A stretch of 64,000 nt of DNA from Nitrosomonadaceae bacterium. Its GTDB lineage: Bacteria; Pseudomonadota; Gammaproteobacteria; Burkholderiales; Nitrosomonadaceae. Of this stretch, positions 1 to 64,000 are shown piece after piece (positions within the stretch are counted from its first letter, which is position 1; the number at the start of each line of letters is the position of its first letter). Location: the NCBI GenBank assembly GCA_919902515.1, contig CAKKRD010000010.1, forward strand, positions 1-64,000, written 5' to 3'. The position numbers and the translations under genes were made by a program. A model generated the notes under the pieces. That model made no database searches. It was not told the origin of the DNA and saw only the letters and a program-made list of their open reading frames with translations.

Positions 1-80
1 GAATATTACCCTTCAATAAATTGATTTTCAATAACTATTTGTGGGGAAACCTCAGGGTCTGACCTTTTCACTCTGTTGTT

Positions 81-815
81 TTATTTAACATCGCGGGTAC
101 CTACCATTGAAGAAAAAAGCTGAAGAATTTCAACTTTTGTTCGTCCACCACTTATTACACGCAAAAAGTTGTCAAGCTTGAACACCACATACTTCGCTGA
201 GCGTGGGTTTAATAATATTCCTTCAGACCATTCTGCGCGATAATCTTCCACTGATGCAGCAAAACTGAGCAACCAATACATAACTACCTGTCGATAGTCT
301 GGGGCTGAAAAATTGCCACTACTACACTTTACCTCTATAAGGGTTGGGCCGATTTCAAAATCACCATGCCCTGACGAAATCCACTGAAAACCTGGTACGG
401 CAGGAGTTGCCCTAATTGGATGGTTACGTTCTGCGGCCAATTCCTTAATCATTGTTGAGATGTTTCTGCCGGTCATTTCGGCAACCTGTTTGTCAAGCTC
501 GGTAAGCTCACTCGGTACTTGCGCGTCGAAGTAACGTTTCTGCCGAGCGATAGCAACCCGTAAGCAATCATCCCAGTCAATATTATTTCCCGCTAGCAGT
601 TTTTCACCAACGGTGAAACCGAGTTCAAAGAGCATAGCTTTATTAAGCTTACTCTCCTGCACCATCTCAATAGGAATAGGTTCGCACAGCGATAGCTGTG
701 CTGTTCGGTTGAAATGTGCGACGACACTGGGCGTTAGCTGCGGAAATAATGAGTCGAAAACGCCTGGGATGTTGCGGGCGACTGTTCTGGGGTCATTCGC
801 CGGATTGCGCGTCAT
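81..815 (-). CDS. PD-(D/E)XK nuclease-like protein paired with the upstream reverse transcriptase
   Basis: Translation contains GHGDFEIGPTLIEVKCSSGNF...DYRQVVMYWLL, a GD-x(n)-(I)EVK...Q arrangement typical of PD-(D/E)XK nucleases. Start placed at ATG 815 rather than ORF start 866 because AGGAG lies 7 nt upstream (AGGAGTGGTGCG-ATG on the minus strand). Overlaps the RT gene end by 23 bp. Confidence 0.65.
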   Translation of the reverse strand: MTRNPANDPRTVARNIPGVFDSLFPQLTPSVVAHFNRTAQLSLCEPIPIEMVQESKLNKAMLFELGFTVGEKLLAGNNIDWDDCLRVAIARQKRYFDAQVPSELTELDKQVAEMTGRNISTMIKELAAERNHPIRATPAVPGFQWISSGHGDFEIGPTLIEVKCSSGNFSAPDYRQVVMYWLLSFAASVEDYRAEWSEGILLNPRSAKYVVFKLDNFLRVISGGRTKVEILQLFSSMVGTRDVK

Positions 816-2436
816 CGCACCACTCCTGATAAATCGAAGCATAACTAGTGTCACCTTGGCGCTCAATCCCGAGTCTCCATGATTGACCTAGGCTTGGTCT
901 AATCTGCCGTTTGAACCCATCACCCTGATCGCCAAAAGCGGATGCCGAAAGCCACACAATGCGCTGGCACTCGGGACTAAGTTCGTTCCATCTATTTCGA
1001 AGGAAGGTGAAAGCATCTCTGTCTTTCCACTGTCGCCAACAATCAATGCAAGACCTCCTGACTGTATCGGAACGAGTAGTACTGTAAATATTTTGGACGA
1101 AGGCCGATCTTTGAGTTGTTCGCGCGAACCTCAGCGTTCGAAGATAATGGAGAAGACCTGCTTCTGCCTGTAACAGGTGTGCCGAATGCTCCGGGATAAG
1201 ATCTAAAAGTTGATCGAGTTCTGCAAAGATACTGCTGTATTTTTCAGAAGAGCGAAGATTTGCAATTCCTCGCATGATGGTTGACCAAGATGCGCGGAAA
1301 GCGTGAAGGTTGCCTTGGCTGAGGAGCGTGGACGCTAGTTGAATGGCTACATTAGGCTCCTGTAGTTTTAGAGTTCGCCCTATCTGCGTCACTAAGAAGG
1401 TATCAGGAAGGGCTTTCTCAAGTTCACGGTTGAGAAGTCTATGGACTTGAAGGCTCTCGACGGTTTGTTTCAGTGACTCGTAATCTTCGACTGATGTATC
1501 TGAGTAAGGATCAAAGCGCAGGTCAATCTCTCTAAGTTTCCCAGCTTCGTCATCATTGCTGCCAAGTTGAGCCGTTACGTAGTCCGAGTAATGCTTCGAT
1601 GTAAGCATTACTGTCTTTGTCTTATTCAGCGTAAGTCCGTAATCGGCGAGTGTGTGGGAAAGAAAGGCAAGTGCCTTGTAGGCGTCAGCATGAGAATTCG
1701 CTATCAAAACATAGTCATCGACATACCTATGCCATCGAATTCTGGCTACTGTCATTCGATGATCAACTAAATTGAGGAATAGCTCAGCAAGAATTCGAGA
1801 GCACTGCCCCCCGACCGGGAGGCCAAATGACCTGCCAGATGAGAACTTGCTAAGGAGGGCATTCACCTGATTGCCAATACGTCCGTTGTCGGGAAACAGG
1901 TCGTCTATGAAGTTCTCAATATGGTGATGTGAAATGTGTTCGTAGAAACTTGAAATGTCGGTTTGAACAATGATCGTTTCGGCGCCTGATACCTTGGCAT
2001 CGGCAACAGTTTTTTCACGGAACGCTTTCCACGAAGATGATCTATCGAACAACTCGTTACCGCCGTTGAGCAGGAAGCGGTAAGAATGAACCTGACCATC
2101 ACGATTATTTTCTAGCGCTTCGGCAATTGCTACGCCGAGGCCGTTGAAGTAGATGTTCCAGAATGGATGAATCTTGGTTACAACGCGAAAGCCTGTCGGC
2201 CCTGTTGGCGCTAGAAGTCGTTCGCTGAAAATGCTGAGTTCGGATATTTTTCGTGAGCTATTTTGTTCACTATCGCTTTGCAATTGCTCGAAGAAAGCGA
2301 ACGCCACGCGTGCAAGCTCAATCTGCTTATGCGAAATAAACTGTGTGTCGATATCAAACGGAAGTGTGTCGTTGTCGCCATGTGCGCTGATGTCGGCAGA
2401 TGCTCGCAGGAAATGATCAAGTGTAACTTCGGGCAT
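793..2436 (-). CDS. Reverse transcriptase of the non-retroelement/defence (DRT/UG or Abi-like) kind with long C-terminal helical extension
   Basis: 547 aa; RT motifs QTDISSFYEHI, GLPVGGQCSRILAELFLNLVD, RWHRYVDDYVLIA, YGLTLNKTKT; about 250 aa C-terminal extension with no intron maturase/HNH signature. Confidence 0.85.
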   Translation of the reverse strand: MPEVTLDHFLRASADISAHGDNDTLPFDIDTQFISHKQIELARVAFAFFEQLQSDSEQNSSRKISELSIFSERLLAPTGPTGFRVVTKIHPFWNIYFNGLGVAIAEALENNRDGQVHSYRFLLNGGNELFDRSSSWKAFREKTVADAKVSGAETIIVQTDISSFYEHISHHHIENFIDDLFPDNGRIGNQVNALLSKFSSGRSFGLPVGGQCSRILAELFLNLVDHRMTVARIRWHRYVDDYVLIANSHADAYKALAFLSHTLADYGLTLNKTKTVMLTSKHYSDYVTAQLGSNDDEAGKLREIDLRFDPYSDTSVEDYESLKQTVESLQVHRLLNRELEKALPDTFLVTQIGRTLKLQEPNVAIQLASTLLSQGNLHAFRASWSTIMRGIANLRSSEKYSSIFAELDQLLDLIPEHSAHLLQAEAGLLHYLRTLRFARTTQRSAFVQNIYSTTRSDTVRRSCIDCWRQWKDRDAFTFLRNRWNELSPECQRIVWLSASAFGDQGDGFKRQIRPSLGQSWRLGIERQGDTSYASIYQEWCDDAQSGE

Positions 2437-2656
2437 TTTTTCCCTTTAGCTATAACATTTGGTTTGGTAATCAAAAGGGCCAGGGTCGGATTGAATACAG
2501 GATAGGGAATCCAACTGCACGCACCAAAGTGCCCTCGCCTTAAGTGCCGCTGGCAAACACCATGCTACGCTCATTTTTATCTTCCTATCCTGAGAAAAGC
2601 TGTAGTCTGCGGTGAGAATGAGTCTGAACTCCTGCCCGGCTGCGCCCGCTCCCCCG

Positions 2657-5600
2657 TCACTCGCCACTCTCCCATTCCCGCCACCCCTTTAGCAGCGGAA
2701 AATACAATCCCAATTTCACCGGCCGCTCGTCGATCCTGCGCATGAGTGCAGCGTAGCGGTCGAGCTGGGCGCGGTAGCGCTGCTGCTCGCGATCGAGGAA
2801 GCCTTCCACATCGGTGCCTTCATGACTGCTGGTTTTGTAGTCCACCACCCAGCGCTGGCCATCTGCATCACGGAAAGTGCGGTCGATCACCAGATTCATC
2901 TGCATGCCATCAATCAGCGCGGTCAGGCGCAGTTCATTCTGTGCATCCTGCTGCGGCCCGAGCAGCCACTGCCCGCGCGTATCGCTGAGCGCATGGGTGA
3001 GCGCCGTTATGACACGCTCGCTGGCCACCTCCATCTCGCCGTCACTGATGCCGCATGCGAGCAGATTGTGTTTGAACGTAGCGCGTAGACTGTTTACCCG
3101 CGCCGCATCCCAGCCTTGCATCTGGTCTGCGGCGATGCGCTGCAGCCAGCGGTGCACCACGCTGCCGGCATGACGCGCGGTTTCGCCCACCCATGAAAAT
3201 TCGATCTGGTCCTGCGCCTGCGTCATGCTCCGTGGTGGACTCCATTCCACCCGCGGCGGCGCGGCGGGCAATGTCCAGCCGGATGCAAGGCGGCGTAGCG
3301 ACTGGTCGACAGAGAATTCTTCTGTTGCGGCTTCTGCTCCCTCCGAAGCAAGCGGGGTATGCGCCAACATTGCCCGTGAGGCAGCCGCAGCGTAATCCGG
3401 TGCAACCACCGGCCAGAGCTTGCCCAGCAAGGATTTCCCGGCAGGCAATCTCGGCTCGATCACGCCATCGCGGTCGGGAACGAGACGGGTACTGCCCAGC
3501 AGGTGCAGGCGCTGCCTGGCACGTGTCGCCGCAACGTAGAGCAGGCGCTGGTCCTCAAAATACTCTTTATCGGCATCCAGCTTCTCCAGCCAGGCATAGA
3601 TGGGATCGCCGTCCGCACCGGTTTCCTGAATCGGTGCCAGCAACAAGTCAGTGCTGTCGTCTTCCCCGCCGCTGGCAAATGTTGCGCGCGGGCGTTCCAT
3701 CCACATGAACAGTTTCTTGTCGTTGCTGCGTGACAGACGACCGAGGCCGGGCACGATCACATGATCAAACTCGAGGCCCTTGGCTTTGTGAATGGTCATG
3801 ATCTGCAGCCTGTCGTCAGCCCCCAGATCGGGCAGCGCATAGAGTCGGGCCAGCCCCTGCTCGAACAGCGCCAGCTCAGGAATGCTACCCGCTTCCTCAT
3901 GCGCTTCCAGATAATCAAAATAGATTTCAGCATCTGCGAGATCGGTCACATCGCCGACACAAGCTGGACCGCCCAGCGCCAGCCATGCTGCTTCGACCAG
4001 CGTGCGCAGCGATGAACGGCAGCGGTTGCCAATGCAATCTCGCAACACTTCCTGTACGCGCTGCAGTCGCGCGCCACCATCGGCGGAAACTGCCCCCATA
4101 CGCGCGTCATCGTTGAGCAGTTCCCACACGGTGCGCTCGCTGCCGTCAAAGGCAGAGGCAGATTGCAATGCGGCCAGCGCATGCAGATCGGCGAGCGTGA
4201 GGCCGCACCACGGCGCGCGCAGAACTGCCAGCCACGCCAGGCGGTCAGCCGGATGCGCCAGCGCACGCGTCAGCGCCAGCAAATCCTGCACCACGGGCCG
4301 GTAGCCGAGGCCTTCGATCTCGATTGCGCGAAAACGCAATCCGGCTGCGTTGAGCCGCGGTACGATTTCGCGCAAGTGGCCACGGTTGCGCACCAGGATT
4401 GCGGTTGTGGCGGACGGATCATCGTGCTGCGCCTGCTTGATGATCTCCACCACTTTCGCCGCTTCGGTCACATGGTCATCATTGAAAAATGCGTGCACAT
4501 TGACTGCCGTGCCGGAAAGTATTGCGTGCGTGGCGACGGATGATGTGTATGGCACCGCACCGGCAGCGATATTTTCCTGTGCCGGCATCACCTGCGCGAA
4601 AGTGGCATTGACCCAGTCGACAATGCCGCGCTGCGAACGGAAATTGGCGCACAGCGCAACCGGCTGCAGCGCGAGGTTGCCGATCCCCGCCGCACGCGCA
4701 CGCAGGAACAATCCAACCTCGGCTTCACGGAAACGGTAGATGGACTGCATCGGGTCGCCGACCACGAACAGGCTACGGCCGTCTCCCGGCTCCCAGCCGG
4801 CAATAAGCTTTGCCACCAGCTCATACTGGCTGATCGAGGTATCCTGAAACTCATCGATCAGCAAATGCCGGATGCGATAATCGAGCGCCAGCGCGAGATC
4901 GGTCGGCGCATCCGGCTCACCCAGCGCGAGCAGCGCGGCCTGCGCGACTTCGGTGAAATCCACTTGGCCGCGTACCTGGAACACGAGCTTGAGCTGACCG
5001 ACGGCGTGCGGCAGCAAGCGGGTGATCGCACCGAGCACCGCCCATTGCATGTCGGTGTAAGCAGACGGCGGCAGGCGGCGCAGGTCATGCAGCGTCTGGC
5101 GCAGCGCATCGTTTTCCTTGAGTACCGCGATCAATGCAAGTGCACGTTCTTTCCATGATTTGGAAATTTCTTTCTCGGCCTTGTTGCTGCCCGGCGGAAA
5201 ACCATTCTTGACATCGTGCTGTCTGCGCCAGTTACCCTCCTTGGTCAGCAGCAAGTCGGCAATACCGCACCAGCGTACGACATCATCATCTGCGCTGCCC
5301 GGCAACGCAGCAAGTTCGTCACACACGCAAAGTGGAGAACTCCTACCGGCAGCAGCCAGGTTGGTGGCGGCATAGCGTGCAAGTTCAATCAACTCGCCTT
5401 GCGCCGGAATGGGATAGATGCCGCACACGCGTTCTAGTGCTTCGCGCCGCGCATTTTTCAGTGCTGCTTCCAGCTCGTCACGGTCTCTGCCGTGGATATG
5501 CCGCAGCCAGTGGTCACGCCGCGCCAGCATGTCGGCCAGCAGCGTTTCGATGCGGGCCACGTCGTTGTCGAGATGCTCGAGCAAGCGCTCGACATCCTGC

Positions 5601-6103
5601 GCCACTGCATCGTCACCTTCAACCAGCTCGATGGTCGCGCGCGCCGCTTCCAGATAGAGTTCGGATGCATCCTCGACACTCTCCGGTTGCGCACCAAACT
5701 TTGATAGCAACGGCATCTGGTGTGTAAGGGCAGCACATAACGAATCGATAGTCTGGATGCGCAGCCGCGCCGGATTCGCCACAATCTGCCAGCCTGCTGC
5801 AGCGTCGCGCTGCAAAGCCGCATGCGCCAGTTCGCGGGTCAGTTGTTCGTGCTCGGTTGCAGGAGTTTTGCCGCCCGGTGCCAGCGCTGCCAGTACCCGT
5901 TCGCGCATCTCCGCCGCAGCCTTGCGGGTAAACGTAATCGCGATGATTTCTTCCGGCGCATCGACACACGCCAGCAGTCTCAGATAACGCTGGATCAGCA
6001 GCCCGGTTTTGCCCGACCCGGCCGGTGCCTGCACGATGAACGACTGCGCCGGATCAATTGCACGGCGGCGCTCGGCGGAATCCGGAATGGGCGTAGCACT
6101 CAT
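2657..6103 (-). CDS. UvrD/AddA-like DNA helicase/exonuclease
   Basis: FIVQAPAGSGKTGLLIQRYL Walker A, AITFTRKAAAEMRERV, LIDEFQDTSISQYEL, C-terminal WVVDYKTSSHEG nuclease motif; start at ATG 6103 overlaps the AddB-like stop by 4 bp. Confidence 0.85.
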   Translation of the reverse strand: MSATPIPDSAERRRAIDPAQSFIVQAPAGSGKTGLLIQRYLRLLACVDAPEEIIAITFTRKAAAEMRERVLAALAPGGKTPATEHEQLTRELAHAALQRDAAAGWQIVANPARLRIQTIDSLCAALTHQMPLLSKFGAQPESVEDASELYLEAARATIELVEGDDAVAQDVERLLEHLDNDVARIETLLADMLARRDHWLRHIHGRDRDELEAALKNARREALERVCGIYPIPAQGELIELARYAATNLAAAGRSSPLCVCDELAALPGSADDDVVRWCGIADLLLTKEGNWRRQHDVKNGFPPGSNKAEKEISKSWKERALALIAVLKENDALRQTLHDLRRLPPSAYTDMQWAVLGAITRLLPHAVGQLKLVFQVRGQVDFTEVAQAALLALGEPDAPTDLALALDYRIRHLLIDEFQDTSISQYELVAKLIAGWEPGDGRSLFVVGDPMQSIYRFREAEVGLFLRARAAGIGNLALQPVALCANFRSQRGIVDWVNATFAQVMPAQENIAAGAVPYTSSVATHAILSGTAVNVHAFFNDDHVTEAAKVVEIIKQAQHDDPSATTAILVRNRGHLREIVPRLNAAGLRFRAIEIEGLGYRPVVQDLLALTRALAHPADRLAWLAVLRAPWCGLTLADLHALAALQSASAFDGSERTVWELLNDDARMGAVSADGGARLQRVQEVLRDCIGNRCRSSLRTLVEAAWLALGGPACVGDVTDLADAEIYFDYLEAHEEAGSIPELALFEQGLARLYALPDLGADDRLQIMTIHKAKGLEFDHVIVPGLGRLSRSNDKKLFMWMERPRATFASGGEDDSTDLLLAPIQETGADGDPIYAWLEKLDADKEYFEDQRLLYVAATRARQRLHLLGSTRLVPDRDGVIEPRLPAGKSLLGKLWPVVAPDYAAAASRAMLAHTPLASEGAEAATEEFSVDQSLRRLASGWTLPAAPPRVEWSPPRSMTQAQDQIEFSWVGETARHAGSVVHRWLQRIAADQMQGWDAARVNSLRATFKHNLLACGISDGEMEVASERVITALTHALSDTRGQWLLGPQQDAQNELRLTALIDGMQMNLVIDRTFRDADGQRWVVDYKTSSHEGTDVEGFLDREQQRYRAQLDRYAALMRRIDERPVKLGLYFPLLKGWREWESGE

Positions 6104-8871
6104 TCCCCCTCCTCCTGCTGGGAAAACGCGCTCTCGCTGCGCTCGTAGATACGGCAGAACGGCTGCACATCGCAATTGCGGCAGGTAAACGGATATTTTT
6201 TGGGGTCGACCTGAGCATCGCCGCTGCGGAAGCTTATGGCAAGGCGGGTGAGATCGGTGCGCCAGGCGGCAACCAGTTCCTCCCACGAACCATGCCGCTC
6301 ACGCTGGCGCGATTCGGAGAAAGCTTTCACCCCAGGTAACAGATCGTTGTCGCGCGCCAGTGCGGTGAATTGCATGGCGCCCAACCTGACCTGGGCAAAG
6401 GCAACCGCTGCGGCATCCAGCTCGGCAGTGACCAGATACAGCGGCAGTTGCGGCTCGTCCGGGCGCTCGCCGAGCATGGCGCCAACCAACGGTGCGCGGG
6501 TCTTGTAATCGATGACGATGCGGCGCCCGTCGGTAAGTTCGTCAACGCGGTCGAGACGGGTGGTCAACGCAAGTCCGCCGATTTCGATACTGCGTTTGTC
6601 TTCGCAGGCGATGACTGTGAAATCGCCGCGCTCTTTGTCTGCATCAAGCCATTCGCGTGCCAGCCGCACCAGACGCCGTTGTTCGATTTCCGCGAAGCGT
6701 CCCGCGAGTGTCGTCGGCCGGTCTTTGCGGATGTGCACAATCGCCTCTGCGGCAGCCTGCCTCAGCATTGCTTCGAGATCATCGCTGCTGATCGCAGCGA
6801 GCGCACGGCTGCTCTTGAGTTTTTTCCACGCCTGTGCGAGCACACGATGCACCAGCGTGCCGCGCTCCCGCGCATCCAGTCCGGTATGCGGGGCCTGCAA
6901 GCTCTGCGCACCGAGCCGGTGCAGCGCCAGCGCACGGAACGGACAGGCTGCATGATCTTTTATCACCGCTGTGCCGCCGCTGATGGCGTTTATCGCTTGA
7001 TCGACCGCAGGCGCTTTATTATCCTCGCTGTGTTCAAGCTGACCGGCGTTGTGGATCAGATCGCGGTGGTTCGCATAAGCGGCTGGTATCGATGTGAGTG
7101 CAGGCTCACTCTCGGCAATGTGCGTGATCAGCGGACTGGGCATGAGTTCCTGGCCGCCGCGGTCAGCGCTGTGCCGTGGATGACTCAGAATGACTTCATC
7201 CGCGCTGCATAGCCAGTCAGCGGTGAGCCGGCGCGCCAGTTCAAGTGATTCAGCGGCAGAACCCTGCGGCAGCTTTGCCGCGCGTTGCAGCTCGATCGGC
7301 AGGAACGGATTCGGGCGCGGTGGCTGCGGCCATACTTCATCGGACAACCCCATTACCCACAGGTGATCGAACTCCATGCCCGCAGCCTCGAACACACCGA
7401 GAATCTGGATGGGAACATCCGCTGTCTCGGGCTGGAACAAGGTTTCCGCCGCCATGCGGCGCAGGCGCGACAGCCCTTCGCTGTAGCCGGTACGCGCTAT
7501 GACGCTGTCAAGTGCGGCGAAGTCGGCGACAACTTCGTGCCATTTTTTCAGGGTCTGGTATTCGGTCGAATCGAGGCTGCGCTCGCCGGGAAAGCCGACA
7601 ATCTGCAGTGCTGCGGAAATGGCTTTGGCCAGCGCTGAGGGCGCCTGTGCGCCGAACAGATTTGCCTTGCGGAATTCAGCGAGCGCGGACAGGCGCTGCA
7701 CGAGCATCGGGCAGCTCATCCCATCGCGCTCAATCAGCGTAAGCAATCGGTCGAGCGTCAGCACCGGTTCGGCACGCTTGCGCAGCTGGGCGTCGAGTCG
7801 TGCGCGGCCGGTCATTTCAGTCTCGCCGCCCGCAATAAACGGCGAGCGCAGCAAGCGGCTCGCACGTTCAAACTCAATCTCCCGTCCGGCCAGTTCGAGT
7901 AGCAGGAATGCGGCGCTGACCAGCGGATATGAGGTCAACGCCATGCCGAGCGAGGTGTTAAACGGCAATGCGCGTTGTGCAGCATCCGGCAACACACACT
8001 GCACGTCCGGTTCCATCACCGCACTGAAAATGCGCATGATCGCACTGCGCCGCCTGGCGAGATCCGGCACAACAATGCCGATACGCGCCGCAGCGTCAGT
8101 CTCGATCCGCGCTCGCGCCCATATTGCCGCATGCTGAATCTCATCGCGGCTGTCGGCGCCTGCGACGCGCTGTACAGTGCCATGATGCCGCCGCAGTTGC
8201 GACTGCGATTGTGCCAGCAGCACTTCGCAACCAGCCGCCTCGAGTTTGCTCAGCAATGCTGCCTGCTGCGGCGTGACAATGTCGAAACCATAGCAGATCA
8301 GGCGCTGCGGTTTTTTTACCGCTGCGTGCTGCCACAATCCGGCTACCAGATCACACAGACGCGCGCTGTCGGTTTGCTGTTTGCGCCCGGTAGCGCGTGC
8401 GTAATGCTGTGACCAATCCTGGAATGCCTTGCTGTCTTCGTTCAGCGGAAAACTTCTGAGCTGCGGAAGAAGCTGCCATGCATGCGCGAACTGCCACGCC
8501 TCGCGCGCAAGCCGTGCAGTTTCCGCAACCGCAAGCAAAGCCGTATCCGCACGACGAATGGCCTCCTCCCACAATGCCTGTTCCTGCGCAGTGGTAAGCA
8601 GAATGGGCAGTCCGGTTGCCTGTCCGGAGTAAAGCACGTCCTCGTAAGCACGTTCGATAAATGCGGGGAATGGCAGGATATCAGCCGTATCCCAGAGACT
8701 GAGTCCCTGAGCGGCCTGGGCAGCATCGAACTCGCGTTTAAGCGCCAGCGCGAGCCGCCGGTTAGGGGTAACGACCGTGCCACCGGCTTTCAGCCCGGCG
8801 GCAAGATGTGCGAAAACATCAGTGGGGGTGAGTTGCGGAAATTTCAGGGTGATGGACATGCGGCGGGACAA
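6100..8871 (-). CDS. AddB-like PD-(D/E)XK nuclease-family protein (probable DNA repair protein)
   Basis: C-terminal IVIDYKTRAPL nuclease motif, Cys set CPFRA...CRNCDVQPFC expected for an AddB-type Fe-S site; coupled to the AddA-like gene. Start may be at 8859 (MSITLKF). Confidence 0.8.
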   Translation of the reverse strand: MSRRMSITLKFPQLTPTDVFAHLAAGLKAGGTVVTPNRRLALALKREFDAAQAAQGLSLWDTADILPFPAFIERAYEDVLYSGQATGLPILLTTAQEQALWEEAIRRADTALLAVAETARLAREAWQFAHAWQLLPQLRSFPLNEDSKAFQDWSQHYARATGRKQQTDSARLCDLVAGLWQHAAVKKPQRLICYGFDIVTPQQAALLSKLEAAGCEVLLAQSQSQLRRHHGTVQRVAGADSRDEIQHAAIWARARIETDAAARIGIVVPDLARRRSAIMRIFSAVMEPDVQCVLPDAAQRALPFNTSLGMALTSYPLVSAAFLLLELAGREIEFERASRLLRSPFIAGGETEMTGRARLDAQLRKRAEPVLTLDRLLTLIERDGMSCPMLVQRLSALAEFRKANLFGAQAPSALAKAISAALQIVGFPGERSLDSTEYQTLKKWHEVVADFAALDSVIARTGYSEGLSRLRRMAAETLFQPETADVPIQILGVFEAAGMEFDHLWVMGLSDEVWPQPPRPNPFLPIELQRAAKLPQGSAAESLELARRLTADWLCSADEVILSHPRHSADRGGQELMPSPLITHIAESEPALTSIPAAYANHRDLIHNAGQLEHSEDNKAPAVDQAINAISGGTAVIKDHAACPFRALALHRLGAQSLQAPHTGLDARERGTLVHRVLAQAWKKLKSSRALAAISSDDLEAMLRQAAAEAIVHIRKDRPTTLAGRFAEIEQRRLVRLAREWLDADKERGDFTVIACEDKRSIEIGGLALTTRLDRVDELTDGRRIVIDYKTRAPLVGAMLGERPDEPQLPLYLVTAELDAAAVAFAQVRLGAMQFTALARDNDLLPGVKAFSESRQRERHGSWEELVAAWRTDLTRLAISFRSGDAQVDPKKYPFTCRNCDVQPFCRIYERSESAFSQQEEGE

Positions 8872-8888
8872 GCTACCGCTACGCCGGA

Positions 8889-9212
8889 TCAGCGTTCCAG
8901 CTTATCCAGCTTATCTGTCACTTTTGCCCATTCATCAGCATCGGGCGGAGCATCTTTCTTCTCGATGATGGGTCCCCAGACTTTTGACAATTCGGCATTG
9001 AGCGAGATGAAATTCTGCTGATTATCCGGCACGTCATCCTCGGCAAAAATCGCTTCTACCGGGCACTCAGCCACACACAGGGTGCAATCGATGCATTCGT
9101 CCGGATCGATCACCAGAAAATTAGGGCCTTCACGGAAGCAGTCCACTGGACATACATCTACGCAATCGGTGTATTTGCACTTGATACAGTTTTCAGTTAC
9201 TACGTAAGTCAT
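8889..9212 (-). CDS. fdxA: Ferredoxin, 7Fe-8S type (FdxA-like)
   Basis: [26 protein letters not shown]...[16 protein letters not shown] motif. Confidence 0.92.
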
Positions 9213-9309
9213 GGCGGTTCTTCCTTGCGGGGTTCTTTGAGAATCCGTAATTTTACCAGAAATTTTACGGGCATCACTACAACCGTATAGCCAATAATCG
9301 CACGGCCTG

Positions 9310-10143
9310 TTAAACGATGCCCGCAGTCAGTATCACTTTAACAACCATGCCCAGCGCCACACAGAGCGCGAGAACAGCAAAGCTCTGCTGCAACTTTGGA
9401 CCCGCAAAACGCTTGGCAAACATCCCGCCTGCCACCATTCCGGCGATTGCGCCAGCGGAAAATGGAAGTCCGATTGACCAGTCCATTCCGCCTATCAAAA
9501 CGGCTGAAGCGACACCGGTTGCGGAAATAAGTGCGATCACTGCAAGCGATGTTGCAAGTATGGATTGCATCTGCAGATTGGTGGCTTTCCTGAGTGCGGG
9601 TACCACGACAAAACCACCGCCCACCCCCAGCAGGCCCGACAAAGATCCCGCAACAGCACCTGAAATTGCCAGCGCCCTGGCACAAGGCTCGGTCCAGATC
9701 AGACGGCCGATGACCGTATCAAGCTGGCAGGGCACAGCGGCAGGGCGTAACTCCTCAGCCTTGGCCGCCGCCGCCTTGCTCTGGCGCAGCATGTGAACCG
9801 CAACGTACGCCAATACGATGGCAAACAACAGGGTCAGAGGCGCGTTGGGTAATTTGTGCGCTGCCCAGATGCCAATGGGTGCAGTCAGGACACCGCTAAC
9901 AGCGATCAATCCGGCCGCCCGGTATCTCACTTTTCCCAGCTTCAGCGCCAGCATGGCTCCAATGGCAGCCGACAAGCTCACAGCAAGCAGCGCAATAGGG
10001 GCTGCCTCGGCAACAGCAAGATGCAAACCAAAGATGAGCAGGGGGACCGCAATGATGGCGCCGCCTGCGCCAGTAAGCGCGAGAATTATGCCCACAAGAG
10101 AACCTAGCAGTGCACTGGTTATCTGGATTGCTTGCTGCTCCAT
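9310..10143 (-). CDS. TauE/SafE family sulfite exporter-like permease
   Basis: Duplicated GxGGxxxVPxL motifs ([29 protein letters not shown]), polytopic. Confidence 0.88.
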
Positions 10144-10146
10144 GAC

Positions 10147-10470
10147 TCAATGACCCTTGTCACAATAAAGACCGGATAAAGTCTGCATGATTTGAATTAC
10201 TTCATGGCTGGACAGACTGTAATAGATGTATTTACCTTTGCGCTCGGTTGTGACCAATCCCTCTGCGCGCAGCACGGTGAGTTGCTGGGATAGTGTAGGC
10301 TGCCGGATATCCAGCAACTCTTCCAGCTCGCCGACGTTTCTGGCGCCTTGAATCAACTGACATAAAATGAGCAGCCTGTCTTCGTTTGCCAGCACTTTCA
10401 GCATGGAGCAGGCTCCCGCCGCCGATGCGCGTATCGCCGCAACACTAGGCAAATCTGCTTTCGTTTTCAT
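10147..10470 (-). CDS. ArsR-family repressor, BigR/SqrR-like persulfide sensor candidate
   Basis: wHTH (LDIRQPTLSQQLTVLRAEGLVTTERKGKYIYYSL); Cys37 and Cys103 are 66 residues apart, the spacing of the SqrR/BigR dithiol pair; genomic context of sulfur genes. Confidence 0.85.
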   Translation of the reverse strand: MKTKADLPSVAAIRASAAGACSMLKVLANEDRLLILCQLIQGARNVGELEELLDIRQPTLSQQLTVLRAEGLVTTERKGKYIYYSLSSHEVIQIMQTLSGLYCDKGH

Positions 10471-10533
10471 AAACGCCTCCGCCTTTCGTGCAAAACCACC
10501 GCCGCATCTGCATGGGCCTTGTTCAATGATTCC

Positions 10534-10980
10534 TTAGACATGCCGCCCCATTTTGGGTCGGCCAACGGATCTGGATCTTTCCAGAATTTCAAAAATCCCC
10601 ATTCCCAGCAGCATTGCCACCACAAACACGATGCCTTCGCTGCTGCCAGCTCCCAGCAGAACCAGTGCGGGCCCAGGACAGATGCCTGCCATCCCCCAGC
10701 CGATACCGAATGCAAGACTCCCCAGCACCAGGCGCTTATCGATCACCCGCGCAGTAGGCAAGTGCATGGGCAACCCCAGATAACTGCGGCTGCGCCTGCC
10801 AACCACGGCGAAAGCGATCGATCCCACGGCAATTGCGCCCCCCATGACCAATGCGAGAGAAGGATCCCATGCGCCGGTGATATCGAGAAATGCCAGAACC
10901 TTGGCCGGATTCGCCATTCCCGCCAGAATGAGTCCCAGCCCAAAGATCAGACCCGCTAGCAATGCAGTGATGTTGGCCAT
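10534..10980 (-). CDS. YeeE/YedE family sulfur-compound transporter, C-terminal half type
   Basis: MANITALLAGLIFGLGLILAGMANPAKVLAFLDI...GICPGPAL motif; start at ATG 10980. Confidence 0.85.
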   Translation of the reverse strand: MANITALLAGLIFGLGLILAGMANPAKVLAFLDITGAWDPSLALVMGGAIAVGSIAFAVVGRRSRSYLGLPMHLPTARVIDKRLVLGSLAFGIGWGMAGICPGPALVLLGAGSSEGIVFVVAMLLGMGIFEILERSRSVGRPKMGRHV

Positions 10981-10987
10981 TTTATTT

Positions 10988-11422
10988 CTACCCGCCGAAT
11001 ACATGTCGTATGAGGTAAACAGTGACGAAGCCTGCGCCCATGAATACCAGGGTGGCAACGATGGAGCGCGGCGACAGTCGGGACATTCCGCAAACCCCGT
11101 GACCACTGGTACAACCGGAGCCGTAGCGCGTACCGATGCCGACCATCAAACCAGCCAGCGCCAGCATGCCGTAGCCGGTATCAATCTGAAAAGTGGGCAG
11201 GCGATGAAACAGTTGCCATAGCAGCGGCGCAGCGACCAACCCCGCAACAAAAGCAATACGCCAGCCCATATCACCCGTCTGCACCCTGAACAATCCGCCG
11301 ACTATGCCGGAGATTCCGGCAATACGTCCGTTCAGCAATACGAACAGCGCTGCCGCGATACCAATGCCCATCCCGCCTGCCAGCGCGGACCACGGGGTGA
11401 AGTGACTCCAGTCGATCAACAT
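10988..11422 (-). CDS. YeeE/YedE family sulfur-compound transporter, N-terminal half type
   Basis: GRIAGISGIVGGL...GIGTRYGSGCTSGHGVCGMSRLSPRS motif. Confidence 0.87.
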   Translation of the reverse strand: MLIDWSHFTPWSALAGGMGIGIAAALFVLLNGRIAGISGIVGGLFRVQTGDMGWRIAFVAGLVAAPLLWQLFHRLPTFQIDTGYGMLALAGLMVGIGTRYGSGCTSGHGVCGMSRLSPRSIVATLVFMGAGFVTVYLIRHVFGG

Positions 11423-11606
11423 CTTATTTACCCTCTTGCCTGATTTTGGGAAGCGGCTCCTTGCGAAGCCAATAATTCCAATTCCATTTCATCAGTGACA
11501 CTTCGTTGATATCCTTACTCTCGCCTTGCCGTACTACTGGTACTGTCTGCGGCGTTCGTTCGTCATCGCCTCGTTTCACTTTCGAACTGGAATCGGAAAA
11601 CATTAT

Positions 11607-11645
11607 GTTGACGAATAATATATTAGTTGATATATTGTTGTCAAC
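11607..11645. promoter_or_regulatory. Imperfect dyad overlapping divergent sigma70-like promoters (candidate BigR/SqrR-type operator)
   Basis: GTTGAC-GAAT-AATATAT...ATATATT-GTT-GTCAAC. Plus-strand TTGACG(11608-11613)-N17-TATATT(11631-11636); minus-strand TTGACA(11644-11639)-N16-TATATT(11622-11617). Confidence 0.7.
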
Positions 11646-11671
11646 ACAAATTCTGCATGCAGGAGAAAACG

Positions 11672-12532
11672 ATGTCCCCGCAAATCCAGGCTTTTTTTGA
11701 CCCAGCCACGTGGACCGTCAGCTACGTGGTATTTGACGAGCCTGGCGGCAGTTGCGCGATTATTGATCCCGTCCTGGATTACGAGCCAAAATCTGCCCGG
11801 ATCAGCACCTCATCCGCGGATAAGCTGGTTGCATTCATCCATGATCAGCAGCTGAACGTTGCCTGGATACTCGAAACGCATGCGCACGCCGACCACCTCT
11901 CAGCCGCACATTATCTCAGGGAAAAAATGGGGGGAAGAATTGCCATAGGCCATGAAATTCCCCAGGTACAGGAAACTTTCAAGAAGATATTCAATCTCGG
12001 CGATGACTTCATTCCAGACGGCAGGCAGTTTGACCACTTGTTTGCAGATGCCGAGACTTTCAAGGTTGGCAAACTGAGCGCGACAGCCATTGCGGTATCA
12101 GGCCACACACCGGCCGACATGGCTTATCAGTTCGATGATGCGATCTTTGTGGGCGATACGCTGTTCATGCCGGATGTGGGTACGGCTCGCGCTGATTTCC
12201 CCGGCGGTGACGCCCGCCGCCTGTTCCGCGCGGTGCGCCGATTGCTCGCACAACCGCCGGCAACGCGACTGTTCATGTGCCACGACTATCCGCCCGCGAA
12301 TCGCCCCGCACGGTGGGAAAGCACGGTAGCCGAGCAGCGCGTGCATAACATTCATGTGCATGACGGCATTGGCGAAGACGAGTTTGTTGCCATGCGTGAA
12401 GCGCGTGACGCCACGCTCGAGATGCCGACCCTGTTGCTGCCATCGGTGCAGATCAATGTGCGCGCTGGGGAGATGCCGCCGGCGGAAGCGAACGGTACTA
12501 CTTATCTAAAAGTACCCGTCAACGTGATTTGA
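11672..12532 (+). CDS. MBL-fold metallo-hydrolase (persulfide dioxygenase/Blh-like)
   Basis: ETHAHADHLSAAHYL, SGHTPADMAY, VGDTLFMPDVGTARADFPGG motifs; RBS AGGAG at 11661-11665; start at MSPQIQAFF. Confidence 0.88.
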   Translation: MSPQIQAFFDPATWTVSYVVFDEPGGSCAIIDPVLDYEPKSARISTSSADKLVAFIHDQQLNVAWILETHAHADHLSAAHYLREKMGGRIAIGHEIPQVQETFKKIFNLGDDFIPDGRQFDHLFADAETFKVGKLSATAIAVSGHTPADMAYQFDDAIFVGDTLFMPDVGTARADFPGGDARRLFRAVRRLLAQPPATRLFMCHDYPPANRPARWESTVAEQRVHNIHVHDGIGEDEFVAMREARDATLEMPTLLLPSVQINVRAGEMPPAEANGTTYLKVPVNVI

Positions 12533-12575
12533 CTTTGATAAAGCGGGTCGTCGCTATGATGGCGGATCCGCCACA

Positions 12576-14597
12576 TCATGCAACTTCTTTCCCGCGCACG
12601 CCGATCCCTAGGGTGATGGTCAACTCCTGCGCGGTCACCGGCCATTCCAGTTTCAGCGTCACTGCCTGCATGATTTTCTCGAATCCACCCTCGGACTGCG
12701 ATACGGAATAATGCGGCTGCGCGGACAGCACCACTGGCGAGGAAACATGCAAGGTAACGCTCCCGGCCAGCACATCATCGTCCAGCGTTATTTCGTCTAT
12801 CGCAGCCAGTTCCAACGCTTGACCAAAACCGCCGGGAATTTTCCCCTGGTGAATATAGCGTCCGCCCCAGCCGTCGCAACTGGGCATGGCGAGATTGATC
12901 TCGGTGCTGAATACGCCCTCCGCTTCGCCGGTAAAACGGTACGACACATGCAGGTGGTTAGCTGCGAGTTCGAAACTTTTGCTCACAGACGGGCAAGTCG
13001 TGTCCGCCAGAAAATGCACGCCGCCCGCAGTAGAAGGATCGTGGCGGTAGTGCATAAGCACGCCATTCAGACGATCAACGAACAGTCCGCGTACATGATC
13101 GTCAGCCTCCATGTCTGCAGCATTTATTTCGTGCTTGAAATTGACGCGCTCATGCGCCGAGGCGATGCCTGCATCACTGTGCCCATGTCCGCTTCCCTCA
13201 CCCTGTTGAATCCGGCGGTAATAATGCTCGGCCTGGCGCCGCAAGGTATCACCGAAGTTGTGATTGAGCGCATAGGCATCAAGTTCGCAGATACAGGCGT
13301 TACCATCGAGTTTCAACACCGCCTGGAGCATGCCATTCTGCAGATATACCTCATCTACCCCGTCAAGATCGGTGTCCTCCATGAAGCGGGCCGGACGTGG
13401 CGCACAGGCATCGAGCATTGCTTCCAGGGCGACCATGTCGTTATATACGGCGCGGCGCAGGTGGGGCAGATACAGGCCGCCAAACAAACCATGCCAGTAA
13501 GCGTCGTTGGCCTGAGACTCGTACAGCTTCTGCTGCATTGCGGCAGTGCGCTGCGTCTGCGGTAGCGTGGCAAGACGCGCGGAAAGTCCCAGCATGCGCT
13601 TGTGCATCCAGTTGGACTCGGGATAGAGCGAAAAGAAATTCTTCCAGATGCCGCCGCGCAGAAACGCTTTATCGCGTTCGTAGCGACCGTCCGTTTTTGC
13701 CTGCTGCACCAGATCGGCGTAGGCATTGGCTGGTTGCGCAGGAAGCGTCCACTCGTTCATTTCGATGTAGGAAGTGGTAGGCAGATACACTATGCCACGA
13801 GTCTTTCCGCTGGCATGATAATCGCGGTAGTGCTGGGTGCGGATTTTTGGCGAGGCCAGCACACCTTGAACGAATTGATCGAGCCAGCCTTTTTCGTATA
13901 CCCATTGGTAAGTTTCCGGCCAAATGCCGAATTTTTCGATGTCATCGAAATAAACCGCTGCATTGCCGCCGTCTGCCGTACTGCCCTCGGCCAGAGACTC
14001 GATATATGCCACCGCTTCGTGGGCCGGAGAAAACGGTAGCTTGTAACGCAAGGTTTCGGAAATGGGGAACAGGTCCAGCGTGCGCCCATCCTCCTCGGTG
14101 GTGAAATAACCATTCAATTCCGCCACCGTTTTACCGGTGCAAAGAAAATGATAGTCGTCCACAATCACGTAGCGTATGCCGCAATCGGCCAGCGCCGGAA
14201 CTACCGTTGCTTCCCACACCCGTTCTGTCAGCCATGCGCCCTGGGGACGCTGGCCTAATTTCATTTCCAGCTTGTCGGAAAAAGTCTGGATTTGCCCGAT
14301 ACGATCACGGTTGGGGATCACCGCCAGCACCGGCTCGGTATCGCCCGCGCCGAATAATTCCACTTGCCCCCGCGCCACCATTTCCCGCAACAGTGCCATG
14401 TCTTCAGGATAATGCTCGATCAGATAATCCAGCAACCAGCCGGAAAAATGTACCGCAAAGCGGAAATCCGGGTAACGGTAGAGTACCTGCAGAAAGGGTT
14501 TGTAACAGCGCAGGTGCGCATCGGCCAGCACTTCTGGAAAGTTGCCGACAGGCTGATGAGCATGCACGCCGAAAAGCAGGGAAATGGTTGGCGGCAT
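12576..14597 (-). CDS. Glycoside hydrolase family 57 (4-alpha-glucanotransferase/amylase-like)
   Basis: MPPTISLLFGVHAHQPVGNF..., GQVELFGAGDTEPVLAVIP..., GAWLTERVWEATVVPAL; start at 14597. Confidence 0.82.
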   Translation of the reverse strand: MPPTISLLFGVHAHQPVGNFPEVLADAHLRCYKPFLQVLYRYPDFRFAVHFSGWLLDYLIEHYPEDMALLREMVARGQVELFGAGDTEPVLAVIPNRDRIGQIQTFSDKLEMKLGQRPQGAWLTERVWEATVVPALADCGIRYVIVDDYHFLCTGKTVAELNGYFTTEEDGRTLDLFPISETLRYKLPFSPAHEAVAYIESLAEGSTADGGNAAVYFDDIEKFGIWPETYQWVYEKGWLDQFVQGVLASPKIRTQHYRDYHASGKTRGIVYLPTTSYIEMNEWTLPAQPANAYADLVQQAKTDGRYERDKAFLRGGIWKNFFSLYPESNWMHKRMLGLSARLATLPQTQRTAAMQQKLYESQANDAYWHGLFGGLYLPHLRRAVYNDMVALEAMLDACAPRPARFMEDTDLDGVDEVYLQNGMLQAVLKLDGNACICELDAYALNHNFGDTLRRQAEHYYRRIQQGEGSGHGHSDAGIASAHERVNFKHEINAADMEADDHVRGLFVDRLNGVLMHYRHDPSTAGGVHFLADTTCPSVSKSFELAANHLHVSYRFTGEAEGVFSTEINLAMPSCDGWGGRYIHQGKIPGGFGQALELAAIDEITLDDDVLAGSVTLHVSSPVVLSAQPHYSVSQSEGGFEKIMQAVTLKLEWPVTAQELTITLGIGVRGKEVA

Positions 14598-14601
14598 CAG
14601 A

Positions 14602-16308
14602 TTATTCCAGCGTCGCCCGCCGCATCGTACCGCCCGACTCGGGATGTCCGCTACCATGACTGATAGGCTTAAGCACCGCTGCCGGTACCGGCAGTTTCAG
14701 CAGACTGTAAAGATTGGCCAGATTGTCTCGAAACAGCTTATCAAAACCCTCCACCACATTCGGCGGATTGTAATCACCCAGCCACCAGAACCAGTCCGAA
14801 CTTTCGCAGGAAGCCAGTTGCCGTCCGGCTGCGGCTTTTTCCTCGTCCGTCAGGCGCCCGCTTTGCATCACCAGATCGTAGCTATGCTTGGCGGCACATA
14901 ACAGGTCCCACGCATGGTTTTTGTCGTGGTCACCAATCCAGGTGGAAAATGTCCCGTACACCCAACTGCCCGCCGCCAGTACCGGTAGCACGGCGGCGCC
15001 GGCATACTCTGGGGATGCGACATAGTCGCGGTAAGTGGTGGCACGGATTGAAGGATGATTTTCAAGAATTTCATAAAGATCATTAAAAAAATAATAGCCG
15101 TTGTAAGGATAGTATTCCCAGGCATTCTCACCATCCAGAATCACGCTCACCACTGGATTCTCTCCCGCTGGGGCATCACGACTAATTTCTTCGAACGAGT
15201 GCACCAGATGCTCGGCGGCATCGCGTCCGAACCATTTGGCGTACTCGAAACCGATCATGTCCGATAGTTTATCGTCACGGAAAAAACAGGTCACACCATC
15301 GGCTCTCCCCTGCACCCGGTAGGGGCGGTAAAGATAACGGCCTCGCTCCGGCAACGGCTTGTCAGGATATGATTTGTGCAAACTATTGACCAGCACGCCC
15401 TCGCTGCTGGCACTCCATTGACAGCCGTGCTCTGCCAGGATTTCCAGCAATGGCGACGATACCGCGCCTTCCGCCGGCCATACGCCAGTAGGCTTGATGC
15501 CGAAGCGCCGGGCATGGCTCTCGATCGCCGATGTCACATGAAATGCGACACGGCTGCGCCCCCCCGGATAAACCTCTTCCGCCGGCAAAGCAACACCGGG
15601 CAGACTGTCGCGGGCAGAAATAAAATCAATCAGCAGCGGCGAGAGGGGGTGGTAATGCGGCGTAGTAGACAGCTCGATCTGACCCGACTCGGCCAGCTTG
15701 CGGTAGCGCGGAATCAACCCCTGAATCAATTCTCCAATCAGATTAAACAATTCAACCCGGTCAGCATGGCTAAAACTCCCGCCTTGCGCCATCAATCGCG
15801 CCACCACCTCATTGCCCCGACGCACACTCTCGCCGGTCCATGCCAAGTGATACCACACCAGCAAGTCCGCCAGGTATTGGCCGGAAAGATAGGCCAATTG
15901 GGCCTCGCCATGTCCACGCAGCATTTCGTGCAAGTCATACAGGCGTTGGTACGCCGGATACGGCTGCATCATGGTGGTATGGTTGCTGCTAAAGCAACTA
16001 TCGAATACACGCAGACGCTCACTCGCGGATACCTGCTCCAGGTCGGGAGCAACCAGCAAGCGCAATAACGGATCGCGCATCCGCCCCAGGGCGAACTGTG
16101 CGGCGTAATCTTCCAACTGGTCCAGCAACACCGGCACAAAATTCACTACTGCCTTGATGCGCGGATGCGCTTCAAGGTGATGCGCCATGTCGGTGTAATC
16201 CTTGATGGCATGCAAATACACCCACGGCAGCGTAAATTCGCCGGTCTTGTAATTACGGTAATCCGGCTGGTGCATGTGCCACAGCAGGACAAGGTTTAGT
16301 GGTTGCAT
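14602..16308 (-). CDS. Glycoside hydrolase family 57 protein
   Basis: LNLVLLWHMHQPDYRN, IELSTTPHYHPLSPLL, GVWPAEGAVS, VILDGENAWEYY motifs. Confidence 0.87.
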   Translation of the reverse strand: MQPLNLVLLWHMHQPDYRNYKTGEFTLPWVYLHAIKDYTDMAHHLEAHPRIKAVVNFVPVLLDQLEDYAAQFALGRMRDPLLRLLVAPDLEQVSASERLRVFDSCFSSNHTTMMQPYPAYQRLYDLHEMLRGHGEAQLAYLSGQYLADLLVWYHLAWTGESVRRGNEVVARLMAQGGSFSHADRVELFNLIGELIQGLIPRYRKLAESGQIELSTTPHYHPLSPLLIDFISARDSLPGVALPAEEVYPGGRSRVAFHVTSAIESHARRFGIKPTGVWPAEGAVSSPLLEILAEHGCQWSASSEGVLVNSLHKSYPDKPLPERGRYLYRPYRVQGRADGVTCFFRDDKLSDMIGFEYAKWFGRDAAEHLVHSFEEISRDAPAGENPVVSVILDGENAWEYYPYNGYYFFNDLYEILENHPSIRATTYRDYVASPEYAGAAVLPVLAAGSWVYGTFSTWIGDHDKNHAWDLLCAAKHSYDLVMQSGRLTDEEKAAAGRQLASCESSDWFWWLGDYNPPNVVEGFDKLFRDNLANLYSLLKLPVPAAVLKPISHGSGHPESGGTMRRATLE

Positions 16309-16392
16309 TTACGGTAGAAACTCTCTGAAAACTCAGCGGGACGACTTCAGGTAGCGAAAATCATACCCTATTTGTGATCTTCAGCCATCCGG

Positions 16393-17691
16393 CTACCTGA
16401 CATAATGCACATTCTGCCCGAGCATTTCCGGGGTAATCAGCGTGATGCCTTTCTCGGTGACATAAAACCGCTTGCGGTCTTCCTCCGGATCAAACCCCAC
16501 CGTCAGTCCTTCAGGAATCATGCAATTCTTGTCTACTACCACCCGCCGCAGGCGCGCATGCCGGGCGATGTCGACGTTGGGCAATATCACCGAGTCCTCG
16601 ATACTGCTGTAGCTGCGGACTTGCACATTGGAGAACAGTATTGAGCGGCGTACCGTCGCACCGCTGATGATGCAACCGCCCGACACCATCGAATCCAGCG
16701 CCTGGCCGCGCCGGTCCTCATCATCAAACACAAACTTGGCGGGCGGCAGTTGTTCCTGGTGAGTCCAGATCGGCCAGTCCTCATCGTACAGGTTGAGCTC
16801 CGGGGTCACATGGGTGAGATCAAGATTGGCCTCCCAGTAAGCATCGACCGTGCCCACGTCCCGCCAGTACGGTACACCTGAGACCATGTTGACGCAACTG
16901 TCAAAAAAACGGTGGGCAAATACCCGATGGCGGGGCACCAGGTACGGAATCAGATCCTTGCCGAAATCGTGCGATGAGCTGCGTTCATCATGGTCGCGAA
17001 TCAATTGCTCGAAAAGAAACGCGGCGTTGAACACGTAAATGCCCATGCTGACGAGCGCCTGCCCCGGCTGACCGGGAATAGGTGCAGGGTTCGCGGGTTT
17101 TTCAGCAAAACTGGTGATACGCCATTCATCATTGACGCTCATGACACCGAAGCCACTCGCCTCTTCCAGCGGCACTTCCAGGCAGGCCACGGTCATATCG
17201 GCAGATTTTTCCACATGCTCGGCCAGCAGCTTGCTGTAGTCCATTTTATAAACGTGATCGCCCCCCAGAATCAGCACGTGTTTCGGCTCATGGCGGCGCA
17301 GGATGTCAAGATTCTGGAATACCGCATCGGCAGTTCCCTGGTACCAAGCCTCCTCAATCCGCTGCTGTGCAGGTAGCAATTCGACGAACTCATTGAAGCG
17401 GCCATCAAGAAAACCCCAGCCGTGCTGGATATGTCTTATCAAGCTCTGTGCCTTGTACTGGGTGGCAACACCGATGCGGCGGATACCGGAATTGACACAA
17501 TTGGAAAGGGGGAAATCAATGATGCGAAACTTGCCGCCGAATGGCACTGCAGGCTTCGCGCGCCAGTCGGTGAGTTGCTGCAGGCGGCTGCCGCGTCCAC
17601 CCGCCAGTATCAGCGCTATCGCATTACGTGTAATCTGGCTATGAACACGCAGATCAGCATCGTGCTTCATCGGGTAAGAGTTCTCAGGCAT
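16393..17691 (-). CDS. glgC: Glucose-1-phosphate adenylyltransferase
   Basis: [45 protein letters not shown]; start could be 17670. Confidence 0.95.
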
Positions 17692-17788
17692 ATATTGCTC
17701 CCTTGATTATGGCACCGCGCTTCAGCCTATAATATTTTCACATTATGGCACTTTCCCACAATGAAATTTGATCTGAATCAACGGTCAC

Positions 17789-20065
17789 ATGCAAGCTATA
17801 ATCCCGCTCATGCAACCCAGCCTCGTGAAACCCGTCACATCCGTTAAAGTTGCGCCGCTGCTGAAAGCGCTACTGGCAGCACGGCTGCACGATCCTTTCA
17901 CTTTTCTTGGCGCCCGCATGCAGCAAGACCACGGCTTGGTGCGGGTGTTCCGTCCCCATGCCAGCAACGTCTGGATCAAGACCACCAGCGGTTTTGAGCC
18001 GATGGCGTGCGCCCATCCCAGTGGGGTTTTCGAGTGGTGCAGCGCGGCCCTGCCCGCTATGCCCTATCTGCTACGCGTTGAGGACCATGACGCAGCGCAA
18101 AATATATCAGTATATGAAACTTATGATGCTTACGCTTTCCCGCCGCAAATTTCTGACCATGACTTGTATCTGTTCAACGAAGGCCGGTTACGACAGGCGT
18201 ACCGCACCTTGGGTGCTCACGCTGCTGAAATTTACGGTATCGCGGGTGTGCGTTTTTCGGTATGGGCACCCAATGCTGAGCGGGTCAGCCTAGTCGGTGA
18301 TTTCAACCGCTGGGATGGACGGGTGTATCCGATGACGGTGCACGGTTCCAGCGGTGTCTGGGAATTGTTTATCCCCGGCCTGCCGCCGGACTCACTCTAC
18401 AAGTATGAGATCCGCAACCGCGATAGCGGTGAAGTCGTGCTGAAAACCGATCCTTATGCCACGCACTACGAACTGCGTCCCGGCACCGCCGCGCGCACAC
18501 CCTCCGGCGACGGTGCCAACTGGCAGGATGCCGGCTGGCTGGCGAACCGCGCTAGATGGGACTGGCTGCACGCGCCGCTGAATATTTACGAAATTCATTC
18601 CGGATCGTGGAAACGGCATCCGGACGGATGCTTTTATACTTATCGCGAGCTTGCCCAGCACCTGATTCCCTACGTACTGGAAATGGGCCATACCCATATC
18701 GAATTGCTACCGGTGTCAGAACACCCGCTCGATGAGTCCTGGGGTTACCAGACCACCGGCTATTTCGCCGCCTCCAGCCGCTATGGTTCACCGGATGATC
18801 TGAAATTCTTCGTCGATGCTTGCCACCAGGCGGGTATCGGTGTGATTCTCGACTGGGTGCCGGCGCACTTTCCGCAGGACGCCTTTGCCCTGTCCCGTTT
18901 TGACGGCACCGCGCTGTACGAACACGAAGACCCGCGCCTGGGATTCCACCAGGATTGGGGCACCTATATTTTCAATTACGGACGTAACGAAGTTAAATCG
19001 TTTCTGCTATCCAGCGCCCATTACTGGTTAGCGGAATTTCATTTTGACGGACTGCGGGTGGACGCAGTTGCATCCATGCTCTATCTGGATTATTCCCGCA
19101 AGCAAGATGAATGGCTGCCCAACAAATATGGCGGCAGGGAAAATCTCGAAGCCATAGAGTTCCTGCGTGAATTGAACATCATGGTGCATGAAGAATTTCC
19201 TGGTGCGCTGACGCTGGCTGAGGAATCCACCGCATGGCCGGCGGTATCGCGTCCCACCTATGCTGGCGGACTGGGCTTCTCGATGAAGTGGAACATGGGC
19301 TGGATGAACGATACGCTTGCCTACATGCTGCAAAACCCGGTGCACCGGCGGTTTCATCATAATCGGCTCACTTTCGGGCAGCTCTACGCCTACACCGAAA
19401 ATTTCATGCTGCCGTTTTCGCATGATGAAGTGGTGCATGGCAAGGGCTCGCTGCTGGACAAAATGCCGGGTGACGCCTGGCAGAAATTCGCCAACCTGCG
19501 CCTGCTGTTTGCTTATCAAATGACTTACCCCGGCAAGAAACTCAATTTCATGGGCAACGAATTTGCCCAGGGACGCGAATGGAATGCCAGCCGGGAGCTG
19601 GACTGGAGCCTGCTAAAATACGAACAGCACTGCGGTGTGCAGGCGGTGCTGCGTGACCTCAATCATCTCTACAACAATACTCCTGCATTGTATCAACTGG
19701 ATTTCTCGCCAGAAGGCTTTGCCTGGATCGACTGCCACGATGCCGATAATTCCATAATCATTTACCTGCGCCGAGCACAGAATGGTTCATTCGTGCTGAT
19801 CGCGCTTAATTTCACCCCAGTACCGCGGGTAGGCTATCGTATTGGCGTTCCTGTTGCGGGAAACTACCAAGAAATATTCAACAGCGATTCCACCTACTAC
19901 GGCGGCAGCAATCTGGGCAACCTGGGACATCTCGCCACCAGCGGCGAGTCATGGATGGGACTGCCGGATTCCATTGTCATCACGCTGCCGCCGCTGGCAG
20001 GAATCATTCTCTCCCTGGATGACTTAGGCAGCAGCGCGGCAGTAACGATCGGGGCGGGCAAGTGA
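17789..20065 (+). CDS. glgB: 1,4-alpha-glucan branching enzyme (GH13)
   Basis: [71 protein letters not shown]. Confidence 0.95.
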
Positions 20066-20133
20066 CCCGGGGGAACCTGGCCACGAACGCGCACGAATAA
20101 AGAAAAATATTTTTGGCAAACAAAGAAAACGTC

Positions 20134-21318
20134 ATGAATGCGCGCGAAGTAGTGATATTGAGCGGTGTCCGCACCGCCATCGGCGATTATGGCGGCGCGC
20201 TCAAGGATGTTGCCGCTACCGAACTGGCGACAACGGTGGTACACGCGGCAGTGGCGCGCGCCGGGATCGATCCCAACGAAGCCGGCCATCTGGTTTTTGG
20301 CAACGTGATCCATGGCGAGACCCGCGACCTATATCTCGCACGGGTGGCCTGTATCAACGGCGGCCTGCCGCAGAGCACCGCCGCACTGACCCTGAATCGC
20401 TTGTGCGGCAGCGGCCTGCAGGCCATCATCTCCGCCGCGCAAACCATCCTGCTGAGCGATACCGATGCAGCCGTCGCCGGCGGCGCGGAATCGATGAGTC
20501 GCGGCGGATATCTGCTGCCGGCACTGCGCTGGGGACAGCGCATGAACGACGGCGGCACCGTGGATATGATGGCAGGTGCACTGACCGACCCGTTCGATAA
20601 CGTGCACATGGGGGTTACCGCAGAAAACATCGCTGCCAAATGGGGTATCAGCCGCGCAGAGCAGGACAGCTTCGCGCTGGAAAGCCACCGCCGCGCCATC
20701 AATGCCATCAGGAATGGCTATTTCAAGGAACAAATCCTGCCCATTGAATTGAAAACCCGTAAGGGTACGACAATTTTTGCTACCGACGAACATCCGCGCG
20801 CGGATGCGAGTATCGAAGGTCTGGCCGGGCTGCGTCCAGTGTTCCAGAAAGACGGCACGGTCACGGCCGGTAACGCTTCCGGCATCAACGACAGCGCAGC
20901 GGCAGTGGTGCTGATGGAGCGCAATGCCGCCGAGAAGCGCGGTCTCAAACCGATGGCGCGACTGGTGTCCTACGCTCACGCCGGGGTCAATCCAAAATAC
21001 ATGGGCATCGGCCCGGTGCCGGCAGTGCAAAATGCCATGAAGCGCGCCGGCCTCACGGTGGCCGACATGGACGTGATTGAGTCCAACGAAGCCTTTGCTG
21101 CTCAGGCATGCGCGGTGGCAAGAGAACTGCATTTCGATCCGGCAAAAACCAATCCCAACGGCGGTGCGGTGGCGCTGGGGCACCCCATCGGCGCGACCGG
21201 TTGCATCCTCACGGTCAAGGCAATTTATGAACTGCACCGCAGCGGCGGACGCTATGCGCTGGTGACCATGTGCATCGGCGGCGGTCAGGGCATCGCGGCA
21301 ATATTCGAACGCCTATAA
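20134..21318 (+). CDS. Acetyl-CoA acetyltransferase (thiolase)
   Basis: [52 protein letters not shown] motifs. Confidence 0.92.
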
Positions 21319-21352
21319 CCCTAAATTTTTCCACGATCAGGAACAAAGCAAC

Positions 21353-22987
21353 ATGTCCACTCTCACCCTGTCCCCTGCCTGGCTCGCATTGCAGGCCCAC
21401 CAGCCAGTCATGGCAAAGCAGCATTTGCGCGAGCTGTTTGCACGGGATAGTCAGCGCTTCGACAAATTCTCGCTGCGGTTTAACGATATGCTGCTGGATT
21501 ATTCCAAGCAGCCCGTCAGCGCGGAGACCATCACCCTGCTGCTGGCACTCGCCCGCCAGCAGGGGCTGGAGGACTGGATCGCACGGATGTTCCGTGGAGA
21601 GAAAATAAACAATACCGAGGGCCGTGCCGCCCTGCATGTTGCGCTGCGCGGCGAGAGTCCGGTGCTGGTGGACGAAATCGATGTCATGTCCGCGGTCAAA
21701 CGGGTGCTGACGCAGATGGAGCGATACTCGAACGCTGTGCGCAGCGGCAAGTTAAAAGGTTACTCCGGCAATCGCTTCACCGATGTGGTCAATATCGGCA
21801 TCGGCGGTTCCGATCTGGGACCGGCAATGGTGGTCGAAGCGCTCAGACCTTATGGCTCGCCCCATCTCGTTGCACACTTCGTTTCCAACATCGACGGTAC
21901 CCAGCTTGCCGAAACGCTACGGCGGCTGAACCCGGAAACCACGCTGTTCATCATCGCCTCGAAAACTTTCACTACCCAGGAAACCATGGCCAATGCCCGC
22001 GCCGCGCGGGAGTGGTTTCTTGCCCATGGCGGCAAAGAAAAAGATGTCGCCACCCATTTCGTTGCAGTCTCCGCCAACCGTGCGGAGGTGGAGAAATTCG
22101 GCATTGATTCCGGCAACATGTTCGAGTTCTGGGATTGGGTGGGCGGACGCTATTCGCTGTGGTCGGCAATCGGCCTGCCGATTGCACTTGCGATCGGCAT
22201 GGAGAATTTTTATGCGCTGCTCGCCGGGGCAAGGGAAATGGATCGGCATTTCACCAGCACGCCGCTGGAACAAAACCTGCCGGTCATACTCGGTCTCATC
22301 GGTATCTGGCAGATCAATTTCTGCAGTGCCGGAACCCATGCGGTGCTGCCTTACGATCAATATCTACAGCGCTTCCCGGCTTATCTGCAACAACTGGAAA
22401 TGGAGAGCAACGGCAAGCGCACAGACCGTGACGGTAACGCGGTGGACTACAGCACCGGCGTGGTGGTATGGGGTGAACCGGGAACCAACGGTCAACATGC
22501 TTTCTACCAGTTACTGCACCAGGGTACGCAAACCATCTCGGCGGATTTTCTGGCGCCCTGCCGCAGCCACAATCCCATCGGCAACCATCATCGCCTGTTG
22601 CTGGCCAATTTCTTTGCCCAGACCGAAGCGCTGATGCGCGGCAAGAACGCAAACGAAGTCCGTACTGAACTGGCAGCCCAGGGAATGACTGCAGAAGCGC
22701 TGGAGAAACTGCTGCCGCACAAGATTTTCCCCGGTAACCATGCCACCACTTCCATTCTGTTCGGGCAACTGGATCCCAAAACCCTGGGGTCACTCCTCGC
22801 CCTGTACGAACACAAGGTATTTGTACAAAGTGTGATCTGGAACGTGAACCCATTCGATCAGTGGGGAGTGGAGCTGGGCAAACAACTGGCCGGGACAATT
22901 CTGGCCGAACTGGAGCAGGATGGGCCCGTGTCTGCCCATGATGCCTCCAGCAACGGGCTGATGAATTATTTCAAGGCAAACTGTTAG
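21353..22987 (+). CDS. pgi: Glucose-6-phosphate isomerase
   Basis: [39 protein letters not shown]. Confidence 0.96.
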
Positions 22988-23027
22988 CAACAGAGCGGCA
23001 GATAACTACCACATACAAATTCACTCC

Positions 23028-24560
23028 ATGCCGCCCACGCCATCCACTAGCGTCCTATTCATCACATCCGAAGTCCATCCTCTGAGTAAAACCGGCGGTC
23101 TGGGTGACGTCAGCGCAGCACTGCCGGCGGCGCTGCGGCAATTGGGGGTGGATGTGCGCCTGCTGATCCCCGGTTACCCGCAAGTGCTGACGGGACTCAA
23201 ACATAAACGCAAAGTGGCAGAGCTGGATGATCTGGCGCAATTTCCGCCAGCCGTGCTGTTATCCGCCAGACTGCCGGTAAGTGCGTCCACAGACGTTCCC
23301 GTATTCATCATCGACTGCCCCGGCCTTTACCGGCGCGAAGGCAGTCCATACCTGGATGCAGCCGGGCGCGACTGGCCGGATAACGCACTGCGTTTCGGTC
23401 TGCTCGCAAAAGTCGGCGCAATTCTGGCATGCGATGCCAGCCCGCTCGCCTGGCACCCGCAGGTGGTCCACTGCAATGACTGGCAAAGTGGCCTCACGCC
23501 GGCATATCTGCATTTTCATCGGGGAATAAAAGCGGCATCCCTGATGGCGGTACACAATCTCGCTTTTCAGGGTGTATTCCCGCCCGGCAGCGTAACCCAA
23601 CTGGGGCTGCCTGCCGCCAGCTTCAACATCAACGGTGTTGAATACCACGGCAAAATGTCATTCCTCAAGGCCGGACTCTATTATGCCGATCACATCGTCA
23701 GCGTCAGTCCCACCTATGCGAAGGAAATTCAGACGGCATCACTGGGTTTCGGCTTGCAAGGCTTGCTGGCAGGACGCCGCAAACATCTCAGCGGCATCGT
23801 CAATGGCATCGATACGGTTGAATGGGATCCCGCCACCGATCCCTGTCTTGCGCGCAATTATACTGCCCGCAGACTTGCCGCCAAGGCCGCCAACAAACGC
23901 GCGTTGCAGCAGGCGCTGGGACTGCCGGTCGATCCGGATATTTTGTTGTTTGGGGCAGTGAGTCGTTTCACTCACCAGAAAGGCTACGACCTGCTGCTGC
24001 AGGTCGCACCGCAACTGACTAGACTTCCCGCACAACTGGTCATTCTAGGCAGCGGCGAAGCGGCGCTGGAACAGCAGTTGGCGCTGCTGGCAAAAACTCA
24101 CCCTGGGAAAATCGCTGTGCGCATCGGCTTTGATGAGGCGCTGTCACACTTGATCGAGGCCGGCGCCGATAGCTTCCTGATGCCGTCACGCTTCGAGCCT
24201 TGTGGTTTGAACCAGATGTACAGCCAACGCTACGGCACACCACCACTGGTCCATGCCACCGGTGGTCTGCTCGACACGGTGGTGGACTGCACCCCGGCAA
24301 CGCTGGCCGACGGAAGCGCCAGCGGTTTTCTGTTCCACCCCATGACCCCCGGCAATTTCCTCGCCGCCATACGGCGTGTCAGCATCGCCTACCACGATAA
24401 ACCAACCTGGCGCCGCTTGCAGAAAAACTGCATGACCAAAGATTTCAGTTGGCGCCCCAGCGCTGCGGCCTACCGCGAAATCTACCTGTCGCTGGTATCC
24501 CGGCCATCGAAACCAACCCATGCCACTCCAATTGCAGCAAAACGGAAGCGCAAAGCGTAG
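23028..24560 (+). CDS. glgA: Glycogen synthase (GT5)
   Basis: SEVHPLSKTGGLGDVSAALPAAL, SRFEPCGLNQMYSQRYGTPPLVHATGGL. Confidence 0.95.
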   Translation: MPPTPSTSVLFITSEVHPLSKTGGLGDVSAALPAALRQLGVDVRLLIPGYPQVLTGLKHKRKVAELDDLAQFPPAVLLSARLPVSASTDVPVFIIDCPGLYRREGSPYLDAAGRDWPDNALRFGLLAKVGAILACDASPLAWHPQVVHCNDWQSGLTPAYLHFHRGIKAASLMAVHNLAFQGVFPPGSVTQLGLPAASFNINGVEYHGKMSFLKAGLYYADHIVSVSPTYAKEIQTASLGFGLQGLLAGRRKHLSGIVNGIDTVEWDPATDPCLARNYTARRLAAKAANKRALQQALGLPVDPDILLFGAVSRFTHQKGYDLLLQVAPQLTRLPAQLVILGSGEAALEQQLALLAKTHPGKIAVRIGFDEALSHLIEAGADSFLMPSRFEPCGLNQMYSQRYGTPPLVHATGGLLDTVVDCTPATLADGSASGFLFHPMTPGNFLAAIRRVSIAYHDKPTWRRLQKNCMTKDFSWRPSAAAYREIYLSLVSRPSKPTHATPIAAKRKRKA

Positions 24561-24562
24561 CG

Positions 24563-24638
24563 CCCCACTCCCCACTTACTACTCACTACTCACTACTCAC
24601 CACTCCCCACTTCCTACTCCCTACTCCCTACCCTCCCA
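24563..24638. repeat. 76-nt G-free low-complexity tract with heptamer repeats between convergent genes
   Basis: No G from 24563 to 24638; ACTACTC x3 at 24578-24598 and CCTACTC x2 plus CCTACCC at 24613-24633. Confidence 0.9.
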
Positions 24639-24646
24639 GCATAACC

Positions 24647-27202
24647 TCACAGCCATACCATCAGGCCCATTTCCAGCGGATGTGTCAGCAGCGACTGATA
24701 CGGATAAATGCGGATGTAATATTCCAGCCTACCGCATAGTTCCGGAGCAAGATTCAGTTGAAACAGATGCTCGCCCGTTTCCTCGACACCGCTGGCTTCA
24801 AACCTGAAGTGCTTGAAATCGCATGGCTTGCTGCCCTTGAACTGGCGGCAAACCAACAGTTCCACCACCACATCTTCGGGCTGCAAGCCGTTCAGTTTTG
24901 CGGCGACACTGAAATGTACGGCATCGCCAAAACTGATGCGCTTGCATGGGGTATCCAGCCGGCGTAGCGTCACTCCGCCCCACGCATTTCTCACATGGGC
25001 TTTCCAGGCCGCGATTTTCCTGGCGCCATCGAAACCGTTCTCGGTATAGAGTGCACCTTGGTTGCTGGCCGGCAGATAGAAGTTGTTCAGGTACTCGCCC
25101 AGCATGCGGGTGGCATTATAGCGCGGCAGCAATGACATCATCGAATGCTTGGCCATTCTCACCCACTCGGGCGAGTAACCAAGCTTGTCGCGATGGTAAT
25201 AGAGCGGTGCCACCCTATCCTGCAGGATTTCGTAGAGAGTCTGGCTCTCTTCCTTGTCGCGCAACGTGGGCAGCATATCCTCCGGTCCCGGCTTGATGGC
25301 CCAGCCATTCTTGCCGTCGTAGCCTTCTCCCCACCAGCCATCGAGCACGCTCAGGTTAATCGTCCCGTTGATGCCCGCTTTCATCCCGGAAGTGCCGCTT
25401 GCTTCCAACGGGTACACCGGGTTATTGAGCCACACATCCACCCCCGCCACCAGCCGCCGCGCAAGCCGCAGATCATAGCCCGCGATCAGCAGCAGCCGCC
25501 CTTCAAATTCCGGCAGGCGGGCGACCTGGTTGATACGCCGGATCAAATCTTGCCCGGGAATATCCGCCGGGTGCGCCTTGCCGGCAAAAATAAACAACAC
25601 CGGGCGTTCCTGGTCAAGGATGATTTGACGCAGCCAATCGAGATTCTCAAATAGCAGCGTGGCGCGTTTATAAGTGGCGAAACGGCGGGCAAAACCGATG
25701 GTCAGGATATTCGGACTAATCGGATCGGTGAACTTGAGCAATCGGTCGAGATGCGCCTCAGAACCATGGTTATGGGCATTTTGTACGGCGAGGTGGGAAC
25801 GTACGCCGTAAAGCATTTGCGATTTCAGCGACTGCCGCACGCTCCAGAACTGGTGGTCGGGTATCGTCTCAATGCGCGACCAATACTCGGTGTCGCACAG
25901 TTTGTTGCGCCACTCGTGGCCGAGATGGCGGTCGAACAGATCGGACCATTCCTGCGCCAGGAACGTCGGCACATGCACGCCGTTGGTGATATATCCCATC
26001 GGATTTTCTTCCGGCTCGATCTGTGGCCACAAATCCTGGCAAATGCGCGCCGACACATGGCCATGAATCCTGCTCACGCCGTTATGCGAGCGCGAACTGC
26101 GGATGGCGAGCGCGGTCATGTTGAAATCCGGGCTGTCGGGAGTACGGCCCAGCGCCATGAATTCTTCGCGCGCGATGCTGAGATCGCGGTAGAATCCCTC
26201 AAAATATGTCTGCATCATATCGGCGCTGAAATGGTCGTGCCCCGCCGGTACCGCGGTATGGGTGGTGAACACCGTGTTCACTGCCACCGCTTCCAGTGCG
26301 CTGGCGAAATCCAGACCCTGCTGCACCAGATTGCGCATGCGTTCCAGCATCATGAACGCCGCATGACCTTCGTTGATGTGCCATACCGTCGGCCGCATGC
26401 CCACCGCCTGCAATGCGCGCACGCCACCGACACCGAGTATGATTTCCTGCTCGATGCGCATGGCTTTGTCGCCGCCATAGAGCTGATGGGTAATATCGCG
26501 GTCCTGCGAGGAATTCTCCGGCAAATCGACATCCAGCAGATACAGCGTCACATGGCCCACCTGCGCCTGCCATACTTTTATCACCACCTTGCGCTGCGGC
26601 AATTCCACTTCGACCCGCACCTCCGAGCCATCTGCGTGCAGCACCGGTGCCACTGGCAAGTCTTCGAAATCCGAATCGGCGTAGGTGACTTGCTGGTTAC
26701 CCTGGTTATCGATGGTCTGGAAGAAATAGCCCTGACGGTAGAGCAGGCCGACACCGACAAACGGCAAGCGCAGATCACTCGCCGCCTTGCAGTGGTCGCC
26801 AGCCAGGATGCCAAGGCCGCCGGAATAAATCGGAAAGCTCTCGTGAAAGCCAAACTCGAAACAGAAGTACGCCACCTGGTCATGCGGACGCAGACCTTCG
26901 GCGCCGTTATGCCGTAACGGTTCGGAATGATAAGAATCGTAGGACGACAAAATGCTGTTGTAATTGGCGAGAAATACCTGATCCTCTGCGGCTTCCAATA
27001 GCAGGGATTCGTCCACGCGTTTAAGAAAAGCCTTGGGATTATGCCCCACTGCCCCCCATAAACCGGGATGCAAACGGGAAAATAGCGAGCGCGTGGAGCG
27101 ATCCCAACTGTACCAGAGATTGTTGGCTAACTCCTCCAGGCGGACCAGCCGGCGGGGGATTTTGGGATTGACTGCGAGATTGAATACAGTGCCGGAGGAC
27201 AT
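24647..27202 (-). CDS. glgP: Alpha-glucan (glycogen/maltodextrin) phosphorylase, short GlgP type
   Basis: GGLGILAGDHCKAASDL, HINEGHAAFMMLERMR, EASGTSGMKAGINGTINLSVLDGWWGE. Confidence 0.94.
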   Translation of the reverse strand: MSSGTVFNLAVNPKIPRRLVRLEELANNLWYSWDRSTRSLFSRLHPGLWGAVGHNPKAFLKRVDESLLLEAAEDQVFLANYNSILSSYDSYHSEPLRHNGAEGLRPHDQVAYFCFEFGFHESFPIYSGGLGILAGDHCKAASDLRLPFVGVGLLYRQGYFFQTIDNQGNQQVTYADSDFEDLPVAPVLHADGSEVRVEVELPQRKVVIKVWQAQVGHVTLYLLDVDLPENSSQDRDITHQLYGGDKAMRIEQEIILGVGGVRALQAVGMRPTVWHINEGHAAFMMLERMRNLVQQGLDFASALEAVAVNTVFTTHTAVPAGHDHFSADMMQTYFEGFYRDLSIAREEFMALGRTPDSPDFNMTALAIRSSRSHNGVSRIHGHVSARICQDLWPQIEPEENPMGYITNGVHVPTFLAQEWSDLFDRHLGHEWRNKLCDTEYWSRIETIPDHQFWSVRQSLKSQMLYGVRSHLAVQNAHNHGSEAHLDRLLKFTDPISPNILTIGFARRFATYKRATLLFENLDWLRQIILDQERPVLFIFAGKAHPADIPGQDLIRRINQVARLPEFEGRLLLIAGYDLRLARRLVAGVDVWLNNPVYPLEASGTSGMKAGINGTINLSVLDGWWGEGYDGKNGWAIKPGPEDMLPTLRDKEESQTLYEILQDRVAPLYYHRDKLGYSPEWVRMAKHSMMSLLPRYNATRMLGEYLNNFYLPASNQGALYTENGFDGARKIAAWKAHVRNAWGGVTLRRLDTPCKRISFGDAVHFSVAAKLNGLQPEDVVVELLVCRQFKGSKPCDFKHFRFEASGVEETGEHLFQLNLAPELCGRLEYYIRIYPYQSLLTHPLEMGLMVWL

Positions 27203-27264
27203 ACGTAAATTCCCTTAACAGAGGCTAGACGATAGGTGTGAAAAGTAACTTGCGCATCACTCTG

Positions 27265-27810
27265 CTACGCTCTGAGGAAATGCTCGCGGTAATACTTCAT
27301 TTCGACAATGGAATCGTAAATATCCGCCAGCGCTTCGTGCTTACTTTGCTTGGTCAAACCTGCGGCAATCTCGGGCTTCCAGCGTTTGACCAGCTCCTTC
27401 AGGGTGCTCACATCCAGATTGCGATAATGAAAATATGCCTCCAGTTGCGGCATGGAACGCGCCAGGAAGCGGCGATCCTGACAGATGGAATTGCCGCACA
27501 TGGGAGAAATCCCGGCTGGAACGTGCTGCTGCAGGAACGCAAGCATGCGTGCCTCCACCTCGGCTTCTGTCAGGGTTGACGCCTTGATCTTGTCGATCAG
27601 ACCGGATTTGGCATGAGTGGATTTATTCCAGTTGTCCATCCCATCCAGCACCGCGTCTGATTGATGTACCACCAGCACCGGCGCCTCCGCCACCACGTTC
27701 AACTGCGAATCGGTCACGACCAGGGCCACTTCGATGATGCGATCGCGATCCGAACTGAGTCCGCTCATTTCCATGTCGATCCAGATGAGGTTACCGTTAT
27801 CTTGTGCCAT
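27265..27810 (-). CDS. orn: Oligoribonuclease
   Basis: [28 protein letters not shown] (DEDDh exonuclease), [31 protein letters not shown]. Confidence 0.96.
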
Positions 27811-27911
27811 AATCCGACCCTTCCCCTGAATTTTCAGGGTGTAATTGTGTCATACCGCTAGCAGTCCGTCACTCTCACTGCCCGTTGCTAACCTCTAGTC
27901 TCAACTTGTCC

Positions 27912-29201
27912 ATGCAAATCTTCACTGTCGTCTTTGTTGCCGCCCTGCTGCTCACCACCTGTGTGCGCATGTGGCTCGCAACGCGGCACATCCACCATGT
28001 CCGCGCCCACCGCGCCAGCGTGCCCGACAACTTTTCCGCGCAAGTCGATCTGGCGGCGCACCAGAAAGCAGCCGACTATACCTGCGCCAAAACCCGTCTC
28101 GGTTATCTCAACATATTTCTGGAAGCGGCATTGCTACTGGCTCTTACCCTCGGCGGCGGGTTGAATGCCCTGGCCGCTTTCTGGTCAGACTGGCTGGGTG
28201 TTCCGATACCGCTCGACGGCAGTTCAGCAAATTACCCGATAACCCACGGCATAGCGCTGATCATCAGCACCATGCTGCTGATGAGTGTAGTAGAAATCCC
28301 CTTGAGTTACTATCGCACGTTTGTCATCGAGCAACAATTCGGCTTCAATAAAATGACACCCGCCATGTTCTTTGCCGATCTCATCAAGCAGACTGCGCTG
28401 GGTATGCTGCTCGGCATACCGCTGCTGTTCGGGGTGCTGTGGCTGATGGCGGAGATGGGTGCGCACTGGTGGCTCTACGCCTGGTTCGCATGGATGGTAT
28501 TCAACCTGCTGGTTCTGGCCATCTATCCCACCTGGATTGCGCCGCTATTCAACAAGTTCACGCCGCTGGCAGATGCTGCGCTCAAGGCGCGTATCGAACA
28601 ACTGCTGCAAAAATGCGGCTTCGAATCCAGCGGACTGTTCGTGATGGATGGTTCGCGCCGCAGCAGTCACGGCAACGCTTATTTCACCGGCTTCGGCAAA
28701 ACCAAGCGTATCGTTTTCTTCGACACTTTACTTTCGCGCCTCGACGCGGCCGAAATCGAAGCAGTGCTGGCGCATGAACTGGGACATTTCAAGTGCCGCC
28801 ACGTCATGAAACGCATCGTCTGGACTTTCGCCATGAGCCTGGTGTTCTTGTGGGGATTGGGCTACCTGATGCAGCAGGACTGGTTCTATCAGGGATTGGG
28901 CGTAACCGTTGCGGCCGTACCTTCAACCGCAATGGCACTATTGCTGTTTTTCCTGGTGATGCCCGTGTTTACCTTCCTGTTGCAGCCGCTGTCCAGCCTG
29001 TATTCGCGCAAACACGAATTTGAAGCTGACGAATACGCCGCACACAAAGCCTCTGCCACCGATCTCATCCGTGCACTGGTAAAGCTCTACCAGGACAATG
29101 CCGCAACGCTCACTCCCGACCCGCTGCATTCGGCATTTTATGACTCTCATCCGCCTGCTGCGTTAAGGATAGCGCGGCTGCAGAACCTAGCGCATAATTA
29201 A
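27912..29201 (+). CDS. M48 family zinc metallopeptidase (CAAX prenyl protease/Ste24-like)
   Basis: AVLAHELGHFKCRHV HEXXH motif, HEFEADEYAA; start at MQIFTVVF. Confidence 0.92.
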   Translation: MQIFTVVFVAALLLTTCVRMWLATRHIHHVRAHRASVPDNFSAQVDLAAHQKAADYTCAKTRLGYLNIFLEAALLLALTLGGGLNALAAFWSDWLGVPIPLDGSSANYPITHGIALIISTMLLMSVVEIPLSYYRTFVIEQQFGFNKMTPAMFFADLIKQTALGMLLGIPLLFGVLWLMAEMGAHWWLYAWFAWMVFNLLVLAIYPTWIAPLFNKFTPLADAALKARIEQLLQKCGFESSGLFVMDGSRRSSHGNAYFTGFGKTKRIVFFDTLLSRLDAAEIEAVLAHELGHFKCRHVMKRIVWTFAMSLVFLWGLGYLMQQDWFYQGLGVTVAAVPSTAMALLLFFLVMPVFTFLLQPLSSLYSRKHEFEADEYAAHKASATDLIRALVKLYQDNAATLTPDPLHSAFYDSHPPAALRIARLQNLAHN

Positions 29202-29250
29202 CGTAGAAATCTCGACTCGTTCCTCCACCTTACATAGCATAGGAGAGACC

Positions 29251-29592
29251 ATGAATACTTCCGTCTGCGATCTCGCAACCAAGCAATGCAAACCCTGCGA
29301 AGGCGGCATGCCGCCGCTCACGCCCACTGAAGTTGCCACGCTGCTGCCGCAGCTTGAGGGCTGGCAGCTTCTCGACCAGCGGATCGGAAAAACCTACGAT
29401 TTCAAGAATTATTATCAGACCATGGCGTTCGTCAACGCCGTTGCGTGGGTTTCGCACCGCGAGGATCATCATCCGGACATCACGGTCGGCTACAATAAAT
29501 GCCGCGTGGAATACACCACTCACGCCGTCAATGGACTGTCCGAGAATGATTTTATTTGCGCGGCAAAGATCGATGCCCTGTTCAGGATTTGA
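29251..29592 (+). CDS. phhB: Pterin-4a-carbinolamine dehydratase
   Basis: WVSHREDHHPDITVGYNKCRVEYTTHAVNGLSENDFICAAKID. Confidence 0.92.
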   Translation: MNTSVCDLATKQCKPCEGGMPPLTPTEVATLLPQLEGWQLLDQRIGKTYDFKNYYQTMAFVNAVAWVSHREDHHPDITVGYNKCRVEYTTHAVNGLSENDFICAAKIDALFRI

Positions 29593-30506
29593 GCCCGGTC
29601 CGCCACTCCTCGCCTGTCTCACCCGCACCTGTTGCAGGACAGATCGTCGCCGCATTCGGCCGGCATTATCTGGTTGAAACCGCAAGCGGGGTAACCCTGT
29701 CCTGCGTGATGCGCGGCAAGAAAGGCGGTGCGGCCTGCGGTGACCAAGTGCTGATTCAGCCCGCCACGCCCGGACAAGGCGTGATCGAAACCATCCTGCC
29801 ACGTTCCACGCTACTTTACCGCAGCGACGCTTTCCGCGAAAAACTGATCGCCGCCAACGTCACTCAGATCGTCATCGTGGTAGCTGCTGTTCCCAGCTTC
29901 AGTGAAGAACTGGTGAACCGTTGCCTCGCCGCCGCCGAAAGCCAGCGGATCAAAGCGTTGATCGTGCTCAACAAGGCCGATCTCGCTGACCCCACGCGCG
30001 CTGCTGCCGCTACTCTCCTGCTCTACCGGGAACTGGGCTATCCGCTGCTGCAGCTCAGCGCCAAGGAAGATGTCACCCCGCTGCTGCCATATCTGCAAGG
30101 CCAGCTCAGCGTGCTGGTAGGACAATCGGGCATGGGCAAATCCACCCTTATCAATGCGCTCATCCCGGCTGCAGAACGCGCCACTGCAGAGATTTCCGTC
30201 GCACTCGATACTGGACGCCACACCACCACCCACGCGCGGCTTTATCACCTCGATCAGAATAGCCGCCTGATCGATTCCCCCGGCATGCAGGAATTCGGTC
30301 TGCATCATATTGACGAAGCCGATCTGGCGTGGGGATTCATCGAATTTCACCCCTACCTCGGGCAATGCAGATTCAGCAATTGCCGGCACACCGGCGAACC
30401 TGGCTGCGCGCTGGCACAAGCGGCAGAAGAAGGAAGAATCCACCCACGGCGTCTTGCTTTCTACCGGAAACTGGCCGCATCACTGGGGAATGCGTCGCGG
30501 AAGTGA
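29556..30506 (+). CDS. rsgA: Ribosome small subunit-dependent GTPase A
   Basis: GQSGMGKSTLINAL, circularly permuted GTPase order, LIDSPGMQEFGL, zinc-binding CRFSNCRHTGEPGCAL. N-terminal start uncertain (overlaps phhB). Confidence 0.93.
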   Translation: MRGKDRCPVQDLSPVRHSSPVSPAPVAGQIVAAFGRHYLVETASGVTLSCVMRGKKGGAACGDQVLIQPATPGQGVIETILPRSTLLYRSDAFREKLIAANVTQIVIVVAAVPSFSEELVNRCLAAAESQRIKALIVLNKADLADPTRAAAATLLLYRELGYPLLQLSAKEDVTPLLPYLQGQLSVLVGQSGMGKSTLINALIPAAERATAEISVALDTGRHTTTHARLYHLDQNSRLIDSPGMQEFGLHHIDEADLAWGFIEFHPYLGQCRFSNCRHTGEPGCALAQAAEEGRIHPRRLAFYRKLAASLGNASRK

Positions 30507-30539
30507 GGGCCAGCGTTGGCTGCCGGAGGCAACGGCTTG

Positions 30540-33155
30540 CTAGGCCGCAGCCCGGCTCCCTTGTTCGTACTGCCGGTAGAATGTTTGCTTCAGGAGCTCG
30601 GCTGAGCCGATGTACCCCAGCACAATCAGCCCCATGAGTCCGAGAAAGAGGGGCGGAAGCGGCACAAAGCCAAACAGATTGCCGAGCGGCGTATACGGGA
30701 GCGCGACAGCAGCAGCGGCTACAGCCAGCGTCGCCAGCGTCAGTGCTGTGGACGGCCTGCTCCTCCAGAACGGACCGCGAGTGCGAATGACGAGCACAAC
30801 CAGCGCAGCCGACACGACGGATTCGACGAACCAGCCGCTACGAAACAGCTCGGGAGAAGCTTCCAGGATGAAGAACAACACCCCGAATGTGAGGAAGTCG
30901 AAAACGGAACTGAGCAACCCGAACTTGAGCATGAAGTCGCGGATGAATTTCATGTCCCAGCGCTGGGGCCGCTCGACCGATTCGGTATCTACTCTGTCCG
31001 TGGCGATGGTCATTTCCGGCAAATCAGTCATCAAATTGGTGAGCAGAATCTGCTTTGGCAGCAGCGGCAGAAAAGGCAGGAAAAGCGATGCGCCGGCCAT
31101 GCTGAACATGTTGCCGAAGTTTGCGCTCGTGGCCATGAAAACGTATTTCATGGTATTCGCAAAGGTTGCACGGCCCGCACGCACACCGGCAGCAAGCACG
31201 GCGAGATCCGGCTCGAGCAACACGATGTCAGCGGCTTCCTTCGCTACATCCGCGGCACCTTGAACCGATAAGCCGACGTCCGCCGCGTGCAGCGCTGGAG
31301 CATCGTTGATGCCGTCGCCCAGGTAGCCAACTACATGGCCTGCCGTGCGCAGTGCACGGATGATGCGCTCTTTTTGGTTCGGCTCAACCTCGGCAAAAAT
31401 GTCTGTCATCCGCGCCAACTGTGGCAGCGCCTCGTCGCTTACCTGTCGCAGTTCCTGCCCGCTCACGATACGCGCATCAACCAGGCCGATCTGCCTGGCT
31501 ACTTCTCGCGCCACCAACTGATTGTCCCCGGTAATCACCTTGAGCGCGATACCAAGACCTTGCAGCTCCAGGATCGTTGCCGCAATCCCTGCTTTCGGTG
31601 GATCCGAGAATAGCAGAAAGCCGACAAACGTGAGATCTGTCTCGTCTTCCCGTCCGGCAACGCAGCGCCCCGGCAATGACTTTATCGCAATTCCAAGCGT
31701 GCGCAGCCCGCGTGCACTAAACGCGGCATAGCGCTCAAGGATCGCCTGCTGCTGCCCCGCAATCGGAACAATCTCGCCGTCGCTCAACTCTACCGTAGCG
31801 CACGCCTCGATCACCTGTGACAGCGCTCCCTTGGTCACGAGTACGGCTTGTCCATCCATGGCTGCCAGCACACTCAGACGTTTGCGTGTGAAATCGTACG
31901 GTATCTCGTCAAGGCGCACTGCGCCAAAAGTCCCGTGATTGGCCGCCACCGTAATAGCATCGTCGATCGGGTTGTTAAAACCAGTTTGGAATGTCGCGTT
32001 GATTGCTGCCAGCTGCAGCGTACGCTCGCTTGGATTCCCTTCTGCATCCAGCGCGCCTTCCAGGCTGACCTTGCCTTCTGTAAGCGTGCCTGTCTTGTCC
32101 GAGCACAGCACGTCCATGCTGCCAAAGTTCTCGATCGAAACGAGTCGTTTAACGATAACTTTCTTGGCGGCCATCCGGCGAGCCCCGCTGGCTAGATTTA
32201 CACTAATGATTGCCGGCAGCAATTCGGGGGTCAGACCGACAGCAAGCGCCAGCGCGAACAGAAACGAATCGAGGACCGGCCGCTGCAACAGGACGTTGAA
32301 GGCAAAGATCAGGATCACGAGGATCAGCGTCAACCGGATCAGCAATGTGCCAAATTGACGCACTCCGCGCTCGAAATCCGTTTCCTCCGGCCGAGTCCGC
32401 AACTGCTGTGCGATCGCACCGAATTCCGTGTTGCGGCCCGTTCGTATGACCAGAGCCCGGCCATTCCCACTGACCACATGGGTGCCCTGGAACAGCGCAT
32501 TGGTGCGGCGTGCCAGCGGCGTGTCTACCGGCAAATCGGCCGCGGCCTTCTCGACCGGGAATGTCTCCCCGGTCAGGGTTGCCTCGTTGACAAATAGATC
32601 GCGTGACTCCAACAAGCGGCAATCTGCAGGTACGCCAGAACCTGCGGAAAGGAGAACAATATCACCTGGCACCACCTCATCCCGCGGCACTCTGGTTGCC
32701 GCACCATCGCGCATGACCATGGCACTTAGTTCGACCATTTGCTGCAAGCTGGCGACGACCGTCGCGGCACGGAATTCTTGCCAGAAACCCAGCAAACCGC
32801 TGGCGGCAACGATAAAGAGAATGATGAACCCATCGCTCGGGTCGTGCACCGCGAACGACAGAATCGCTGCGACAATCAAGATCAGGACAATAGGAGAGCC
32901 AAACTGTCGCAACAGTAAGGAAACAACGCTGGGTGCGCCATTATCCTCGAGTGCGTTGGCACCAAAATGTTTAAGCCGCTCAGTCGCCTCGGCCGTGCTG
33001 AGGCCATCAATCGATGTATCGATATCCTGGGCTGTCTCTTCGACACTGCGCGCCCACCACGGCGAGTCTTTCGATCTCGTGAAATTCACCAGAAAATCCT
33101 CACCTAGACATTCGCCGAGAACACGACGATATCGCACAATAAGAGATAGACCCAC
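30540..33155 (-). CDS. mgtA: P-type Mg2+-transporting ATPase
   Basis: CSDKTGTLTEG, NEATLTGETFPVEKA, GYLGDGINDAPALHAADVGLSVQGAADVAKEAADIVLLE. Confidence 0.93.
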   Translation of the reverse strand: MGLSLIVRYRRVLGECLGEDFLVNFTRSKDSPWWARSVEETAQDIDTSIDGLSTAEATERLKHFGANALEDNGAPSVVSLLLRQFGSPIVLILIVAAILSFAVHDPSDGFIILFIVAASGLLGFWQEFRAATVVASLQQMVELSAMVMRDGAATRVPRDEVVPGDIVLLSAGSGVPADCRLLESRDLFVNEATLTGETFPVEKAAADLPVDTPLARRTNALFQGTHVVSGNGRALVIRTGRNTEFGAIAQQLRTRPEETDFERGVRQFGTLLIRLTLILVILIFAFNVLLQRPVLDSFLFALALAVGLTPELLPAIISVNLASGARRMAAKKVIVKRLVSIENFGSMDVLCSDKTGTLTEGKVSLEGALDAEGNPSERTLQLAAINATFQTGFNNPIDDAITVAANHGTFGAVRLDEIPYDFTRKRLSVLAAMDGQAVLVTKGALSQVIEACATVELSDGEIVPIAGQQQAILERYAAFSARGLRTLGIAIKSLPGRCVAGREDETDLTFVGFLLFSDPPKAGIAATILELQGLGIALKVITGDNQLVAREVARQIGLVDARIVSGQELRQVSDEALPQLARMTDIFAEVEPNQKERIIRALRTAGHVVGYLGDGINDAPALHAADVGLSVQGAADVAKEAADIVLLEPDLAVLAAGVRAGRATFANTMKYVFMATSANFGNMFSMAGASLFLPFLPLLPKQILLTNLMTDLPEMTIATDRVDTESVERPQRWDMKFIRDFMLKFGLLSSVFDFLTFGVLFFILEASPELFRSGWFVESVVSAALVVLVIRTRGPFWRSRPSTALTLATLAVAAAAVALPYTPLGNLFGFVPLPPLFLGLMGLIVLGYIGSAELLKQTFYRQYEQGSRAAA

Positions 33156-33357
33156 ATATTATTATGTTTAAGCCATAATCACAGGGTCTCAAGAAGAATA
33201 GAACAGGGCAGGAGCGTCGCATCCGCAGTGCGGTGTTACGGTGAAGTCTTGACGCTACCCGCTATACCGGGCAGTCAGTTGCAATGAATAATGTCAGACA
33301 GACAGATTCCAGCGTCTGTTTTGCCGAACGGGCGGGAAATTTGAGTAAAAGATCAGA

Positions 33358-33676
33358 TCAGTATGAGGCCGTCGGCCCTTCCACCCAGAGGCAGTCTGAA
33401 ATCAGGCACATGCCACCAAATTCCTTCAACCTGGGGGCGTAGCGCCGCAACCACTTTCTGTGCCTGCTCTTCCTGGCAGGCAAGAATCACCATGGCATTT
33501 TCTTCCTGTAAAAAGAGACCGTCAGGGCGCCGTTCACCGCGCGAACCGAGACCGCCCGTATGCTTGATGAAAGTGTAGCCGCGCACACCGGTTGATTCCA
33601 GCAATGCGATCAATTCGTTGAGCTTCTCCTCATCGACGACGATCTCGAACCGTTTCATTGTTATCGTATTATTCAT
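33358..33676 (-). pseudogene. PII-like signalling protein, paralogue of 44996-45313, with +1 frameshift in the last third (ORF track reads through to 33353)
   Basis: MNNTITMKRFEIVVDEEKLNELIALL...GLGSRGERRPDGLFLQEENAMVILACQEEQAQK. Nearly identical to the second copy up to ALRP; after one extra G in the G5 run at 33433-33437 the alternate frame restores LKEFGGMCLISDCLWVEGP-x-x-SY* with stop at 33358. Confidence 0.8.
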
Positions 33677-33847
33677 GGTTTCTCCGAAACGTAATTCTGA
33701 ATTGAGTGCTTCCTGTTAATTTCATAGATGACGTAACCTCTGCCGTCAAGCGGATAATCTGCAACCACCTATTTTTGCTGCGATAACTTGTTCACGGCGG
33801 ACAGGAATTCAGTTTGTGCCGCATCGCGGCGCGAATCTGGCGTGAGT

Positions 33848-33891
33848 AAAAAAAGCGGCAGCGCCAGTTCCCTCTTGAACTGGCGCTGCCG
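33848..33891 (-). terminator. Rho-independent terminator after the carbonic-anhydrase-like gene
   Basis: Perfect 15-bp stem CGGCAGCGCCAGTTC/GAACTGGCGCTGCCG (33856-33870 / 33877-33891) with 6-nt loop, followed on the minus strand by CTTTTTTTACTC. Confidence 0.92.
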
Positions 33892-33904
33892 TTTGTAGTC
33901 CCTG

Positions 33905-34975
33905 CTAAGCCGCTTTGTAAGTTACCGGGTTGGAAACCTTGTCCAAACGCTCCAGCACTTCAAATTTTCTTGTGTTCAGATCGGTACACCCGGTGAGTAT
34001 GTTCAAATGCGGCACCAGATCCGGAACCTTGGCCTTGATGACATCGAGCGCAAATTTACTCAGGAATCTGGCTTTCTCTTTCGCCAGCTCATATTCGGGA
34101 CCAATTTGTCTATAAGCAGCCGAAGTCATGAGCACAATACCGCTTGGGTCGACCCGGCCATCGTCGATGTTGCCTTTCAGCAATACAGCCGCAGTTCCAA
34201 TCGCATCGAAAAGATTCGGATCAAACGGCCCGACTATGAAAGCCGTATTGATGGCATGCAGCCAGTCAAAGCCGCGTCCTACTCCCAAGACCCATTCCTT
34301 GTGTTCGGCATCCTCGATCGGCCTGTTGGAAGTACGGATCATTCGAGAGTGTTTGATGTTTCCTTCAACCAGCGGGGTCATATCCTTGAAAATCCGTTCC
34401 GGCATTGAAGGATACAGTGAACGCAGCATGCTTTCCAATTCGAGTCCGGACAAGCCTTCCTTCACTTCAGCCAGATCAACAACACGACCATCTTCGCCAT
34501 GCAGGATCAAAGCGTCCAAGTCGGTCTCAATGCCACACACAATGGGCACCACGGCACCCTTGCCATAAATACGCTCAAACTGGTTCTTGAGCTTTATGGC
34601 CGTATCTCTGGCAGCATTGGTATCGTAATTGAATCCTCTGCAACCACGGTGAACATCCCCGCGCGCAAAATGATAGGTCACAAAGATCAGGCAGTGCCTG
34701 CCGCGGCTGATGGAGTACTGCGCCCAGTTGTCCAAGGTTGCCTGAAAAAATGGCCAGCCCAGATCAAACTTGCCACCCAAGTTGCGAAAAGGCTGGATGA
34801 TGCCAACTGCGGTTCGCGTCATGACCGGCAAATGAAGCCTGCCATCCATGCATTTGAGCGCCGCTATTTCAGTGGGGTGCTCACCCCGGTATCTGCGGCG
34901 CTCCATGGCCAAATCAATAAAAGTTCGAGAGTGGCGCGCATTCAAATCAAGCAGGTAATCAGTTCCGGTATTCAT
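33905..34975 (-). CDS. Carboxysomal-shell-carbonic-anhydrase (CsoSCA)-like / beta-type carbonic anhydrase-like protein
   Basis: 356 aa; C42-M-D44-G-R46 (CxDxR) and H102...H109-R-G-C112 (HxxC) give a beta-CA-type zinc site; HRGCRGFNYDTNAARD...VCGIETDLDALILHGEDG resembles the remembered CsoSCA segment HSGC...ND...GVDTDTDAIRVH. Confidence 0.65.
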   Translation of the reverse strand: MNTGTDYLLDLNARHSRTFIDLAMERRRYRGEHPTEIAALKCMDGRLHLPVMTRTAVGIIQPFRNLGGKFDLGWPFFQATLDNWAQYSISRGRHCLIFVTYHFARGDVHRGCRGFNYDTNAARDTAIKLKNQFERIYGKGAVVPIVCGIETDLDALILHGEDGRVVDLAEVKEGLSGLELESMLRSLYPSMPERIFKDMTPLVEGNIKHSRMIRTSNRPIEDAEHKEWVLGVGRGFDWLHAINTAFIVGPFDPNLFDAIGTAAVLLKGNIDDGRVDPSGIVLMTSAAYRQIGPEYELAKEKARFLSKFALDVIKAKVPDLVPHLNILTGCTDLNTRKFEVLERLDKVSNPVTYKAA

Positions 34976-35068
34976 AGGTCTATCTCCACAGTTAGATGCA
35001 ATATTATAGCGAATGGGTGGTAAAAAAGAAAAGCCCTGGGGGATACAAAAATTTCTAGCGGTTACGCC

Positions 35069-36574
35069 CTAAGGAGCTGGATTAAGTAGCCGCGACAACC
35101 ATACTTCTGACGCCATTTGGTTGATATGCAGCACGCTGTCCGGGAAAAACCCAAACACCAGAACCAGCAGAGCGGGAACACATAGCAGAGCCAGTTCACG
35201 CGGGGATAGGTCTTGCGCCTGATTGACAACGGATTGCGTGATCGGACCGAAAAACGCACGGCGGATATAGGACAACATGTATGCAGCACCGAGGACTGCA
35301 CCGACCAATGCAGCGATGCCCAAACTAGCGTGTGCTTTTAATGCACCGATAATCAACATCAGTTCAGCAGGAAAACCGCTGGTTCCCGGTACCCCGATAC
35401 TGGCCAGGGTAAACAAGAAATAAAAACAGGTCAGCCGTGGCATCACTTTGGCCAGACCACCCAAGTGGATAATTTCGGTACTGCCCAACCGGTGTTGAAT
35501 CATGCCGGCAATCAGCATCAGCGAGCTAGCCACCAAAGTGAAGTTGAGCAATTGGAAAACCGCACCCTGCAGACCCTGCATGTTCAGGGACGCGATACCA
35601 ACCACCACCAGACCGACGTGGCTGAGACTGGCATAAGCCAGCAGACGGCGCAAATTAGTTTGTTGCAAGGCGATCAACGCACCATACACAAGCGTAACCG
35701 TACCCAGAATACCCAATATCCAACTGTATTCGACCGCTGCAGCAGGGGCTAACGGCATGGTAAAACGCAAGATACCGTAAGCTCCCAGCTTCATACCAGT
35801 CAGTATCGCCGTTACGTGTGCCGGCCCCTCCATTGCAGCAGTGGGTAACCAGGTATGGAAGGGGGCTAAAGGTGCTTTGACAGCGAAACCAAGCAGTAAT
35901 AGTAGAAAAACCAGTGGTTGCAAATCAGCCGCCAAAGGTGTTTCCAGCAGGACCGGCAAGCTGAAGGATAGTGCCTGGGGAATAGCGCCGCCCACTGCCA
36001 CAGCGTGATTGGTTGCTAATATGACGATTGCAAATAGTAGCGGCACCCCGCCAAACAGCATAAACAGCGTATATTTCATCGCAGCGCCGCGGCGCTGCGA
36101 ACCGATGCCCCATAAACCGATTAAAAAGAAGAAAGGCGGCAGCGTCAATTCCCAGAATAAAAAGAACAGCACCGTATCCAGCGCCGTAAATACCCCGATG
36201 GTGACCCCTTCCAGTGCCAGCAATAATGCGAAATGAAAGCGGGGACTCTGTTGCACCGAATTCCACGAAGCAACGATCGCAGTCAGCGTCAACAGTGCTG
36301 ACATAGGCAGGAACAACACTGAGATGCCGTCAATACCGACCAGATAGTCGATATTCAGGAACGGTATCCAGGGATACTTTTCGACCAGTTGGAAACCGCC
36401 GCTACCGGCATTGAACGACTGCACTATCAGCAGCGTCAACAGCAGTTCGCAACCAGCAATTGCCAGCGCGATCACTTTGGCCAGTTTTACGGTAGGGGTG
36501 AACCCGGTGGCAATAGCACCCAGTAATGGCAACAGAATGGCAAGACTCAGTAGCGGGAAACCGGCTTCACTCAT
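35069..36574 (-). CDS. NuoM-like antiporter/complex I proton-channel subunit (third NuoM-like)
   Basis: LFFLFWELTLPPFFFLIGLWG (TM5 Glu), LGFAVKAPLAPFHTWLPTAAMEGP (TM7 Lys). Confidence 0.88.
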   Translation of the reverse strand: MSEAGFPLLSLAILLPLLGAIATGFTPTVKLAKVIALAIAGCELLLTLLIVQSFNAGSGGFQLVEKYPWIPFLNIDYLVGIDGISVLFLPMSALLTLTAIVASWNSVQQSPRFHFALLLALEGVTIGVFTALDTVLFFLFWELTLPPFFFLIGLWGIGSQRRGAAMKYTLFMLFGGVPLLFAIVILATNHAVAVGGAIPQALSFSLPVLLETPLAADLQPLVFLLLLLGFAVKAPLAPFHTWLPTAAMEGPAHVTAILTGMKLGAYGILRFTMPLAPAAAVEYSWILGILGTVTLVYGALIALQQTNLRRLLAYASLSHVGLVVVGIASLNMQGLQGAVFQLLNFTLVASSLMLIAGMIQHRLGSTEIIHLGGLAKVMPRLTCFYFLFTLASIGVPGTSGFPAELMLIIGALKAHASLGIAALVGAVLGAAYMLSYIRRAFFGPITQSVVNQAQDLSPRELALLCVPALLVLVFGFFPDSVLHINQMASEVWLSRLLNPAP

Positions 36575-38168
36575 TATGTCCGCCTTTGGCCCCGACAGGC
36601 ACAGTCACCGTGCCGGACTGTTTTGTACCATGATGTGAGGAATTCAACACAGCATCCAGCTCGCTCATGGAGGCCACTACGTTCTGGTCTATCACATGTA
36701 CCCAGGGTGTCGTGTAAAAACCGGTGCCGATGAGCAATGCGCAAATCACTACAGCGATAACCTGTTCCTTTCTGGCGGGTTGCTGAACGCTGCTGTGAGG
36801 TTGCAGAAACCGTTTAGGCGCGGCGATAAACATCTGTTGAAAAGCACGCAGCAGAAGACCTGCAGCCAGGAGGTTGCCTAGCAATATCGCACTGACAACC
36901 AGCCAGCCGTATCTGGTGGCGGTGCCCTCAATCAGCAGATGCGCGCCGTCAAACCCAGGGGTACCGGGCATGACCATGGTGGTCAGTGCAGAGATCACAA
37001 ACAGAAATGCAATGGTGATATTGGCATCAAACAGTCCGCCCAGGCGGGGGATAAAAGCAGTGCGAGTCCACTCATAAATCAGACCGACACTGAAAAACAT
37101 GCCCGCTGTCGCGAGTCCATAAGCAACGGATAACAGGATGGTTCCTTCCATGCCGTATTTGTTGAAATCAAAAATGCCGATGACCAGCATTCCTGTATGA
37201 CTGACGACGGCAAAGGCCAGCAAGCGGCGGATATTGATTTGCATCAGTGCCAGCAACGCGCCGTAAACGATACTGATTAAACCCAGTGTCAATACAAATC
37301 CGGACCATTGTTCGGCTATCTCCGGAATCAGCGGTAAAATAAAACGGATAGCTCCGTAAACCCCCAGTTTCAGGCCCACCAGGAAAATGGCCACACTGGC
37401 GACAGTGCCCTGTTCCGCCAATACCGGCAGCCAACCGTGAAACGGGAATATCGGCATACGGATGGCAAAACCAAAAAACAGGAGAAAGAAGATCAGCGAT
37501 CCATACTGTAAATGCGCATTACTGACTTCTTTCAATTTCAACCAGTCAAAAGTCAATTCGGCGTCAGGTGTTGCACCCATTAAGCCAAAGGCGAGCAACA
37601 TGAAACCTGCCAGGGTCATCAATAACCCGCTCAGCCAGTGCTGCAGCAAAAATGCGACCACCCAGCGCCGGTTTTCCCCGGTTCCGGCACGAATCGTCAA
37701 CAGCACCACCGGAATCAGTTCCAGCACACACCATAGCCAGAACTGCATCAGATTCATCGCCGAGAACGCGCCAATCAGGATGCCCTCATAGCCCAGAAAA
37801 CATGCGATTTTTAGCCGATCAGTAGCGTGCCGGGTAATCGAGGTATAAACCAAAACCAGTAGTGTAAAAATGGCCGTCAGTGGAATAAACAATATATTGG
37901 CGCCATCAACGCCCACGCTGTAAGTAAAGCCAAGGTTGTGTATCTCTTCAGCCAGTTGAATACCAGGACGATCAGCATCGAAAACACTCAGCAGGTAGAA
38001 GCTGAGCAATACCGTCGACAGTGCTCCGGCAAAACCGATACGCAATGCTACCGACGATGAACGTGACAATAGAATAGCGGCCATCGTTGCCAGCGGGATA
38101 AGCGTCAGCATTGTCAGCAACGGAAACGCTGCTGATTCTGACCAGGGGATAACAGGAGTAATTGCCAT
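36567..38168 (-). CDS. NuoM-like antiporter subunit, divergent (second NuoM-like)
   Basis: LWCVLELIPVVLL retains Glu; FGFAIRMPIFPFHGWLPVLAEQG has Arg where NuoM carries Lys. Start at MAITPVIPW (38168). Confidence 0.85.
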   Translation of the reverse strand: MAITPVIPWSESAAFPLLTMLTLIPLATMAAILLSRSSSVALRIGFAGALSTVLLSFYLLSVFDADRPGIQLAEEIHNLGFTYSVGVDGANILFIPLTAIFTLLVLVYTSITRHATDRLKIACFLGYEGILIGAFSAMNLMQFWLWCVLELIPVVLLTIRAGTGENRRWVVAFLLQHWLSGLLMTLAGFMLLAFGLMGATPDAELTFDWLKLKEVSNAHLQYGSLIFFLLFFGFAIRMPIFPFHGWLPVLAEQGTVASVAIFLVGLKLGVYGAIRFILPLIPEIAEQWSGFVLTLGLISIVYGALLALMQINIRRLLAFAVVSHTGMLVIGIFDFNKYGMEGTILLSVAYGLATAGMFFSVGLIYEWTRTAFIPRLGGLFDANITIAFLFVISALTTMVMPGTPGFDGAHLLIEGTATRYGWLVVSAILLGNLLAAGLLLRAFQQMFIAAPKRFLQPHSSVQQPARKEQVIAVVICALLIGTGFYTTPWVHVIDQNVVASMSELDAVLNSSHHGTKQSGTVTVPVGAKGGHNE

Positions 38169-38175
38169 CAGTCCC

Positions 38176-39744
38176 TCAGATTGCAGCTGCAAGCAGCAAC
38201 ACTGTGAATACAAACACCACCAGGTAGCGGGGTTTCAGTATTAATTTTTCAAATTTATTGGCGGCAAATCCAAGCTGGCGCCCCATGTCGATCGCGTCTA
38301 TGCCTATGCCCCGCAATACCAGGCGATCTTCAAACCAATTGAAAATATCCGCTGTCCATTGGAAAAATTTGCCCGCGAATCCACTGCCACGACTGAATTC
38401 ATCAGCGTCATGATCCGGCCGGGAACTCAGTATTTTCCCTTCCAGTTGCGCCAGCGATGATATGGCGCGGCCTGCGCGCGCAGGTGTGCCCATGATGCGG
38501 TCAACGATGTGGTCATCAAAATAGCCCAGATCATGTCCCAGCCCGTGAACCGGTCTTACCAAAGCCCGATCGGTAACCGGATCCAGCCAGAAACGCTGTA
38601 TCGATGCGGTATATAGCCAACGTAGTCCGGCGATGTCGCGCGAAACCGGCTTCATCGGGTTGCCGTGTACATAATGCAGAAACGACGGCGCGGTCAATAC
38701 TTGATAACAGCGTACAACAGCATGAGCGCAAAGATGCCAACTGGCCAGTTGCCACAGACCCAGACCGCACTCCAGGAACATCAAACCCAGTTGGCCAGAT
38801 ATAGCAAAACACAGCGAACTTTTAACGTCGGTTTGAGTGAGTCCGACCACAAAGCTATAGATGGCAGTGCCTAATCCCACAACGGCGAGCAACCCCATTG
38901 CAAATGGAGCCTGTTCAAAAATTGGCTGCAGCAGAATCACCAGATAGACCCCAGCATGCGTCATGATCGCACCATAAAATACCGCACTCGACGGTGTCGG
39001 CCCTTCCATCGCCCGCGCCAACCAGGGAGTGAACGGCAACTGTGCCGATTTTGCAAAAGCTGCTATGGCGAAACACATAGCGATTACAGTGGCGGTAGGG
39101 GTGGTCAATTGCGTCGCCACTGCATTCAGACCGTTCCAATCAATGTTCCTGGCATAAAAATAGCTGATGCCTATTCCCAGAATAAAACCGGCATCACCGA
39201 TGCGATTGGTGACAAATACACGAGTTGCATTGATAACAGCGACTGGACGGTCATATGCAAAGGCTATCAACAGATAGGAACATAGCCCGGCAATTTCCCA
39301 GCCGACAAAAGTACCAACAGCGTTACCCGATAACACCAGCAACAACATTGCCGAAGAAAACAAGCTCAGGGCGAAGAAGAATCGGTAGAAACCGGGTTCT
39401 TTATGCAGGTAATTGATTGAGAAACGAGTGACAATGACTAGCAATATCGAAAACAGCGCTGCCAAGCCGACATTAAAACCCGTAGTGATGAAATTCACCT
39501 TTATGCTCAGGCTATCACTGCCCAGCCATTGCCCCGCACTGAACGAGCCGGTGTTTTTACCGAGCAAATCGGCGCCCAGCAGAGTCAGAGCCAGTAGGCA
39601 CGACAAGGTAATCGCCCAGCTAGCGATACGCGCCGTGACCGCTTCGTCGGCCACACCACGCAACATGCCAAAGACATGACCGATGCCGATCACCGCGGCA
39701 GCGGTCAATGGTAACAACAGGATCAGAACAACCAATGCATCCAT
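38176..39744 (-). CDS. NuoL/NdhF-like subunit, candidate DabB partner of DabA
   Basis: MDALVVLILLLPLTAAAVIGIG..., FVGWEIAGLCSYLLIAF, FAKSAQLPFTPWLARAMEGPTPSSAVFYGAIMTHAGVYL. ATG at 39744, 4 bp after the DabA stop. Confidence 0.88.
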   Translation of the reverse strand: MDALVVLILLLPLTAAAVIGIGHVFGMLRGVADEAVTARIASWAITLSCLLALTLLGADLLGKNTGSFSAGQWLGSDSLSIKVNFITTGFNVGLAALFSILLVIVTRFSINYLHKEPGFYRFFFALSLFSSAMLLLVLSGNAVGTFVGWEIAGLCSYLLIAFAYDRPVAVINATRVFVTNRIGDAGFILGIGISYFYARNIDWNGLNAVATQLTTPTATVIAMCFAIAAFAKSAQLPFTPWLARAMEGPTPSSAVFYGAIMTHAGVYLVILLQPIFEQAPFAMGLLAVVGLGTAIYSFVVGLTQTDVKSSLCFAISGQLGLMFLECGLGLWQLASWHLCAHAVVRCYQVLTAPSFLHYVHGNPMKPVSRDIAGLRWLYTASIQRFWLDPVTDRALVRPVHGLGHDLGYFDDHIVDRIMGTPARAGRAISSLAQLEGKILSSRPDHDADEFSRGSGFAGKFFQWTADIFNWFEDRLVLRGIGIDAIDMGRQLGFAANKFEKLILKPRYLVVFVFTVLLLAAAI

Positions 39745-39748
39745 TGCT

Positions 39749-42700
39749 TTAAACTCCCAGCTCTTCAGGCTGTTTAACCAACACTGGCGATACCGGCACC
39801 GATAGTCCCTGGTAACAATCCACTGATTTCTCAACCACTGACAATTCTTCAACTTCAGCTTGCCACGGGACAAAACCCACGCCACGCTCAAACACGGAAA
39901 TTTCACCGCTGTCAGGGTCTATCGCGCTCAACAGCACCCAGCCACCACCTATCAGCTCACGCAAACTTTCCTGACGGCCATAAATTTCTCCGAGCACTGA
40001 GGTTCTTGCTTCAACCACAATCTGTAAACGCACCGCTTCATGGATTTCTACCATTTGTTTTGGCAGGCCGGTACGTAAATCACTGCTGGCCCCCTCCATC
40101 ACGCCAAATAGACCGATGATGTTGTGGGGGATTTTTGTACCGCAGCCAAAACGCTCATTATTGATCGTGGAAAAGTAGTATTCCAGATTAATCCCGGCGC
40201 CAACGGGACCTACCGTCAGTAGAACGTTTTCGAGCAGTTTGCCATCGGGATCCTGGGTTGCATCGTAGGAAATAAGAAAAGCGCGCCGATCCAGAAATAT
40301 CCCCTGCGTGACGGAGCGTCGACCGATGACCGCTGAGGCATTGGTGGCATGTCCGTATTCGGGACGAACCTGACTCAAATCATTGGAACGATTTGTCACA
40401 TGGCGCATGGCTGCTTCTGGCGATGCCGGATTGCGGGCTGAAAAAAAGCGCCGGCAACGCTCTTGAGCGGAGGCAGCCCGAGCCTGCAAAACGCAGGTTT
40501 GACAGTCATCGAAAGCAGATCGTAATTTTTGCGGAACGTCTTCTACGTCGTACCAGGTAACGACATCACTGGAAGTATCATGTTCGGCACCGACGAACCA
40601 GCTATCTTCAGGAATCACGATTCCCCGCTGCACCAACAAGGCACGCACTTCGGGGCGGTTGGCCATTGCCGCAAATACACGTGCATTCGGACCGCCACGC
40701 CGCCCGCTACAAGCGCCACAATCGTGGGCAGCTTCGTGGGGATTATTTTGACTGGTTGAACCATGTGCCATAAAACAAACGATCGGCGCAAAGCCATAAG
40801 TCAGGCCGGCGTTGCGCAAGAATCCGGCAAGCCGGTCAGCCTGTTCAGTCGTTGTAAAACCCAATCGCGGATTTTCAGGGGTTGCCGGGCCAGCCGTATC
40901 TGCGGCAGTGAATAGCAACTCAGTCGGCACTTCGCGTAAGATACTCTGCCGCAGGTTGCTATTGGCTGCATTAAAATAGGTAGGCAGAAATGTTTTGCTT
41001 AACAATGTGGTTAAAGTAAATGGAGCCAGCGCATCAATGGCTGCATACGATAACAACACATTGCGGCGAAGGCTCTGGTTCAGCAAATAAGCGAGTCGTT
41101 TGTAGAGGTTGCGCCCGCTGTTATGTGCATGCAGCACCTCGTCAGCGCCTTTTCTCGGGATCTCGTCGACTTCGTGAGCTGGCGTCACGACCACTGGACA
41201 CAGTGCTGTCCGGTGATGGTCGTCCAGTCCTTTATAATTCATCGGGATCCCGAAGAACCCGGCGGCACCAAGTGTTTCAATAGCAGGATTGATTTCTTCC
41301 AGATGACGGCGAATACTTTCTTCACGCTCATCAATACAAAATACCACTTGTGCCTGAGGACGTTTATCGCGCCGCGCCCAGCGGCCACGGTTATGGTTGG
41401 CGCGCAACGCCTGAAATAATTCTTCCCTGTAATGATACTCGTAAGCATCAAGCCAAACCTTGCTGCGCTCAGTCAGGTTGAATTCATCCAGTAGCGCCAG
41501 CATCTGTTGCAAATCTTTTTGCTGCAGTTGCTGAACATATGCGGCATTGAGTCCCAGATGCTGGCATAGACGAAACAAGCGCCAGCCACCATTGAAGCCA
41601 CAGCTTCCGGCGTTGGTTTCCGCCATCGGGCTGAATTGCCAGGTCCAGACTAGGTCGGCGAGCTGCTGCCAGTCGGATTGTTTATGCCGTTCGGAACCGG
41701 TGCGGCTTATCAATGATTCGGCCGGCTGCGTCAGGTATTCCGGCAGGCCGCCCTGATACAGTTGGCTGCGCACCATGAATTCCGATAGATTCTTACGAAA
41801 ATAGAATTGCAGTGAACTCAGTTTGGCTTCAATTTTCCAGGTTTCATGACAGGCCTGATTAAGCCAGAGTCTGTCCAGAATCAGCCGGATGGCCAGATAA
41901 TCCGCCAGCTTCGGTGCCGCATCGTTCTCGGCATGGTATTGCGGATGATGCTGCCGCCAGTTGATCAACCCCGACCAACCCGGCAATTCAAGCGCCAGCC
42001 GCTGCAGATACCCTTCCCATTTATCATGCGGTATTTCCAGTTGGGTCAGTTGCTGGATAATGGTATCGACCGCATCCTCTGGAGACTCAGCCACGATCTG
42101 CTGCCAGCCGGGCAAGTCGTGCAAGAACGGACTCATGTCGTATTGAGCTGTTGCCCGCCAGGCAGCGTAAAGGCCCAAGCGGCTGCGTTCCGGCAGTTGC
42201 CAGGCTGCCACGCCCTCGTCCAGAGCAGATGCACAGATGCGTATCATTTGTGGACGAACGGAGTAGAGAATATCAATTCCGCTCAATGCCAGGACAAAAC
42301 CGCGCAGGGTAATGCCGTCGCCGAGTTGAGCCAGCAACTCATCCAGTGAAGCGGCGGCTTGTTGCCGCATGCGCTGATGCAGCGTAAGACCGCTGCTATC
42401 CGGATCACTGGAATGAATTTTCTCCAGCCAGACTTCAGCCTGATCCAGCGATAAATCCAGCATGTTCTCCGGATGCAGGTTGACCTGCTCCAGCCCCAGC
42501 TTATCCGAAATACTTTCCCACAACTGCCTGACGCCAGCACTCTGGTCGGTGCTGTTTGCCAGCAACCGCCTGCGAACTTGCTCAGGCACATCAGCCTGCA
42601 CTGTGCCCAGAGCATCCAGTTCTTCTATTTGCCAGTTCAACTGACTGACAGTGAGGGGTTGCAGGTCAAACAACATGGCGATGCGATAAATATCCTTGCG

Positions 42701-43027
42701 CGTAATCGTTAAGTCACCCGCTGTACCAACGATTTGCTCAGACTGTAACTGCGGGTTATGCGCAAGCGCGGCAAACAGATCCCGGTCATTAATCCGTCCC
42801 TGTTGATAGAACTCCCGGTTTTGTGCTTCAGGAAGATAACCGAAGGTACCGGTTAATGCTTCGTATGCTGCCAGCGCCTGTTCAAATGGCAGATGCTGAA
42901 AACCATGGATGGTATTGTGATGGACAAAATCATGAATCGGCCCTTGCCCAGGAAGGACATGATCCAAATGATCCAGCGCCGCGATGATCTGCTCACGACT
43001 GCCAAGTGGTTCAGAGGTTATATGCAT
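39749..43027 (-). CDS. dabA: DabA-like inorganic carbon uptake protein (DUF2309)
   Basis: 1092 aa; VVFCIDEREESIRRHLEE (Cys and Asp) and CFMAHGSTSQNNPHEAAHDCGACSGRRGGPNAR (His and Cys 15 residues apart) match the DabA zinc site pattern. Confidence 0.93.
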   Translation of the reverse strand: MHITSEPLGSREQIIAALDHLDHVLPGQGPIHDFVHHNTIHGFQHLPFEQALAAYEALTGTFGYLPEAQNREFYQQGRINDRDLFAALAHNPQLQSEQIVGTAGDLTITRKDIYRIAMLFDLQPLTVSQLNWQIEELDALGTVQADVPEQVRRRLLANSTDQSAGVRQLWESISDKLGLEQVNLHPENMLDLSLDQAEVWLEKIHSSDPDSSGLTLHQRMRQQAAASLDELLAQLGDGITLRGFVLALSGIDILYSVRPQMIRICASALDEGVAAWQLPERSRLGLYAAWRATAQYDMSPFLHDLPGWQQIVAESPEDAVDTIIQQLTQLEIPHDKWEGYLQRLALELPGWSGLINWRQHHPQYHAENDAAPKLADYLAIRLILDRLWLNQACHETWKIEAKLSSLQFYFRKNLSEFMVRSQLYQGGLPEYLTQPAESLISRTGSERHKQSDWQQLADLVWTWQFSPMAETNAGSCGFNGGWRLFRLCQHLGLNAAYVQQLQQKDLQQMLALLDEFNLTERSKVWLDAYEYHYREELFQALRANHNRGRWARRDKRPQAQVVFCIDEREESIRRHLEEINPAIETLGAAGFFGIPMNYKGLDDHHRTALCPVVVTPAHEVDEIPRKGADEVLHAHNSGRNLYKRLAYLLNQSLRRNVLLSYAAIDALAPFTLTTLLSKTFLPTYFNAANSNLRQSILREVPTELLFTAADTAGPATPENPRLGFTTTEQADRLAGFLRNAGLTYGFAPIVCFMAHGSTSQNNPHEAAHDCGACSGRRGGPNARVFAAMANRPEVRALLVQRGIVIPEDSWFVGAEHDTSSDVVTWYDVEDVPQKLRSAFDDCQTCVLQARAASAQERCRRFFSARNPASPEAAMRHVTNRSNDLSQVRPEYGHATNASAVIGRRSVTQGIFLDRRAFLISYDATQDPDGKLLENVLLTVGPVGAGINLEYYFSTINNERFGCGTKIPHNIIGLFGVMEGASSDLRTGLPKQMVEIHEAVRLQIVVEARTSVLGEIYGRQESLRELIGGGWVLLSAIDPDSGEISVFERGVGFVPWQAEVEELSVVEKSVDCYQGLSVPVSPVLVKQPEELGV

Positions 43028-43036
43028 GGCAATATC

Positions 43037-44509
43037 CTATTGAATACGTTGACTGATCAAGTTGCTCATGTGGCCCAGGGTTGCTGACGACAAGTCAATC
43101 AGTGGCTCAGGCAGCAGACCAAACAACACGATACCTGTAACCAGTAAACCGGCTGCCAATAACTCGGGGGTACGCAAATCTTCGATCTCTCGCATCTGCG
43201 GTTTTACCGGGCCAGTGAACAACAGGCCGATGGTGCGAATGGCATAGGCAGAACTGATCAGGATGCTCAGGCTGAAAAACACCATCAAGCTGCCCCATTG
43301 CTGATAGCCGCCGATAACGGCATGCAATTCGGCAATAAAACCTACCGAACCCGGCAAGCCCATCGCTGCAAACAGGGTCAAAGTCATGAACAAGGCAAAA
43401 CGCGGCATCACTTGGACCAATGAGCTGTAATCCTGAATGTTGCGGGTATGGGTGCGTTCATACAGCAACCCCACCAGCAGAAACATCGCGCCGGCAATCA
43501 ATCCATGAGCGGTCATCTGCAAAACTGCGCCGGTAAGTCCCGTTTCATTCAAGGCGGCAATGCCCAGCAAAACAATGCCCATGTGGCTGACCGAAGAATA
43601 AGCCACCATCGCTTTGAGATCGCTTTGCCGCCAGGCCAGCAAGCCACCGTAAATCATCCCGAATAACGCCAGGAAAACCAGCCATGGCTGCAATATTTGT
43701 GCAGCCTCCGGCAGCATCACCACGGCCCTTATCAGGCCATAAGAACCCATTTTCAGCAAAATGCCAGACAGCAGAATACTGACCGGGCTGGGCGCTTCAA
43801 CGTGGGCCAAAGGCAGCCAACCATGCATTGGGAAAATCGGCATCTTGACCCCAAAACCGATCAAAAGACCCAGTAGCACCCAGACTTGCTCATCCCGCGG
43901 CATGCTTTGCGCCGCCTCACTCATCGAGGCCATCAACGAACCGCCATGTTCGGGCATGTAGTGACCAATCGCGAGCAAACTGATGAGCATAAAAATCGAA
44001 CCGCCCATCGTGTACAGTACGAAGTTGAGACTGGCCGTGTGCCGCCGTTTACCGCCCCAGCGGTCAATCAGAAAAAACAGCGGGATTAAAGTCAATTCCC
44101 AGAAGATGTAAAACAGCGCCCAGTCCTGTGCCAGAAATACGCCCAACATGCCGAACTCCAGCAACAGGATACAAATATGAAAACTTTTAATACTGTTTGA
44201 AATGGTAAAAGAAGCGAGCATTGCAATGGATGTGAGCAGCGTCGCCAACACCAGCATGGGAATCGACAGGCCGTCAACACCCAGGGCAAAAGCACTGCCT
44301 AATTTGGGGTTGAGCGTAAACTGTTCACCGAACTGAATGGCACTATCCTGCTGATCGTAAATGATGACCAGCCAGCAACTCAGCAAAAATGTGAGGGTAG
44401 CAAACAGGTTGGCGAAGAAACGAATCGAACGGGTATCCTGACCAGACGTGAAAGACAAAACCAGAATGCCGACAATCGGGGTCCAAAGCAATAAGCTGAG
44501 TATCCCCAT
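43037..44509 (-). CDS. NuoM-like antiporter subunit (first NuoM-like, first gene of the DAB operon)
   Basis: FYIFWELTLIPLFFLIDRWGG, GFGVKMPIFPMHGWLPLAHVEAPSPVSILLSGILLKMGSYG. Confidence 0.9.
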   Translation of the reverse strand: MGILSLLLWTPIVGILVLSFTSGQDTRSIRFFANLFATLTFLLSCWLVIIYDQQDSAIQFGEQFTLNPKLGSAFALGVDGLSIPMLVLATLLTSIAMLASFTISNSIKSFHICILLLEFGMLGVFLAQDWALFYIFWELTLIPLFFLIDRWGGKRRHTASLNFVLYTMGGSIFMLISLLAIGHYMPEHGGSLMASMSEAAQSMPRDEQVWVLLGLLIGFGVKMPIFPMHGWLPLAHVEAPSPVSILLSGILLKMGSYGLIRAVVMLPEAAQILQPWLVFLALFGMIYGGLLAWRQSDLKAMVAYSSVSHMGIVLLGIAALNETGLTGAVLQMTAHGLIAGAMFLLVGLLYERTHTRNIQDYSSLVQVMPRFALFMTLTLFAAMGLPGSVGFIAELHAVIGGYQQWGSLMVFFSLSILISSAYAIRTIGLLFTGPVKPQMREIEDLRTPELLAAGLLVTGIVLFGLLPEPLIDLSSATLGHMSNLISQRIQ

Positions 44510-44819
44510 GGTCGCCTGCCTTTACGCTTGAAGACGAGACTTGAGAAAGCGTACGCCCCAGAGAAAATCTCCTTGGCAGATGCGGGTCAGCGACAGATCC
44601 GCCGCTCTCATAGTAAATACTACATTTCGCAGGATGTATTTAATGCAGGAAAACAGTTGCGCACGCAACACACTAGCCGCAACTGGGTCACACTCGACGC
44701 GAACTCGCTCACCGGAAGTATCCCGCATCCCTGCCCCTCCCCTTTTCTGACACGACAATGTCTTGGGCCTTGCTTCACCCAACAGGACGAATACGCTCTC
44801 TTGCCAACCCTCGATTAAA

Positions 44820-44850
44820 CGGCTGCATGGTCACTGCGACCATGCAGCCG
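44820..44850 (-). terminator. Hairpin, probable terminator of the sbtA/PII-like unit
   Basis: Perfect 13-bp stem CGGCTGCATGGTC/GACCATGCAGCCG, 5-nt loop; followed on the minus strand by TTTAATC (short T-tract). Confidence 0.65.
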
Positions 44851-44995
44851 TCACCGTTTTAATGAGTTGAGAAGGTTGCATCAGGGGAAGCCAGTCAGTC
44901 ATAGCTGGGACTTTTTTAGCCTAGTGAAGTGACGTAGTGCAGACTGTCTGCACTCGACCACTGCCCATCGGCGACGCCTGATGGAAAAATCAAAA

Positions 44996-45313
44996 TCAGT
45001 ATGAGACTGCCGGCCCTTCCACCCAGAGGCAGTCTGAAATCAGGCACATGCCGCCGAATTCCTTCAGTTTGGGACGCAGCGCCGCGACTAACTTCTGCGC
45101 CTGCTCTTCCTGACAGGCGAGAATTACCATGGCATTCTCTTCCTGCAGAAAGAGGCCATCGGGGCGCCGTTCGCCGCGTGAGCCGAGGCCGCCCGTATTC
45201 TTGATGAAGGTGTAGCCGCGCACGCCAGCCGCCCCCAGCAACGCGATCAGTTCGTTGAGTTTTTCTTCATCAACAACGATCTCGAATCGTTTCATTGCTA
45301 TTGAGTTATTCAT
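44996..45313 (-). CDS. PII-like (SbtB/CPII-like) signalling protein
   Basis: 105 aa, MKRFEIVVDEEKLNELIALLGAAGVRGYTFIKNTGGLGSRGERRPDGLF...GGMCLISDCLWVEGPAVSY; immediately downstream of the SbtA-like gene. Confidence 0.82.
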   Translation of the reverse strand: MNNSIAMKRFEIVVDEEKLNELIALLGAAGVRGYTFIKNTGGLGSRGERRPDGLFLQEENAMVILACQEEQAQKLVAALRPKLKEFGGMCLISDCLWVEGPAVSY

Positions 45314-45362
45314 AACTTCCCCTGAAAATGATCAATATTGATTGAGTTGGAATCCGTCCGTT

Positions 45363-46316
45363 CTATGCTGGAGCGCCGACGAAGAATTTCGCCATTTCAT
45401 AGTAAATCGGCACGCCGATAAATATGTTAAATGGGAAGGTCACCCCGAGGGAAGCGCCGATCGATACCGCTGGATCCGCATCCGGTACCGCGATGCGCAT
45501 GGCTGCGGGAGCGGCGATGTAGGAGCAACTGGCGTACAGCACACCCAGCATCGTGGTGCCGCCCAACGACAGGCCAAATGCGCTGCCCAGGAAGCAGCCG
45601 AGCAGCCCGGCTGCTAGCGGGAACGCGATGCCGAATACAAGCAGGAACGCGCCTTTTTTCCTGATTGCCGCCAGCCGCGCCGATGCCAGCAGACCCATCT
45701 CCAGCAGGAAGAAAGCCAGCACGCCCATGAACAGGTCCATGAACATCTTGTCCAGCGGTGAGACCAATTTCACGATACCGGCGTAGTAACCGATGATAAC
45801 CCCGCCAACCATCAGGAAAATGCTGGTGCCGGTCAGGATCTCGTGCATCAGTTTGCCCCACGCGGTTTCGCCTCCGGCGCCGCGTCGTGCCAGAATCGTG
45901 CCGGTTACCAGCGCCGGTATCTCCATCAGCGCCATGATCAGTACCATGTAGCCCTCGGACGTCTGCCCTACACCTTCCAGGAAGGCAATGCCCACGGCGA
46001 AGGTCACCGCACTCACCGAGCCGTAGTGGGCGGCGATGGCTCCCGAGTCAGCTTGGTTAAATTTACCTATATGCTTCAATATGGGATAGGCGCACAACGG
46101 AACCAGTGCCGCGAGTACAACCATGGACAGGGCAATGGGCAGCACCTCCATGATTTCGTACTTGGCCATCGATACCCCGCCCTTGAGACCGATCGCGATC
46201 AATAGGAAAAGGCTCATGCTTTTGTATAAAGCCTCGGGGATCTTGAGATCGGATCTCAGCACTCCGGCCAAAACCCCCAAGATGAAAAACAGTACTACTG
46301 GTTGTACGGTTGGCAT
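45363..46316 (-). CDS. sbtA: SbtA-like sodium-dependent bicarbonate transporter
   Basis: VVLFFILGVLAGVLRSDLKIPEALYKSMSLFLLIAIGLKGGVSMA, AAHYGSVSAVTFAVG, followed by a PII-like gene. Confidence 0.9.
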   Translation of the reverse strand: MPTVQPVVLFFILGVLAGVLRSDLKIPEALYKSMSLFLLIAIGLKGGVSMAKYEIMEVLPIALSMVVLAALVPLCAYPILKHIGKFNQADSGAIAAHYGSVSAVTFAVGIAFLEGVGQTSEGYMVLIMALMEIPALVTGTILARRGAGGETAWGKLMHEILTGTSIFLMVGGVIIGYYAGIVKLVSPLDKMFMDLFMGVLAFFLLEMGLLASARLAAIRKKGAFLLVFGIAFPLAAGLLGCFLGSAFGLSLGGTTMLGVLYASCSYIAAPAAMRIAVPDADPAVSIGASLGVTFPFNIFIGVPIYYEMAKFFVGAPA

Positions 46317-46435
46317 ACGTCATCTCCCTATTTGATTATTTTTCTACTGGTAATACGAGTGCAGCAAATTAGCATAGCGAATGTGAAGAAAACATCTTTT
46401 AGATGTGATTAATTTGTGAGGCCTAGAGTATTGTG

Positions 46436-47704
46436 TCAGGGAAAGGTGATATGGAAAGTCGCGCCCTGCCCGGGCGTGCTGTCGACCTCGATGCGCCAGC
46501 CGTAGTGATCGCAAATGCGTTTGACGATGGCCAGCCCGATCCCCAAGCCCTCGCCCTGGGTCGAGCCACGGAAAAAGCGTTCGAACAGGAAAGGCAGGTA
46601 AGAGGGTTCGATACCGATACCCGAATCGGAGATCGTGAGTTGGCGGCCGCTGAATTTCACCCGCACAGAACCACTCGCGGTATATTGCACGGCGTTGCGC
46701 AGCAGGTTCACCAAGGCAGTGTGCAGCGCTTGACGGTTGAGCGTGAGGACGGCTTCCGGCTCCACTGCCACCTCGAAGTCAAGGTGTTTGCGCGCGATTT
46801 CCGGGCGTAAAGGCTCCGCCGCATCGTACACGCATTCCGCGATTGCAACCGGTTCGGTGACGCCCAGCGCCTGTTCGCGGGCAAGAAACAGTAAAGCCTG
46901 CAATTGTTCGCCCATGCGGGTCGCTGCCGCCTCGATCATGCCGATGCGGGTGCGCACCTTTTCGGACATGTTCGGCTCGGTCGCCAGCAACTCGCAACTC
47001 GTCAGGATCGTGGTGATCGGGGTACGCATTTCATGGCTTACGTTGGCGGTGAATTCCTGTTCACGCTGCAGCATGCGCCTGATACGACTCTGGTAATCAT
47101 CCAGTGCGTGTGCAAGCTGCGCCACTTCTTCATCCATCCCTGGCTGTGTCAGTGTTACGCCCTGCACATTGCCGGGCGCGAGATTCCTTACCTTCTCGGC
47201 AAGGTCGGCGACTTCTCTGACGAGCAGTCCGGCGAGCAGGTATCCCACCACCAGTGCTACGCCGACCAGCAAGATCAGCGACAGCCCGATCAGCAGCCCG
47301 AACTCCTGTTTGCGCTGCTCATGCAGCCCGATTTCATACGCAACAAGAAACTTGACCCCATCGACGTGCCGTACCGCGACCCGGACTTCCTGGGGACCGC
47401 GAAATACCATGTGCCGCCTTTGGTTGAGACCCTGCAGGTAACCCGGCAGCCGCAATTCCTCAGTATGGTCGCGCAAGATGTATTCTTCGAGGTTGGAGCC
47501 CGCTTGTGGAATAAAATCAGGCTGCTGACGATAGCGCTCAATGAGATGGTCCATCTCCATTTCAATGACCTGCTCGATGTGCGCCTCTTCGATATCGCCG
47601 GAAGCGACATAAAGGCTGATGCCCAGGGTACCGACGACGAATATGCAGAATATTGCGAACGCCAGCGCAATGCGCAGGCGCAGGCCGCGCTTAAGCTCGA
47701 GCAC
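46436..47704 (-). CDS. Sensor histidine kinase
   Basis: FTANVSHEMRTPITTI H-box, NLLRNAVQYT, ISDSGIGI, GLGIGLAIVKRI; two TM segments. Confidence 0.93.
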   Translation of the reverse strand: MLELKRGLRLRIALAFAIFCIFVVGTLGISLYVASGDIEEAHIEQVIEMEMDHLIERYRQQPDFIPQAGSNLEEYILRDHTEELRLPGYLQGLNQRRHMVFRGPQEVRVAVRHVDGVKFLVAYEIGLHEQRKQEFGLLIGLSLILLVGVALVVGYLLAGLLVREVADLAEKVRNLAPGNVQGVTLTQPGMDEEVAQLAHALDDYQSRIRRMLQREQEFTANVSHEMRTPITTILTSCELLATEPNMSEKVRTRIGMIEAAATRMGEQLQALLFLAREQALGVTEPVAIAECVYDAAEPLRPEIARKHLDFEVAVEPEAVLTLNRQALHTALVNLLRNAVQYTASGSVRVKFSGRQLTISDSGIGIEPSYLPFLFERFFRGSTQGEGLGIGLAIVKRICDHYGWRIEVDSTPGQGATFHITFP

Positions 47705-48374
47705 GAGTAATCAGACGATAACCGAGGCCGTGGACCGTCTCGATCGGATCGTAGCCGCCAACCCGGACCAGTGCACGGCGCAGTTCGTGCATATGGCTGC
47801 GCAGGGTATCGCTGGTTTCCTGCGCACCTCCCCACACTCCCGATTCGAGTTCTTTCCGGCTGAAGACGCGGCCGGGCTCGCCCATCATGAGAGCAAGCAG
47901 ACGGATACATTTTGGCGGCAATTTGACCCCTGAACCGGCGAATTTGACCGACATCGTTTTCGGGTCGAATGTCAGATCGCCGGTTTCCAGCGTGCGGCTG
48001 GTGACCTTGCCACTATGGCGTTTATGCATTGCAACCAGACGCGCTTCGACTTCTTTCAATGCAAACGGCTTGACCAGATAGTCATCGGCCCCGTGTTCGA
48101 AACCCTTCAGCTTGTCCTCCAGCGTGTCGCGCGCGGTCAACATCAGCACCGGCGTGTCCAGATGCGCTTCCTGCCGCAGCTTGCGGCACAATGTGATGCC
48201 GTCCATACCCGGCAAACCAAGATCAAGCAGAATACCGTCAAAGTGCTGTGTAATCGCGAGATGCAGGCCAGTGACGCCGTCAGCGGCCGCATCGACACTG
48301 TGCCCGCGGGCTTCCAGAAAATCGTAGAGATTGGTAGCGATTGCCGGATCGTCTTCGATTATGAGTATATGCAC
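47691..48374 (-). CDS. OmpR-family response regulator
   Basis: MHILIIEDDPAIATNL, LLDLGLPGMDG, GADDYLVKPFALKE, C-terminal wHTH; overlaps the kinase start. Confidence 0.94.
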   Translation of the reverse strand: MHILIIEDDPAIATNLYDFLEARGHSVDAAADGVTGLHLAITQHFDGILLDLGLPGMDGITLCRKLRQEAHLDTPVLMLTARDTLEDKLKGFEHGADDYLVKPFALKEVEARLVAMHKRHSGKVTSRTLETGDLTFDPKTMSVKFAGSGVKLPPKCIRLLALMMGEPGRVFSRKELESGVWGGAQETSDTLRSHMHELRRALVRVGGYDPIETVHGLGYRLITRARA

Positions 48375-48452
48375 GAATGAGTGTCCTGCTGAAACATTAC
48401 AAAGAGATGCCGCGCTGAAATCCGGGTTGTTAGAAGTACCCCATCAAACTGG

Positions 48453-49517
48453 TCACTGGTGATATTTGCGGCTCAGGGCATGCACAGCTTCCGCCAGGAT
48501 CAGGGCACTCTCCGGCGGCGTGAACTGGGAAATGCCGTGGCCAAGATTGAACACATGGCCACTGCCGTTGCCATAGCCGGCAAGAATTTTTTCCACCTCA
48601 GCGGTAATAACTTCCGGCGCAGCAAACAATACTGCCGGATCGAGATTGCCTTGCAGCGCAACCTTGTCGCCGATGCGCCGACGCGCTTCCGCGATATCCA
48701 CGGTCCAGTCGAGTCCGACCGCATCACACCCGCTGTTGGCAATGCTCTCCAGCCACAGTCCGCCGCCCTTGGTGAAAACGACGGCGGGGATACGTACGCC
48801 GCCATGCTCACGCGTTATTCCAGCCAGTATCTGGCTCATGTAACGCAAGGAAAATTCCTGATAGGCGTTATGCGATAAAGCTCCGCCCCAGGTATCAAAA
48901 ATCATCACTGCCTGCGCACCGGATTCGATCTGCGCGTTGAGATAAGCAGTGACTGCCTGGGCATTGATGTTGAGAATGTGGTGCAGCAGATCGGGCCGCT
49001 GGTAAAGCATGGTTTTTATTTGCCGGAAATCAGTGCCGCCGCAGCCTTCCACCATGTAGCAGGCAAGCGTAAACGGACTGCCGGAAAAACCGATCAGCGG
49101 AACCTGGTTATCCAGCGTTTTGCGAATTTGTGCCACCGCGTCCATCACATAACGTAAATGCACGGCAGGATCGGGCACCGTAAGCGCGCGAATTTCCCAC
49201 TCCTCACGCAACGGCCGCTCGAACTTGGGGCCCTCGCCTTCGGCGAAATAAAGTCCCAGTCCCATCGCATCCGGAATGGTAAGGATGTCGGAAAATAGTA
49301 TTGCCGCATCCAGTGGAAATCGTGCCAGCGGCTGCATGGTAACTTCAGTGGCGAAATCGGGGCTCTTGCACAGCGAAAGAAAATCGCCAGCACGGGCACG
49401 AGTCTGGTTATATTCAGGGAGATAGCGTCCAGCCTGACGCATCAGCCATACCGGCGTATATTCAGTGGGTTGGCGCAGCAGCGCGCGTATCAACGTATCG
49501 TTTTTTAGTTTTGTCAT
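48453..49517 (-). CDS. hemE: Uroporphyrinogen decarboxylase
   Basis: [47 protein letters not shown]. Confidence 0.96.
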
Positions 49518-49645
49518 TTGCAAGCCCACTCAATCGCATAAATTCAACCAGATACTACCAGCGATTGGCTTCTGCGTACACAGTGCGCGTCGTCCAGAAG
49601 CAGTGCCACAGCGACCGATCTGAATATGGCTGAGCCATTTTTTAA

Positions 49646-50773
49646 TCAGCTTTCCTCGATGGCGAACAGCCGCCGGTATTCCCGGATCGCGTAACGATCG
49701 GTCATGCCGGCGATGTAGTCGGCGATGGCCTGATGCCCGTCCTGCTGGTACTTGATCTGGTGCTCTGGCGGAAGCAAACGGGTATCCGAGCTAAATGCAT
49801 TGAACAGCATTTCGATGGTATGCCGCGCTTTGTTGCTCATGCGCGCCACCTGATAGTGCCGGTAAAGATGGTCGCGCAGGAATTTCTTCAACTCCTGCTG
49901 TTCCAACCTGATTTTCTCACTGAAACCGATCAGTAGCGGGGCCATTCGCACCGCAGGCAGGTCTTCCAGCCGGGCGGCAGTGATGCTGGCCGCACTTTGT
50001 CTGATCAGATCCGCCACCAGGGTGTTGATCATGCGTCGCACGGTTTCATGAACCAGACGCCGTCCCGAGATCGCAGGATAAAGTTTTCTCACCATCGCCA
50101 GATGCCGTAAAAATATGCCGACTTGCTCCAGTTGCTCCTGAGCGATGAGGCCGGAACGCAGACCGTCGTCCACGTCGTGATTGTTATAGGCAATTTCATC
50201 GGCCAGATTGGCGAGCTGTGCTTCCAGTGACGGCCTTTGATTAGAGAGGAAGCGCTCGCCCACGTCCCCGAGTTTTTTGGCATTTTTCTTCGCGCAATGC
50301 TTAAGTATGCCTTCACGGGTTTCGAAGCACAGATTCAGACCGTCAAACGCGCCGTAACGCTCTTCCAGCACATCGACCACACGCAGGGATTGCAGATTGT
50401 GTTCAAAACCGCCATGATTTTTCATGCAGTCGTTCAGCGCATCCTGCCCGGCGTGACCGAATGGCGTATGCCCCAAATCATGCGCCAGGGCAATGGCTTC
50501 AACCAGGTCTTCGTTAAGATGCAGATTGCGCGCGACGGAGCGGCCGATTTGCGCCACTTCCAGGCTGTGGGTCAGACGGGTACGAAACAGGTCTCCTTCA
50601 TGATTGACGAAAACCTGGGTTTTGTACTCAAGCCGGCGGAATGCGGTGGAATGAATGATGCGATCACGGTCGCGCTGGAATTCACTGCGCCCGGACGGGG
50701 ATTCCTCCTGCACACGGCGGCCGCGTGAATTTGCCGACGATACTGCGTAAGGCGAGAACTTATGCATTGACAA
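49646..50773 (-). CDS. dgt: Deoxyguanosinetriphosphate triphosphohydrolase-like protein (HD domain)
   Basis: [43 protein letters not shown]. Confidence 0.93.
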
Positions 50774-51860
50774 TGCATTCCACCAGAGTGCCGGTTAGTA
50801 CAGCCGCGGGTACCTCGGCATGAATCACAGCTTCACCAATACGTTTGAGGAGAACAAAACGCATTTTCCCGCCTTCGACTTTTTTGTCCATTCCCATCAG
50901 GTGCAGGTATTTTTCCACACCAAGATCGGGCGCAACAACAGGAAGCCCGGCCTGCAGGTAAATCTTGCGGATGCGCCCGACTTCGGCTGTACTGATCAGG
51001 TGCATGCGCTGTGACAATTCCGCAGCCAGCAACGTGCCTGCTGCCACGGCTTCGCCGTGCAGCCACACGCCGTAGCCCATGCCATTTTCGATGGCATGAG
51101 CAAAGGTATGGCCAAGATTGAGCAGCGCCCTTACACCACTTTCGCGTTCGTCAGCCGCGACAACTTCGGCCTTGTTCATGCAACTTCGTCGAATTGCTTC
51201 GTTCAACACATCCGGATCGCGCGCTAGCAGCTTGGTCATATTCTGTTCCAGCCACTCGAAAAAGATGGGGTCCCGGATCAATCCATACTTGATGATCTCC
51301 GCAATGCCGGCACGTAATTCCCTCTCGGGCAAGGTGTCGAGTGTTGCGCTGTCCGCCACCACCACGCGCGGCTGATGAAAAGCACCGATCATGTTCTTGC
51401 CGAGCGGGTGATTGATGCCGGTCTTGCCGCCCACCGAAGAATCCACTTGCGCCAGCAGCGTGGTTGGAACCTGGATAAACGGCACTCCACGCAGATAAGT
51501 TGCGGCAGCGAACCCGGCCAGATCACCGATGACTCCGCCACCCAGCGCGATGACCGCAGTGTTGCGTTCACAGCGGTTTGATAGCAGAGCGTCGAAAATA
51601 AGATTCAACGTTTGCCAGTTTTTGTGCTCCTCACCGTCGGGAAGGATGATGGAGATAGCCGCTACCCCATGGCTTTCCAGTCCCATACGCAATCGTTCCA
51701 GGTAAAGCGGCGCCACCGTGGTGTTGGTGACGATGGCAACCCGCTTCTGCGGCAGGTAGGGCAGAATAAGGTCGGGCTGATCCAATATGCCAGCGCCGAT
51801 AAGTATCGGGTAGCTACGCTCGTTTGCTGCAGAGGCGAACTCTACCGTAATGGTTTGCAT
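50760..51860 (-). CDS. aroB: 3-dehydroquinate synthase
   Basis: [61 protein letters not shown]. Confidence 0.96.
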
Positions 51861-51909
51861 GGTATTCGTATGGATTTCATGGGTGTTGCAACAAGACTGC
51901 CAAGGTGGA

Positions 51910-52506
51910 TCAAGGAACCTCTGAATAAGTCCCGTCTATGTTCAAATCAGCACCCGTTAGCTGTTGCGCGAGTGATTGAGTCAGTTGACGAGTACTCTGC
52001 GTTCCGCTTTCAACAATGATATGCGCTATTTCACAGTAAAGTGGATCACGTTGCGCGTAGAGCTCAGCCAGTTTGGCATGGGGATTCGGGGTCTGCAGCA
52101 GTGGCCGGCTCTTGTCGTGCCGGGTACGCCGCCACAGATCATCCACTGTGGCTCGCAGATAGACTACGGTACCATTACGCCTTAACAGCTCACGATTTTC
52201 CGCACTCAGTATTGCACCACCCCCTGTGGCCAGCACAATATTCTTTAATTTTACCAGTTCCTGTAGCATTTCCATCTCGCGCTTGCGAAAACCGGCCTCG
52301 CCTTCAATTTCAAAAATTACCGGTATGCCGACTCCGGTACGTTTCTGGATTTCACGATCTGAATCAAAAAATGTTTTATCCAGATGGCTGGCCAAAGACT
52401 TGCCGATGGTGGTTTTTCCCGCGCCCATCATGCCCACCAGAAAAATATTTCCGCCCGCTTCTGCCGCAGCATGGTCTGGCACCGTTGTCGCTTTAGCTGA
52501 ATTCAT
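51910..52506 (-). CDS. aroK: Shikimate kinase
   Basis: [44 protein letters not shown]. Confidence 0.95.
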
Positions 52507-52593
52507 TCGGGCAATTGTAGCGGAAATGCCTGCATCCGCGTAAACACAAAAAACCGTAGCGGGCTTTGCCGAGGCTGGAGAAATTCTCCGTGG

Positions 52594-54732
52594 TCAGCGC
52601 ATATTAAGGCTGTCTTTCAATATGCGCGGGGTAACAAAAATCAGTAGTTCTGTTTTATTGTCCCTTATTGCGTTATTCCTGAACACGTTTCCAAGCAACG
52701 GAATATTTCCCAGCAGAGGCACCCTGTTGGTCAAAGTATTTTCGTCCCGGGAGAAAATACCGCCAATGACTACCGTCCCCCCATTCTCCACCAGTACCTG
52801 CGTGGTGATTTGCTTGGTATTGATGGTCGGCACACCAGTGGCTGTAATCGTGCCGATGCTGTCCTGATTGACGTTCAAGTTCATGATGACATTGTTGTCA
52901 GGCGTGATCTGTGGCGTAACCTTGAGGCGCAGTGTTGCATCCCTGAAGACAACGCTGGTGGCGCCGCTGCTGGTCGCCTGCTGGAAGGGTATGCGCGCAC
53001 CCTGTTCAATGGTGGCTTCAACCTGATCGGCAGTCACTATTCGCGGGCTGGCAATGACTTTGCCTCTGCCGTCAGTTTCCAGTGCGGACAACTCCAGGTT
53101 GACCAGAGTGCCATTATTGATCTTGATCAGGCTGAGGCCCAGTGTAAACGGCCCACCCAATGCGGCGGCGGCACCTGCAGCACCGATTGCTGGCATGTTG
53201 ACGTTATTAAACAGATTCGAGCCACTCGGGGAACCGCCAAGGGCCAAGGCGCTGGAACCCGTCTGAGGGCCGGAAATTCCGAGGCCGCCGACACTGTTAC
53301 TCTGAACACCGAAGCGGGCACCAAGATTACGGCTGAATGTGTCAATCGCCTCGACGATACGTGCCTCGATCATCACCTGCCGCACGGGTATGTCGATTTT
53401 TACGAGCAGTTTGCGCAGCTCTTCCAATTGCGTGGGCGTATCTCTCACAAACAAAGTGTTGGTGCGGGCATCCATCGCCACGCTGCCACGCTTGGACAAC
53501 ATCTTCTGCACCGGGTCAGCCAACATGGTTCTGATTACGTCGGCCTTCTGGTAACTCATCTGGAAACTCTCGGTGTGGATCGGCTCCAGATCGGAAATCT
53601 GCTGAAGGAACTCCAAATCAAGCTTCTCCTTGGTGGCAATTTCATCGCGTGGCGCAATCAGAATGACGTTACCGACTTGGCGCTGGCCCAATCCTTTGGC
53701 CTGAAGCATGATATCCAATGCCTGATCCCATGGGACATCCTTCAAACGCAGCGTAAGATTACCGGTGACTGTGTCGCTGGTGATGATATTGAGTCCGGTA
53801 AAATCAGCGATCACCTGCAGCACTGCGCGCACATCCACGTTCTGAAAATTGAGCGACAGCCTGTCGCCCTTGAAACCTCCACGGCCTGATTTTCCATTCG
53901 CGAGTCTGTCGAGATCCTCTGCCACCGGCTTCACTTTCAGAATAAATTTGGTATCCGTCTGATAAGCCGAATGTTCCCATGGCCCCTTGGATTCGATCAC
54001 CATGCGCACGTTTTCCCCATGCGTGAGGGTTTCGATGGTTTGTACCGGCGTGGCGAAATCCACTACATCCAGCCGCCGCTCCAGATTACGCGGCAGGGAT
54101 GCCTTGATGAATTCGACTACGATATTTTTTCCCTGCTGGCGCACATCAATTCCGATACCGGCATCCGACAAGTCCACCTGTACCAGCCCTTCACCGTCGG
54201 CACCGCGACGAAACTCCACATCCCGTAAACTGAGGAGCTGTGACCTGTCGGATTTGACTTCGGCAAAATGTGTGGCCGTACCGCTCACCGTGGGTTCAGC
54301 GATCACGCCCCGCAAGGTGATTAAAACGACTTTATCCTCGATTGCAGCAACATAATTCATCGGCCGAGACAGATTCATCACCAGACGGGTACGGCCTCCA
54401 ACCTGCACAATATTAAGGCTGCGCACTCCCCCTTCGTCAATTCTCAGAATATTCTTACCCAGTGCATTGGACGTGCTGAGGAAATCGAAATAAATCCGTG
54501 CCGAGTCTGAGTTGCTCAGGGAAATGCCAACGGGAGGGGCAGTCAGCGGCTGATTCATCGTCACCTTGACCACCGTCAGATTACCTTGAGCGGTGGAAAC
54601 ACTGATGTCTTCAATATTGTATTGCACAGCAGCAGCCGGTTCCGTGTCAGCCGCGATTGCGGGCGGGAGCATGGCCAATAACAAGATGCATCCCAGCCAC
54701 GCATAACGATTCATAACAGTCGGTGTGTTCAT
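52594..54732 (-). CDS. pilQ: Type IV pilus secretin
   Basis: AMIN domains, LNFQNVDVRAVLQVIADFTGLNIITSDTVTGN, VPLLGNIPLLGNVFRNNAIRDNKTELLIFVTPRIL. Confidence 0.96.
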   Translation of the reverse strand: MNTPTVMNRYAWLGCILLLAMLPPAIAADTEPAAAVQYNIEDISVSTAQGNLTVVKVTMNQPLTAPPVGISLSNSDSARIYFDFLSTSNALGKNILRIDEGGVRSLNIVQVGGRTRLVMNLSRPMNYVAAIEDKVVLITLRGVIAEPTVSGTATHFAEVKSDRSQLLSLRDVEFRRGADGEGLVQVDLSDAGIGIDVRQQGKNIVVEFIKASLPRNLERRLDVVDFATPVQTIETLTHGENVRMVIESKGPWEHSAYQTDTKFILKVKPVAEDLDRLANGKSGRGGFKGDRLSLNFQNVDVRAVLQVIADFTGLNIITSDTVTGNLTLRLKDVPWDQALDIMLQAKGLGQRQVGNVILIAPRDEIATKEKLDLEFLQQISDLEPIHTESFQMSYQKADVIRTMLADPVQKMLSKRGSVAMDARTNTLFVRDTPTQLEELRKLLVKIDIPVRQVMIEARIVEAIDTFSRNLGARFGVQSNSVGGLGISGPQTGSSALALGGSPSGSNLFNNVNMPAIGAAGAAAALGGPFTLGLSLIKINNGTLVNLELSALETDGRGKVIASPRIVTADQVEATIEQGARIPFQQATSSGATSVVFRDATLRLKVTPQITPDNNVIMNLNVNQDSIGTITATGVPTINTKQITTQVLVENGGTVVIGGIFSRDENTLTNRVPLLGNIPLLGNVFRNNAIRDNKTELLIFVTPRILKDSLNMR

Positions 54733-55253
54733 TGACTTCGCTCCTGATCTTCCAGTATTAGGGTGCTGACACGTTCTGCCCAGTCACCGGTATTGTCTTG
54801 CACGATTTCTTTAAGCCTAACCTCGGATTCCGAGATTGCGGTTATCGACCCGAAATCCTGACCCAGATAGCCACCCACTCTGACCCGGTGGAGGGTATTG
54901 TCCGGTGTCCTGATCAGTGCGTAGATCGCCTTATTTTGTTGCAACGAGCCAACCATTTTCAGGCTCTCCAGCGGGAAGCTTTCCAGAAACTCCTTGCGTC
55001 GCTTCAGATCTGGCTGGAGTCCACCGCCGCCACTTTTCATCGACTCGCTCTTGCGCGGCTTGAATGGATCGGGAATATCGAATGCGTCATAGGGATAGCG
55101 CTCATAGGGCTTGATCACGGGTGGCGGAACCACCTTGCCATGCAGATCTTTGCCGGAATCTCTGATGAATTGATCCAGATCGCTATAGGTACTCTCAGCG
55201 CAAGCAGATAGCGCTAATGAAATCAGCAGCGGCAGATGAGACCGCTGCATCAT
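54729..55253 (-). CDS. pilP: Type IV pilus lipoprotein
   Basis: ISLALSACAES lipobox, DIPDPFKP, VRVGGYLGQDFGSI; between pilO and pilQ. Confidence 0.93.
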   Translation of the reverse strand: MMQRSHLPLLISLALSACAESTYSDLDQFIRDSGKDLHGKVVPPPVIKPYERYPYDAFDIPDPFKPRKSESMKSGGGGLQPDLKRRKEFLESFPLESLKMVGSLQQNKAIYALIRTPDNTLHRVRVGGYLGQDFGSITAISESEVRLKEIVQDNTGDWAERVSTLILEDQERSQ

Positions 55254-55885
55254 TTCTTACCCTCAGCCGCCAGTGCGGCAGCCTTTTTCTGCTTTGCCAC
55301 CTCTTCCTCATCGAGATAGCGAAACGTTTTGGCCGTGGCATCCAGCACCAAGTCTCCTTTAGTGTCGGGAGCAATACTTATATTGTTCAGCGTTACGATA
55401 CGCGGCAACTGCGCGATGTCGCTGGCAAATGCACCGATGTCGTGGTAGCTGCCGGTGACACGAACCGTGATAGGCAGCTCAGCGTAAAACTCTGTCATGG
55501 TCTCGCTGGCCGCCGGCCTGAACAACTCAAACTGCAAGCCACGTCCCAGCCCTGCCTGATTGATGTCTATCAGCAGTGCATCCATTTCGGATTTGCTCGG
55601 CAGTTGTTTTAACAAGGTACCGAGAGACTGTTCGATATCCTGTAATTGCTGTCGCAAAATATCCAGATTGGCCGCATTCCTTCTCTTTGCTAGATAGGCT
55701 TCTTTCAGTTCCGTTTCTTCTGTCTTGGCCCGATCCAGAATTTCCCACTGCCCCTGCCAATCCAGCATAACGCCTACAGCAATGATCGCCATCAGCAACG
55801 TGGCGAGGGCGCCGGCTTTTATGCTCGCAGGCCAGCCGCCCGGATCACGGGGATTGAGTAGTCTTATTTCTTCGGATAGGCTCAT
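55250..55885 (-). CDS. pilO: Type IV pilus inner-membrane protein
   Basis: LLKQLPSKSEMDALLIDINQAGLGRGLQFELF; operon position. Confidence 0.94.
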   Translation of the reverse strand: MSLSEEIRLLNPRDPGGWPASIKAGALATLLMAIIAVGVMLDWQGQWEILDRAKTEETELKEAYLAKRRNAANLDILRQQLQDIEQSLGTLLKQLPSKSEMDALLIDINQAGLGRGLQFELFRPAASETMTEFYAELPITVRVTGSYHDIGAFASDIAQLPRIVTLNNISIAPDTKGDLVLDATAKTFRYLDEEEVAKQKKAAALAAEGKK

Positions 55886-55891
55886 GGCGAT

Positions 55892-56491
55892 TTAATTTGT
55901 TGGCTTTTCTACAGGTTTTGCCAAATCCGCAGACGGAATCTTGTCATCGGCATTCCCGGACAGCTTTACATTAAGATTGAACTCGTTGAGGCGGGCGTTA
56001 TTCACCGTAGCAACCTTGATTTCAATCAATGATGGCGCTTCTAGCCAGGGTGACGATTCCAGATTGCGCATCAGAACCGACACCCGTGAACTGGACTGGG
56101 CATACCCTGCCAGATTAATGTCATGGTTGGTCTGCTTGATGCTACTGAGATAGACCCCGTCTGGAAGCAGCCGCACCAACTGATCCAGCAAATGCACCAC
56201 TTCAACCCGGTCGTCCTGCAAAGTCTCGACCACTCTCTTGCGCGCCAGCAGCGCATCTGTTAGCTCCTTGATTTTCTTGATCTCTTCGATTTTCTTATCA
56301 AGAATAACAATCTGCTCTTTCATGTAATTGTTGCGCCCATTCTGGTATTCTATTTGTCCAACGATCGCAACGTGGGCCGCAGCGACAATTACGAGTCCCA
56401 GTATGAATGTCACTCCAGCCAGCACAGCGATTTGCTGCTGTCTCGCCTTGCGCTTGAGTTCACGGTGAGGGAGCAGGTTGATACGGATCAT
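55892..56491 (-). CDS. pilN: Type IV pilus assembly protein
   Basis: MIRINLLPHRELKRKARQQQ; operon position. Confidence 0.94.
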   Translation of the reverse strand: MIRINLLPHRELKRKARQQQIAVLAGVTFILGLVIVAAAHVAIVGQIEYQNGRNNYMKEQIVILDKKIEEIKKIKELTDALLARKRVVETLQDDRVEVVHLLDQLVRLLPDGVYLSSIKQTNHDINLAGYAQSSSRVSVLMRNLESSPWLEAPSLIEIKVATVNNARLNEFNLNVKLSGNADDKIPSADLAKPVEKPTN

Positions 56492-57591
56492 GATCGATCA
56501 AAACTTCGCAAAGCCAGACCACAGGCGACCAGAAGCGAAGGGGCATCGGCACTCAGTTGTTTCGGTGTAACCCGGCTGGATAGTTCCATGCCGATGAAAG
56601 GATTGACGACCAGGGTGCCAACTTGAGTGCGGGCCGCAATAATCTCGTCCAACTCCGGGATGACGGCGCACCCACCTGCCAGGAAGATGTAATTGACAGC
56701 GGTGAACTGGGTCGAGGTGAAGAAAAATTGCAGGGCACGAGCCACTTCCAGCGCCAGGGTTTCGCGGAATGGCTGTAACACGCTGGTCTTATAATTATCG
56801 GGAAGTTCGCCGCTGCGCTTGGCGGCTTCCGCTTCTTCCGGCGTAAGATTGAAATGGCTTTGAATTTCCTGGGTAAGTTGGTCGCCGCCAAACGGTTGAT
56901 TACGCATATAGACCGATTGCCCATTACGCAATACATTGATGCTTATACCCGTGGCGCCAATGTCGACAAGCGCAATGATCTGGTCTTTTCCGCCGCCCGG
57001 AAGCCGGTTCTCAATCAACTCGAAAGCAGCCTGCGCGGCATACGGCTCAACGTCCATGACCACAGCCTTCAGACCAGCAGTCAGCGCCACAGCTACCCGG
57101 TCCTCCACTTTTTCCTTGCGCGAGGCAGCAATCAGTACTTCCACTTCTTCCGGATTGCCGGGTGCTGGCCCCACCACCTGAAAATCGAGGTTTACCTCAT
57201 CCAGCGCGAAGGGAATATACTGGTTGGCCTCGGTCTCGACCTGGAAAAGCAGATCTTCTTCCCGCTGCCCTGCCGGAACGATGATTTTCTTGGTGATCAC
57301 TGCTGCCGCCGGCAACGCCAGGGCAACCGTCTTAAGCCGTGTTCCCATGCGCTTCCAGCCGCGCCGCAGGCTTTCACTTACCGCTTCCAGGCTGACGATA
57401 TTGCCATCCAGCATGGCATCCCTGGGCAAGGGCTCGATCGCGTAACGTTCGACCCGATAAACGTTACTGTTCTTTCCGGCCATGGAAAGTTCAACCATCT
57501 TCACCGAAGACGAGCTGATATCCACACCTATCAGCGATGGCGGCCTCGTTTGAAGAAAGGTAAAATCTATGTCAATCTTTCCATTTAACAT
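56488..57591 (-). CDS. pilM: Type IV pilus assembly ATPase-fold protein
   Basis: LIGVDISSSSVKMVELS, ALVDIGATGISINVLRNG, IFLAGGCAVIPELDE. Confidence 0.95.
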   Translation of the reverse strand: MLNGKIDIDFTFLQTRPPSLIGVDISSSSVKMVELSMAGKNSNVYRVERYAIEPLPRDAMLDGNIVSLEAVSESLRRGWKRMGTRLKTVALALPAAAVITKKIIVPAGQREEDLLFQVETEANQYIPFALDEVNLDFQVVGPAPGNPEEVEVLIAASRKEKVEDRVAVALTAGLKAVVMDVEPYAAQAAFELIENRLPGGGKDQIIALVDIGATGISINVLRNGQSVYMRNQPFGGDQLTQEIQSHFNLTPEEAEAAKRSGELPDNYKTSVLQPFRETLALEVARALQFFFTSTQFTAVNYIFLAGGCAVIPELDEIIAARTQVGTLVVNPFIGMELSSRVTPKQLSADAPSLLVACGLALRSFDRS

Positions 57592-57734
57592 TAGTTAGTT
57601 AGGAGCAATGCATATAAAATAGATTAAATGCTCTTGGCAACTATAACGCATATAAAGCATTTTACCAACACACCCCCTATAATGGCTTACGTTTATTGTG
57701 GCTTTTTTTGAGAACAAGCCATTTGCGGAAAAAC

Positions 57735-57748
57735 GGGGTATATACCCC
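57735..57748. promoter_or_regulatory. Perfect 14-bp palindrome GGGGTATATACCCC adjacent to a TATAAT (57750-57755)
   Basis: Direct reading of the pilM/mrcA divergent intergenic region. Confidence 0.5.
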
Positions 57749-57799
57749 TTATAATTCAAAGATGTTTATTTTGACCCATCACTTCAAAGCTTATTTTTC

Positions 57800-60118
57800 A
57801 TGCTAGCACGCTGGTGGCTTTACCCAATCGTCGCTTTGTTGGGGCTGAGCCTGCTCGGCGCCCTGCTGGTTGGATTCGCGGTGCTGGTTACCCTCCCCAC
57901 GCTGCCATCGCTTGAAGCGCTGACTGACTACCGTCCAAAGATTCCGTTACGGGTCTATAGTGCCGAAGGCGTGCTGATGGGGGAGTTCGGCGAGGAGCGC
58001 CGCGCCGTGGTGAAAGTCAGCGAGGTGCCGGAACGCCTCAAACAGGCGATTCTGGCAGCAGAAGATGATCGCTTTTACCAGCACGGCGGGGTGGATTACG
58101 CGGGTGTGCTGCGCGCAGCTTATTCCAATTTCACCTCCGGTGGTGTCCGTCAGGGCGCCAGCACCATCACCATGCAGGTGGCGCGGAATTTTTTCCTGAC
58201 CAAGGAAAAAACCCTAACACGAAAATTCAGCGAAGCTCTGCTTGCATTCAAGATTGAACACAGCTTGAGCAAGGATGAAATCCTCGAGCTCTACATCAAC
58301 CAGATTTATCTCGGTCAGCGTGCCTATGGTTTCGCTTCCGCAGCACAGGTCTACTTCGGCAAAACCCTGGCTGATATCAACCTGGCTGAAGCTGCCATGC
58401 TGGCGGGCCTGCCCAAAGCGCCTTCGCACTACAACCCGATAGTCAATCCCAAGCGCGCCAAAACGCGGCAGCTCTACGTGCTGCGGCGCATGCATGAACT
58501 CGGTCATATTCCCACTCAGGAATTCAAGGAGACCGGGGAACAGCCACTGCGGATCAAGCGCAAATCACAGGAATTCCCGATACGAGCTGAGTATGTAGCC
58601 GAAATGGTGCGCCAAGCGGTCTATGACCGCTATCAGGAAGAAACCTACATCAGAGGTTTCAAAGTCTATACGACTGTGCGGCAACTGGATCAGCAGGCGG
58701 CTTACCAGTCTCTGCGCCAGGGTGTGATGGATTATGACCGGCGTCGCGGCTATCGCGGTCCGGAAGCAGTTGTTGATTTGCCGAAAAACGGTGCAAATCA
58801 GGAAGAGGCGCTGGAAAATGTGGTGCAGGATATGATCGACAGCGATGACATTTATGCTGCTGTGGTGCTGACTGCCGACTCCAAATCCGTGCATGCTTAC
58901 CGCAGAGGGGGGGAGAACATCGAGATCACTGGCGACGGTCTCAAATTCGCGCATAAATTCCTTGCCGACACGGTAGCCGCCAGTCAACAGCGTATCCGTC
59001 CCGGGGCGCTAATCCGGGTACAGAAAAACGAAAAAGATGCATGGCAAATTGTGCAACTTCCCCAAGTTGAAGCTTCGCTGGTTTCTATCGATCCGCAAGA
59101 TGGGGCAATTCGCGCGCTGGTGGGCGGATTTGACTTCAACCGCAATCAGTTCAACCACGTCACACAGGCTTGGCGCCAACCGGGCTCCAGCTTGAAACCC
59201 TTCATTTATTCAGCCGCACTGGAAAAGGGCTTTACCCCGGCAACTGTCATTAACGATGCGCCGCTTTCCTTTAGCGCTGCCGAAACGGGCAGCAAACTGT
59301 GGGAACCAAGGAATTTCGATGGCAAGTACGAGGGGCCATTACGCATGCGCGAAGCGCTTGCCAAATCCAAGAATATGGTGTCGATTCGTATTCTCCAAGC
59401 CATTGGCGTCCAGTATGCCCAAGATTATATCTCCCGCTTTGGTTTTGACCCCAGCATGCACCCGCCTTACATGACTATGGCATTAGGTGCGGGGTCCGTG
59501 ACGCCGATGCAGATGGCGGTGGGTTACACAACGTTCGCCAATGGCGGTTTCCGCATCGCACCCTATTTCATCGAGCGTATCGAGGATGAAAAGGGCAATG
59601 TACTGGAACAGGCGCAACCAGCGCGGGTAACAAAAAACGCCGCGCAGGTCATAGACCCGCGCAATGCTTTTCTTATGACCAACATGATGCAAGATGTGGT
59701 GGAGCGAGGCACTGCGACCAGAGCAAAGCAGCTTAGCCGTACTGATCTGGCTGGAAAAACCGGCACCACCAATGATCATATCGATGCCTGGTTTTGTGGT
59801 TACCAGGCCAATCTGGTCGCAGTGGCCTGGATCGGTTTCGACAATCCAAGATCATTGGGTGATAACGAAACCGGAGGTCGGGCTGCCCTGCCCATATGGA
59901 TGGGTTATATGAGTAAGGTGTTGCAGAATGTCCCCATGGCCATCTATACACTCCCCCGAGGCGTTACGATGACCAGAATCAATCCGGTAACCGGTCTGAG
60001 AGAAGCGCATGGCGCAATGACAGAGTATTTTCTGCAAGAGCAGTTGCCGCCGGAAGCCAGCCGCGATGATGATGACGTCGCCAAACCGTCAGGCGATGTG
60101 CCGGATCGGTTGTTGTAG
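57800..60118 (+). CDS. mrcA: Penicillin-binding protein 1A
   Basis: GT51 motifs AILAAEDDRFYQHGGVDY, GASTITMQVARNFFLTKEKTLTRK; transpeptidase QPGSSLKPFIYSAAL, GKTGTTNDHIDAWF. Confidence 0.95.
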   Translation: MLARWWLYPIVALLGLSLLGALLVGFAVLVTLPTLPSLEALTDYRPKIPLRVYSAEGVLMGEFGEERRAVVKVSEVPERLKQAILAAEDDRFYQHGGVDYAGVLRAAYSNFTSGGVRQGASTITMQVARNFFLTKEKTLTRKFSEALLAFKIEHSLSKDEILELYINQIYLGQRAYGFASAAQVYFGKTLADINLAEAAMLAGLPKAPSHYNPIVNPKRAKTRQLYVLRRMHELGHIPTQEFKETGEQPLRIKRKSQEFPIRAEYVAEMVRQAVYDRYQEETYIRGFKVYTTVRQLDQQAAYQSLRQGVMDYDRRRGYRGPEAVVDLPKNGANQEEALENVVQDMIDSDDIYAAVVLTADSKSVHAYRRGGENIEITGDGLKFAHKFLADTVAASQQRIRPGALIRVQKNEKDAWQIVQLPQVEASLVSIDPQDGAIRALVGGFDFNRNQFNHVTQAWRQPGSSLKPFIYSAALEKGFTPATVINDAPLSFSAAETGSKLWEPRNFDGKYEGPLRMREALAKSKNMVSIRILQAIGVQYAQDYISRFGFDPSMHPPYMTMALGAGSVTPMQMAVGYTTFANGGFRIAPYFIERIEDEKGNVLEQAQPARVTKNAAQVIDPRNAFLMTNMMQDVVERGTATRAKQLSRTDLAGKTGTTNDHIDAWFCGYQANLVAVAWIGFDNPRSLGDNETGGRAALPIWMGYMSKVLQNVPMAIYTLPRGVTMTRINPVTGLREAHGAMTEYFLQEQLPPEASRDDDDVAKPSGDVPDRLL

Positions 60119-60154
60119 CAGCACCCAGGCCATCACGCTACTCGCGACCATCCT

Positions 60155-61195
<1,041 letters not shown>

Positions 61196-61306
61196 TTAAC
61201 AAAAATTTAAGATTCCGGGAACTTGTTCCATGACTCTATCGTCTTATTGACAGACGATGTTTGACTGTCTCCCGCTTCCCCTCCCTGAGCGGGGCCTTAA
61301 TACTTG

Positions 61307-61993
61307 TTAAGGCAGTTTGCCCCCGGTTTTATTCCCCTTTAACCGGGGGTTTTTTATTTCAGGCTTAGCCGTCGGATTTGATTCCAGAGTCAAAGCTGCG
61401 TCCAATTCAAGCCAGCTTCCCAGCACGGTAGTAGCCTCTTCGACACCTTCTTTGGCCAGACTGGAAAAGAGTTGCGTGCTGCATTGTGGATAGCTTTCCT
61501 GCAAAAAAACCTGCACCTCCTTAAGAGTCTTTCTGGCCTGCTGCCGGGTAAGTTTGTCCGCCTTGGTAAGTATCACATGCACCGCTTTCCCGGTTGGCGC
61601 AAACCAATCCAGCATCCGCTGGTCAAGCGGGGTTAAAGGATGACGCACATCCATGATAAGCACCATGCCGTGAAGCGACTCCCTGGCTTGCAGATAGGTG
61701 CTAAGCAGGTGTTCCCAGTGCTGGCGGATTTCCAGCGGCACCTTGGCATAGCCGTAGCCAGGAAGATCGACCAGAAAACGATCATTTCCCAGTTGAAAAA
61801 AGTTGATATGCTGAGTACGCCCCGGTGTCTTGCTGACAAAGGCGAGACGGCCGCGATTGGCCAGGGTGTTGATAACACTCGATTTGCCTGCGTTAGAACG
61901 TCCGGCAAAGGCAATCTCCACTCCGCCGGGCAGCGGCAAATCCCGCAGGTGATTGACGGTGGTGTAGAAAGTCGCGTGTTGAAAAAGAGACAT
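61307..61993 (-). CDS. engB: Ribosome biogenesis GTP-binding protein YihA/YsxC
   Basis: [54 protein letters not shown]. Confidence 0.95.
61320..61355 (+). terminator. Terminator-like hairpin on the plus strand, inside the 3' end of engB (antisense to it)
   Basis: CCCCCGGTT (61320-61328) / AACCGGGGG (61341-61349), 9-bp perfect stem followed by T6 (61350-61355). Confidence 0.6.
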
Positions 61994-62055
61994 GGATTTC
62001 CGGATCAGAGGTAGTGGAACTGGAAAATTAATTGTTGGCCGTACGGCAACTGAAC

Positions 62056-62802
62056 TTACAGCGGTGTCTCTGTAGTTTCTTCGGCAATGGCCACCAAACC
62101 TTCCAGCACCAGATTATCTGCCATCCTGGCGGGGATATTAAGCCGTGCCAGCAACAGCGGCGCCGCACCGCCACTCACGATGCAGTCGGGTGCGTGACCC
62201 AAAGTGGCGGTGAGCAGTATAACCATGCGCTCCACTGCACCGGCCAGCGCCTGCACCCCACCACTATAGATGGCGTCGGCGGTGCTGTCCGGATAGTCAC
62301 GGAACTCCCCTGCTCCAAGTTTCAACGATGCAGTGTTTGCCGTCAATGCTTTCTGCATCAATTCAAGACCGGGAACGATGATACCGCCAAGAAATTCGCC
62401 CGTGTCGGAAAGGGCATCCACTGTCATGGCGGTACCGGCACTCACTACCAGGCAACCTTGCCGTTGCGACCTCCATGCCGCAACCAGCGCTGCCCAGCGA
62501 TCGCTGCCAAGTTGCGCCGGATCGGCATAGTAGTTGCGTACTCCGCACTGATATGCGCTGGCAACTGCCCATTGCGGCTCGGCTTCCCAACGGGAAAACA
62601 ACCCCGACAGTTCCGCCTTCGTTTGCTCACCAGCCACGTTGGAAACCATGATGCGCGCTGGTTCTGGCAGATCTTGCCATTCCCGCTCCAGCAGCACGCC
62701 TTCGTTTTGCGCCACCGCACCCTGCTGCAACCAGCCGTGCCCGTCATGCAACCCCCACTTGATGCGGGTATTGCCGGAGTCAACCACCAACAAATGAGTC
62801 AT
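62056..62802 (-). CDS. coaX: Type III pantothenate kinase
   Basis: [58 protein letters not shown]. Confidence 0.93.
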
Positions 62803-62803
62803 A

Positions 62804-63793
62804 TCATGCCACCTTGCGCAGGGTGATTTCGCCGCCGCTGTAGCCACGATTGCCCGCCGGAGTGTGTAATAGCAGCGAACCGTCCTCCCCCACGCCATGC
62901 ACTACGCCTTCCTGGCTCGAGCCATCGGGCAGGTGCAAGGTAACGCATTTATTCTCGAACCCGTGACAATGCACCCACTCCTCCCTGAACGGTGCAAAAC
63001 CTTGGCGTTCAAACTCTCTCAGCACCGTCACCAACTCGACCAGCAGCGCAGCCAGCAGCTTGTTACGATCCGGCATTTCGCCGGTGATGGCAAACAGGTC
63101 TGTCGCACCCTGGTCTATGCGCGCCTTTATACCATCCGATAGTTTCAGGTTCATGCCAATACCGATCACAGCAACAGTGGGGCCCAGCATATCTCCCTGC
63201 AACTCGATCAGGATACCCGCCAATTTACGGTAGTGGAACAGCACGTCGTTAGGCCATTTAAGCACTGCACCTCTGATCCCGGAGGATTGCAGTACACGGG
63301 CGATAGCGACCCCCACCGCCAGGCTCAAGCCCGACAAGAGATTGGCACCTTGCTGGAAACGCCACAGCAGAGAAAATGTAAGACCGTCGCCCAGACCGGA
63401 ATGCCATTCCCGCCCGCGCCGCCCGCGTCCGCCAGTTTGCAGTTCTGTCGCCACGACACGCACACCGCCGCTACCAGAACTCATTTCCATTGCAGCCTGT
63501 TGCAGCAACAAGCTGTTGGTTGATTCGGCAGCATCCAGAATTTCGAGACGAAACGTTTTCGCTTCCGTGCCGAGGTGCTGCAGGATCACCTCCCGTTCCA
63601 GCCATTGCATCGGGTCGGGCAGACGGTAGCCACGGCCATGAACCTTATGCACCACCAGCCCCACTTCATCCAGGCCTCGCAACGCGAGGGACACGCTGGC
63701 GCGCGACACGCCAAGATTTCGGGCGATAGCTACACCGGAATGGAATTCGCCATCGTTCAACAGACGCAGAATGGAGAAAGTGAGGGGCTTCAT
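62804..63793 (-). CDS. birA: Biotin--[acetyl-CoA-carboxylase] ligase / biotin operon repressor
   Basis: N-terminal HTH, ATELQTGGRGRRGREWHSG, LKWPNDVLFHYRKLAGILIE, VIGIGMNLK. Confidence 0.94.
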   Translation of the reverse strand: MKPLTFSILRLLNDGEFHSGVAIARNLGVSRASVSLALRGLDEVGLVVHKVHGRGYRLPDPMQWLEREVILQHLGTEAKTFRLEILDAAESTNSLLLQQAAMEMSSGSGGVRVVATELQTGGRGRRGREWHSGLGDGLTFSLLWRFQQGANLLSGLSLAVGVAIARVLQSSGIRGAVLKWPNDVLFHYRKLAGILIELQGDMLGPTVAVIGIGMNLKLSDGIKARIDQGATDLFAITGEMPDRNKLLAALLVELVTVLREFERQGFAPFREEWVHCHGFENKCVTLHLPDGSSQEGVVHGVGEDGSLLLHTPAGNRGYSGGEITLRKVA

Positions 63794-63929
63794 GGAAAAT
63801 TATCGGCAAGTGTCGGAATCACGGGTGCAACTGTTCCAATATAGACTCTTATTCACACTGAATCTGAATGGCTGGTCATTATATAATGTGCTGCGCCATG
63901 CATGGCGAATTACCTCACGAGAAACCAAC

Positions 63930-64000
63930 TTGAAAGACACGCCTGTAATCACCCAACCCATAGCCCAGATTGCGCCTGCTGCCAATTTCATCCGCAACAT
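63930..64000 (+). CDS. glnS: Probable 5' end of glutaminyl-tRNA synthetase, truncated by window edge
   Basis: From TTG 63930: LKDTPVITQPIAQIAPAANFIRN; the ANFIRN segment is typical of the GlnS N terminus. No in-frame stop before the window end. Confidence 0.55.
   Translation, partial: MKDTPVITQPIAQIAPAANFIRN

Follow-up and report, generated by a model that had tools for sequence, protein, structure and literature searches.

Background

Type 8 of the defence-associated reverse transcriptases (DRT8) is described in reviews as a reverse transcriptase (RT) combined with a PD-(D/E)XK nuclease (PMC12596737, PMC13213688, PMC13314766), and antiphage activity has been reported at the level of the family, for copies other than the one studied here (PMC13213688, PMC13314766). 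The reviews of 2026 establish no mechanism for it (PMC12596737, PMC13213688, PMC13314766), such that DRT8 is among the few types of defence RT without a settled mechanism as of 2026. The class 1 DRTs studied to date synthesize DNA without a nucleic-acid template, some of them self-primed (PMC13174585, PMC9508834). Essential cis-encoded non-coding RNAs (ncRNAs), on the other hand, are reported for DRT2, DRT3, DRT9, and DRT10 (PMC12596737, PMC12632851), and in DRT1 protein-primed DNA is coupled to an effector domain (PMC13275509).

Organization of the locus

The window, i.e., the whole stretch of 64,000 nucleotides that was analysed, opens contig C10 of a Nitrosomonadaceae genome of 1.88 Mb that is 82% complete. 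Two overlapping genes on the minus strand had been proposed in the preliminary description, and both open reading frames were recovered, with an overlap of 23 bp. The features of the locus are as follows (window positions):

1 to 80, no strand assigned: genome repeat that touches the 3' end of the nuclease gene and forms the contig end; near-identical copies start contigs C24 and C17
81 to 815, minus strand: PD-(D/E)XK nuclease (RTasPDDEXK), 244 aa, start codon ATG at 815; identified by PADLOC profile and fold model
823 to 827, minus strand: ribosome-binding site AGGAG of the nuclease gene, within the 3' end of the RT gene; identified by sequence and by the family-conserved overlapping start
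793 to 2436 including the stop codon, minus strand: DRT8 reverse transcriptase, 547 aa; PADLOC Drt8, 501.7 bits
1480 to 1524, minus strand: RT codons 305 to 319, a loop of the form D305...D309-P-Y311-S-D313...Y319; candidate protein-priming or nuclease-contacting segment, the function being proposed
1714 to 1722, minus strand: codons of the catalytic RT residues V239-D240-D241 (YVDD motif), invariant in 52 of 52 RTs
2437 to 2500, minus strand: short leader 5' of the RT gene, the sole non-coding DNA common to close relatives (around 0 to 57 bp)

Concerning the start of the nuclease gene, the reading frame of 261 aa from TTG 866 that had been given previously is replaced here by one of 244 aa from ATG 815, which is the likelier start because the AGGAG motif lies just 5' of it (827 to 823) and because the homologues start at the equivalent position. 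The Shine-Dalgarno sequence itself had been placed correctly inside the 3' end of the RT gene, and the two genes are probably translationally coupled.

As the first 80 bases of the window are a repeat that also opens contigs C24 and C17, the assembly broke at this point; the repeat is likely to be a mobile or repetitive element beside the module. At the other side, the window is homologous to sister genomes of its genus through addA and up to around 2470 to 2500, where the homology ends, which fits the left edge of the DRT8 module. The RT is carried by only one of the nine genomes of the genus that were compared, i.e., by none of the sister genomes. The module directly adjoins addA/addB-like helicase-nuclease genes (2657 to 8871), and since the sister genomes contain different DNA beside these genes, the insertion spot appears to be variable. 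Far from the module, at 61268 to 61357, the window contains an Rfam match to the anti-hemB sRNA (RF02837, 77 bits), which was described from Burkholderia.

Assignment to DRT type 8

The preliminary description had interpreted the pair as an antiphage module of an RT and a PD-(D/E)XK nuclease, the RT of which could not be assigned to a named group. Profile comparison now supplies the name, and the reading agrees with a known system: The RT matches the PADLOC model Drt8 (PDLC03783) with 501.7 bits (E = 7.9e-151) across residues 3 to 541, the next-best PADLOC model, RT_UG22, reaching 102 bits, and the nuclease matches the model RTasPDDEXK (PDLC03797) with 242.6 bits (E = 9.8e-73). Judged from sequence, the pair is a genuine and complete locus of DRT type 8, a system already known. 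The RT does not group with those of group II introns or retrons, either of which would have contradicted the earlier reading, scoring 65.7 bits with the maturase model TIGR04416 (cutoff 300) and 45.6 bits with the retron model NF038233 (cutoff 235). In a Pfam scan of the RT, RVT_1 alone exceeded the cut-off, and neither a maturase nor an HNH domain was detected. Identity of the RT to the collected nuclease-paired relatives ranges from 43 to 93%.

Concerning the older nomenclature, we take DRT8 to be UG7. In PADLOC, Drt8 (PDLC03783) falls between UG5 (PDLC03780) and Drt3b (PDLC03784), and the UG models appear to be numbered alphabetically. Since Drt3b is UG8 (PMC13174585), this position agrees with such an equivalence, and the group named UG7 by Mestre et al. 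2022 is almost certainly the same as DRT8.

Three distant RTs (loci L003, L004, and L005) likewise score 387 to 455 bits with the PADLOC Drt8 model at 17 to 23% identity. All three are found without an RTasPDDEXK partner; downstream of the RT of L005 lies another protein, which matches PD-Lambda-3_A, and the RT of L004 possesses an additional C-terminal region of around 300 aa. The Drt8 model may therefore lump several systems.

Conservation of the gene pair among relatives

Relatives were collected from one genome scan (60 loci, essentially all from Proteobacteria as judged by record title), to which three plasmid copies were added. Whether the adjacency of the two genes recurs had been raised as a check on the earlier reading, and it does so throughout: In all 52 full-length RTs, including that of the window, the nuclease gene follows immediately downstream on the same strand, being intact in 49 and broken in three. 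Intact pairs overlap by 4 to 23 bp, most commonly by 11 bp. The nuclease gene is absent only at contig ends (L041, L050, L058, L059, and L066) or next to a shortened RT (L056, beside a transposase-like gene, L067, and L068). As nuclease-paired RTs served as seeds of the search, the invariant pairing applies to this clade. Taking the PADLOC E-values together with the recurrence in all 52 full-length relatives, the arrangement is far beyond chance.

Distance matrices of RT and nuclease are correlated with r = 0.905, the maximum over 2000 permutations being 0.19. The closest intact pairs, from Candidatus Nitrotoga and other Gallionellaceae, exhibit 90 to 94% protein identity and lie in unrelated flanks; the genes move together between bacteria.

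Several loci are damaged. Stop codons or frameshifts affect the nuclease only, with an intact RT, in L033, L040, and L063, and the RT only, with an intact nuclease, in L044, whereas both genes are broken in L027 and L046, and L056 consists of a truncated RT followed by the transposase-like gene. These loci (three with a broken nuclease versus one with a broken RT) are too few to separate a role of the nuclease as effector from one as brake.

A third conserved gene was not recognized, no recurrent neighbour being present among the 114 flanking proteins scanned, and the alphaproteobacterial relatives possess no conserved upstream gene. Scattered defence genes (SoFic, Lamassu, Mokosh, and Ietan) occur in the flanks. 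Other defence RTs are found nearby in some cases: On the Sphingobium plasmid pTomTYG65a (L008:6001-12159), the DRT8 pair adjoins a convergent, complete DRT1a (RT-nitrilase, 1230 aa), a UG17 (DRT10-type) RT is situated near DRT8 in Aromatoleum (L024:1491-2978), and Abi-P2 near DRT8 in a metagenome-assembled genome of Oceanospirillaceae (L033:3291-4808). Among annotated phages, no close homologue of DRT8 was found.

The reverse transcriptase

The RT contains the motifs QTDISSFYEHI, SFGLPVGGQ, and RYVDD. The catalytic residues are D160, D240, and D241, and D160, Y165, V239, D240, and D241 are invariant in 52 of 52 RTs. The C-terminal extension, estimated earlier at about 250 aa, comprises around 255 aa, is largely helical, and contains no maturase or HNH domain. 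In the structural model (46 sequences, pLDDT 85), a fingers-palm core (around 70 to 290) is followed by a flexible linker (302 to 325) and an alpha-helical repeat domain (331 to 546). The best PDB matches to this model are, in this order, DRT6, Abi-P2, UG15/DRT4, AbiK, and AbiA, which together account for the top 19, DRT9, group II intron RTs, and retrons ranking behind; whole-chain TM-scores are modest (around 0.4 to 0.6). A profile search of PDB sequences gave UG15/DRT4 and Abi-P2 first. With a C-terminal domain of predicted alpha-helical repeats and a matching overall fold, the enzyme would belong to class 1 of the UG/Abi RTs.

Although residues 302 to 325, in the linker, have a pLDDT below 50, D305, D309, Y311, D313, and Y319 are invariant in 52 of 52 RTs. 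The invariant hydroxyl residues T87, Y119, Y165, and S203 fall in the core motifs of the RT, whereas Y311 and Y319 lie outside them, 70 and 78 residues past D241. The serine that has been proven to prime in DRT1, S402, is situated 77 residues past the catalytic DD of that enzyme (PMC13275509). Because of their invariance in a disordered segment, their position outside the core motifs, and this DRT1-like spacing, Y311 and Y319 are proposed as candidate priming residues. Alternatively, the loop might be a docking site for the nuclease. Y311 aligns, albeit weakly, with a tyrosine in the nuclease-less L003 and L005, not in L004, which mildly favours a role of the loop in the RT itself. In AbiK and Abi-P2, priming takes place from a loop at the N-terminus. 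The DRT8 RTs exhibit no invariant tyrosine at this place, such that priming may differ in DRT8 or may use another protein.

The nuclease

The motif series GD...IEVK...Q noted previously is found as GDF...IEVK...RQ...Y, the protein containing GDFEIGPTLIEVK and RQVVMYW. The putative active site is composed of E64, D152, E161-x-K163, and Q176xxxY180. D152, E161, K163, Q176, Y180, and N203-P204-R205 are invariant in 51 of 51 nucleases; at position 64, 50 of them have E and one has D. The PD-(D/E)XK fold that had been predicted is borne out by a model (pLDDT 90) of Cas4/RecB type, which matches best ACE1 (Cas4 family), Dna2, and AdnAB, with modest TM-scores of around 0.4. Neither Pfam nor the PDB sequences yielded a match for this protein, and of the comparisons with the PDB the fold search alone gave matches. 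Among PD-(D/E)XK nucleases, QxxxY is a marker of the RecB/Cas4 branch, and with GxD...ExK, QxxxY, and a predicted Cas4/Dna2-like fold, the DRT8 nuclease probably belongs there. As no cysteine is invariant among the 51 nucleases, an iron-sulphur cluster of the Cas4 type is unlikely.

Search for a cis-encoded RNA

Modules with 87 to 91% DNA identity share both genes, at most around 57 bp 5' of the RT, and a few bases past the nuclease stop codon; outside these limits, on either side, their flanks are unrelated, and no conserved flanking DNA was found. A scan of synonymous sites in both genes was flat (mean observed/expected 1.04, maximum 1.22 at codons 381 to 395), and Rfam gave no match at the DRT8 locus. 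With a conserved block that, among close relatives, consists of the two genes and at most around 57 bp, and with unconstrained synonymous sites, there is no sign of a cis-encoded ncRNA. Placement among the class 2 ncRNA-templated DRTs (DRT2, DRT9, and DRT10), which would call for a conserved cis ncRNA, was considered and rejected, given the divergent flanks and the lack of an Rfam match. An RNA that acts in trans, or that is conserved only in structure, is possible and compatible with the data.

In the alphaproteobacterial loci L007, L032, L034, L035, L039, and L040, an element CACTAGAC is situated around 85 to 95 bp upstream of the RT start, and variants of it occur in L030, L036, and L055; it is absent from the window. 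L035 and L055 are 70% identical across 210 non-coding nucleotides upstream of the RT. The element may be a promoter, an operator, or a short leader RNA.

Proposed mechanism and alternatives

The locus thus combines membership in a known defence family and intact catalytic sites with an obligate overlapping pairing, no visible cis RNA, and the predicted folds described above. The interpretation that we regard as fairly probable is that of a complete DRT8 module in which RNA-independent, protein-primed DNA synthesis gates the co-translated nuclease or is trimmed by it. The RT would oligomerise and, with no RNA as template, synthesize single-stranded DNA from one of its own hydroxyl residues as primer (best Y311 or Y319). 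The RT and its DNA would then restrain the nuclease or serve as its substrate, and a phage cue would alter the RT product and release nuclease activity (abortive infection). The nuclease might accordingly sense, process, or be held by the DNA product; a role as effector is favoured over that of a mere product-trimmer. A stricter version, in which covalent, untemplated DNA primed at Y311 or Y319 directly gates a Cas4/RecB-like effector nuclease as an RNA-free switch of two proteins, is put forward tentatively and is doubtful as it stands. If true, it would amount to a toxin-antitoxin logic based on a nucleic-acid adduct, a polymerase product controlling a separate nuclease.

The nuclease could instead be a brake: the RT would continually produce toxic, random single-stranded DNA, which the nuclease would destroy in healthy cells until a phage single-stranded DNA-binding protein shields it. 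We consider this rather unlikely, even though the RT most resembles DRT4 and DRT6, the nuclease resembles enzymes that process single-stranded DNA ends (Cas4, Dna2, and AdnAB), and the phage protein ORF55 is reported to protect DRT4 single-stranded DNA from exonuclease (PMC13213688): DRT4 itself works without a dedicated nuclease, and that the RT has stayed intact where the nuclease is broken, as in the three loci mentioned above, is unexpected if the RT product is toxic in the absence of the nuclease, although this is a small hint. That the RT copies an unseen RNA, as in DRT2, DRT3a, DRT9, and DRT10, the nuclease processing the cDNA, appears improbable. Several DRTs do operate in this way, DRT9 is also among the fold matches of the RT, and both the upstream element of the alphaproteobacterial relatives and the similarity between L035 and L055 could be read in this sense; however, the conserved flanks end after around 57 bp at 87 to 91% identity, synonymous constraint is lacking, and untemplated class 1 enzymes lead the fold and profile matches. 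Very improbable is a pair without defence function, decaying or fortuitous and left by a mobile element at the contig edge. The adjoining repeat and contig end, the broken copies among the relatives, and the restriction of the RT to one genome of the genus would suit such an origin, but both reading frames are of full length with all catalytic residues kept, and the protein sequences are 90 to 94% identical to those of intact pairs from Nitrotoga and other Gallionellaceae in unrelated flanks.

Comparison with known systems

What is new here are the constraints drawn from the 52 full-length relatives, the DRT8 system itself being already known; the value of the comparison lies in these family-wide constraints on the mechanism rather than in the novelty of the locus. 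They narrow the mechanism by the lack of a detectable cis RNA, the obligate Cas4/RecB-like nuclease, and the two candidate priming tyrosines.

The pair in the window consists of the same two protein families as described DRT8 loci, in the same gene order and with the same overlap, and no difference in kind was found. DRT4 (UG15), DRT6, Abi-P2, and AbiK share with DRT8 an RT with C-terminal helical repeats and a locus in which no ncRNA has been found, the RT being around 13 to 17% identical to theirs in structural alignment. In contrast to DRT8 with its obligate nuclease partner, however, these four are single-gene systems, and the invariant linker loop with its two tyrosines distinguishes DRT8 from all of them. 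DRT2, DRT3, DRT9, and DRT10 represent the opposite case, as they use a cis ncRNA, whereas none was detected at the DRT8 locus. With the nuclease domains of ACE1 of the Cas4 family, Dna2, and AdnAB/RecB, the DRT8 nuclease shares the PD-(D/E)XK fold and the D..ExK..QxxxY residues; it differs from them as a stand-alone protein of 244 aa that has an N-terminal helical region of its own and no helicase. Like DRT8, DRT1 (RT-nitrilase) joins an RT with a second enzyme, its effector, which is under the control of protein-primed DNA (PMC13275509). This effector, however, is a fused nitrilase in a class 3 system of another architecture, whereas the nuclease of DRT8 is a separate protein.

Follow-up and report, generated by a model that had tools for sequence, protein, structure and literature searches.

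The stretch of DNA analysed here (the window, 64,000 nucleotides of contig CAKKRD010000010.1 from a Nitrosomonadaceae bacterium) contains two PII-like genes, and the downstream one, pii-2, is read as an ORF of 107 aa with an odd C terminus, which raises the question of whether it encodes a new variant, a frameshifted gene that is rescued during expression, a gene that has just been lost or an intact gene that was misread by one base. The source is a draft genome (1.88 Mb, 65 contigs, 82% complete), whose nearest named relatives are drafts labelled Nitrosospira, Nitrosovibrio or Nitrosomonadales. On the minus strand, the region is ordered sbtA, pii-1, DAB block, carbonic-anhydrase-like gene and pii-2. 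sbtA (45363-46316) is matched as a sodium-dependent bicarbonate transporter (Pfam Sbt_1, E 3.6e-110) and adjoins the intact paralogue pii-1 (44996-45313), which is identified from the ORF list, Pfam P-II and its fold match to CPII and SbtB. The DAB-type inorganic carbon uptake block (35069-44509) comprises DabA (39749-43027; Pfam DabA, E 1.7e-253) and four NuoL/M-like membrane proteins (Proton_antipo_M for 35069-36574), and its order is kept in relatives. pii-2 itself (33353-33676) is an SbtB/CPII-type gene, and judging by the families and neighbours concerned, pii-1 and pii-2 would be regulators of bicarbonate uptake.

The immediate upstream neighbour of pii-2 (33905-34975, minus strand), which is also its neighbour in relatives, encodes a protein conserved at the end of the DAB block that resembles the carboxysome shell carbonic anhydrase at scores below the cut-offs (Pfam PF20686, E 3.7e-4; TIGR02701, 24.7 bits against a cut-off of 241), and it is possibly a stand-alone relative of that enzyme. 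On a short contig of another genome, this gene was matched as four overlapping pieces (L021:1356-2106, G008:C106), suggesting frameshifts or errors there.

The initial annotation had placed one extra base in the downstream copy at a C5 run (plus-strand G5, 33433-33437), and alignment with eight relatives and both window copies confirmed this and assigned the base to window pii-2 only. The insertion falls at codon 80/81, and codon 81 is read as CCC followed by C; the run is C4 in the closest syntenic orthologues (L018 and L019) and three or four C long in other relatives, and the base appears as an insertion relative to both G006 and G003. The claim that removing it restores the tail was likewise borne out, as skipping one C yields the normal tail, RLKEFGGMCLISDCLWVEGPTASY, followed by a stop. 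In this ancestral frame the conserved tail (PRLKEFGGMCLISDCLWVEGPTASY and stop, 33358-33435, minus strand), which lies outside the annotated frame, ends on the stop at 33358-33360, while the frame as read stops at 33353-33355 after 26 out-of-frame residues. The statement that tail differences between the two window copies are mostly third-position and synonymous was overstated, since only 4 of the 8 base differences are in third position and the affected codons divide into 3 synonymous and 3 nonsynonymous. The two copies share a 21-mer, GGCATGTGCCTGATTTCAGAC, which occurs exactly twice (33394-33414 and 45032-45052) where 0.01 occurrences are expected. Against the L018 orthologue, the pii-2 tail shows 3 base differences over 25 codons, and on these sequences the orthologue comparison is better evidence for a kept tail frame than the comparison between the window paralogues.

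In five other genomes (L018, L019, L020, L021 and L022), pii-2 has a syntenic orthologue flanked by the carbonic-anhydrase-like gene and rsgA; all five are open to the normal stop and do not carry the insertion. The same tail is common to 16 other intact homologues, and a 17-row alignment, from which L032 was omitted because it is divergent after residue 95, identified the tail from K84 to Y105 (GGMCLISDCLWVEGP and its ends) as the most conserved part of the family, nearly invariant. The possibility that orthologues use the out-of-frame C terminus, named at the outset as a refuting case, thus fails, since the original frame is the one used by all five syntenic orthologues and by every intact relative. 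A family survey covered 61 genomes with about 76 distinct PII-like matches (counted by hand from the table), among which three frames are disrupted, namely window pii-2, a relic in G007 and one copy in G021; homologues in G034 and G054 that were flagged with stops represent ordinary variation at the gene end. Adjacency to sbtA distinguishes the two copies, being present for pii-1 in the window and in L015-L017 and L023-L031, and absent for pii-2, which follows the DAB block and the carbonic-anhydrase-like gene. Window pii-2 was grouped with L018 and L019 with a tree support of only 0.67, at 93% identity and with its position kept. The insertion is private to this draft genome, and because no relative shares it, it most likely reflects either a copy that broke very recently or a slip in sequencing.

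When pii-1 sequences are used as the outgroup, which assumes that no gene conversion has occurred between the copies, the window pii-2 branch carries 5 synonymous and 0 nonsynonymous changes in the 80 codons before the shift, and the chance of five out of five being synonymous under neutrality is 0.002-0.004. After the shift, 1 synonymous and 1 nonsynonymous change (V103A) were found in 25 codons, too few to test for relaxed selection. The excess of synonymous changes before the shift indicates that selection has been acting on pii-2, either up to a very recent point or to this day.

The shift changes the predicted fold of the product. Pfam P-II (PF00543, cut-off 25) matches the shifted pii-2 with 47.8 bits over residues 7-83 only and intact pii-1 with 49.1 bits over residues 7-92. 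The predicted structure of pii-1 has a final strand at residues 89-98 (mean pLDDT 83) and hence a complete ferredoxin-like fold with the last beta-strand, while in the model of shifted pii-2 no strand of at least 3 residues was predicted past residue 83 (mean pLDDT 63, with residues 85-107 below 50) and the fold is incomplete; this low confidence is partly expected because the tail has no relatives in the alignment. The shifted product therefore ends in 26 unrelated residues in place of the conserved C-terminal strand and its two cysteines.

One way to accommodate such a product is to regard the out-of-frame tail as a functional new C terminus, in which the cysteine pair is removed and the PII core is kept. 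The pii-2 ORF does stay open to 107 aa, and in cyanobacterial SbtB the cysteine-bearing R-loop is found in only about half of the proteins (PMC10991534), therefore PII-like proteins can live without the redox loop. However, the cysteine pair of the family is part of the strand region, not of a trailing loop, the modelled tail is disordered and the last beta-strand is lost as well, and the tail is used by no relative. Because of the lost strand and the lack of any relative with this tail, a new functional C terminus is unlikely, and we regard it as very improbable. A second proposal leaves the insertion real and has some full-length protein made by leaky rescue, either through a +1 slip of the ribosome at CCC-C (CGC-CCC-CAG, CCC then AGG) or through slippage of RNA polymerase on C5. 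The constraint before the shift is intact and the codon at the shift is slip-prone, with CCC then C at codon 81; CCC-C is known to be +1-prone for proline tRNAs, with shifting of up to about 1% reported when it stands at codon 2 in E. coli (PMC4519876), and homopolymer frameshifts in Blochmannia have been suggested to be corrected by slippage during transcription (PMC3017870). Nevertheless, C5 is short, the site is located deep in the gene and not at codon 2, and it occurs in no relative, which gives no sign of selection for it; a low yield is expected. In a large survey, frameshifted genes were grouped by conserved position and direction of the shift before recoding was called (PMC3711429). 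Here neither is conserved, as 0 of 5 syntenic orthologues have the site and intact family members are read through in one frame, and programmed +1 frameshifting of pii-2 is disfavoured for this reason. Since nothing is conserved at the site, any rescue would be accidental, and leaky rescue is considered improbable. A search for RNA elements near pii-2 returned only sub-threshold Rfam matches. Still more remote is the idea that the population switches pii-2 between on and off states, or tunes it at a low level by +1 slippage at CCC-C, so that one of two PII regulators of carbon uptake would be silent or altered in some conditions; with regard to phase variation, the tract is short, with five C in window pii-2 against four in L018 and L019 and three or four in other relatives, and none of these sequences comes from the same species. 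Among the three options raised by the initial annotation, a recent break and a sequencing error thus both survive, whereas slippage lacks comparative support, the site being confined to this genome.

Between these two, we place about even confidence in the reading that the insertion has only just turned a redundant paralogue into a loss-of-function allele. A one-base slippage insertion in the window lineage would have converted C4 to C5 at codon 80/81, the product would probably be non-functional or unstable, which is why pii-2 is read as a loss-of-function allele, and its role could be covered by pii-1. As is usual for pseudogenes, the frame is disrupted relative to intact syntenic orthologues. 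A somewhat lower confidence, not far short of even, is given to the alternative that the true sequence is C4 and pii-2 is intact, the fifth C being a sequencing artefact or the result of merging closely related strains. The draft is incomplete and in many contigs (82% complete, 65 contigs), the insertion is a single event inside a homopolymer that is found in no relative, and the codons ahead of the shift, which are under purifying selection and have gathered no damage, look as they equally would in an intact gene wrongly read. Homopolymer indels are described as a recognised assembly error in two reports (PMC9262707, PMC12007338), a comparable isolated frameshift was seen in another draft of the genus (G006, gene at window 52594-54783), and other candidate frameshifts in the window genome amount, by a rough count, to about one per 100 kb of compared sequence. 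On the other hand, 40 coding homopolymers of six or seven bases in the window show no clear frame break relative to relatives, hence an error would not be systematic, and the independent decay of pii-2 in G007 makes a real loss plausible. The window contains 166 coding runs of at least 5 bases, 40 of them longer than five, and only in the pii-2 run does a change of length clearly disrupt a gene of the window; because of this one clear case in 166, a systematic homopolymer problem in this stretch of the assembly is unlikely and is not supported. Relative to G006 and G003, with indels sorted by eye, the pii-2 insertion is the only isolated single-base coding indel attributed to the window in both comparisons, the others being mutually compensating, at gene ends, outside a true gene or the relative's own. 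A wider sample of 217 genes, drawn from stretches of the genome, yielded four candidate frameshifts in the window genome and, compared the other way round, five; some of them are ORF-end artefacts, and one of the five is pii-2 itself. These counts are rough because the gene-model scan has 5'-end artefacts, and the scan missed pii-2 in the G006-to-G000 direction.

Other genomes provide a setting for the young-loss reading. In G007, a genome of the same genus, a pii-2 relic (L010:1501-1629, G007:C1) retains the last 42 or so codons and a TAG stop, the first 60 or so codons are missing and the adjoining DAB block is intact; no sbtA match was found, and the place of sbtA and pii-1 is filled by universal-stress-like and SulP-like transporter ORFs, named from reading the sequence. 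In G004, the interval between the regulator genes and rsgA lacks sbtA and pii as well as any closely related DAB genes, and in G021, of another genus, an extra PII-like copy (L161, about 1981-2310, G021:C50) has lost its frame through a single missing base immediately ahead of a G5 run while an intact copy is present elsewhere in the genome. From this relic, this absence and this frameshift, it appears that extra PII-like copies are lost from time to time in the family, although the three genomes are also drafts, and single-base cases are equally doubtful, from which the G007 relic is exempt.

The flank of pii-2 shows possible signs of exchange. Between rsgA and pii-2 lies an mgtA-like P-type ATPase (window 30508-33357; feature at 30540-33155, minus strand; the MgtA name comes from reading the sequence alone), which also adjoins rsgA in G004 with 96% protein identity and is absent from this place in G006, G003, G002, G005, G008 and G007, where the ends of rsgA and pii-2 are about 15 bases apart. 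This suggests that the boundary of the mgtA-like gene, about 80 bases from the pii-2 frameshift, may be a recombination junction. Separately, pii-2 DNA is identical in G006 and G003 (L018:8001-8315, L019:3168-3482), while their pii-1 copies differ by ~11% and dabA differs strongly, suggesting a recent exchange of the rsgA-pii-2 end between them.

For annotation, the case is mostly a caution against taking the 107-aa PII-like protein, with its odd C terminus, for a new variant. A real insertion would mean that, in the bicarbonate-uptake region of an ammonia oxidizer, one of two PII-like regulators has been lost very recently, and it would raise the question of whether the DAB block needs its own PII partner.

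Comparison with known systems places the family and the frameshift on familiar ground. The top PDB sequence match to pii-1 (E 4e-7), and also its top fold match (E 2.6e-8), is CPII of Thiomonas intermedia K12 (PDB 5d4l, 5d4n, 5d4o and 5d4p), a PII-like protein crystallised with bicarbonate and adenine nucleotides; identity is about 26%, however, and the aligned tail of CPII does not contain the CLISDC motif. Like SbtB, the cyanobacterial PII-like regulator of SbtA, pii-1 is encoded directly downstream of sbtA, its fold matches SbtB structures, and a C-terminal cysteine pair is present both in SbtB (PMC10991534) and in the pii-1/pii-2 family. In contrast, the sequence match is weak (E 0.004), and the cysteines of the window family (C90 and C95) are within the last strand, whereas those of SbtB are in a separate R-loop. 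The frameshift itself resembles homopolymer frameshift pseudogenes and assembly frameshifts described in bacteria (clusters, PMC3711429; Blochmannia, PMC3017870), which likewise combine a single-base change in a short run with constrained flanks and intact orthologues, and relative to these the pii-2 case has nothing distinctive.
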